Shown here: positions 1 to 64,000 of the stretch, piece after piece
Layout of the letters: the number at the start of each line of letters is the position of its first letter
Numbering within the stretch: the first letter of the stretch is position 1
Assembly (NCBI GenBank): GCA_030141605.1
Contig: JAQGDQ010000026.1
Coordinates: 940,001 to 1,004,000 of the forward strand
Length of the DNA stretch: 64,000 bases
Direction of reading: 5' to 3'
Source of the DNA: Tubiluchus corallicola
Lineage: Eukaryota > Priapulida > Priapulimorpha > Priapulimorphida > Tubiluchidae
Notes under the pieces: generated by a model
The model's input: the letters and a program-made list of their open reading frames with translations, nothing else
What the model was told of the DNA's origin: nothing
Database searches by the model: none
Made by a program: the position numbers and the translations under genes

Positions 1-1200
1 GCAAATCTAATTTTTTGAGCGTTCTAAAGGCAAAGAAATGGGTTTTCATCGCCAGTACCACGTTATATAATATTGCGATATACTGAAATACCAAGAATTT
101 AGTTTCCAGCTTTGTATTAAATATCTTTGCATTCAGAGCTGGTGTTGGTGCTTTAAGGACACCCAGCACCTGGTGCCCCGGGTGCCTGCCAACAGCAAAA
201 AAATAATCATTATCCTGTAACCCTCTATCTCAGACTTCGAAATGTTTAAGACTTTCATGATTTTTAACATACGTTACTTAATTTTTTTAACTGTTTTCAA
301 TTTTCAATTTACTATTTCTTTGCCAGCTTGATGCCCTCTTAGCCCTAATGGTTTTCTTTTGCTTTAATCCGGCCCTGTTTACATTGCGTCTTCACAGTCT
401 TCAATACTAATCAGTACAGAAGTAGAAATCAGAAATTTAGTGCTAAGTATAAAAAAACGTGAGTTTTTCGATATAAGTAATCCTTAAAATTTGTGATTAC
501 AAAAGCTTTTCTAGTCAGGCTCACCAACGTCAATGACGTTACCCTCACCCAGAAGCACAAGTCCCCAAAAGCCCATAAATGTCAGATATGCTTGATGAAA
601 GGGAAAGTGGGTGGCATGCTTTATTTAAAAAATGTGGGTCAGTAAGATTTTCACTGATCAAGCATCCTCAAAGCCACTGATCGTGCTCTGTGTTAATAAT
701 TAAAAAAAATCAGTCCCCAAAATGATACGAGACAGAGATGATATCGCCCTGAAACCAAAATGTGGTTAAATGTCAAAGCTCGAACAGATGGACACTTAAA
801 AAGACCAATTAGAGTAGAGAGAAAACCAATTAACATTTAACTTTAGATAGTTTCAGCGCATAATTCAGTTTCAGTTGTTGTAATGTGCTGTACATTTCAA
901 CTGGTAGGCCTGTATTATAATGTCGGCAACTCGCTAGGCCATTTTCTTGTAACTAGGTTCAGGAGACAATGTCTAAAGAGGAAAGGATACTGAGCTGACA
1001 ATTTGTGAGACTGGCCACTGCTGCCCGAGAAGGAAAATGAGACCGAATCATCTTGATGTAACAACAGCGCATCCTTCATAGAGTTTCACAGCACTTCTTG
1101 AATTTCCCTACCTACAGATTCAAGTTGATCAAGACTCCTGTCACCATGGAAACTGCACGTTACACCAATATTCAGTTATACAGAGTCAGGCATTACTTAA

Positions 1201-1405
1201 GTTGAAGACCTAGGATACTCCAATTGGTGACCGGTGATAAAGTCACATGAAAAGTCTCAGAAAAGGTCACAGGAAAAAATCACAATTAATTTTACTAGGA
1301 TTATGGATAGGGTTGTGGGTTATGATTAGGGTTATTTTTAAAGTTAGAGTTATTTCTTTTTTCCTGTGCTTTTTTCTGTGACCTTTTTATCTAGGTTTTT
1401 TCAAC
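1201..1405. mobile_element. Small foldback/MITE-like element with subrepeated inverted arms
   Basis: A 205-bp stretch with inverted termini: the left end is GTTGAAGACCTAGGATA and the right end, reverse complemented, is GTTGAAAAAACCTAGATA. Inside, the left arm repeats short units such as GGTCACAGGAAAAAA, and the right arm carries the same units in the opposite orientation (CCTGTGCTTTTTTCTGTGACC). The centre is GGGTTA-rich, with several AGGGTTR motifs. There is no ORF. It resembles the larger elements at 46973-48203 and 48311-49665 in arm design. Confidence 0.6.
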
Positions 1406-4400
1406 CGCCCGTTTGCTTAAGCACTTTGCTCATGTACCTCGTAATTATTATTAAAATTATTAAATGTCATATAATTTTTTTACTAAAGAGGAGAGACAAC
1501 CAGCACATCCTGTTAATAAAAAAGTAAATACTGGTTATTGCATTAATCGACTTTCTTGGTAATTAAAAATAATAATTACAAAGCATTTGGATCAACATTT
1601 CCTCGGTTATTTCATCATATCTGAACAGTTGCAATGACTCATCCCACAAGCTGTCGCCTAGGCCTCAGCTGAATGATAAAAATAGCTTCATTATACATTT
1701 AACTGGCAACTTATAATTCTGGTTAATGATTGTTTCGATTTAGGTGAGTGTGCATTTAAGACAGAGAAAAGCATGCAAAGGTTATTGCGCTCAAGCATGG
1801 TAGTTCGATGCCATGCTTGGTCGACTTGAAAGCATTCTCAAAAAATACATTTGGATAAAATTTTAATACTGTAGTTAGTACACACTTCTAGAGGCTGATA
1901 AGCCTGTCCTACGAAAAAGTCCTGTTCAATCATACAGCCACTTTTTCTGCTGAAAGCAATATCTCGAAATAATTGTAAAAATGCAACAAAGGAACTGAAA
2001 CTAACAAACTCATGAAAAACTCACACAGATCAACAGCTAGAATATCACAGCTAGTATTTCTACCTTCAGTGTAAAAGTTTTTATGAAAACCAAAAAAAGG
2101 ACTTTATACCTTGTTAGGAAATCACCTAATTAAAATGTTGTTGTATTAATTTTTAGTTTATTTAGGCACTGTTGGCGCAATGCGCTCTAACATATCATCT
2201 AGTTGTACATTAATTAATTTTAAGAATGAACAAAAGAATTAGCAGAACACAAAAATCATTCAATGACTGGCATTAAAGCTCTGTAGTGTTTAGTTTTTGC
2301 ATTTACAAAGGGCCATAAGCTGCAACATACAAAAGCCGCTTGTTTGCTACAGGTGACGACTTCTGATGATTATGACATAAGAACAAGAGAAAGAAATGGT
2401 ACAGTAAAAGTGGGCCAGTATTCATTGAAATACATTGTAATCTAATGTAAATCAGTGATTGCCAATTACAGCGATTGACATTTGAATGAACTAGTTCATG
2501 ATCAACTTAGTACATGAACTATCATTTGCAAATTAGCAATATACAAATTAACTTGACAAAATAATGATAGATCCCAAAAAACTTCTATTTCTACTTAAGT
2601 TTTTCTAATTAAGAAAACTGATAAAACTCGTCACTTATTACTTCCTACTTGTATATAGCCTCTGTTGAACTAATGCAACCCCTCTCAAGCATAATACACG
2701 TCACACAATTTTAGGTGCTTTATCTATATCCTAGAGTGCAAATCATTCATACTAATATACAATATACAGGTAATAACACACTGTTCAGGTTAATTAACAA
2801 CGTGCTGAATGCATGGAGAGGAACATTGGACTCACGCACAAACGCAGGCGTACAGCAAAAATGCAAAGCGTATAGCCGTGGCTTCAGCAATCAATCAACG
2901 TTGTGGATGCCTGAAACCCTAATCCTAATCAATAGCCGAGTAAAATATGGAGCACAGGAAGACAAGCAGAGTGAAATCTGCTGTTGTTGGATGAGAAACA
3001 GATATATCACCTGTACATACATGGCTTCCTAATGCAGGAATCTGCTGTGTGAACAAATAATCTACTGTATGATCATAGGCGGTGTACAGGAACCTGTGTT
3101 ACTGGAGCCCAATAGGTATTTTTAATAGGGCATATTTCCTTACACTAAACTACTATATACATTGGTCGTTTCTGAAAAGTAATGAAAACCCTATGAAGCC
3201 TACACTACCATAACACTGAAGTACCAACTTTTTGTTCAAACATTCTATAAAGATCTGAAATTTGGACTCAGTATTTATGGCAGCGCACACAATTTTCAAG
3301 CAGCTACAACTGCAGTACAGGACTTGAGTTTTACATGCGATGACTTTTAATCCTATCAAGCATTTCCGTAAATCCGCTATCACTTGCCCCATACCAAGTA
3401 TCAAAGCTAAGTGGAGTGCTGCATAAGTCTTCAGACCATCTAAAGGGCGTATTTAGTTGTCTCCCTGCTGGCTTTCTTCCAGTAAATAAGGCTTGCTGCA
3501 ATGCCAGCAGCCCAACACTAGAGTTATCACACTGAACTATATAAATCATGCCAATCTGAAGCAGCTAGAGGCACTACCCTTAAAGAAAAGAAGCCTTAAT
3601 GAAAAATCACCAAATATTTTTTCTTGTAGTAATAATGTCTAAACTAACATACAGGTTTGTTATTAAACTGCAAGGAAAAATGGAGCTGACCTTGGTGCGA
3701 AAGTGATTTTCTGTCTTCCCAAAATAGGTAACATTCTGGTCCCAAAATTTATAAACCACAATAGATGTGAAGCACCTAGGAATCCTGTCTTTAAGAGAAA
3801 AAGCTGTTGAATCTACACGTGGAATGAAAAATTCGACTTGTGGTAGATGATTTTTTTAACTATACACTGTGGGTTTTTACTACTTGCACTTTTCCACTAT
3901 GTATGTATTCTTGAAAATGGCTGCCATTAGGTTGCCAAAATATGAAGCTATGTTTCTCAAAAAATCACCTGCGAATGCATTCATCTTTTGCATTTCATCC
4001 AGAATGTCTCACAGTGTTATTACTTCAGTTATGCAATTCACAAATTTCAAGATGGTAACTTCAGTGTTACTTATTTTGGAAAACCCAAGCAGCAAACACC
4101 ATCTATGCACTATAATCAATGTAACTGTCCCTGCAATTTAGTAGCAGACTTGAGTGTTTGCTAAGAAATCATCTACCCTAAGTCAAACATTAGGAATTTT
4201 TCATTCCATGCACAGGTTCAACAGCTTTTTTCATTTAGGACATGATCCATTGCATCTTGGCCATAACTGCCTGCAAGTTAGAAGCAGACATGCATGTTTC
4301 CCTAGACAATAATTTACCACGAGTCAAAATGTCGAGTAATTTTTTATTGAGCATGCAGATTGAATAACTTTTTCCTTTTAATGACCCTAGGTGTCACTTA

Positions 4401-5151
4401 GATGGTAACTTCAGATCTGGCATGGTTTATAAATTTCAGTGTAGTAAATGACCATTGAGCACCTGAGTGTCTCGCCTCTAACAAAACTTGTACTTTTTAC
4501 TACATCACTGAGAACTTTACCATTCTCAAAGCAACGAAAGAATTTTTACTTACTTATAACACAGAGAGTTTATTAATTGGACGAGAAGAATCAGCCTTCG
4601 ATACTAAGCAAATGTTTCCTGCTCTATTGTATCTCAAGATTTTAATCTACTACAGATTTTTACCTATTTATGGCTTACACTTGTTTACCGGTATCTTGCT
4701 AGGTGCTTCAGTCTTATTAATGACTTTATGAGTGATAATGGCTGCTTCCAGTAATTTTGTTTTGCCTTCATGCAATGTTAAAACTGCATTTATTAATATA
4801 CAAAAAAGGTCTGTTAGTTATTCACTGTTAATTTGTAAAATGGATTTACATAGAAAATTATCTGTTTTGACTATTGTAACATGTAATCAACTTATTTAAG
4901 AATTATAGCAGTTTAGTGTGCTACCAATTGATTTATTGATCCACTGAATATTTTGATCTTATTGGTAATGCTGAAAGACTGTTAGATGATTTATGTTCCA
5001 CTTAGAAGTCTGAATCTTGACAGCTATTCTGGTAGCATTTAAAACATATATCTAGCATGTACATGTGTTTTAATAAATCTATTCAATGAGAGTTAAACGC
5101 ACTACCAATAAAGTTCCGAATTTAATATAAAATTCTTTGTATCACCTACAT

Positions 5152-5370
5152 AATACTATATGGTTTGGCACCTGCATATCTTACAGATCTTTTGATGTGC
5201 TTCGTTCTAACACTAATGAGCAAATTAGTTTATAACAGCCAGTTGCAAATACAGTATTCTATGTTGAAAAAGCTTTTCTGTCTGAGCTCCATATCTCTGG
5301 AATAACTTACCTGTTGCTGTAAACTTATTAAAATCTTTCTTTAAATAACATCTTAAATATTTGTTTAGAT
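5152..5370 (+). pseudogene. Degraded LINE reverse-transcriptase 3' end
   Basis: The plus strand encodes YGLAPAYLTDLL, followed after frame breaks by a string like LWNNLPVAVNLLKSFFK. This pairing (GLAPAYLxDLL, then LWNxLPxxVR...FKxxLK) is the usual C-terminal tail of ORF2 in CR1/jockey-type non-LTR retrotransposons. There are stops and frameshifts, so it is dead. Confidence 0.6.
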
Positions 5371-6086
5371 TGTAGTTTTTACGACAAATAATTTCAATAT
5401 ATCTTATGAATTAAGATATATGTTATTGTTGAGATTTTAAATGATGTAGCATGCTATATTTAAATTGTCCATTCATTTACCACATTCTTCATATTATCGT
5501 TAGGATTCTGCATTGGAAATCAACCGTTTACTATTGTTTCTCCGCTACGACAGTGAATAATTCCAAAACGATGGTACCTAGAGTCACCAAACTGTGGGTA
5601 GATGTCTACCTGAGGGCAGGGCACAGGCAGTGATGTGGTGACAGGTAACCTCGGGTCAAAGGATCAAGGACAATGGACATCGGTCAGTTTTTAGATTATT
5701 ACTTAACTCCTCCTAGGCCTTTGAATTTGATTTAATTTTTTTTCATAGGTAAATAAGTACTATGGGGTAGATGTGCACCTGGTGTTTTAAAAACCTGAGA
5801 TTCTTTAAAGAAAAACCGGACAATTGTTTAAACTCAATCTCATTTTAATTTACTGTCCATTTTCAGTCCAAGTTTACATTTTCTTGCCTATAAAAGTTAC
5901 CAATTGCTTCTTATATTTGAATAATTAGCTTAGAAAGTTAGTTAATGGCAACCAAACACATTAGTCTGTCATTCCTACATGTCCTTTTGCAACTAGCACT
6001 ACTGACTGACTGCCAGACAAACTAACTACTTACAATAGAAATACACCAAAATTTGAAAACAGACGAATTTCGGGCTCTGAACTGAA

Positions 6087-6185
6087 ATGAATTTTTGGCT
6101 CGTCTTGTTTTATTGGTAGAAAAAAATTCCGTAAGTTTTGTTGACGTCCTTGAATTCGGTCGCAACTGACCAAAAATTCATTTTA
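6087..6185. repeat. Short inverted repeat
   Basis: AAATGAATTTTTGG at about 6087 is matched by its exact reverse complement CCAAAAATTCATTT at about 6170, roughly 70 bp apart. It could be a remnant of a small hairpin element inside the presumed tomosyn intron. Confidence 0.45.
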
Positions 6186-6678
6186 TAAGTTGTCCTTTTT
6201 GTCCGAAGAGTGCTGCCATTAAACAATACAACTAGGCCTGGCAAAACCAACTGACAACTTTTCAACACGTTTATGCATTATAGGCAGGTAGCTTCATAAA
6301 ATTACCACTAGGGGTGATGTGTCTAGATGCCATGAAGTTATTCACTTGTTGTGCATTTCTAGAACGTACATACACATGGTTTTCGTATCAATTTAGCAGA
6401 AGACAGTGTAAATCTCGGGATGACAGTAAATAATTATTGTCAATATCTCAGTTTTCATTGAATTTAGTGTAACCATTTGGTGATTAGATTTTTTTCCAAT
6501 AATTTGGTAGAAAATTAAAAATGCCGGTAAACTTCAGCGAATATTTGGTTTCGGTTAATAAAGTTTTATGAAATTCAGCTTAAATTCAGTTTCGACAAAA
6601 TTAAATTGTTATAAATTTGATATATATATATAACTAACTAACTAGTCATGTACATCAATGAGCTTCATGAAAGGATAC

Positions 6679-8025
6679 ATCCTAGTGCTTCCATTTTTTG
6701 TCCCAATTGCTAATATGTGTTGCACTGGATCATATGCCATGCAGGTTGGCTGATATGGGAAACCATGACGCACCATCTAAAGAAAAATATACTGGCTTAT
6801 AAAATTAATATTCAACCAAAATATAAAATTTAAAAAAGATGAACATGCAGGTGGCCAAAACTCCTGTAACTAAAGACAAGTCTACGAAGACATGCAAATA
6901 TACACTCAGCATTGCATTTTTGATATTTTATTAAACAGTACTCATTTTCCACTCAACTTAAAGCTACAGAGCTGTTAGGAATGGAGTAGGCCACAAACCA
7001 AAGTAGGACAATTGGCATACAAGGGCTGTCCGAATCGAGCTGTTAACCATACTGGCAGCGTCCGATGTCCTTGTTTATTTAATAATAATAATTGAAAATG
7101 TCAATACACGTTGAATAATTTATTATACATCTGATAAAATAAAAGAATCTTATTCTGAGCTAGTAAAATGGCCAATATTAAATTTGGCTTCAATATTAAT
7201 CTTTTTGAAGGTGAAAGAAACCCGCTTTTTAGGCAATTCCAACATTTGCTTAAGGTATATCATTTTTTATTTTGTCTCGCTTCACAGACAGATGATCTGT
7301 TTCAATACCTCTGGGACAAAGAATTGCTTTCTATTGTATTCTTGCAATTATTAAACATGCAATTATTTCTGTAATAACTGTGTGCATGCTTTTTCTCTTT
7401 AAAGCATTAGATACTTAGTTTAATGTTACGATGATATTAACGGAGCTAATAATGATGATGATGTTATTGTCAAAAATGCATCTGTAAATTGTCAAGGACT
7501 ATCCATCATATTATAAAACAAACTTAATTTTATGTTTTCATTTTGCCATAATTCTCGATTCTCGACAGAAATTGCTAATGCCCTACTTCGGCTGCCCATG
7601 TACGACACTGCCTTTCTGCAAATTTAACACGTGCGCTTTAGCGGAAGTGTCCTACTTCGGCTAGTGGCGTACTCCACGCTCTAGAGCTTTGTTAACATTA
7701 AATTTAAACAATTTAATATGCAATATGTTTTTATTTTCTCATCATTTTAGAAATTTTGCAGCATGTTTCAGATAAAAAGCATGCAGTTTAGATAAAAGTT
7801 CATTGAAATGGTAACACAAAATTGAAACTATCTATAAATGATTACGATTAAAAATCTCTCAATAAAAATATTCTAACCAATGAAAATAAAAATGAGCACT
7901 CATACTTTTGCTACTTGAAAATTCTCTGTTCCAAGTTTTTCTTCAATTTCAGTTTCCACCTTAGCAGGTGTACTAACAGATGACCTTATTCCATCTAACA
8001 CACGACCAAAGTTAAACCGTTTCAT
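6679..8025 (-). CDS. STXBP5: Tomosyn / syntaxin-binding protein 5-like, first two coding exons (partial)
   Basis: Two minus-strand coding exons, 8025..7906 (120 bp, phase 0) and 6776..6679 (98 bp). The first starts MKRFNFGRVLDG, matching the tomosyn N terminus (M-x-K-F-N-x-x-x-V-L-D-G). The second reads VRHGFPYQPTCMAYDPVQ, then ILAIGTKNGS, the hallmark first WD40 strand of the tomosyn/Lgl family. Exon 1 ends at a GTATGA donor; exon 2 follows a TTTCTTTAG acceptor and ends at a weaker GTATCC donor. Known family role: tomosyn binds syntaxin/SNAP25 and restrains vesicle fusion through WD40 propellers and a C-terminal SNARE-like coil. None of that later part is visible here. The N-terminal linker is about 40 residues, shorter and less Gln-rich than in vertebrates. 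The next exon, expected to begin near a YGRPGV motif, was not found in 1..6678, so intron 2 probably runs past the left edge. An Lgl gene is the alternative, but the M-x-x-F-N start favours tomosyn. Confidence 0.85.
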
Positions 8026-10012
8026 GTCGCTGGTTAGCTTCGTGAATTATAATGAAGTAAGCTACTTCAGTTGATAGGAATACCTGCACCATATGTATTA
8101 AATGTATACATTTACTAGTTAATGGTCCAATAACACAGAAACTGGTGTTAGGTGAAAGTCAGATAACCTGGTACCATTTCAACACATTGTCTGCCTAATT
8201 CCGACTTGGCACTTTATGTTATTACGTGCACCAAGTTTATATTGCATTAATCATATCTAGAATCAAACAATAAACGAATAAGAATCTGACACTCCGTAGT
8301 ATCAGACATTACGCTAACGCTCATAAAATCTTTACTTAAATTATACAGACATTCACTGCAAAGTTAACAACTGCTAAAGTAGCCGACTTCGTGCCGTGAA
8401 TTCCCGTTTCGTTGCAGTCCTAAATTTCCACGTTACTTCTCCTTAGCAGCGAGTGGAGTGAATCAATTGGCTTCTTGTAAAGGAAGCCCGATCCTATTCC
8501 AGTGATTGTTAGCAGTAGCAGAAATCTTACAAAAGCGTTAACATGCAACGTGTCCCAGAAGCCGAGCAGACTGTGTACATAGAGTACATATTATATACCC
8601 CTGTCAGCGAACAAGAGTTTATGAGACCGGGTTGTGCGTCAATATACATGCAAAACCTTTTCTTCTCTCATTCTCAGTATCCATTTATCTATGGGTCTAT
8701 CTATATGAAAGCCAATACTCTTTTTTAGCAAAGCAAATAAATCAAAATCTTATTATAGTGCCAAGATTTAAAGCAATTTCGCGTTCAAGCTTCTAGCTCT
8801 TCGCTGTTAACTGCATTTCGCCATTCTCTAGTTAGATGGGCACTAGGGCTTGCATTTTGAAAACGTGTTGCACAAAAAACAGGTGCTGTACCTTTCCATT
8901 CAGATGTGTTCGTTTCTGACGTACTATACACTTTCGACAGCTCATTAATGAGCACAGCAGTAAAATTGAAATTTGAATTCATTTGAATTCTCATCTTAAA
9001 ACTTGCTGAATTTTATTATAACACCCTGAACCTCATACAGTACCACTGTACTTCAATTTTCTGTTTCACAAACACATGCAACACGCTCGTGGAATATTTT
9101 TGCTATTGAAAAGTATGTTCTTTTGTGATGTCATCAATAATTGGGCTTACCTACTGTTAATTAACCTTTTAATCTATTATTTAACTATCACGACCACTTT
9201 TCCAGTATAGTTGGTGTTAAAATGTATACTTTCTACTGCACTTGAAAATGGGATAGTATTATGAAAAATCATCCTGCTATGGGTGTTATGCGATATTTGA
9301 TGCGCAGTTACAGGCCATTAAGTATTTTTGTACATAATGCGTCCCAGCATACAGTAACATGGCTCAGCATCCATGACTAGCTGTTTTACTAAAAGACAAA
9401 GTTTCCGAAATGGTGGGTTTCTTTTTGTACAGATTTTTCCTAAACTTTTCCGTGGCGTAGTAGAAACTTGAGATCAGTTTTGCTATTATACGAACTGACT
9501 CAATTGAGACAGCAGGTGTCAATTCAATGGAATGGAAGGCTTTGTTGTACGTGTGTATCAAGCTCTGGGTCTATCAGACGATCTATAAACGTCAATGTGA
9601 GCTAAATTTAACTAAATTTTAATAGTATCCATAGTAACCTTTTCAAATCATTTGCTAACCTAATAGAATGGGAGCTTTACTTAACTTGTTAATTTGCTGC
9701 CATAGGGCTGTGATATTTCAGGTGTTGGCTTCATATTGCAATCACCTTTTTTTCTAATTAATAATTTCACGTGTTTGTTACTCTTTTGTTCTTCCTTTCC
9801 AGTTAATCTATGGGTTGTTTGTATTGTGTTCACCCTTTTTTCTGGTTAATCACCCATATACCCATATAATTTTACTCTTTTTGTCATTTACTCTCATTTC
9901 TGTGGATTCATTCTGTTTATCTTCTACCAAACTGTTTTGACTTTTTTCCTTTACGTTAGCCAAAATCTCTGTTAAACATTAATAAACTTCTGTTGTACTC
10001 TGCTCTGTAACT
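8026..10012. other. Region upstream of tomosyn; no gene recognised
   Basis: This lies 5' of the tomosyn start on the minus strand and should hold its promoter and 5' UTR. Two minus-strand open stretches (8785-8994, 9364-9561) have no recognisable motif, no clear splice context and no Kozak support. I do not call them genes. Confidence 0.4.
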
Positions 10013-11001
10013 GTGACTATGTTGAAAATGGAATTTGCAGGCATAAAAGGGAAACTGCTCCAATGGTTCCGTTATTTTCTAAAACACAGAAGGCAAAGAG
10101 TAGTTTTAAATGGTGTAACCACTTCCTGGAGAAATGTAACCAGTGGAATACTTCTAGGGATTTTGTCAGGACTCAGGACATTGTTTTCTTATTTCATCAA
10201 TGATGTTACTGATTGTGTTTCCCCTGACACACATGCTGCTGTTTGTTGATGGTATAAAACCTTACCATCCAATTAGAAATTTCTCTGCAAGAGATATTAT
10301 AAGCTTACCTGTCTGAAATTGGGCAGTGATGTGACAACTGGATAATGTCCCTCAAACATAATAAATGCAACACACTTCGTTTTTGTTCTAATTCTGCAAA
10401 ACCTTATTATCTGAGAGATGGTGTTATAATTGAAGAAAAATCAGTTGTACGTGATTTGGGTGTGTTAATTTCAAACAACCTGAAGTGGAACTCGTGTAAT
10501 TTATTGAACATTATTATTTCTCAGGCCAATAGACACATTGGAATGTTAAAATGCTGTATTTCATCACGTAGTGCAAAAGTTATTGTACCTCTTTATAAAG
10601 CTGTAGTTAGACCAATACTTGAATATGCGTGCGTTGTTTGGTCAACACAGTATGTTACTCTTAAAAATGGTTAAGAAAGAACTCAATGGAGGTGTATTAG
10701 TCTGGCCTCTGATATTCAACCTGACTCTGTGTCTTCTCTTGAACAATGCCGTGATACTATAGATCTTAACTGTTATAAAGTCATTAGTGGTAGTTCTATT
10801 TTGCGTAGTGACGAATTTTTTTCTAGACCACTAGGACTTACGTGAACACAATTCTAAATTATATGCACAATACTCTCGTACAATATCAGAGCTCAGTCTT
10901 CTCTTCTCGTGTTGTGGGCCCTTGGAATTCATTTAATAGTGAAACAGTTGACGCATCAAATCTGTCGCAATTTCGCAAATTATTGAGGCGACACTGTCAA
11001 T
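10013..11001 (+). pseudogene. Non-LTR retrotransposon (LINE) reverse transcriptase, decayed
   Basis: Plus-strand frames read GKLLQWFRYFLKHRRQRVVL, then NGVTTSWRNVTSGI and SYFINDVTDCV. These are the RT segments just before the catalytic FADD box. The FADD box itself is lost at a stop near 10247. After a frame change come MSLKHNKCNTLRF, VVRDLGVLISNNLKW and VVRPILEYACVVWS, then RTQWRCISLASD in another frame. Near 10890-10960 a tail reads VVGPWNSFNSETVDASNL. The order matches ORF2 of jockey/CR1-like LINEs from RT domain 4 to the C terminus, compressed by deletions. Several stops and frameshifts show an inactive copy. It sits directly upstream of the intronless rhodanese gene. Confidence 0.9.
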
Positions 11002-11230
11002 AAACGTGTTATGGTTAGGTCTCTTAGACTTCACAAGCAAATGATTTGGCAACAAACTGACAACTTTTGTACTGCCCGACGTCAGACTTCAGCAAAGAAT
11101 GCCCAGATTGCTTGCTGCAAAGTTGCAACCAGTACAAACTAATAAAATTGTAATACACATCATTTTATCCACGGTATTCTATCGCAAGAAATATAGTTGA
11201 GGCCACTTAATCTCGAGTGCAACTATCAAA

Positions 11231-11815
11231 ATGGCATTTTCTATGACAGCCGCAATCAGTGGAATTCAATATAGATTCCCAAAAGTTGTTAACGTCAGCA
11301 CTGAAACTTTGGATGCTTGGATGAAAAATAAAGCAAAGTCATTAGAAAGCAGCGCAGGAAAATTGCATAACAATAGTGTCGACGATAAGCTTAATGTTGT
11401 AGATCCCGGACAGCTAATCCTATTGGACAGCCGCGAAGATGAAGAAATAATGATAAGCAAAATTCCTGGGTCTGTACCCATCAGTCCACAAAGTACTGGC
11501 CAGCAATGTCTAAATAAGATAATTCAAGAGGCAAATGATTCAACTGAGAATAAAGTTACTGCAGTTTTTTACTGTTCTGTTGGATATCGGTCTTCAAAAC
11601 TAGCTCAAGAACTAATGAACCAGCTAGACAAGGACGATAACTCCACAATATCAAAGCCTGTTGTTGTGTGTAATTTGGCAGGAAGCATTTTTAAATGGGC
11701 AAATGAAGGAAGATTTCTTGTTGATGGAGAAAATAAAAAAACAAATTATGTGCATCCATACAGTGTCATTTGGGGAAAACTGTTAAACTCAGACTTGAGA
11801 AAATGGTCATGCTGA
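11231..11815 (+). CDS. Rhodanese-like domain sulfurtransferase, intronless
   Basis: A single uninterrupted 194-codon frame starting at ATCAAAATGG. One rhodanese domain spans roughly residues 18-165. The strand before the loop reads LILLDSRED (residues 62-70), equivalent to the D-x-R motif of the family. The active loop is CSVGYR with the catalytic cysteine at about C115. A NLAGSIFKWANEG segment follows (148-160), and the C terminus has VHPYSVIWGKLL (174-185). Rhodaneses form a cysteine persulfide and transfer sulfane sulfur; the acceptor here cannot be inferred. The N terminus is neither a clear signal peptide nor a strong presequence. The lack of introns contrasts with the intron-rich neighbours and suggests retroposition or transfer, although the frame is intact. 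A likely AATAAA signal lies at 12230. The plant/cyanobacterial-like GSIFxWAN...HPYxxxWGKLL tail points to a particular small rhodanese subfamily. Confidence 0.87.
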   Translation: MAFSMTAAISGIQYRFPKVVNVSTETLDAWMKNKAKSLESSAGKLHNNSVDDKLNVVDPGQLILLDSREDEEIMISKIPGSVPISPQSTGQQCLNKIIQEANDSTENKVTAVFYCSVGYRSSKLAQELMNQLDKDDNSTISKPVVVCNLAGSIFKWANEGRFLVDGENKKTNYVHPYSVIWGKLLNSDLRKWSC

Positions 11816-14800
11816 AGCAAACATTTAATCCTGGTTTCAGCAAATCATTTACATGTCTGCATAAGCATGTGCTATAAGCCTACTTAAAACGTAAAAGCAT
11901 GTTTAGCGACCACAATTCGAGCTTAACTGCTTATGTATGTCATGTGTAAGTAGGCATGTGCTCTTGTAGTGTACAGCTGTGATAAATCTTCTTTAGCATT
12001 GAGCTGTGATCGTATGTATTTTGAAAATAGAAATTTTGTTATTTACATTTTTATCACTTTAAACATGAAGGCTGTAAAGTTGATTCATATATACAATTGG
12101 TAACAGTAATAGCCACAAGATAAAGTAATTCAAGGAAAAAATACATTTTGATTTCTTGAACCATTACATCATCAGTTCATACAATTTTTGTTGCAATTTG
12201 TGACATTTTAGTCACAGAAGTAAAAACAAAATAAAATATTTATAGTCAACAGCTTTTTTGTTTCAGTGCAGTTTATTGTATCAGTGTGTTGGAACTGTCA
12301 GTGTCTTATTGCTTTTCTCACATCTATTTGAACGGTACTAGATATATAACCATATTTTCACACTGCACTAGTATTTATACATGTACTATATGCGGTATAC
12401 GTATATTTTAAGATAACGGTTATCGGTGTGTAAAATTGTTAAAAAAATGGTGTTAACATAAAAAAGTATCTAAAATTGGCTTTTCGCAATAACACATCAC
12501 ATGTCAAGACGAAATACAAAAATAAAAGAATAACATGATGCATATAAAATAATTCGTAATTTAGTCAGTTCAAGTTTAGAATGACAAGCAGTTGGTACAA
12601 ATAATGCTCTGAATCTTTCAATCTTCCATTTCATGAGCCTAATGCTATTGTGTAAAGTCCTACACAATATTTTTTACAGATTATAACATATAATGGATGT
12701 TTAGAATTTGTTATCATAGTACTAATAACATTAATGAAGTCCTTAATAATTTTTCTGTCACTTCATTAGATACATAAGTTGCATTTTCATGAAATACTTT
12801 GCACATAAATTTGATAAAACTAACAATCTTTAACTTGTCATCTATTAAAAGGAACCCAAACAGGTTTCACGTTCAGACATATGGATAAGATTACTTAACA
12901 ATGTAGGCTAAACTTTTCATGGAAGAATATAGTTTTTGCAAAGTTGTTGACATGAAGATGTGGAGAGCAACATGTGTCACCCTCCGTAGTTACATCCAAG
13001 TATTTAGCATGAGTTGCCCTCTGTAGTTACACCCAAGTATCTAGTTGTATGTTGTCTCAATTTATTTTCTCTTTTGAGTTGTAAATTGCTGTTAGTAACA
13101 TCTGACAGCTTGGAATTTCTTGGATTTTTGCTTAAATTAGCTGTTTCAACAGTTTTCGACCATTTTATCTACAAATTCGTTTCCTCAGACCCCTTGAAAA
13201 TGTGTAGAACAACTTCTGCCTAATCGTTTTGATCTTCTGTTCTATGAATACTAACACCTTGTTTTCAGAATCCTATCAACAGTATATTTGAAAAGATTCA
13301 TTTGCTTGGTGTAGGTAGTAAAAAGGAATGGAGACAAAGCCCCACTGTGGAATGTCAGTCAGTACTCGAATGCTTCTGAGACAGGCTGTTATTTTTAACC
13401 CAGTGTGCAACCCAAGTTTCTGATGACACATAGTGACACAACATACTAATTAACTCGTTGTGTAGAACAATATTAAAGCCCCAGCTATAATCAATGTGCA
13501 TGCACTTCACCATACTTAGTTTCCTGACCTATTGACTTGTTAATAAAGTATTTTAGGGTAACAATTGGATGAATGTGTGACAGATTTCTGTACAAGCAAT
13601 CTGTGAAAGGCTGCTGTGTGGTTCGAATTCTATTTGTAGTTTTTTTGTTGACATATATCAGGTAGTGCAAAAAATATTAAAGTTGCAGTAACGTTTGTCG
13701 CAAGTGCCCTTTCAAAGTTTAAATTCTGCATTCTGGTAATACAATACATTACCTTTTGGTTGTGGAAGTCACAGTGTGGCTGCTTTAATAGTTTTTAGGT
13801 TATGCCAAAAAGCTTTTGTCTGTTAAAAATTCAAATGCTGAAACAGTGATATTGTTAGTCAACTAATCATAAAAACTGAAAAACAGTCGCATTGATAAAC
13901 AAAACACTCAATGCATGGCAGCGAAACAGCAACGAAATCAGTCAATTTAGGTCATGGTCTTAACCATAAAGTACTGGTAAAGATTTGTTATCAAGAAAAA
14001 TAGTACAGTACTTAATCCTCTGGATTATGGTATCTGGAATTCTCTAAAAAGAGTATACGGTGGCTGCTGCAGTGTTGCTTGATGCAGAGGAACTAAAGGC
14101 AAAAATTGATGAGTGGGAGGATCAAAAATCTCTTAAAGTGTGAAATTGTATCAGCTGTTGCAAAAAATGCTTTCGCTTAGTTTGCATTGAAAATGGTGGA
14201 AACATAGGGCATTTGCACTAAAATTTAACAAAAGTGACATACAAAATATTTTGCGAGATTCTTTTTTGATTTCTGATGTGAAATTTCTCTGTTTTTGGAG
14301 GAATATAGGGAATACTCTAAAATTTCTTGATCGTACTTAGCATTAAAGTGGCAATTCTAAAGCGATTTCGTTTTTTCTTTTTATAACATTATATTCTAAC
14401 CATAACTTCGGCAGTTTTTTGTACCCTTTGATATATTGTCATTTATAAGAACGTAGGAAACCTGGTGTACCAAGCTTTTTTTCATGGTCTGAAAAGTTCT
14501 GGACTGTATTGTCCTGATATTAGGTGGAAATTTCTTACTGATTTCACAGTCTCGTTGCCCGAGGGTAAGAAGAAGATGGTAAAGTGGTAAGCAATAAGGA
14601 TTTATTCGTTCTGCATGTTGTCTGAATTTGAGGCAGTCGTTTGGGTGCATTGTAATGCACGGTGGTAATCCTCTACAGTACGGTGGGTATACCGTGGTAA
14701 GGTACGGGTCTATGCCAAACCTGCAATGGATGTTGCGTCGTGAAGTACACACTACAATTATTATTATCTAACAGAACTGTGGACTTCTACATGTGCAGTT

Positions 14801-15687
14801 ACTGCATATTATTAATGTCAGTGGCACAGTGAAAGCACCTATTTAGTTACGTAATCTCTGAAGATACCCCATATCGAGGGAAGTGGCGGCGTGCGAGACC
14901 CGAGTCACGGAGACGGAGTGCACACAGCGACACACTGACTGAGACTATATACAGTGCGGCACACATTGATGTTTTAGTTCTGAAGTTAGTAACTGTAGAG
15001 ATATAAAATACTAAAATAAACTGTTTGTGGTTTACATATTAATTGCATTTGGTGATTTTTAATGCGTCTATTTTGAAAAAAAGTATATTTTGCGCGCCTG
15101 CTAGCTTTACTGCCTTGGCTTTAGTTTAGGCTAAAGCCTACCACTACTAGGAGTAGTGTGTACTGAGTAGTACCTCTATAATGGCGGCATTAGAGTTTGA
15201 AACTTGCTAAGTTGTTTGCCAAATTGGTTTGGAATGGTGATGATGAGAAACATATGACTTGTGACTGTTTTTTCTTACGCAGTAATACTAGCAATTATGT
15301 GCAGCAATTTTTACGTGAAATTTCGCGAAAATAGGAATTTTTTAGGATTGTTACATTGCTGAACAACACCTTTTGCTACTTTGTACGTGTTAGAGAGAGA
15401 ACTTTTAAGCAAAATCATAAATATAAAATACGAGAGAGAAAGCGTGAGATGAATGATTAACAAAGGCTTAACGAGGGAAAAAACTATGGGTAAAAAGCCT
15501 ACATATGGCCTCTTTTGTCGATTTGCAGCAATCATACTCTGCTGATGATGGTGATGATCATGATGATGATGATGATGCGTTTTTACTGAAATTGTAATTA
15601 AGTTCTTTTCAGCTTTTTGTGCAATCTCAGCTAACCTTGGCACAGATCATCTTAGAGAGCTTTTAACTTCTGTTTATAACTTCATTC
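11816..15687. other. Gene-poor intergenic stretch
   Basis: Holds the presumed 3' UTR of the rhodanese gene and a mariner transposase relic (14011-14217). A minus-strand open stretch (14396-14752) overlaps a plus-strand coding-like stretch (about 14441-14590), and neither is identifiable. A GAT/CAT-repeat-driven ORF at 15311-15643 encodes a poly-His run from a microsatellite and is not called as a gene. Confidence 0.4.
14011..14217 (+). pseudogene. Tc1/mariner transposase C-terminal relic
   Basis: The plus strand reads LNPLDYGIWNSLKRVY, the (S/D)LNPxDYxxW catalytic-triad neighbourhood of mariner transposases. About 150 bp later, in another frame, comes CFRLVCIENGGNIGHLH, equivalent to the C-terminal R(L)xxCIxxxGGHxEH motif. 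Frameshifts and stops intervene. No terminal repeats were identified. Confidence 0.7.
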
Positions 15688-16480
15688 TAGTGTTGCTCCG
15701 GATACATGTTATTGCCGGATAGCGGATGTCATAGAACATTTCTTCAAATTGAATTACGGATTCGGATTATAACTGGATAGGTTAACTAAATTCGAATCTG
15801 ATATTTGGACCAATTGTGATTAGTAATTGTTTGAAAGCTTTAGTGTTTGCATTTAATTTATCATCTAAAGTGAGCCTATAGTTCTTCACATTAGGAGCTA
15901 TTAAGCAAAATCTGAAAGGAGAATAAGTAAATCAGTCAATGAGAAACAAGAAGATCTTACTATACTTAATCAATGTGGGCAAATAGTGTAAATATGTACA
16001 TCAACTTCGATGTTGTTACAATTACCGTGAGATTTTTTTTATTCATAAACTCAATTACTGTGGGATTTTTTTATTAATAAACTTATGTTTGTTATTAACT
16101 CCGTGTTGCAATTCAGTTCATTGTCTTTAGCTGTTACAAGAAATCTCTAGCTACGCTTTGAATGATTGTTTGTTGCATGCCACTAGGTGAAGATGCACCA
16201 TATTATTGTATGCAAAGTGAAAAAACGTGCGTAAAATTTTTGTCGAACACAGATGTAGCTTAAAACGATCTCTGAGTTTTTCAGTAGTGTTTTATTTCTT
16301 TCTTTTCGACTGTTGAATTATACGAAAACCATTCTTAATAGCTTGTTACAAAAACTGGATAACAAATATTGGTGACTATCAAATTTTCGTAACTACTGGA
16401 TAATATCAGATATAAAGAGCTGCAAAATCTCACGAATGTCACGATTTTCGGATATGAATCGGATATCCGGAGCAACAATA
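15688..16480. mobile_element. Non-autonomous hAT-like element with 8-bp target duplication
   Basis: The left end begins TAGTGTTGCTCCGGATA. The right end, reverse complemented, begins TATTGTTGCTCCGGATATCC. The flanking 8-mers are CTTCATTC (15680-15687) and CTTGATTC (16481-16488), seven of eight identical, as expected for a hAT target-site duplication. The 793-bp interior has no long ORF, so this is a MITE or internally deleted copy. Confidence 0.8.
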
Positions 16481-16759
16481 CTTGATTCCCATTGTTATCA
16501 TGTTAACTATGGTGGCAACACTAATATTTGAATAGCGCTATAGTATCTCTCTATATGTCCTCAATAATCAATTGAAGTACAGATTTCACAATGTGCATTT
16601 TTTTAAGCTACTTCTATCAAATTAAAACCAACACATGAGATCAGAATTGAAGATTGTTATGTGCAAACATGTTGATTTGCAAACAGAAAACATTTACATG
16701 TAACTTCAAGTGCTTGCTGATGTTGGGAATGTACCTAATATTAATTATTAGTTGATATA

Positions 16760-17605
16760 CAGTAGGTGCCGCTTAATAGACTCACGGTTAATAGATTGAA
16801 TAGCTTAATTGACTCAAAAACGCCTGGAACGGGCCGGTTCTATTCAAATATACATAAAAACTATCGGTAATTGATTCAAATAACTCCTCATAATTGACTC
16901 AATATTTTTCCTTCACTTACTTAAAATAAGATATTTGTATGCCAGCCTACTTTTCTGTCATCTTTGCTTCCCTTTTGTGCACTATGTATGCAGAAACAAT
17001 TGTGTTAAGTACCATTTTGTTTGTAAGCAGGTACGTTTATCATGCGCTAATACGGTAGTGTGGCGGTTTTGCTTTGAATCTGTTACCCGCTTGTCCACTG
17101 TTACCCAAAGAATTTCTGGAAGATAAACATTTAATCATTTGCCTAGTGGTTTCCTTTTGATGCTCTTGTTGCAAATCGCATTTTCAGGCTTAATGAGTTA
17201 ACAGTCAAAGATGCAGGTACAGTAATCAACCGGTATTCCTTGTGACTTACAAAAGTAAACATCGTACAGTAAATAACAGCAATGTATGTGAGCAATTGAT
17301 TCAGAACTGTTTTAGTCACACACAGCGACAGATTTTCAACGTTTTTATAACTTTGTGGGCCAACTTCTTCGCGAGAAAATGAAGCAGCCGACTTTGAAGG
17401 AATTTTTGCAAATAAACAGACTTTTTTCTAATTTTTAGCTGCACAAAGGAATTTAAGCATTACTTCGTTTCTAAAATTCATTAGAAACCTTTGCAATACA
17501 TAGTAAGCTGATGACTCATACTTCTATACCTGTATACTACACCCATCGGTTAATTGGGTCAAAACACGTTGGTCCCAAAGTGAGTTTACTAAGCGGTGCC
17601 TACTG
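16760..17605. mobile_element. pogo/Tigger-like DNA element flanked by TA
   Basis: The left terminus is CAGTAGGTGCCGCTTAATAG and the right terminus, reverse complemented, is CAGTAGGCACCGCTTAGTAA. Both are flanked by TA, the duplication typical of Tc1/mariner/pogo elements. Subterminal sequence also pairs (TGACTCAA- and TTGGGTCAA-type motifs). The 846-bp interior lacks a transposase, although a short 63-codon frame is open at 16935-17126. A related copy lies at 18318 in CPOX intron 1. Confidence 0.8.
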
Positions 17606-17918
17606 TACTTTGGACAAGATAGCATGCATGTAGAAGTTTACCAATGAAGTAAAATAGTTCTTTTCAGATTTTCATCTGATTTTATTAAACGAATCCTCAA
17701 TGTTTTTATCCACTTTAAATAGGTTATTGTTACTTATTTTCAATATTATTTAAAAAACAAAAATTCAGAACGTATTGTGATATTTGGTGCACTCTCTACA
17801 ACAGTCTGATTGTTGAAAAATCGTGCCTTGGTTTGCCATCGCTTTTTATTTGTTTAGCTTCTGATATTGTTTCAACTTGAGTTTTAAGTTCATCGTAGCA
17901 AATAACAGTCTGTGTATC

Positions 17919-28673
<10,755 letters not shown>

Positions 28674-29917
28674 TGCAAGCTTATAAGGTAAGTAGCGCTT
28701 TTGGTACGACTACTACTACCACTAAGTGACATCAGAAATTCGTTACTAAAACAAATTATTTGACATCATCCTTAAAATGAATTATCACTAATTAGGCCAT
28801 TGGTAATAAAGGATTTAACATATTGTCATTGTGTGCAGTCCAAATTCTGCAATATATTTCCCCAAAGTTTGTGTATAAATAAAAGCAAGACATGAAACTA
28901 CATGTGCATATTACATCATAAATATTTTTACAGATATTCCAATATACATAAAACATTACACATCTCAGAAATAAAAAAAATTGAAGAAAACATAAATAGA
29001 TTATGCACATTGCAACAAAACAACATTCACATAATAAATAATAGCAGATCGTATTGCACCGAGATTCTGTAGTTTAGGTACACGAATCTGCGTAACTAAA
29101 TTCATATGCAGTATACAATTCTAAAAACAATGTATTTTACATTACATTTAGGCGTAACAATAACGAAACTGTCTTTAATCTAACCATATTTAAAGTTCAA
29201 GTTATATTTATAACTGTATGTACATATAACAATAATTGTAATTTTTGATATGTACAATATACATAGCAACTGAACGTCATTAACACTGAAGCCTTTTACA
29301 TAGAAGAGAGGTTTCTTGCAAGCACCCCATTTGAAGGATATTTTGAGAACAGTCATGTTTATGCTCAAAAAACTGTTATAACTTACCAGCTGATCTTGAA
29401 ATTTGATATAGTTGCCAGACGAAAATCACATAAAACTTAATTTTGTGTATAATACTGTGGTGATTTATATTATCTGCTTTTGGTATAAATGGCTTCCCTA
29501 CAACGAAGTTGCTTGCTTTTGCTTCTTATATTAACCTCACTCGCACATGCATCATAAATATCCTTTCATTGGTGTCCTTTGTGACATATTTTAATACACT
29601 TCTTTTCCAACTTTTTTTAAGTGAACTTATTTTTGAAATGTTGGCCTATTTCTTACCTTGTTACATTAGACTTATAGCAAGATACATAAAATAATAATCA
29701 CAGCATCCTGACTACAGTTTTTACCTGTAAAGTTTACATATTCCCTTAAATCTGCTGTTTGAACCAGAACTCTAACGCACACACTCTAACCATACTTTCT
29801 CCAATGGTCAATCATTTCTGTGGAATTGCAAAACAGTCAGGCCAGGTAAAAGTCTTTTTCGAGCCGCCTGTATTAGCTTGTGCTGATTGTCCCCATGTCA
29901 GGAACATTATTGGGCGA
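28674..29917. other. Convergent CPOX/NOTUM intergenic region (3' UTRs)
   Basis: Lies between the CPOX stop (plus) and the NOTUM stop (minus). It is AT-rich, with an AATAAA at 28805-28810 for CPOX. I see no coding exon or RNA gene in it. Confidence 0.6.
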
Positions 29918-32900
29918 TCATCTTGTATACTCTGCTAGTAGCTGCAATAACCGGTCATGATCCATGTTGTTTAGTAATGATACATCCATTCCCAGTGCAT
30001 TTGCCACACTGCTCATGTCTAAACCAAATGATTTTAACAAGTCTATAAAATCCATCTCTTCACCTGCAAATGAAGTTTACATGTCATACTTTGCTATGCA
30101 CAATAAGTTCTTCTTAATACCAGTTTTTCAAAGTGGTAGAACATGCTAGAACATCCCTGATAAATTTCAAAAAAAGGAACCGCCTTTGCTGGAGTTTAGT
30201 TCTTAATTTATGTGGCTACCTTATGAGTAATAAACATGCTCATGCTCAACACAGATAATCTTTGAAGTATGGTGTATCTAGTTGCTTGACTAGTATGCTT
30301 AAACAATTGACTAGTTTTTTTCCAAGAAACCTTTTGATGGTAGTTCTGAATTTTTGTGGCCTTTTAACTAAAAGTGCAATGGGCAGACTTGTTAGAATAC
30401 ATTTAATTCTAAAAAAAAGTATGTGGATTTACCACATTGTTTCTTCTTACCAGTAAATGGATTCCGTAATTTAGGGCACGCCTGATTGCACTGTGGCCAC
30501 GTGCATTGATCTATTAATTTATGCCGACATTTATCTTCATGCAGCAACCATCTGTGGTCAAAGTCCTCGTCACTTTCCAGTGGTGCTGATCGTTCTTGTC
30601 GGTTTCTTTTACGTGCTGTGTAAAAAATGTCACATGAAAAGAATCATTGCATTTGTTAGAGGTAAAACAATGTTGAACGCGACTTTAGAAACCAAGAAGT
30701 TTTGAAGAGAATGAATCTGCAGTATAATGGATAAGGTTGGCACCTTCCTGTCATGTTCCAGAGATTGCTTTGACAACGCTGAGTGATTCAGCATCGTGCT
30801 TGGTCACTTTCAGTAATCTTAAGGAATTTAGTGTTTGAGATGCATTTCAAGCCTGTTTTTATGTATCGTTAGTTCTGCTGATTCGACAAATGTCAAATGG
30901 CTGCAAGGATGTCGATCCTCTTATGATAATAATGAATCATCATGTCCTATTACATTTGAAAACTGCCATTGGCTCATATGGCATAAGTGTTTAAGACAAG
31001 GTAATTCAGATCATTTATACATGCTCTTCAGCATTAAATATTACCTCTATTTCTTTTTCTCAATTTCTGTTGTTGACGCTCCAATTTTCTCGCGTGTCGA
31101 TTTCGGCGATTACGTCTTGATCGCAAGACTGTTTGACTGTCATCATTTACCATAAGTTCCCTGTAAAGTAGACGAAGAAGTATGCTCTCAGAGGTTTTGC
31201 AAAAAGCTTGTTTTTCCTTTGCTGTATTTGCCTTTTATTTGGTCAAATGAAATATTAGAAACTTTTTTTTCAGAATTTTATTGTCATTGAGTTAAGCCTA
31301 ATTAATGTTCACATTGCTATATCTTACAATATTAAAGGTTGCTTATGGCAAAGTTATAAGCAATTTTATGACATTTTAGCATTATGGTTTGTTAATTGTT
31401 AATGTTTTAAAAAATTGTGAATGATAAAGATACATTCTGAATTACTCAGTGCTTACCCAGTCAACAAGATATCATTTTCTTGATGGTTTACATGGTGTTT
31501 GTGGTGATTATGCTCGTGTGATGAGTCTGTCCAACACTTAAGAGCTTGTGGTAAAGTAATGCCATCTATTTCAACATACTGCCATTCTCTAGAACATCAC
31601 ATTATTCTGATTAATCCATATGATGTGATCCTAGACAGACTCAGTAGTACAATTTGATCTCTATAGCCATCAAAGGGCAAGTCGGAACTCCAGTTTCCAG
31701 TGTATAATTTTCCATATAAAGCAGGATTTCATACTAAAGCTGCCACTTTTCATTTCTTAATTTCACTTTACAAAGTGAATTAAACAAAAATTAGTCTCTT
31801 CTAACTTTAAAAATAATTAGTGTACTTACTTTTTTGTTAAAACAATGTGTGAGAGACATGATGCAGCAAATACAGCCCTGTAATATAAAACAAAAAACTG
31901 TGTATTTACATAATTTGTTTGGAATGAATAGACTATCATAATGGCTTTCTTGTCATTCCTTTTGTACACCAACATTTGCTTAAAAAGTTTTAGTTTGATT
32001 TTTTTTATAAGACAGCTTTACATTTTGTAATTCTTGAATCCTATTCAACTTTAGTTAATATGATTGCTGTATTTTCTGCGATTAGCATGGATGTTAATAT
32101 CAGCATGTACAAGTGTACTTACGAAACATTCTCAAAGCTGTTTTTTAATTGATTGCCAATGCTGTGGATATAATCCCACTGTTCTTTTGTAAGAGGTGCT
32201 CCAACGTTATCCACGGTCATTTGTGCCTCATCGTACAACCATTGAAATACAAACAAAGGTGCTGAAAATGGACAACAGAATGGTTTATAGAAGCAAAGTG
32301 CAATTCTATATTACCATTAGCAAAAATCTATGTTAATGTTAACATTACCAAAAACTCTTAACTAACTCAAAGTAGGTCCTTCTCACAGTAGGCTATTTTA
32401 ATAGTTAAAACTATAAAAATAGCTTTAAATGAAGTATGTTATTGCGAACCAGTCAGAGTTTTCATTTGTACAATATTTATCCCAGATTCTTTTCCTAAAC
32501 ACATTATAAACCATGCAGAAAATAGTTCAAAATACATAATCGGATTCTTTTAAAATTATCAACTTTCTTAGTGAGAGTAAAAATTTGTGCACAAATTAAA
32601 TACCTTTCATCGTATTATAAACTCTGTATCCAAAATAACATCTCCATGGTTCGTTTTGGTACTCCTGCCGACATCGGTCAGGTACTTGACCATTCCAGTA
32701 ACTGATGCCAAGCTTGGTGGCTTCTACTGGTGAACACATATGTGCATCCGTACACTCAACAGTTTTAAAGGGTTCATTATCCAAAAACCATCCTGAGTCG
32801 GCAAATCCGCGCACTTCTAGTCGTGGATTGTAAAATCTCATCATGTCAGCAACTCTGTCCAAATTCTGAATAACTCCTATTCCACCAGCACTATTAGCAA

Positions 32901-35900
32901 ATTGAGATAATAGGTAAAAAATAACACTGCATAGTTCATATTTATACACTTACAAGTAGCACATAAACACATTATATTGAAATATAATGAATATATGTAA
33001 TCATATAATGTAATCAAAGTATTGTTATGTAGTGGGTGTTTGCCAAAGTTTAAGCTGTCTTGTCCAGATCACTTTTCCTGAGTTTTCTGACCTGCCAGCC
33101 TGGGAATATTTCATTTAAAACATTACAAGAAAACAATTTCTATAAAAAAAGATTATAAAATTCGCCTTGAAATTGTATATCACTTACATGCTGTCTTATT
33201 GCATGCAGAGCTTGCATTAGCAGTAATGTTGTATAAGACTTGTAAATTTAAACATCTGTGATGGTCATGAGGCACAGTCACTTTATTGGTAATTCGTTTG
33301 AAACAAGTTTAGGTAACACTGCTTGAAGTTTGAATAAATAATCAGAGTATTTTTGGATTTTTGGCACACTCTTTGCCAACGAAGCAAAAGTATAAATTAT
33401 ATTATATTGTCAGTAAGATCGATGATTTTTGGTCAGTCAGGGTGCACACTGAGAAGGCGATGCAGTACTATTTCACTAGGTGGCATGAATATTGTAAATT
33501 ATTAAGAATTTTCTATTTAAATCACACAAGGATTTTTAAAATTCCATTTTTTTCCGTTTAAAGATTCTTGAACTTGCCATCCTCACAAAGAGTTGTTTTC
33601 ATTGGAAGATTTCGTAGGTTGATAATCGACCCACTGTGGTGCTCATACATTATAAAAACTGGGAAAGGACTTTGCATATTATTATAATTTAGTTGAGCAA
33701 TTGAATTTTTTTGAACAAAGAAAGGAATCTATGGACTTTACGACCGTGCATTTCTGGAACTGTACAGTGACTTGCTGCATGTTGTTGATTACTCTCACCA
33801 AGTCAATGCTAATTAAATGTAAAGATGTGTTCAAACTGAAAAGCAGATAGCCTTTTAATAAGCCTCTTTGTTTTCTTACTTCTAGGGCTCTGATTGGTGT
33901 TGAAAGGACTACATATCAATCATGATCAGTGGAACCATTATAAATGGGTATACTTATTAAACAAGGAAAATTCGCTCTTCAATTTTTCTGCTTAATTTGG
34001 TTCTTATCGCTTAGCATGCAGAGTGGCAGTTTTGCTGTACGTAATTTAGTATTTAGTCAAGTAGATTTGTTTAAATTTTAAAATAATTGCAAACCATAAA
34101 GTTGAGACTCAAATGAAATCTAAAAAGGATAATTGACTTTATTTGTAGAATTTCGCTTCAGAACTTATGAATTGTGATGCGTTTTGTAATCTCAGCATTT
34201 TACTATCCACTTTCTTAGAACTTAATTGAGTATGTGCTATTATCGAATTGTGTTTAGTGTGTGCAATATACAGTATCCTATCAAGGAATATAAAAAACTA
34301 GCAATAATACAAAATTAACATAAAAATCTAGGTTTGTCAAAATACTCAAATATTGAAAATACGCAACTGCAACTTCAACCAAAATTAGCAAACCAAAAGA
34401 TTATTCTACACAAATAAATTACTGGTTGCTATTATAATGAACTCAACCAAAATTGTAAAAGGTGCTATAAATCCAAAGAATTTAAGATCACCCACCCAAA
34501 TTAGTTAATTGCAACTTATGGCCTGCATTGAACACCATCAGAAGAGAAACAAAATGTAAGAGAAAGGACTCACCTGCTTCCAACCAGCAGTAACTTCCGA
34601 GCTTCTCTCAAACCTTCCCCCAGCAATTGCTTCATCACTTCTTGTATAATTACAGATCCCATGAATGCCCAATCGTCTGCCAAAGCACAGCACATTAAGT
34701 TTTCATCTAAGATACTAGTTTGATCAAATATTAGTGCAAGTAAAATCAATGGACCAACAAAGCTTTCAAAACAGTGATGATAATAATAATAATGAGTTTT
34801 GTAATTGAGTTTCAATGGTTATTCAGGTAAAATTCATACAGAACAAAATTAAAGATCAATGAATAGATTTTCGGAAATTGTGAGAGAGAGAATTTGATGC
34901 ATGTTCATGCATTTATTGTATAAGCTGCATGTATCTTTTTATGTTTTTCTGTTATAATTAAGTGTTTTATGAGGATGATATATATAAATTTATGATTTAT
35001 ACATACTTAGAAATGAAACAAATGCTGCTATGTAATATTCTTAAATTAGGACGTGAAATAGTTCTGTGATATTATGTTATGTGAGAGGAGCTATCAATTT
35101 ATTTTTGAGAATGATTAGATAGTGCTTATATTAATGTGGTACTGAGAGCCATATATATATATATATTTAAGTGGTGGGATAACCTTTTTTCTGACGACCA
35201 GGATCACTGAGGATGTGTAGTATGTACACACTTTCGTAAGTAAGTAAGCAATTTATTGTCATTATATTATAATATAATGACATTTGTGTGGTTGAGACAT
35301 ATGTAGGTTGAGGTATATGGCTGAGACACTTTTGACTGTTCAGTGTCTGTCTTACCTCAGAGAATTATTCTTGATAGTCAGTTAAGGTTTTGGTCCACCA
35401 CAACCATTTAACATTTACTGCCTGTTGAGTGATGAATTCTCGGTACATTTGGTATAAGCTTATTTAATTTTAATTCTTTTATGTTAATGCTTTTACGTTG
35501 GATATAGAATAGAAGCTATATTTTGCAAATTGCATTAGATTCTTATGAAGTATTGAGATGTTTTTTCATGCACTGCCAAACATACAATGATCATCATGTT
35601 TCATGGAATCTTAGTGACAGTTTCCATGGCTAAGCCTCCATTCATATTTGAGAACAAAAGAGATTATCTTCGAACAGTTTATGAATTGCACAGTTCAATG
35701 TAAAGTGTTGTAAACAGATAATGAATTTTTACAGTTAGTAACACATTAACTGATAAAGACAAAAGTTATAGCAACAGCATATTTGATTATATCATTTAAA
35801 ATAAGGAAAACAATATACTTGTCTCATCAGGAGTTTTAGCGCCAGTCCATGCATCACTTGAACAATATGGTATTAACCTACGAGAGAAGTAAACAATTTA

Positions 35901-38900
35901 TTAATAAAAAATAACATTAAAATGGACACTGTTTTCGTTATTTTCACAAGTAAAGTTTCGTTATGTTCTTCCATTCATGAGCTGCTTTCTCATAGAAAAT
36001 TAGATGTCATAGGTTTTAGGACTTTTTATTTGTATGGTAATGAAATGCTTACACAACATTAGCGCTCCACCAATGCGGATTTTCTTCAGGATCAGCTGAC
36101 AATATTCCTTCACCTGTAACAGAACTAAATTAATTCTCATCGATTCATAACAACTGTTCAGTCAGGCATAACAAGATCTCCAAATATTTTGCAAAATGTG
36201 TTCAATTTCAATTGTAGCAAGTGTAAGCAGGTTTAGGTGTAGGTTTTTAGATTTTTTAGAAAATGATGTTAATGCTTCCATCCTGAATTCAAGATGGCAA
36301 ATAAAAAGTGACATCAATGTCAATGTCGCTGTTTTGAAATCAAGATGCAAGTAAAAAAATCTGACTGTGTCTATCGATTCAGAATTCGTTCTAACATGTT
36401 TGTTTAAAGTTTATGACACTGTGTCACAATTTGGACGAGCCTTATGCTTTTTTTGAGAATGATATTATTGCCGCCATCTTGAATTCAGAATGGCAGATTT
36501 AAAATCCGACTCTGTCAATCATTGTAAAATTCATTCTAGTATATGTGTGCGCAGTTTTTTGATGATCAGTTGAAATTGGTGGTGCCTTGGGCTTTTTTCG
36601 AAAGGTCACCCCCAACAACAACAGCAAGAATAACAACAACATCCAGAAAAGTAGTGATCTTCGACCAAAAAATAATTAGATAATTTACTGCGAATATTAT
36701 GTTCCTGATTTGAAAACTTTGAGGCATACAAACCAATATGAACAAGATGCAAGGAGACCAGAAAATGGTGCAAGGCAAAATACGTTAATGACAAAAGCTA
36801 GTAACATCTTGTTAAACTTGCTTCTTGCTTATTTTGTATTTTGGTTATGTATGGAGCACTAATGTTTTGAAGTATTAATGAGATATTATCAAGTTATTTC
36901 GTACAAGAAGGAATAGAACCAAGATATTGGAAAACTGGATAAATTTAAGTAGGTGCCTTACAGTTATATAAGTTATATAGGTACTCCACAATATACATAC
37001 ATGATATATATATATTTTTATAAGAGAGCTTGTAATGCTTGTAGGTTGCTAGGTATATTCAGTAACTTGACAATTGCAACTATGTTAATTGCTCTTACCT
37101 AATCTAGTGTCAGGCCAGTAGGCTGACGACATCATGTTTTTCATTTTAATATAGCGTGAATCACAGCTTTTCTTGCTAAAGCAGTACCAGCCGCCTTCGA
37201 GGAACACTATCCATCTTTTGCTACCTTTTGACTTCCTTATGTAATATCTAAAACAGCATAATAATTCATTTTGATGTTAATTAGCATTAACAGAACATAG
37301 GGCTTAATTCCAAGTTATGCAAAGCAAAATCAAAAACACAGTGCCCTGACAATCAATATACATGTGCCCAAATGGAAACGCGTGTTCAGCAAACGATTTG
37401 TAAGGGAACCACGTAAAAATGTAAGCTCAGGATACGTAAGGGTATTTTGGATGAATTTATTTTTGTGCACTAAAATGTGTTGAGCTACCCAGTTTTGTAT
37501 CCACGTAAGTTTGCCCACGAAGTGATAATAAGTAAAACTGATAAAATGTAGTAGTTTGTGTTAAAGTAAGCGTAATTCTGTGGGTTGCTCTTTGTAGCGA
37601 GCTATGTATAAAACTACCTAACGTCGTAAAGTACTGGAATTACAAGTAGATATAGTACACTTATTTGTGAACCCGGATAAACTCAAGTTTTCTTTATGAG
37701 TTTCAAGATAGCTTGGCACATATGCACATGAATTAAAGCTGCCTTGTTAACACGTTTTTTTATTGTAATTTAGCTACTTAATTAATTACTCAAAACTTGA
37801 AAAAATGTTTTCCAGACACCATCAAGCAAAAATACTTGAATTGCCAGCGAAGACAGTCACAACGCTAACTCTCTAATATGTATTTCCAGATAGTTTACAG
37901 TCAACTAATATTGGCCATAAATTGCTACAACTAGGCGATATATTGAAAGTTGTTAAAAACTAATAAAGTATTGTAAATCTCAGGTTGCTGTGCACCGTGC
38001 CGGCACGCATTGATGTCAAGCGCTTTCCGAAGAAAGTCATTAAGAAAAAGAACTAAATTTTAGTACATGAAGTAAAAACGAGGGTGTCGCCAAGAAATTC
38101 CATTTAAATGTAGGCGGGGATGCACCCTGCGTGGCTGTTGAACATTTCAACCAAACTGTACCGTGTATTGACACTAACACAGGCCCAAACAGCTGAGTCG
38201 CACGCGCCCGTCGGTTCGCCTTTGATCTTTGAATCTTCCACACCACATCAAAGCGTGCCGCCGCGAGTCCTGATCCTAGGGCACACTCTGCCCACTTCAG
38301 TGTAAAATCTCGGCAGAGTACAGCAAATCGGTAATGAGTAGGATCTCAGTTAGAATTACATTGTAAATAAACACTGGAATTATTATGTATTAGCGCTATG
38401 GCCCCCGCTAAACCCCGCTCAACCCTTGGTTAACCAAAATACGAATCCATTGAGCTTTAGCATCTAATCAAATTACTTTTTTCTGTTTAACAATTATTAC
38501 GCGTTAGACACTTGATATACGGCGAGTGAGGCAATATTTATACTGACAGAAATCTTATGAGCTAGTTATGAGTACAATTCAATATCATACATCATGCATG
38601 TTTATAAATGACTTGGGAGTTAGGTTTGGCACTTCTATAAAGCGAAACTTCCGATGTAGCCACTTAGTGGCGAAAAAGCTACTATTTACATTTCCAAACA
38701 ATTCGTTGCACCCAAACAACCTTTTGAATGCAGTTATCTACTTAGTCCGTTTCATTTAGTGGTGTTCTCCAATTGTGTACTAAGCTTTGTATTATTTTTC
38801 ACGCGATAGCATTACGCAAGCTATAGACCCATTCGAGATAATATGGGATATTTTTGAACTAACAAAAAAGACTGAGGCAAGAGGTATGACCCAGTGGTCA

Positions 38901-40196
38901 CAGTGGGTACTTAGCGACTGAAATTAGAAAACCAGTAAGCAGGTTAGTAGTCTATATATACTGCTCCGGCTATTTCTATGGTTCAGAGACGTTGGTAAAC
39001 CACCCAGACATAGCCAGGTTCCGTAACTCAATTTGAAGGATTATCTTAGTAAATAGAGAAGTTCCGGTCCCGCCGCAATACACACATATCTAGTCACATA
39101 CTATACCCGAACAATGCTATATAATGTACATGTAGGGTGGTTATACCGATACATGTCTACATGTCTTCCTAATTATTTCCATGATGTTTGCAGAATTCCG
39201 AAAATGTTTTGTATGTTATTGACGGTTAATAGTATGTTATTGACGATTTTTTCTTATCGTATGTAATTAAATCTTAGAGCGGAAGGCGAAACGAGAGAAA
39301 TAGTGACTTGGGCCTTCATGCCAAACAAGGGAACTGCTCGAAGAATGAAAGTATTATCAAAATTATTCAGTTCCACACCGTGAAAACAGTAAATCTATAC
39401 TACACCATGCAATCAAAGGTATGTATATATAACGTAATATGTAACGTTCTTTCATCTTTAAAAATCATTTAACTTAGCATTGCTCCATTTTTCCAATGCT
39501 TCCAATTGTTCCAAAGGAACAAGAAGACGGCAGTGGCCAGATTTGTAAAAATTATTCAGACTGTCCTGGCTTCATTTGTTCTGATTGCACGTACTACGTT
39601 TTATGACGTATCTCAAACAAAACGTAGCATATACAAATCAGTGACAAACCATATAAAAGCTACAGCTAGCAGGTTAAACTGATTAATTAACTACTAATTA
39701 ATTGTAATTAACTGCAGACTAATTAATTAATTGTAATTAAGCAGCACTGTCGTCAATAAAACCGATACCTAAACTATTTTTACATTAAATAAAGCATGTA
39801 GATTAGATGTGAGTTTAGATTTTGCTATCTGTTGGAAAGCACCTGTTAATAATCCCATGCCGTGTGCTGTTACCACTACGAATAAACGAATCTTCAGATT
39901 TAACTTATTTTCGGGAATAGTCTATTTGTGCCAACTTACCCAGCAGCTGTACCGTCATTGCACGTTGTTGTCCGGTTTCGTAATAACACTTTCTTCATCT
40001 GACTTTGCTCTTTCACTCCCACACCGCAGCCCACCAGTGCCTCTCCAATCTTCCTAATGGTGGCAATGGTGTTCCTCAGGTCTCCTGTTTTTTCCAGATC
40101 TCTAGGGTCCAGCATTATGTCCACGCCCACAACTCTGGCGTCCACTGACAGCCAACGCTGGGCTAGCACGGTGACAAATAACACACACAAGTTCAT
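29918..40196 (-). CDS. NOTUM: NOTUM-like palmitoleoyl-protein carboxylesterase, complete, 12 coding exons
   Basis: Exons in order: 40196-39940, 37247-37099, 36113-36053, 35877-35819, 34676-34574, 32890-32604, 32261-32123, 31877-31830, 31588-31457, 31160-31045, 30615-30451, 30063-29918. They join in phase to 553 codons. Residues 1-19 look like a signal peptide (MNLCVLFVTVLAQRWLS). Family motifs follow: TCNDGTAAGYY, WIVFLEGGWYCF, IPYCSSDAWTG, WAFMGSVIIQEV, VGSSAGG with the nucleophile at S210, GFADSGWFLDN, YWNGQVPDRCR, then QWLYDEAQMTVDNV (D316) and CLSH (H362). NOTUM is a secreted alpha/beta hydrolase that removes palmitoleate from Wnt and so inhibits signalling. The cysteine-rich C terminus is present (CTWPQCNQACP). 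Unlike the ~496-aa human protein, it carries a His-rich stretch (392-403) and an Arg/Lys-rich insertion (about 425-459) before that tail. The ATG is 10 bp after a TTTTTTTCAG acceptor, implying an upstream non-coding exon. Confidence 0.96.
36242..36603. repeat. Two diverged direct repeat copies in NOTUM intron 2
   Basis: Copies start near 36253 and 36452 and share the AATGATRTTAATGC-, CATCYTGAATTCA-, AAAATCYGACTSTGTC- and AGAATTCGTTCTA-like blocks, ending in CTTTTTTTGA/CTTTTTTCGA. The period is about 200 bp with many indels. No coding content is visible. Confidence 0.5.
39682..39744. promoter_or_regulatory. Cluster of TAATTA/TTAATTAA motifs just downstream of NOTUM coding exon 1
   Basis: A 60-bp stretch contains two tandem near-copies of ACTAATTAATTGTAATTAA separated by TGCAG, giving repeated TAATTA cores. 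These are generic homeodomain-type sites. The position inside NOTUM intron 1 makes an enhancer possible, but AT-rich simple repeat is an equally good reading. Confidence 0.25.
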
Positions 40197-40208
40197 TATA
40201 GGGTTTCT
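40197..40208 (-). other. NOTUM 5' UTR segment with splice acceptor
   Basis: On the minus strand the sequence runs poly-T, CAG, AAACCCTATA, ATG. A strong polypyrimidine tract and CAG sit 10 bp before the start codon, so the transcript should begin in a separate non-coding exon. A good minus-strand donor (GAAAAG|GTGAGT) at 45941-45935 is the best candidate partner. Confidence 0.6.
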
Positions 40209-41882
40209 GAAAAAAATAAAAAAATAACTATATTTGCCGCATTTCTTAATCTTTAATATTTAGTTTTAGCTAAGTGTTTAGACAATTCTTAACACAAAAT
40301 TTTAATTGAAAAAAAGAAAACTGTAAAACTTTTTACACCTAACTCATAACTATTATAATTTTCAATATCTGTGCTGTAAAAAATACGATAAATAGAAACA
40401 GTCACGGTTATACACGAGAAACAATATCTATAATGGTATTGTATACAAGTAACAATATTGTATTTATTGTGTACTGCACAAAATTATTTCTCGTATATTA
40501 CAGTGATTTTTCTACTTTTGGCGCCATTTTCACAGCGTGTAGTCATATTACTTTTGTTGCATGATGCTAATATTACTATTTTGTAATACATTACTACACT
40601 TACTAATCGCAAGTTGTATATTCCCGCGTCCATGCAACCTCTGATAGAGTTTATTCTGAATGAAAGTTTCGGCCAATGAAGTCTTTTATACGAGCAACCA
40701 CGTGACCAATGGATATCACAGGAAGCGCTCTACGGTTACGCATCTGACTTTATTTACACGAGGCAATTTGCTTATGAGCATCACCGTGTTTGAAATGTTC
40801 CTAGAGTCGGTGATGCTTACCGGAAAATCAGCGGCATTATTCAAAGGGAAATGGACAGATGAAAATAAGTTAAACAAGCAGCCTGTTGGTATCAGGGCAA
40901 AGAACAATTGTGGCAAATGTGCGCACACTGAAGGGAGAATGAAACTTGGTGAATGAAAGACTGTGTGAATGTAAAAGCGGGCTGTAAGACCACAATTTCT
41001 AGTCAAAATGATGCTGCAAATAGGCTCCTTTGAAAGAATGTAATCAATATACATCTAATTGACTTCCCTTGCTGATATCAAAAACTTTTAGTAGGCTTGC
41101 TTATAAATCTTTACACTGCAGATTGTAGAATGTTATCATTGTGATGTCTTTCAAAAACCAATTTACTTTATTTCTCCTGTAATATATTTTCAACGTGTTT
41201 TCATTATAACGGCTTACATAAATGGAATATTTTTGTTTTTGTACTGATAATTCATTAGAACGGATGACAACTTATGGGTCCAAAAGGACTTCCTACGTCT
41301 TAGCAACTGTCTCCAGAGTCTCACTACCTGTTTTGAGTTCTTCTAAGAACCACTGTCCACACATTTTTCTATCTACACTTCAAGTTTAACACTGTAAAGC
41401 CAATTGTAGTCAAAATTAGTTTTCAAATTAGGCTCCTTTGAAAACTTTTGGCATGAAATTTTGTAGTCTGTTTTGCCGGGATGATAACTTCTTATAGTCA
41501 GTATATTTATTTGATTTTCCTTAATAACTTCAAAAACCTTTTGGTCCAAATGTGCTTCCTTGTCTTGATAACAGCTTCACTGGAAGTGTAAAGTGTAAAA
41601 GTTTTTTTTAAATCGCTGGGTTCAAAATCTCATGTTGCGCTAGTTTGTTTTGTCCCCTCTGGATATTAAATTGTGTAATCAAATTGGCTAATATCTTATT
41701 CGCTCTGCTTCTACAGCATGTGCAACCGTGTTCAGAAGCTCTTTATATCCAGTATTAATTATAACTTGAATTAAGGAAACGGCTACGTTGCTGATCGTTC
41801 TTTTAGAAGCGTTCCTTTTCAGTATTTACAGGTATGTATAGACTTCTGGAGTAGGGAAAGACTGCGGTATGCAAACAGAATC

Positions 41883-41898
41883 GAGAGAGAGAGAGAGA

Positions 41899-41951
<53 letters not shown>
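41883..41951. repeat. (GA)n microsatellite
   Basis: About 69 bp of nearly pure GA dinucleotide with one GGG interruption. Confidence 0.97.
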
Positions 41952-41954
<3 letters not shown>

Positions 41955-43335
41955 GGCAGATTAAAAACGTACAGTATGTAAATCACTGCTCATTGTTTAA
42001 TACTTGAGACCGAGACAACGGAAGACGGAAGAGAAGGTCTGGTCAGTCTGGCTAAGGATACTGAAAAACAGGGGGAGGAGATATTTTTGCGCGGTTAATT
42101 CGTCTAGCATCCGCTCCAAGATTTCGGATGCAAATATTTTGTTTGGGAAGCTAAGGCGGATGTATATAGGTAAGCGGCAACTTTGATCTGACACCTTAGC
42201 GGTAACCATGCAGAAGATAAAAATGCACGAACGCAGAAACGGTTGTTTATAATGCTACCTGGCGTATTCTATACAACTGTTGCATTGAAACAGTTTATTA
42301 TTTAGTGCGTATTGGTTGTTTAAGCCGCTTTTCTACTCACGAAAAGGCAAATTGCTTAGAAAATTCAAATAAAATAAACTGAGGTATGCATTTTTAAAGC
42401 TTACACTCGTTGGAAAACTGATAATTTTTCTAGCTCGTTTAATTAGTTCAATCAAAACAGCACAACTTGTGTCTTTAGTATAATGTGTAAAGCAGCGAAT
42501 CGCTAGTTCCATTAGGCAGTTAAGTTCATTTTGCGCAAAATGATGCATAAGCTGGTCATCGAAGTCCTTAGCGATCAGTTCAGCTTATACAGCGATCAAG
42601 GATGTACTGTTATGCGGCTTACGTCAAATAGCTGCAAAGAGCGAAATTCGGACAAAAGTAGCAAGATGGTGTGGAGGCAGTAATTAGGTATGCATAGGGC
42701 AAAAGTTTTGCCTACGTGGGAGCAACTAAACTTAACTGAAGACTCAAATACAACGTATTCCGAAGACCAAGCAAAATTTTTGATGTACCAGCATGACAGA
42801 AAACATTGTCGAGAAAAATAAACAATGTCAAATTCACGTTCCCAAATAAAGCTTTTAATCTAAGAGTAGGAAGGCACCACCCTCCTTGTTTTCACAAAGC
42901 AATGTTCTTCATAGAAGTTCTGCCGCACTACATCTTGTCGACTTCCATCTAATGAGCTCTTTCTGCATTACGTCTTATGACTCAAGAATATCACGTTCTC
43001 ATATTTGGACAAATTAGAGTAAGAATGTTAGATTACAAAGACAACTTGCCGAACAGCGTCTATGCAGAATGTTATCATGTATAATGTATAATTATTTGGA
43101 TAAAATTTAACCAGCATTGCGTTAAGTTATTAAAACATGTGCATTAAATTAACTGGTTGAAATGTGGTAAAAAAATCCTTAAACAGGCTGCAGTCAAAAA
43201 TTATTCCAGGCAGTTTACTAAGCTTATCACATTCGAGGTCACCAGTCAGTCTATAGGAAAGAAACAAATTTCAGCAATTTACGATATTTACCTAGCTGTC
43301 ATAGACCAATTAATGAAGCCTCGAAAGTTGCTGTT

Positions 43336-43420
43336 GTTGTAGTAATTATTATTATTGTTGTTGTTGTGCTTGTTCTTGTTGTTGTCGTCGTCGTTGTTGT
43401 TAGTGGTGGTGGCAGGGGGG
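43336..43420. repeat. (TTG/TTA)n trinucleotide tract
   Basis: Imperfect TTG, TTA and TCG triplets. The minus-strand ORF across it is an Asn/Asp-rich artefact of the repeat. Confidence 0.85.
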
Positions 43421-43504
43421 TGATGATGGTACGGAATGGCAATTAATGAAATTTCTAAAGGGCGGAGAGCCGAACACTTGCAGGAGAAATTTTTGATAGA
43501 AGTC

Positions 43505-43590
43505 CAAAGGAGTGGTCCAACTCCTTGCCATGGCATTGAATTTGTAACTCAAAGATCTCGAGTTCAAATACAAGTTCTCCAACAACGCTT
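43505..43590 (+). repeat. Possible tRNA-derived SINE head
   Basis: GGCATTGAATTTGTAACTC, then AAAGATCTCGAGTTCAAAT, resembles the A-box to B-box spacing and GAGTTCAAATC-type B box of tRNA-derived SINEs. The cloverleaf is too eroded for a functional tRNA and the 3' limit is unclear. Confidence 0.4.
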
Positions 43591-45497
43591 CTATACCTTT
43601 TGTTTTGTTTTAATGTGTTATCGGACTCCAAGTTTAACACGTGTCAATTTGGGAGAGTTTTTATTTGCCATTAGGCTACTAATTAGGTACATACAAACAA
43701 ACGCATACCTATTTGATTCTGCTTTTAGCCGAGTCTACGTACTAATTACGCACACTACCCGTCTGTACACTGACAGCCGCTACTTGCTTGTCTTACATTG
43801 ACTAGCAACATCAGTGTCTCATAATGGCTACAAATTGTTTAACAAATGGAGCGAGCCGTGTCGGGGCTCCCTTCTTGCAAAATCAGATCGTGTCGAAGAA
43901 GTGGCTTCCCTATTGAAACTAATATGCTTTGCGGCCGGCGAGTTAAAGGTACCGCGGGAAGCTCGAGCCGAGAGAAAACTACATTTACACCGCGTGCCAA
44001 AGATTCCTTAGCTTCTCCATTGGGCGATTCTAGTCCACGTGGGAGTGAGGGAGTCCTCTAGCAGTGTTGTCAAACTGTGTTGGGACAGGAGCGTCTTTTA
44101 TGTAAACAAACTACGTTTGCTGACACCACTTTTTCGAACACCCAACTAACGAAGGATGGAAATTGATGAAGAAAAACGTTAAGTTGCTGAATAAAGTACA
44201 TGTTAAAAATATTTACCACCCGGAAATAAGCAATTCTTACAAAACTGACATTAGTAAACATTTCTATTTACATAATCCGTGTGCAGTATGTCCGCTGAAA
44301 AGAATAATAAATTATGAAAAACTAAAATTGGGCTTGCTTAGCTATGTACATGTATAATAGTTGTCAATTACCTCTATATATTTAATTATACAAAAATTAT
44401 TAAAAAATTCAAAAAGAAATTTGAAGGCATACCCATTAATTTTTCCGCCCTTCTATGGTAAAAAATAATTGAGCTAGCATTTGCTAGGCATTGGTTGTTT
44501 TTGGACCACTACAAAAGATGCCTATTCGCAAACTCTGAGTTGTTAAGAATTGCGCAATCCAGGTGTGCTATGGAGCATCTCCTGGGATCGCCCCTGAAAC
44601 GAGATTCTCTTCTGTTAATTGATATACACTGCCCCCTGACTCCCTTCTTAACACTCCAGTAGAGTACAGCGCCTCCACCACAAAGCCTCCGAGGGCTTAA
44701 CATTAAGCTTAGGTGCTAACTTGGCATTGTTCTTCTCCCACATCTCATTTGTATCATTTGTTTAGCAGCAGCATCCGACCTAGCTCTCATGACAGGTGTA
44801 AAAACTCAGCATCACGCTAATGTTCGGGTAAGCAGTAAACTGGCGGCATGTTCAAAGGCAATTCGCACACTTACCTGCTTGATTGGGGCGAGTTTTTGCC
44901 TTCGATAGACAGGACTATCAAATTTATTATAGTGTCAAACGACCGTACTATAAAATATTTTGCTGGGAATGCTCTTGAAAAATAAGGGGTGCTGCGCTGT
45001 GGCTGTTTTAAATAAAAAGGAAAGAAGAACCATCATTGGTTGGAAACGCCGCAGCACTTTGGTCCGCATGACTTGCTGACAATCTACTCAAACTCGCTGA
45101 TAGTGATCCTGCCAATGATTTTGTTTTTCCAAATTTGCGGCTTCTTTGTGCAGCAGACTTTCTCAATGGAGCGGCTCCTCTAACTTTATTGATTCGAAAA
45201 ATTTGCGCTTGTCACTCTGGCACGGGCGAGAAGAAGCCATTATATTAGCTGTGTACAAGATTCCAAAATCAACAAGCAGCCGCAAAAACTTCCTTAACAA
45301 TAACTGACGCCTTGGTTTATTTACATTGCGATTAGTGCTTATGACTTGACAGTTTGACAGTTTTTTCATAAATGCGCTTGTGATTACATGCAGAAACAGT
45401 TCCTAAGTAGTTTCATACGACTGATTTAATTATTTCTAGAACGAACCGCTTTAAAAACATGAAACATTGTATGAAACAGCTTCTAGTTTATTGGTTT

Positions 45498-45500
<3 letters not shown>

Positions 45501-45532
<32 letters not shown>
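45501..45532. repeat. (AT)n microsatellite
   Basis: About 32 bp of alternating AT; a second similar tract lies about 230 bp to the right. Confidence 0.95.
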
Positions 45533-45535
<3 letters not shown>

Positions 45536-45756
45536 CGTTTGAAATTCCGTATTTTTAGTAATCTGAATATAGCTTTAAAACGCGTGTGAATAAGCAGCAT
45601 AGTTATCTTCAAATAAACAATTTCGCTCCGTATCAGAAATACTAGTTGTTTTTTTTCTACACGATTGCTGAAATGCGCTAGATTTGCCTTAAAGATTTAA
45701 TTACAGTATCACAATGATTATTATAGTGGTTTATATTTATAATAAATTGCGCAACA

Positions 45757-45760
<4 letters not shown>

Positions 45761-45790
<30 letters not shown>
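45761..45790. repeat. (AT)n microsatellite
   Basis: About 30 bp of alternating AT. Confidence 0.95.
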
Positions 45791-45792
<2 letters not shown>

Positions 45793-45934
45793 CAAATATA
45801 ATGAAAAACTCTTAGACCGGCGCATCGAGTCCTATGTACTTGTACAACTCACCTGCATCCTACCGGACTACTACTGTTACCTGATTTCTCACACTTTCTC
45901 AGCGTTACTTTTGTATTGGTGTAAAGAAAAACAA

Positions 45935-46314
45935 ACTCACCTTTTCTTGAATTTACTCGAGTTTTTTAGCTAAACACTTCCTGTTGTTGGTCTCGTACAA
46001 TTCTTGGTAGATCCAGCATGAATCCAGCATAGAAAGCAAGCTTAGGTCACATCGCGGGCTACAAACAAACAGGCGTGCTCATTGGTCGGCGGCGAGATCA
46101 AAGCGTTTCGTGTTTATTTAATTGGCCAATCAGCAATGCGTAAACACGGGCGCATGAATGGGACGGAAAATGTGTGAAAACATCTTCGGACCAGCGACAT
46201 TTTGTCACCTATTGTATTCGACATGCTCGACCGCTAGGAGTCGCCTGTTTCCCATAAATGTTTTGTCATTTGTTCACCTCCAAAAGACACAAACGAGACG
46301 ATGCACTTGGCAAA
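45935..46314. promoter_or_regulatory. Candidate bidirectional promoter with CCAAT boxes
   Basis: GC- and CpG-richer than its surroundings. It contains CATTGGTCGG (46080-46089) and ATTGGCCAATCAGC (46121-46134), which gives CCAAT boxes in both orientations including the NF-Y-like CCAATCAGC. On its left is a minus-strand donor GAAAAG|GTGAGT (exon end at 45941) suited to a non-coding first exon. On its right is a plus-strand ATG exon ending at a GTAAGT donor. Assigning the minus exon to NOTUM is inference. Confidence 0.5.
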
Positions 46315-46383
46315 ATGGCTTGCATGTTTACTAGACCCGGCTTAGTTCAGTTCATTTCAATGCCTAGACCTTTTCATACCAAG
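46315..46383 (+). CDS. First coding exon of an unidentified gene, presequence-like (partial)
   Basis: AAAATGG start, 23 codons beginning MACMFTRPGLVQFISMPRPF, ending in phase 0 at AAG|GTAAGT. The peptide has Arg and Lys, no acidic residues and a Met/Phe-rich hydrophobic pattern, as in mitochondrial targeting sequences. An upstream ATG at 46301 opens a 14-codon uORF. The CpG-rich CCAAT-box region directly upstream supports a real promoter-proximal exon. A candidate next exon is 50545-50580, which would give a cysteine-motif protein resembling the N terminus of HSCB, the mitochondrial Fe-S co-chaperone. No J domain was found, so the gene is not named. Confidence 0.45.
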
Positions 46384-46479
46384 GTAAGTAGTCAAAACTG
46401 CTAGTCGGCTGAAAAAACACAAACTTAGACAATGCTTGAAATTCCTATCTCACGACGTTTCTTCGTTATATCGCTAAGA

Positions 46480-46950
46480 AGCTTTTTCCACAATTAATAT
46501 TTTGGAATAACACCCAACTCATACGACCATCATCTGAAACTCTTGCCCAAATAACCATCTTCTTTCATTTTCATAATAAGGACAATGCTGTAAAATGTGA
46601 TATAAATTCTCCAAGCCCAAACCACATTTATAAAGTCTATCGCGTTCAGCTATCTTCCACCTAAATAATGGATTTCCAATGTACCAACTCTTGTTTTCAC
46701 CAGCAACTCCGTATTATACATATCGTTCATCCAGCTTTCTAAATAAGGCCGTGGTTTGTTATTCAAACATATATTAGCGGTAGAACATGCTACAAGTTTA
46801 TCCCGCCATAATTGTAAACCTTTTCCCTCACCTTTTTTTCAATGAACTGATTCCAACCCTTTTCAATAAAATTTGCGTCAGCTAGTTTCTTCAACCCATC
46901 CTGTAATCTTATTACAATCTTATGAGATCCATTGTATTGCATTTGATTAG
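46480..46950 (-). pseudogene. Reverse-transcriptase C-terminal relic (non-LTR retrotransposon)
   Basis: The minus strand reads LKKLADANFIEKGWNQFIE near 46900, then NKPRPYLESWMNDMYNTELL, and after a frameshift ERDRLYKCGLGLENLYHILQ followed by HCPYYENERRWLF. The final C...NLYHILxHCxxxxxxR pattern is the zinc-knuckle-like tail seen after RT in many LINE ORF2s. It has stops and frame breaks. It abuts the left arm of the foldback element at 46973. Confidence 0.65.
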
Positions 46951-47092
46951 TTAGAATGTAAGTAAGAATTATCCCGGTAAAATGGAACAGGAAAAATAGC
47001 ACAAATGGAAAACTATGTAAAAACGACACAGGTAAAAATCGCACAGGAAAAACGGCACAGTAGGGGTTAAGGTTTACTTTGGGGGATATTTT

Positions 47093-47300
47093 TTTAGTTT
47101 TTACCTCTGCCAAGGAAGTTATGCTTCAACACAGTTTCTTTGTTTGTTCGTTTGTTTGGTTGGTTGTTTTTGTCTGTTATAGCAGTAAGCTTATTAGCAA
47201 AAACTACCTAACAGATTTCCCTGAAACTTTGCGAAGAAAGTGGGCATCGGCTGTTAAAATGGGTGTTTTTCGGCCGTTCTTTTTTCACAAAACTTGACCG
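47093..47300 (+). repeat. Block resembling a widespread interspersed repeat (CCAAGGAAGTTATG...)
   Basis: CTCTGCCAAGGAAGTTATGC, then TTTGTTTGTTCGTTTGTTTG, then CAAAAACTACCTAACAGATT and TCCCTGAAACTTTG. From memory this order (CCAAGGAGGTTATG, TTTGT runs, CAAAAA...ACGGATTT...GAAATTT) recurs in many unrelated genomes. That recall is unsourced here. Confidence 0.4.
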
Positions 47301-47372
47301 AACACCACGTACAAAAAAAGTTCGTGGCGGTCTCAGAGGGAGCATTTAGTGCTTCTTTTTATTATTTCCACC

Positions 47373-47927
47373 AGAACAAACAACTACGAATTAGTTCCAG
47401 GTTCCATTTCGAGAAGTTCTCGCTTAGAAACAGTCTATAACCTTTTCTTATTAATGTGTATAGCCTTATAAGCTGACTTGGTATGTAAATACACAAACCT
47501 ATTACCATCGCCAAAATTAATGGTCAAGAAACGCAGATAAACTCTATGTGGAATATTCGTGAATTATTGATTATAATTCTAAAAAATATGAACAAAGTAT
47601 TTTGTTAGTCTTTTGTTAGTGTATATAACACCAGTACAAGTATATTTTTAGAACAAACAACTACGAATTAGTTCCAGGTTCCATTTCGAGAAATTCTCGC
47701 TTGGAAACACTGTCTATAACCTTTTTTTTATTAATGTGTATAGCCTTATAAGCTGACTTGGTATGTAAATACACATACCTATTACCATCGCCAAAATTAA
47801 TGGTCAAGAAACGCAGATAAACTCTATGTGGAATATTCGTGAATTATTGATTATAATTCTAAAAAATGAACAAAGTATTTTGTTAGTCTTTTGTTAGTGT
47901 ATATAACACCAGTACAAGTATATTTTT
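47373..47927. repeat. 277-bp tandem duplication
   Basis: Copy 1 is 47373-47649 and copy 2 is 47650-47927. They are nearly identical and differ by only a handful of substitutions and small indels (for example GAGAAGTTC versus GAGAAATTC, and AAAATATGAAC versus AAAATGAAC). Low divergence implies a recent duplication relative to the much more eroded foldback arms around it. Confidence 0.95.
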
Positions 47928-48310
47928 GTGTGTTGGCTTCTTTATTTTTGTTTTACGCTTTTTTAATCAAAAGAATCAGACGGACAAGTATTGGTTTGTT
48001 TGGCTTTGACAGATATCTGCTTCCTACTGAGCGCATTCTAATTTTATTATAGAAATCAACTGCATCAAAATAACTTTTGTGCTATTTTTTCCTACTTTTC
48101 CATTTGTGCCTTTTTTCCTTTGCCATTTTTTCCTGTGCCATAATTCCGGTACCACATTTACCGTACATTTTCCTGTGCCATTTTTACCTGTGCCATTACC
48201 GGGCATCGATTAATTGTTATGATGTCTGAAATAAGTTTATAACTTTGAGTGTTTTTGTCAATATAAACCTAATTTCACATTCAGACTGTTTGTATTCTCT
48301 AGGGTGCGCG

Positions 48311-49665
48311 ATAAGTTTGGTACTAGTAATTTTGGTACAAGGAAGCTTTGGTACAGGGAAAATTTGGTACAGAGAAAATATTGTACTGGTAAATATGGTA
48401 CTAACGAAGTTTTGTCAGACATTTTTGCCACAAGTAAATATGGTACAAGGTAAAAATGGTACGGAACAAGTTTGGTACTAGGAAATTTTAGAACTCAGAA
48501 AGTTTGGTACTAGGAAAATATATTTTTTGTATAACCTACTCGAACAAGTTATAGAGGCTCATATTGTTACATTTGTTTTAGTTGTTTTTGTTTGCTTCCT
48601 GTTTGTCTGTTGTTTGTTATTTGTCATTGTTGTTGTTATTGTTGTTTGTCAATTTCTTGTTCGTTCTTTTGTTGTGATTACAACCACTATCACCACTATC
48701 ACCACCACCACCACCACCACCATTATTATCATTATTGCTGCATCATGCCACCACTGTTACTTTTGTCGTTTTGTTGCTGTTGTTATTGTTGTTTTGTAAC
48801 TGTTGCTGTCGTTGTTTTTGTTGCTGCTGTTGTTGTTGCTATTGTTGTTGTTACTGATGTTGTTGTTATTCTTGCCGTATGTTACTTCTTGCTTGCTGCT
48901 TTTGTTGTCCTCAACATCGTCGTCATCTTAATCATGAAAAAGTGCAGTTCTCACTCCCCACCGTAGGCCTCGCGAGAAACCGAACTATGTTTATGCAGGA
49001 CGTTTCTGTCCAGTGATATCATTAGCCATCACCGACATGTTCTTATCTCAGTTTCACCATTTTAATAAAAAAAAACGCAGAAAGTGATCATTTTTCCGGA
49101 AAAAACTAATTGACCGACTTTTTTTGAAAAATTCGCATGGTGAGTTGGAGACCTTTAATTTTTTGCTGAAAAAATTCTCAAATGTACCTGCATGGGTGGA
49201 ATAATCACGGATAAAATTTTAGCTGCCACACACTATTAATTACAGTATACTGTTTCATGAACTTTTTAATAAATCAGACTTTCCTTGTACCAGATTTCCT
49301 CCCTACTGAATAAAATTCTTTATTTTCTAGTTGAAACAATTATTTTACACTGAGATATAGAAATGCTTTCTTTGTCGTTTAGTATCAAATTTTCCTCGTA
49401 CCATATTTTCATAGTACCAAAACTTCCTTCTACCAATATTTCTTAGTAATAAAAAATCCTGGTACCATATTTTCCTCGTACCAAACATTCCCCGTACCAC
49501 ATTTTCCTACTATTAAGAATTCCTTGTACCTAAAGATGATAGTGCCAAATTTACCTGTACCAAAATTACCACGTACAAAGAATTTCTAGTACCAAATTTT
49601 CCCGGTACCAAAATATCTTCGTACTAAAATTACCAGTACCAAACTTTCTTGTACCAAACTTTTCT
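48311..49665. mobile_element. Foldback-type element with arms of degenerate TTTGGTACAAGGAAAA units
   Basis: The left arm (48311-48522) starts AAGTTTGGTACTAGTAATTT and continues TTGGTACAAGGAAG. The right arm (49380-49665), reverse complemented, starts AAGTTTGGTACAAGAAAG, then TTTGGTACTGGTAATTTT. Both arms are arrays of roughly 15-17-bp GGTAC-centred units, about ten or more per arm, in opposite orientation. The centre carries TTG/CAC triplet repeats and no transposase. It lies 107 bp from the element ending at 48203. Confidence 0.7.
48590..48870. repeat. TTG/TTA/CAC trinucleotide tracts
   Basis: Imperfect TTG/TTA and ACC/CAC triplet arrays. Long ORFs here encode Val/Cys/His homopolymer-like peptides and are repeat artefacts. 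They lie inside the foldback element. Confidence 0.9.
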
Positions 49666-51205
49666 ACATTCAGTTTCTAGATGCTAAAAGATAACAAGCA
49701 TAATCTTGATGTATGTTACGCCCGACACGACGACGACGGCGACTGACACGACGACAATTATAATGAAGGTAGTCGATGGCGCAGGTGATAGTGATGATGA
49801 TGGAAGTGGTAGTGGTGACCATGAGGATCATTAAACATTTTGTTTCATTAAACAAAGTCAAAGTTTATTAGTTAAATAGCGGTTAAATGACAAATGTCAG
49901 ACGCGAATTCTCTCTTAAAGTCTAAAAGTCATAAGCCAGCAAATCATTTATACTGCCAGCCTATCAAGTCTTTTTTAAAAGCATTTGATACCGAGTTTAA
50001 ATTAAGGTCTTTTATATAATAATCAAATAAAAAAACTTTTATATTTGATTTATAGGGTCACATAATAAGTCGTATCAAATCAAACGTGTATTATGCTACG
50101 ATATGTTATCCTTACTTAGTTTATTTAAAACTTGTTTTACTACATTCGCATCTAAAACAAATACAAATATGAAAAGTGATTTCAATGTACAAGGTTCGTA
50201 TAAGTACATAACGAAGAGTTATTAACAATAATAAAAATAACTTTAAATTAAAGAAATCTCATATTTTGCTGCCCACAGCATAACAAACATTAAATATTAG
50301 TTATCCATTTGCTGTAAGCCCTGTCATTTCAACATAAACGTTGTTGTTGTCACTTGAATTTTTGCTGCGAATTTATATTTACGACTTAGAGAATTTCATA
50401 AAAATATTATTAAGTAAATGGCAAGATCAAAACTGCCTTTGCATGAAAGCAGATATTATTGCATTTTTCTCTAACAACCACACATCCATCTTCCTTAAGG
50501 GAGTAAACAATATTTCTTTCCACATTTTCATTTTCTCCGCGCAGAGCTATAACTGCTGGAACTGTGGCGGTGCCTTTGATGTGCGTCGGCGCTATTGATG
50601 TAATTAGCGGCCCATTAAGGAATCTGCGCCCGACCTTCTAGATGCAGTTGTGGGCCTATTTAAAACTTGTGAGACGGTAAACCCAGCTTACAGTCTCCCC
50701 TCATTAAGTGATTATGACGTAGGCAGTGATACCAGTGGCACCGAGTTTTATTTTATTGATTCTTGAATTCTTGGAAGAATGAGAAAACGTAAATTTCGAC
50801 TCCAAATTCTGCTGCAACTGATTTAATATTTCCAGAGGATTGTATTATTTGCGAGCTTAAGACACTTCGTTAAACCAAATTATTCTCGCTAAGTTTGCAA
50901 TATATATTTACCAGTACTACTATATAATACTAGTACTTATATCTCGACTATAATTACTTTCTTGGACTTAGTGTAAAGTAATATCTCATTTACATTTTCA
51001 ATAAATGCAATTTACGCAGTAAAGTCAGCTAATTTGACAAACACATAATTTAACATAATGAACGGTAAGTTATGCTTTTAAAACGCCAACACTTTATTGT
51101 GAGTATTATATCATAATTTTTATCACTTCTGTGACTGTTGTCTCCACTTAGGTGTAATATAAATTTACTATTTTAATTAGAGCAAAGATCAGAATTAGAT
51201 GGATG
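49666..51205. other. Sparse region with one candidate tiny exon
   Basis: Contains the candidate exon at 50545-50580. A segment at about 50405-50648 stays open on the minus strand, and an adjacent plus-strand stretch (50602-50766) ends in an acidic peptide. Neither is identifiable. The remainder is AT-rich with no feature seen. Confidence 0.35.
50545..50580 (+). CDS. Candidate 12-codon exon with CWNCGG motif
   Basis: A CCGCGCAG acceptor is followed by codons for SYNCWNCGGAFD and a GTGCGT donor. The phase (0/0) matches the exon ending at 46383. C-W-N-C-G-G is the start of the N-terminal zinc-binding module of metazoan HSCB. Without the donor the frame stops six codons later. The minus strand is also open across this segment, so the exon could be spurious. 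Confidence 0.3.
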
Positions 51206-51507
51206 TTACTTTAACAGGACATTCAGGGCACCTTGGACACTAGACGCTTCCATAGCTCCTTTTGCTGCTTTTGCAATCTGTACGGAAAGAAAATAAATTA
51301 TTAAATCGTATATAAGTGAGTACAATGGGTGATATCAATATCCCATAATAAATTGCTATTGATTTAGTGCGCGGCAAGTTTCATGTCAAAATATTTTTAC
51401 TTACAACACTTTGATCTTTGTTGATTAGATGCAAGGCGGTTTCCATACACTCAATAAAAGCACCTCTCAAATCAGATTTTAGGTGTAAAGTTGTTGGAGA
51501 GTGTTTA
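51206..51507 (-). CDS. Two terminal exons of an unidentified minus-strand gene (partial)
   Basis: The proposed last exon 51277-51206 follows a TTTCTTTCCGTACAG acceptor and encodes IAKAAKGAMEASSVQGALNV, then LLK and a stop. The preceding exon (51507 or so to 51405) ends at a consensus GTT|GTAAGT donor and encodes LKSDLRGAFIECMETALHL, then INKDQSV. The phase across the 127-bp intron is 0. The composition (Ala/Glu/Leu helical, no low complexity) is protein-like. I do not recognise the family. Further exons should lie to the right of 51507 but were not found. A plus-strand ORF (51544 onward) overlaps that area without recognisable motifs. Confidence 0.4.
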
Positions 51508-52490
51508 CTGTTGTGATTAAACTCTGGCGCGGAGGAATTTAGTTTGCATCAAATTGCTCGGCGGAGTGGTTTGCCACTGATTTACATCATCGATTCTTGG
51601 TGGCTTATGGCTTTGTGTCGGCGAGTAATTCTTTTTGCAAACTTTCCCATAATAAATATGATACTGGTAGCTTTAACTGGAGTGATTTATACTGGGATTA
51701 TACGCCTCCTACGCCTGCTGGTTCAGTTTGTGGCCTTACACGCGAGTGTTGCTCCAGGGCGATCTGCACAACAGCGTTGCGTTCATTCTTCTGAAACTTC
51801 AAGCGGTGATCGAAGCCTGGAGCAAATTTTTGAACAAAAAACGAAAGCTTGGTTAAATGCGCGAACATGGTATAATAGTTTAACTTTGGCTTAATTTAAA
51901 AAAAGGCCAGATTTTCTCAATTTTTGCTTCATTTATGCTTACGTAAAAAAAGCCAAAATAGCACAATTTTGTATTTATTATAAAAAGAAATTTTCTGAGC
52001 TATAAGAGACACGTGAAATCACAGATCGTGTGATATTTTCGCGAATTCTTTCATTAATTTCCTTATTGAAACATCGGGAAAATTATTCTAAAGTCATTTC
52101 ATTCGTCCAAACTACGCATGCTTTACCGAATTAATTACTGGAGAGACTACAGCCAAAAAATTTCTATGATCTCTAAAATCACTGAACCAGGCTGTTCACT
52201 CATATCAACAATATAAGCCAATTAGGAAAGGCAATGATTTTTTGAAATATAATTTGTATATACTCGTCAGTACCTACTCATCAGTCAAACTCATCTGTGA
52301 TTATTCCTGACCAAATACTTTTTAACAAACTACAGTAAGTTAATGGGTTTCAAAAATCCTTCAGCCCGGTGGTATATCATAACTTTCCTTTACACAGATA
52401 ACTTAATGATACCTCGGTTATTTACCTCAGTTATCTCACTGCTTATTGCAGTTGTACTTTTATTATTTTTTTGTCATTTTCCAATATCAT

Positions 52491-52567
52491 AGACCAGACG
52501 GTACGATCGAATTGTAACGCGTGTGTTTTCCGTCTTGGAGGTCGTTAGTTCGATACTGCGGCCTTGT
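52491..52567 (+). repeat. Eroded tRNA-derived SINE head
   Basis: TACGATCGAATTGTAACGCG, then GTTTTCCGTCTTGGAGGTCG, then AGTTCGATACTGCGG has the A-box, anticodon-arm and GTTCGAT B-box layout of a tRNA. Mismatched stems exclude a working tRNA gene. Confidence 0.4.
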
Positions 52568-53870
52568 CTTTGCAAATAAGATACGTGTTTTCATTATAGA
52601 GGTATCGTTTAGTTAAAAATTATAGTGGACAATAGTTTTGACTAAATGAAATAATGGAGACAATAATGAAATAAAACAAAATATAAAACGGAGTACAGTA
52701 ATGCATGGATAGTTGTGAAATAAAAGTAAAATTGAACGCGTAAAATCGACAGCAGGTAAGCCACTACAAATACATTTATTTATACAGTATTATATATTTA
52801 CTGGGTAATTACGTTTCACACAATAGATAAATACACTGCTTACAAAAATATAAATACATACATATATAACGCTATAGAACATATATTACATTAGTAACAA
52901 TACAATAATAAAAGTTAAATACAAGAATTTAAACTAAAGGCAAAACATGAAGGATAAATAGAACAAACACGAAATAAAACTGAAAGGTGAAAAGTTCAAA
53001 TTTTCAGAAAATACTGCTTCTCGCACTTTTGTGGAAAATTTGTGTTGTTTTATGTGTTATAGTGACTGGCTGCCTGAAAATGAGTGGTGTCTTCTCTTTA
53101 GGCTAATTTTCTCCCAAAAAGATTATTTTCTCCCTGATTTTTAAAACTCACAGAACTATTTCCAAAATATATCACCCATTCTGAGCTTAGTAAGCCTTAC
53201 AGGATAAAGCGTATGCCTAATGAACTGGCCTCGTTAAGATTTAGCACAAAAAGGTCACATTGAAATTTGAACACAATGGCTCAAGTTGTATGACTTGTTT
53301 GAAATCTTAAAATTAACATTAATATAAATTGTTATTGTCTGTGAATCTGCATGTTTCATGTACTTATATGAAGGTGTTCATCTAGATAGAAATTAAATGA
53401 GCTATGTGCCACCAGAACTTCTGAATAAAAATGTTTAAATGGTAGGCGCAGTCGATCTTGAATCGATTTTCGTTCAGCTTTGCTTTTATAAACGAATAAT
53501 TTATAATCAACAAATTGCTATTTTCGTGCCTTGTTCTTGAAATTGATTTCCCCGTCAACGTGAATCAACACTAAATCGGTATTCAAATCGTAACTTCCAT
53601 TTTGTTTTAAATTTTCATCTCTAGAGTAATTCAAATAGGGTATTAAAAGCTGTAGTACAATATTACTGCACACATCTGTATTTGAGAAAATTCTGCCTAA
53701 AACAATAAACGACATATAACAGGCCGTGTTCAACTTAGATTTAAGGTTCTACTTCACGGCAGAATCGTCTTACACCCGGTTTAATCAGCTGCATAGCAAA
53801 ATGATCTTGATTCACCTCCTCCGGTTTTTATTATTTGTTTGAACCTTTTTGTTTTTGTTTTTTTATAACT

Positions 53871-53909
53871 CGCACACGCACACCGCACACACACACACAC
53901 ACACGCACG

Positions 53910-53944
<35 letters not shown>
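53871..53944. repeat. (CA)n / CACG microsatellite
   Basis: CA repeats with CACG interruptions over about 70 bp. ORFs on both strands here are repeat artefacts. Confidence 0.97.
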
Positions 53945-53948
<4 letters not shown>

Positions 53949-54199
53949 AGGATAACGAAACTCACAGGGCACTCTCCCCAGAAAGAAACATTTATGGTTA
54001 TACGTGAGCCGTCACCCCAGGGTCACAAGTCATAGCGTTGGCGTGGTTTCTTTCTTTTTCATTACTCTTTGGTTTCGTCTATAGCTTTTGCACTAGGACT
54101 AAATTTTTTGCTGTGTAGCTACAGGGAGTTGAAACCTTGGGCTAAACGTGGATCAAGTGCCTTATGGAAAATTTTCCGCCAAGGGACAAAAACTGAAAC

Positions 54200-54540
54200 T
54201 GATGAGTAACAGACACCCGTCTTTCCAATGTCGAGTAATAGTGGCTTGTAGGATATCAAATGAAAGGTCTCAATGAAGCAAATTTAACGGTGTGGATTTT
54301 GCACAGGTTACTTCACCGTTGAGCTCATTAAAAACCTTGATTTGACGAAACCACTGCTTTCGCCGCTGAGTAACAGTGGCTTCTAGTGTATCAAACAAAT
54401 CTCGATGAGACGAATTAAATGATACAGGTAATGACCCCATTAAAAGGCCAAAACTGACATTATGGCTCTGCTGAGAGATAAAGGTTCAGTGACAAGCAAT
54501 AGTAAGATGTAGCATGTCAAATGAAAGGTTTTGAAGAACT
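54200..54540. repeat. Three-copy diverged tandem repeat, about 135-bp period
   Basis: The block GAGTAATAGTGGCTTGTAGG, then ATATCAAATGAAAGGTCTC recurs at about 54233, 54368 (GAGTAACAGTGGCTTCTAG) and 54498 (AGCAATAGTAAGATGTAGCA, then TGTCAAATGAAAGG). Each is followed by an AATGA/GATGA-like segment. The copies are substantially diverged. Confidence 0.7.
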
Positions 54541-55478
54541 AAAAACTGTGATAAACTGTTTTTTAATACAGAAATCGATATAATTATTAGAAAATTATGT
54601 AGTTTCATGATGTTCAAATTTTATTTTTATTTCTGAATTGAGTCAAAAATATTTATGCCTTCACTTTTGCTTTTAATGGCCTGGTGTTGTTGTGTTGGCT
54701 AGACATTTAATTTTTTGTTTCCGTTAAAAAGACACTATTAATTTTCGTGAATTATTGCACTTTTTTCCTTAGAAATATTGTACATGTTGCTCATTTGCTT
54801 TATATTTAAAACAAAATTTTCTACTGTGAAAAATATTTTATTCACCTGAGCAAGTCTGTATAAATTTTTCAAGTGCTCTGCTTAGCTCTGCTTACAAGCA
54901 CTTAATTGTTTATAACCCTGATGTAGGTGTAAACGTGCAGGTTTGAAATAGTTAACCAATGCATTGTTGCCATCGCTGCGGCTTCAACATGTGACAAACA
55001 AAAATCGTAGTTACAATGCTTCGGGATTAAGTAAGGCTAATAATTTTTTATGTTACTGTTAATTTTGCAACTTCGTCTGATGATAATCATTTATATTTTT
55101 AGTTTAGTTATTGTGCTTAGTTATAAAGAAATTTGCAATTTAAATTTCCTGTCATGAGTGTCGTCGACAATTTCTTTTTAAATTCTGGCAGAATGCGAAT
55201 TCTTAGTTTGCAGTGTAATGCACAGAACAAATCAGTGAAACGCTAAGCTAAGTGGTCGATAATTAAAATTAATTTTATTAGCTTTGGTGGAAATGATTTA
55301 ATAGAAATCTTGTCTCCATATTCTTGCAAATATGGCAAGGTGTGGCGAAAGGGGCAAAATTTCAAAAAATAACGTCACGTGATTGACAAGCAGTTGACAG
55401 TAAACAAACTCACGTGCCTGATTCTGCAAATAGCAATTTTGAATTGTTGCACTACTCCGAGTAGCTTTATTATACGTG

Positions 55479-58400
55479 ATGTCGAAATTCCAAGAATTTC
55501 GTAAAAAAATGGGAAAGCCCGAATTAAAGTCGCGAGGTAAAGGAGACTTTCCTGATAAATCAAGCCTCGCAACGAAAAACTTACTCAACAACGCGAGGAA
55601 TACGGGACAGCTCAATTTATCTTGTCGCAGTCTTTCATTAGGTAAGAGGTAACCTTGTACTGCACAATGTCTAACGTAGTGTCAAACAGATCAAGTTGCT
55701 AAGTAAAATAGTAATAATGTAATTTCACTTCTATTCATGAATTAAATAGTTACAGCGCCATCCCAGTAATCACATTCATCTATTGAAGGATGGTTTGAGT
55801 AGTTGACCTTCTTGGTCTTTCGCCATCCTATTTCTATTGTGATAATTAAATACATTTACTTGCCTCAGTTATATCATGAATATGGAAATAAATGCACGTT
55901 TTGAATTAAATGGTAGTAGAAACATTCTTTGTCAGAAATTTCTTGAACAAAGCAAGTGCATCTAAAAGCTGAGTATACAGCAGACTTTGGAATTCGGATA
56001 CATTCTGAATCATGCAGCAACCCTAACCATGCAGAAACTGCTTGTTTGTTTCACATTATTTATACTGATAGTCAATGAATACAGTACAGTAGAGAATCCG
56101 CTGTAATCCCATACATGCTTTTTCGTGATCACTAAATACTAAGTGCTGACCAATGTGGTAATCAGGGCCGGTTTTAAGCCAATTAGACAGACCTCATTAA
56201 ATGTAAGAGCAGACAGCAAAAAAACGTACGTTGACAAGTCATCACTACTGTCACTGGTAGTTAATTATTAATTATTAAGTCATTAAGTATTAATAATAAT
56301 TATTATTATTACTTGCTGTATTTAATCATGAGCATGGTAGAAATTTTTGGAATAAGTTCTTCACTCTTGAAATAACACACTTGCTTTCTTGTAATTCAAA
56401 AGATGTTACAAAAACACAGTAAATCAGTTCACATGTACTATAGAAGTGGTAAACAACTGAATAATGGAGACAATAGAACTAATTAGCTCATGTCTTCCCA
56501 TTAAAAGCTCGTTTAAACATTGTTATTCTTGAACTAGTTTCTGTATGTCTGCACTATATATATATATTTAATGTAATTGAAACTGTATATGAAAAATGAC
56601 GTTATGAAAGCCATTGACTTTAAAATGACTCAGAAAGATTTTTTTGGTCAAAAAAGCCAGAAAAGTCAATTTTTAGAAGGCCTATTCACAAACAGACTTT
56701 CGAAAATATCGACGAACCGATTTTGAGATATTTTTGTGAAGTGACCCAGAAACTAGGTGAAACACAACAACATGTTAATTAACGTATGACTGTGTGTGCC
56801 AGAATGTTCATAAACTATTGTTGTTTATTTCACAACAATTAAAGAAAGAAAGGAGACACTGAATAATTGTGAACCTGTTGGGTGAAACTGCCTAGTTAAA
56901 AAGCTAAGACTGAGCTAATGTATACAGTCCTTTCGGCAGTCAACCTTAATGAATTGTTTATTAGAGGTACCACAATCACCAGTGGACAGTTATTTGACAT
57001 TACCAGAGGGGGTACCTCACTGATAAATATTGACTTAGTTTTTCTAATGCTGAGATTCAACTCTGAAACTCGTTACCGGAACAAGGAGTCGGTGCTACAA
57101 ATGTGATGTGCTTTAAATATACTCTCGACACATACCTCCTCCTAAGAAACCTCCTATTCTGATGCTAATTTGTGTGCTGGAGGCGGAGCCTGCTGTGGCA
57201 GTATCGAGAAGTATTTGTAGTTTTGCACATTTCTTATGCTAGGAATGATAGCTAACACAAGAGTCAAGGACTGGACAGCTAGGATGTTCACCAATAGGTG
57301 AGATTGTGGGAGCAAAGCTGATGTCATCTTATATTGTGATGATTGTAGACTAGACACATTTGTAATGTAAGTGGCTAAGCACGTTCTACAAGTGCAAGCT
57401 GAGTGTACATTTTTTCTTACAGAACAAGCTAGGCAGTATCAACACTTGTGCCTTAGTTTGTAATTATGTGTTTTTGTCTCATGTCGTGATGTCTAAAAAA
57501 TTCAAATCACTTAATTTTTTTAAAATTCCTCTGCACAGTCAGGGACTATATAGTAAAACATACTTGGCATGATTCTTACTGTGACTGTAGTGATGTCATT
57601 TCAGAAACAGAATTTTTCGTTGTTTGACTGTAGCTTAAACTCTGTAGTATGACTATTTCCTATGGTACAATAAGACAGTATGTATGTCATTTTCTTGTGG
57701 ACTTTATGCTTTTTATTTTAGGAGTCTAAAATATGGGCTAAATTTAAATGGCTCGAGATGGCCTTGCATAAAAAAATATTTGTAACAATGCTTATTATAA
57801 GTCAACTTTAGGTGGTGATTGGTGAAAATTATTTACCTGAGTTGTTAGAGTTTCTGTTGCATTCTATCACCTAATGAGTATCAGTTTAGTTTTATCTACA
57901 AAATTGAGCATCTAATCACTTTGAATGTGTACACAGATGCAGCATCACACTTGTGCTTGTACCTATGGTCATTTTAAGGTTTTTCTGTGTAATCTATTGC
58001 AAATGCACTTAAAGAATATACTTTTAAATAAGGTTAAGAATTTTATAAAGAAAGGGTGACTATTGACCCGAGGTGATCGAATCGGTTGCCTCTAAATATT
58101 GATTGGCCAACATTTAACGTATCACAGCAAAAAAATGTCGTTTTTTAACAGTACAACTGCTCAGGACAGAATATGCTGTGTAAGTGATAAATAATAATTA
58201 TTGTTTGTATATTATTTAGGCTGTGCCTGTTTTTTGGCTATAAATGTTCATATTTGATTTTTGATTAGTAGACGTTAATTTTTTCCATTTAAATATCAAA
58301 GTTTTCATTCAGAAGAATTAATTTATGTTTTTTTAAATACTGTAGATTTAATAAAAAGCTCCTTAAAATGTTATTGAACTTTTTTTGTATTCTGAGGTGA

Positions 58401-61400
58401 GTCATTTATGGGCAAAACTGTGCAGTTAAATAACAAGTTTCCATAGAAAATTGAATGTATAAGGGAAAGTCAATATTTAGCATTAAATATCAACCAAGAT
58501 AAATTGTGCAAACATAATACATACTAAATATTTGCAAGCTTAATTGAACTGTGATGTTTGAATATATTTAGAATGTGGGTAAACATTTTTCATATTTTTT
58601 CATATTCAAAATTTTTTCATATTTCGAGATTTCAGTATTCTAATGTAGAACTCAGAGGTATTTAATTGCTTATTATTGCAATTACTGCAAATTGTGAATT
58701 TTGTGTTACAGTCCCAGATGAAGTTTGGACCATTAACACGGATGTCCCAGATGAATTCAAGGATTTGGCATTTAGCACAGACAAAAGATGGTGGGATCAA
58801 GAAAGTCTGACGAAACTGAATCTTTCCTTTAATCAGATAACTGAAATATCAGAGAACATACGATGTTTGTCTGCACTTACTGTTCTTGATGTAAGTTTAA
58901 AAATTAAAGCTTATTTTAGGATGAAGGGGTCAGTGGACTTGGTAGTGTTTCGAATCGGCCTCATTTTTATGATCGATCATTGACCTTCATCGACGATTGT
59001 CTAATGATCGATCGTAATATTTTGTAGAGTTGGCTCAGTGTAAAATATCATATTAGAACATTAACTGCTTGTAGTTTTATTCTTGCGCCTCATTGCGGGA
59101 AATCATGGAAGAATGTCACAAAGCGGCAAGCACTTTGCACAGATATTCCATATTGAACCTTGCTGTAAGTCGCGTTGCTTCAGCATTGACCGTCGGCAAT
59201 TTCTTTTGCTAATAACCTGTTGTATTTGCATAAGTTATCGCACATATTCATTAAAATATTTTACTAACAACATGTGTTGTAATCAAAGGGCAGAAATGGG
59301 TGTCAAGTGTGCAAAATCTTACACTTATTGTATTATCAATTATGTAAATTTATGTTCGAGCGCTTAGCTGAATGTCATGGCCGAGTGACATTCGATAAAA
59401 TCGATTAATCGGAACAGCACTAATGCTTAGCAATTGAAGTAAATAGGGCTATGCGGCCCTTGGTAGTTGTCTTCTTGAAAGAGGATGAGCGTGCATGTGC
59501 ATCTGAACATCGTTAAGGCACCTTTGCCAGTCTTTCAGCATCTCATCTTTAAGGTTATCCTTCATGATGAAATATGTTTGATTTCATTATTTAGATTGTA
59601 AATGTCCTATCATTCAGTGCTGAACTAGATTCTTGAAAATACTTCTTTTTTTGGATAAAAATACGTTTTTAGATTTTTAGAAATTATTGGAAGTTAAATT
59701 GCGATGTACTAAAATACATCTTGTGGTATCATGACTAAAAGTACTTTACATAATAATTTAATTCACTTCAATAAATCTTTTTGCCTTATTTTGTTTCAAA
59801 AATGTGGTGCAATCCTGAGCGAACTTATCATGTTAATATTTTTTATTATGTATCATATTTTCAAGTTACATGATAACAAGCTGAAGGACTTACCATCATC
59901 TATGGCAGAATTGGAAGGTCTGAAAAAGCTCAATTTAAGGTAAGGCACTTTTGCATGATACACTTTTTTGTTTTTTAACAAATAGTGTAGATCTGCATAG
60001 ACTGATCTTAGTCTGATCAAAGATCTTCATAAAATTTTTATTGAAATTTGGCAAAGATTATGGTAAATGAACGTGGCATGGGTCGCTAATTACTGGTGTA
60101 GTGTTAATCCTGGTGAAATCAGTAAAGTAGAACATCAATAACTTACGCAAAGATCCAGAGTCATGGCACCAAAGTTTGCATCTTCTTTGTTTTTGAACAA
60201 ATTGCTTGAATAGTAATAAAACTGAATTTTAGTGAAATTTCCATCACTGGTTAGTGCTAAAAAGTAGTTTTTTATTTCTCATCAGAATATGTCAATTGCA
60301 GCCTGGTTTTGCCAGAAATATTTGTGAAACCTGTTACTGTTTTCGTTACAGTCACAATGAATTTGAGAAGCTACCTGCATGTGTCTACAAATGCAAGCAG
60401 CTTGTATTCCTACATATAGAGAACAATAAGCTAACTGAAATTCATGATGATATCTCCGATCTTTTCTACCTGGAAGACTTAGTAAGAATTCTATTTGATA
60501 CATTTACTGTCTAATATTGTCAGTATATTTTCTGCAGCATACGAATTATTATTTATTATTAAGTAACTTTTGGAGTACAACATGTTCTATGCTGAGTTTT
60601 CTTTTTCGAAGTTGTTCTAGATTTGAGCTTAACTCTCAGATGTTGGCAGTAATGTTTTAATAATGTAGAAAATGGTGGAAAATAATGTAGAAAATGGTGG
60701 AAAATAATGTAGCACTTTAGTTTTTTTATTAAAGAAGGGTGCTGATTTGCTCAATGATTCCACCATTACATATGTTAGCTGGACAGCATCTTCACTTAAT
60801 TTGCCACGTTTGACAATACTATGCTTTGTGATTTGTTACAGATCTAGCATTTTTAGCATATGTGTAGGTTTGGAAAATGTGACTGACTTGTGCTTGTTGA
60901 CTTTGAAATTTCTGAAAGCAGTGATAAAAATTTTTGCGTAACATGTGTGTAATATGCAATGTTTTTGGCAGGTAAATAGGCTGAGGAGTGACAATTTGAT
61001 AGGTGTGCAATTTAATTGCCTTAGAGTTTGTAAAAAAAGTCTATTTTTAAGAGTAGGCTGCTAAGGCAACAGAGGACCATTTGGTACAAATGCAATATAT
61101 TTGTCTCTTGAATAGGTTAATGAGTGGTAACATGACGTGGTTTAATTGACTAGATTTTTGAATTTCTCTTTCTGAGATGGGCTTAATGGTGCTTTTACTT
61201 ATAATGTAATTGATTTTGAAAGACAATGTTAAAACAATTAATATGAAATAATTATTTATACATATTGGTCATCTAACTGTAGAACATAACACAGTAATAA
61301 TAAATATATGTTCCATAAGTTGTTCTTTGATCTTTATTTTTTATAGTGAGCTTAATAAAGTGAGGTATTTTGTTATTTTTTAGGATCTTTCACACAATCG

Positions 61401-63853
61401 GCTTAAGGCTGTTCCAGAAAGTGTAAGCTTTCTTTCGAGAGTAGTCACCCTGAATGTATCTAATAATGAACTGAAGGAGTTGCCATTAGGAATTGCATCC
61501 ATGCGTGGTAGGTAATGTATGCTGGCACGATTAATCAAACCTTTGTTTATGTTTGTTTATTTAATGTACTGCATCACTGCTTTTGCAGCTTCAGTGAAAA
61601 GCTGCAAGGTGGCAAGGGATTCAAGCATCACTTTTTAGCTTTTTGGTTTCCTTTTTTGTTTATGTCCGTTTTTGTTTCACTTTCTTTTTTCACAATTCTG
61701 ATACCTTGTTACTGTTTTTTAGCTTTAAGGATGTTAGATGCAACACACAATAAGCTTACAGAAGTACCAAATGAGATTGGATTTTTGCATGAGTTAGAAC
61801 AGCTTTACCTTCGTCACAATCAGCTACAGATAATGCCCATGCTGGAGGGTACTGCCCTAAAGGTTCAGTATAATTACTTGTTATCAGAAAGTTCTAATGT
61901 TTTACTTGTAACTATACATAACAGAGTTTAAACATGGCATTTTTAAAGTACTGCATGTTGGGTACAACAATGCATACATTGACTTCATGTGTATTTCAAA
62001 CAAGGAAAAAGGTCCTGCTTTTCTTTCCAGTTATTCTTGTGTAAAATTGTATTGTTACTTGCATAAATCAAATGGACATTTGTTTAACTTAAACAAATTC
62101 TCCAACTAAAAACTGTTTACTGTTGCTTTTTAAATAACTTTAGACTTTTTTAGTATTTACAGCCAAAACAATGTTTAATGATCAGTGTGGGCTTTAAATA
62201 CATGATAGTGATTGTCTTCAGCATGCAGCACCTGATATGTACCATTTCAGTTAGCTATCAAGTAGGACAGGGATGTGCAAATTATCTGACTGACTGGGCC
62301 ACATTAAACTTTCACACAATTCCTGCAGGCCGCATGCAGTTTGGTCAAAGGAGGCAAGAACAGTAGGACCTAATAACGATTTTTCTGCATTCGATCTTTG
62401 CACATCATTACTACTACACTCAAGAAAACTATTTTAGAAGTTATTAAAATTCACGTTGAAAACTATAGATTGTGCAGTACAGTGCATATTAATCTGTCTT
62501 GAAACACTTGATGTTCTTCTTCAATCTATAAGAACACTACACCTGATGAAATAATGAAACAGCCACTGATCAAGGTGTCCACTACTGAGCCTTAGCAGAA
62601 ACTAAAATTTGGGAATCCCCTGATATCAAGGGTGATCACACTTTTACAGCTTGCTGTCTATATAAAAATTGATCTGCCCAGTATTCTTGGTCATAGTAGA
62701 TAGATTATTTTGACTTGGTTATTTCATAATTTTATTTATAATTTATTTTGTAAAATAACCAAGTCAGAACGATCTACCTGCTATTACCAAGAAGATGACT
62801 GGGCTGACCTACCGGCCAATCAGATTGTTTCTCGCATTTCTTGCACATTTGAGCATTTCAATAGCGGCTTCCGTGGTAGTTTGCTGTGTTCTGTGATTAC
62901 ATTGCTTTTTTGAGTTCTGAGAGAGCAATGTGAAATTTCGTCATGCCCGACTGTGACATTCGGTGACAACCATCTTGCAAGGGTTAATGCAATCAGTGGA
63001 AAATGCTAGTGGAAAAAAAACTACCGCAATATCTTTGCGATCATGGTGCAGACCTCAGCTGGAAATATCGTCCTAATACTTGCACTTTCATTAGGTTGAC
63101 AAACCTCTTCATGGGCCAAACAAGATCTCTAGGTGGCTCGCAAGCGGTAGTAGTTTGCACACCCCTGAAGCAGTAAATTTTATGCAGTGTTTCATAAATT
63201 TTCAAATGATTACAGGAATTGCATTTGGGAAATAACTGCATCAAAGAGCTGTTACCACGGCAACTAGAACAACTGTTAACCTTGACAGTTCTGGATTTGC
63301 GAGACAATAAGATTTCTACCTTGCCAGAAGAGATTACTCTTCTTACAAGCTTAGAGAGATTGGACCTGACTAATAATGATCTTTCAAGGTACAAGCACTC
63401 AACTTGATTAGAAGTCCTTCCTAAAACTTTATTTTTAGTTGAGAGTTTTGCAGTATTGATGCGTTGTGTTAGGTATGGTGTGGTGTGGTGTAAGTATGGT
63501 TTGGTTTAGTGTGGTGTGGTGCATATTGTTACTGTGGTGTGGTGTTGGGTGGCAGTTATGGTGTTGTGTGGTGCTAAGTGGGTTGTTATTGTGTTTATGG
63601 AAAATTCTTTGCAGGGTTTGTCTGGTTCCAATATAAATAGTCTCCCTGCGTCATACCTAAAAGCGACTAAGCTACCATACATCTAGTGATTACTTTATTA
63701 CATTTATTCTCGTTTATTAGCATTCCCTACAAAGTTGGCACAATGAAATTACATTCACTGTTAATTGAAGGCAACTCGTTGAGATCTATTCGTCAAGATA
63801 TTCGTAAGCGAGGAACGTATGGTTTGCTGAAATATCTTAGAAGTCGCATTGAG
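55479..63853 (+). CDS. LRRC40: Leucine-rich repeat-containing protein 40, first 8 exons (3' truncated by window)
   Basis: Exons: 55479-55641, 58712-58890, 59866-59939, 60352-60481, 61384-61507, 61723-61862, 63216-63388, 63721-63853. They join in phase to 372 codons and continue past the window. The N terminus (MSKFQEFRKK...) leads to ARNTGQLNLSCRSLSLVPDE, matching the LRRC40 opening, then RWWDQESLTKLNLSFNQI. Successive LRRs of the LxxLxLxxNxLxxLP class follow in the same order as the human protein, ending EGNSLRSIRQDIRKRG and LLKYLRSRIE. That point corresponds to about residue 370 of roughly 600, so the second LRR block is missing. The exon 6 donor (AAG|GTTCAG) is weak but the phase requires it. 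The cellular role of LRRC40 is poorly defined; LRRs imply protein binding. Introns 2 and 6 hold hAT-like insertions. Confidence 0.96.
56905..57130 (+). pseudogene. LINE ORF2 C-terminal relic in LRRC40 intron 1
   Basis: The plus strand reads FSNAEIQL-stop-NSLPEQGV, then CFKYTLDTYL. This is the usual xxxxNxWNSLPxxVVxAxSxxxFKxxLDxxL tail of jockey/CR1-like LINEs, with the tryptophan codon mutated to a stop. Confidence 0.6.
58943..59422. mobile_element. Candidate hAT-like MITE in LRRC40 intron 2
   Basis: The left end is TAGTGTTTCGAATCGGCC and the right end, reverse complemented, is TAGTGCTGTTCCGATTAATC. Both lead into ATCGAT-rich subterminal sequence. The flanking 8-mers match only poorly, so the boundaries are tentative. 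Confidence 0.5.
62268..63167. mobile_element. hAT-like element in LRRC40 intron 6
   Basis: The left end is CAGGGATGTGCAAATTATCT. The right end, reverse complemented, is CAGGGGTGTGCAAACTACTA. This is the familiar CAGGGGTGxGCAAACT hAT terminus, followed on both sides by GGCC-containing sequence. The flanking 8-mers AAGTAGGA (62260-62267) and AAGCAGTA (63168-63175) agree at six of eight positions. It is 900 bp with no transposase. A 14-bp internal hairpin (TGACTTGGTTATTT and its complement) lies at 62712-62766. Confidence 0.82.
63460..63600. repeat. GGTGTGGTGT minisatellite-like tract
   Basis: Imperfect GGTGT/TGGTG repeats over about 130 bp in LRRC40 intron 7. Confidence 0.85.
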
Positions 63854-64000
63854 GTGAGGCTGAGCATATTTCATAATGTTGCAGCTAAGACTATGCTATA
63901 ATTTGTACTTCCAGCATTTTTTTCTGATTTAGCATATGCAGTTTTGTTATTTTGTTGTAAGATTCTGCATGTTTTTTTATAAGATGGAGTTCTGGATGTA

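Follow-up and report, generated by a model that had tools for sequence, protein, structure and literature searches.

Layout of the elements in the window

Two inverted repeats, E1 and E2, stand almost end to end in a stretch of 64,000 nucleotides of the Tubiluchus corallicola genome (the window), each with arms built from short degenerate units. Their presence raises the question of whether they are mobile elements or chance arrays, whether they form one element or two, and to which group of transposons they belong. The first-pass annotation had described them as foldback elements with inverted arms, and the arms were found again at both places. In local alignments of each left arm with the reverse-complemented right arm, compared with 1000 dinucleotide shuffles and with 1000 random pairs drawn from positions 1-46000 of the window, E1 scored 41 (shuffles: mean 18.3, maximum 28.5; 1/1000 random pairs reached 41) and E2 scored 89 (shuffles: maximum 38.5; 0/1000 random pairs). 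By their long inverted arms of tandem subrepeats flanking a loop, E1 and E2 are both foldback-type elements.

Their existence was thus confirmed, and comparison with genomic copies moved their limits. E1, initially placed at 46973-48203, extends over 46954-48207 (ends from comparing 20 genomic loci), and E2, initially placed at 48311-49665, over 48303-49671, so that after correction the gap between them is 95 bp rather than 107 bp. E1 is a non-autonomous element on the minus strand, in opposite orientation to E2; the other features of E1, E2 and E3 are given on the plus strand. It shows GAATGTAAG at its left end and ACCGGGCATC at its right end, a left arm at 46954-47063 with units like GGCACAGGAAAAAT, and a right arm of inverted units at 48075-48207. 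In its loop a unit of about 278 bp is tandemly duplicated (47373-47926; three blocks of 99, 99 and 93% identity); among the copies read this was seen in the window copy alone, the unit being single in 20 other E1 loci, some of them incomplete. E2, also non-autonomous, runs GGTGCGCGATAAG...TTTTCTACATTC, with a left arm at 48303-48522, in which a 15-16-bp unit (TTTGGTACTAGGAAAA) is repeated about 13 times, and a right arm at 49380-49671 of about 18 inverted units. The subrepeat size is 14-15 bp in E1 and 16 bp in E2, and the E2 units are degenerate, with 62-65% matches within the arms. Each element is bordered by a target duplication of its own: GATTAGTTA (46945-46953) and GATTAATTG (48208-48216) on either side of E1, whose end was set by hand, and ATTCTCTAG (48294-48302) and AGTTTCTAG (49672-49680) on either side of E2, both pairs agreeing at 7 of 9 bases. 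In agreement with the proposed lack of a transposase, the longest open frames in the window copies measure 77 codons in E1 and 143 codons in E2, the latter within a trinucleotide-repeat stretch.

A small element that had been reported near position 1201 is real and a member of the same family, at the corrected position 1226-1398. This copy of a small third subfamily, E3, has the ends GGTGACCGGTGAT / ATCTAGGTTT and units like GTCACAGGAAAAA; its arms scored 21 (shuffles: maximum 18; 0/1000 random pairs), and no clear target duplication was seen outside its ends. The window also holds two further inverted repeats that are possibly unrelated small elements, one at 62684-62793 with 55-base arms and no loop, the other at 3782-4246 with 53-base arms 359 apart, and a rhodanese domain in a 194-codon frame at 11231-11815.

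Copies in the genome and their termini

The whole assembly (343.5 Mb, 2344 contigs) was searched with arms and loops. The E2 arm gave 72 matches from the best 40 of 323 candidates, the E2 core 41 from the best 40 of 107, the E1 arm 68 from the best 40 of 739, the E1 core 48 from the best 40 of 936, and E3 46 from the best 40 of 144; these match counts include the window copy, a locus may yield several matches, and the candidate counts are rough. We read 32 E2 loci (20 picked by core and 12 more picked by arm), 20 E1 loci, 14 E3 loci and six others, mostly with long arrays. The loop sequence is roughly 72-90% alike between copies. A single insertion was present on two contigs (L077 and L078). 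In contigs C1787 and C2264 the E2 matches have identical coordinates but for a shift of 14 bases, and C2138 has them mirrored; these are near-duplicate contigs of the assembly. A telomere-like run resembling TTAGGGTTAGGGTT recurs in the loop beside an arm in E1 and E3 copies.

Many of these genomic copies have the same ends, so that the absence of such copies, named beforehand as grounds for rejecting the initial reading, is not what was observed. Read in opposite orientations, E1 and E2 have a pair of asymmetric termini in common, GGTGCGCGGTAA... and ...CCTACATTC. The commonest ends are GGTGCGCGGTAAGTTTGGTAC at the start and GTACCAAACTTTCCTACATTC at the finish of E2 copies, GGTGCGCGGTAAAAATGGCAC and GCCATTTTTACCTACATTC for E1 copies (in the other orientation), and GGTGACCGGTAATAAAGTCAC and GTGACTTTTTTACCTGGATTC for E3 copies; these are the most frequent forms, and the two ends are not preserved in every copy. 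Both asymmetric caps are thus common to E1 and E2, and those of E3 are close relatives. Read inward, the E1/E2 cap is GGTGCGC on one side and GAATGTA on the other. With zero mismatches, a degenerate pattern of 21 bases for the E1/E2 start was present 46 times, and the reversed pattern 0 times. Behind the cap at each end are arrayed units of about 13-16 bp starting with GGTAA, which differ by subfamily (TGGCACAGGTAAAAA in E1, TTTGGTACTAGGAAAA in E2, GTCACAGGAAAAA in E3). The suggestion that E1, E2 and the small element form one family with diverging units is borne out by the termini GGTGNNCGGTAA / TTACCTNNATTC that they have in common. A text search of the literature for the 12-base terminus gave a single paper, which by its title deals with human phagocytosis.

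Target duplications

The flanks of the copies carry a short duplication. Among 18 E1/E2 copies whose ends were called automatically, 9-bp identity was 0.593 vs 0.318 in permuted flanks (z 7.3), and in 7 of the 18 at least 7 of the 9 bases agreed (mean 0.51 and maximum 4 under permutation). With three copies added whose ends were placed manually once their flanks were already known (L023, L025 and window E1), z rose to 8.7, and the bases beyond nine were at background. These 21 copies come from 42, window included, most of the others being below the end thresholds; L022 and L027 were taken out by hand as the end match fell inside an arm unit. The 9-bp register is poor in L006 (3/9), L017 (2/9), L039 (2/9) and L020 (1/9), and perfect 8-bp repeats were seen by eye in L006 and L017. 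At the same fixed offset, four distinct loci from the 12 E2 loci read later agreed at 8, 7, 4 and 8 of 9 bases, eight having been left out (seven without a called end on one side, and L078, which duplicates L077). In E3 a duplication of 8 bp was preferred (z 7.1, all 15 copies kept, including the poor-ended L058 and L071), and 9 bp fits by eye in L060. A test of whether the right flank of the window element is unique gave only an 80-base piece as a further match, and no empty site.

Foldback anatomy and non-coding copies are supported, as are fixed ends and target duplications in copies scattered over the genome. That the facing arms are independent simple-sequence expansions and no transposon at all is hardly credible: their units are degenerate and such arrays are able to expand alone, but it is contradicted by common boundaries, by loops that are roughly alike from copy to copy, and by duplications of 8-9 bp at unrelated sites. 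Helitron and pearl-type elements are not known to have a target duplication or long inverted arms, and this identity was ruled out by the presence of both here.

Search for a transposase and superfamily

We consider it probable that E1, E2 and E3 are one non-autonomous foldback-type DNA transposon family, with Mutator (MULE) as the most likely superfamily. The elements would move by cut-and-paste under a transposase acting in trans, most likely a MULE one; the terminal cap may be the cleavage site, and the repeated arm units would offer multiple transposase-binding sites. The number of units would drift by unequal exchange or slippage, occasionally running into satellite-like arrays. Membership in Mutator rests on duplication length and architecture, because no MULE or Merlin locus that was read had paired ends. 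MULEs duplicate 8-11 bp of target according to PMC6446971, and the 9 bp of E1/E2 and 8 bp of E3 lie within this range.

An autonomous partner was sought with the MULE (PF10551), Merlin (PF12762) and FLYWCH (PF04500) domains and one MULE-domain frame from the same genome, and also by reading the 12 E2 loci selected by arm and not by core. A scan for long frames in 72 element loci (L001-L040, L052-L083) revealed no transposase frame. Of the frames above 250 codons, four belong to arms or unit arrays (L036, L052, L053, L054), one to an N run (L057), and two lie outside the matched element parts (L055, L072). The L072 frame has 442 codons and no significant Pfam match. The L055 frame, at 2221-3237 and about 550 bases from an E2 arm, encodes a sulfotransferase (Sulfotransfer_2, E 1.4e-40).

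The MULE domain gave 7 matches genome-wide, and paired ends with arms were present in 0 of the 5 loci read. L041 was considered as an autonomous copy, as a very loose end-like pair (3 and 2 mismatches) encloses its MULE frame, and was rejected: it has no unit array and no duplication, its flanks agreeing at 2/9. This frame (4245-4991) is a ZSWIM1/3-like, MULE-derived sequence; a genome search with it gave only three relatives, all weak (25-26% identity), and it is possibly a host gene. L042 and L044 belong to another MULE family, with inverted ends of 65-72 bp about 7 kb apart and, in L042, the MULE domain in a 413-codon frame. A further MULE locus, L043 (C1597:143500-152000), is on a contig that looks bacterial, from a contaminant or symbiont; C1597 has long intronless frames, by eye xylose isomerase, RecJ and RsgA, and an IS256-type transposase gene (Pfam Transposase_mut) in tandem duplicate.

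A family of the same anatomy moved by a Merlin (IS1595-like) transposase is an unlikely alternative, though it has points in its favor. According to PMC8101967, GG stands at the start of Merlin elements, their target duplications measure 8 or 9 bp, and internal tandem repeats are present in some of them; the Merlin domain also has 7 matches in this genome. Against it, one end of our family starts with GG but the other with GA, none of the 4 Merlin loci read out of those 7 had paired ends or arms, and long arms of short units are documented for MULEs. At 3 mismatches, the transposase loci contained scattered single end-like words, as at the Merlin loci. The FLYWCH domain gave no match, and this is no evidence either way since a control search likewise found nothing.

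Relation between E1 and E2

The simplest reading of E1 and E2 in the window is two separate insertions with 95 bp between them, and not one composite, because each has its own duplication. In favor of a larger composite moving as a unit, E1 adjoins E2 in L011 in the order and orientation of the window, and in L045 it adjoins a piece of E2. However, the order and orientation in L045 are unlike those of the window, and L011 has a perfect 9-bp duplication (9/9) for E1 itself, with a spacer and outer flanks unrelated to the window's (spacer score 8.5 vs a null mean of 9.2). The adjacency was therefore repeated, not inherited. Another family member was present in the fetched DNA of 5 of 32 E2 loci (L009, L011, L015, L080, L082) and of 2 of 20 E1 loci (L027, L033), a 48-base E1 match in L074 being left out of this count, and absent from that of 27/32 and 18/20, respectively. 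We therefore regard the composite as very improbable. Apparent nesting in L009, L015 and L082 revealed no clean pre-insertion target.

Structure and evolution of the arms

Arm length varies among 12 E2 copies from 198 to 410 bp on the left and from 52 to 436 bp on the right. The two outermost steps between E2 units are mostly of 15 bp, in fractions of 0.88 and 0.65 of 18 left arms and of 0.87 and 0.62 of 16 right arms. The inner steps are mostly of 16 bp, with exceptions: the third left step is divided half and half, and the twelfth right step is at 15 bp in 0.60 (n=5). The outer units retain the spacing of the terminal unit, 15 bp, and its final GTAAG, and most of the inner ones have moved to 16 bp.

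In the same 12 E2 copies, the left arm scored 86.1 against its own right arm and 87.2 against the right arms of other copies, compared with 128.3 for left-left and 122.9 for right-right pairs. Arms of one copy are thus no more alike than left and right arms of different copies, so that most of the array must be older than the spread of the family, and left and right arrays have been inherited as such, without homogenisation inside a copy. For 9 E1 copies the corresponding test showed no contrast, all four comparisons giving 0.84-0.85 identity. These results bear on the proposal that arms grow by slippage. Some satellite-like arrays agree with it, such as those of L052 (55 copies of 30 bp, 93% matches) and L054 (42.7 copies of 15 bp, 87% matches), but the distinct, unhomogenised left and right arms of E2 do not, and slippage within arms looks like a minor process for E2.

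Pieces resembling the terminus were found inside many arms. CGCGGTAA, with at most one mismatch, occurs in 8/16 left and 6/16 right E2 arms (null means 0.87 and 0.48) and in 4/9 and 3/9 E1 arms (null 0.36 and 0.35), and GTAGGTAA in 6/9 and 7/9 E1 arms (null 0.82 and 1.10), although these counts are not independent as the copies are related by descent. TGTAGGWAA showed no enrichment in E2 arms (3/16 and 4/16; null 4.03 and 3.39). A tentative reading, which we hold to be possible rather than probable, is that the asymmetric terminus was kept while the whole subterminal array was exchanged on two or more occasions, so that E1, E2 and E3 have different units behind nearly the same end, the new array regrowing from the terminus-adjacent unit. 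Regrowth from the terminus is suggested by the outer E2 units, with their spacing of 15 bp and final GTAAG, and by the terminus-like pieces inside many arms; the lack of TGTAGGWAA enrichment in E2 arms counts against it at that end. If array replacement did take place, the unit and the binding domain of the transposase would change together while the cleavage site stays frozen.

Comparison with known elements

By description only, the family resembles Drosophila FB, with long inverted arms containing internal repeats, and Galileo of the P superfamily, which has such arms and a P-type transposase. Tm1, a Mutator/Foldback element of Meloidogyne, has composite arms with a variable number of units of about 14 bp, 9-bp duplications and mostly non-autonomous copies, as here (PMC3169594). 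Its asymmetric 7-bp terminal motifs, CGGTTAA and CCTACCC, may be compared with CGGTAA and CCTACATTC in our family, a short likeness in which the second motif is taken as printed, its orientation unchecked (PMC3169594). Unlike our family, Tm1 has the unit sequence CGATTCAGTATCGC, is low-copy and includes a Phantom-type transposase copy, whereas we found no transposase copy; the three subfamilies with different units also set our family apart from it (PMC3169594).

The Muta1 and Muta5 MULEs of Aedes aegypti carry a terminal motif of 8-10 bp with 9 subterminal tandem repeats of 12-15 bp behind it, duplicate 8 or 9 bp of target and have hundreds of non-autonomous derivatives, a likeness by description (PMC5225508). 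Muta1 duplications are 8 or 9 bp, as in E1-E3, the repeat number of its derivatives is variable, and 10 of 12 long-arm Muta families have subterminal tandem repeats of 9-15 bp (PMC5225508). Unlike our family, Muta1 and Muta5 encode transposases, and Muta1 moves in yeast (PMC5225508). Tetris/DAIBAM of Drosophila virilis is a non-autonomous foldback element with no transposase found and 8-10-bp duplications, and its arm repeats grow into satellite arrays and resemble a terminal piece, all as here; its 220-bp repeat unit and its Drosophila host distinguish it (PMC4079207).

The family appears to be new, and its kind is already known in insects and nematodes. The two odd repeats of the window are resolved as members of one abundant transposon family with no visible transposase in the assembly. 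Also, the Mutator-foldback architecture of insects and nematodes, if the most likely affiliation is right, is extended to another genome. With three subfamilies that combine one type of end with different units, this family is a natural test of how arrays of subterminal binding sites originate, change and run away into satellites.
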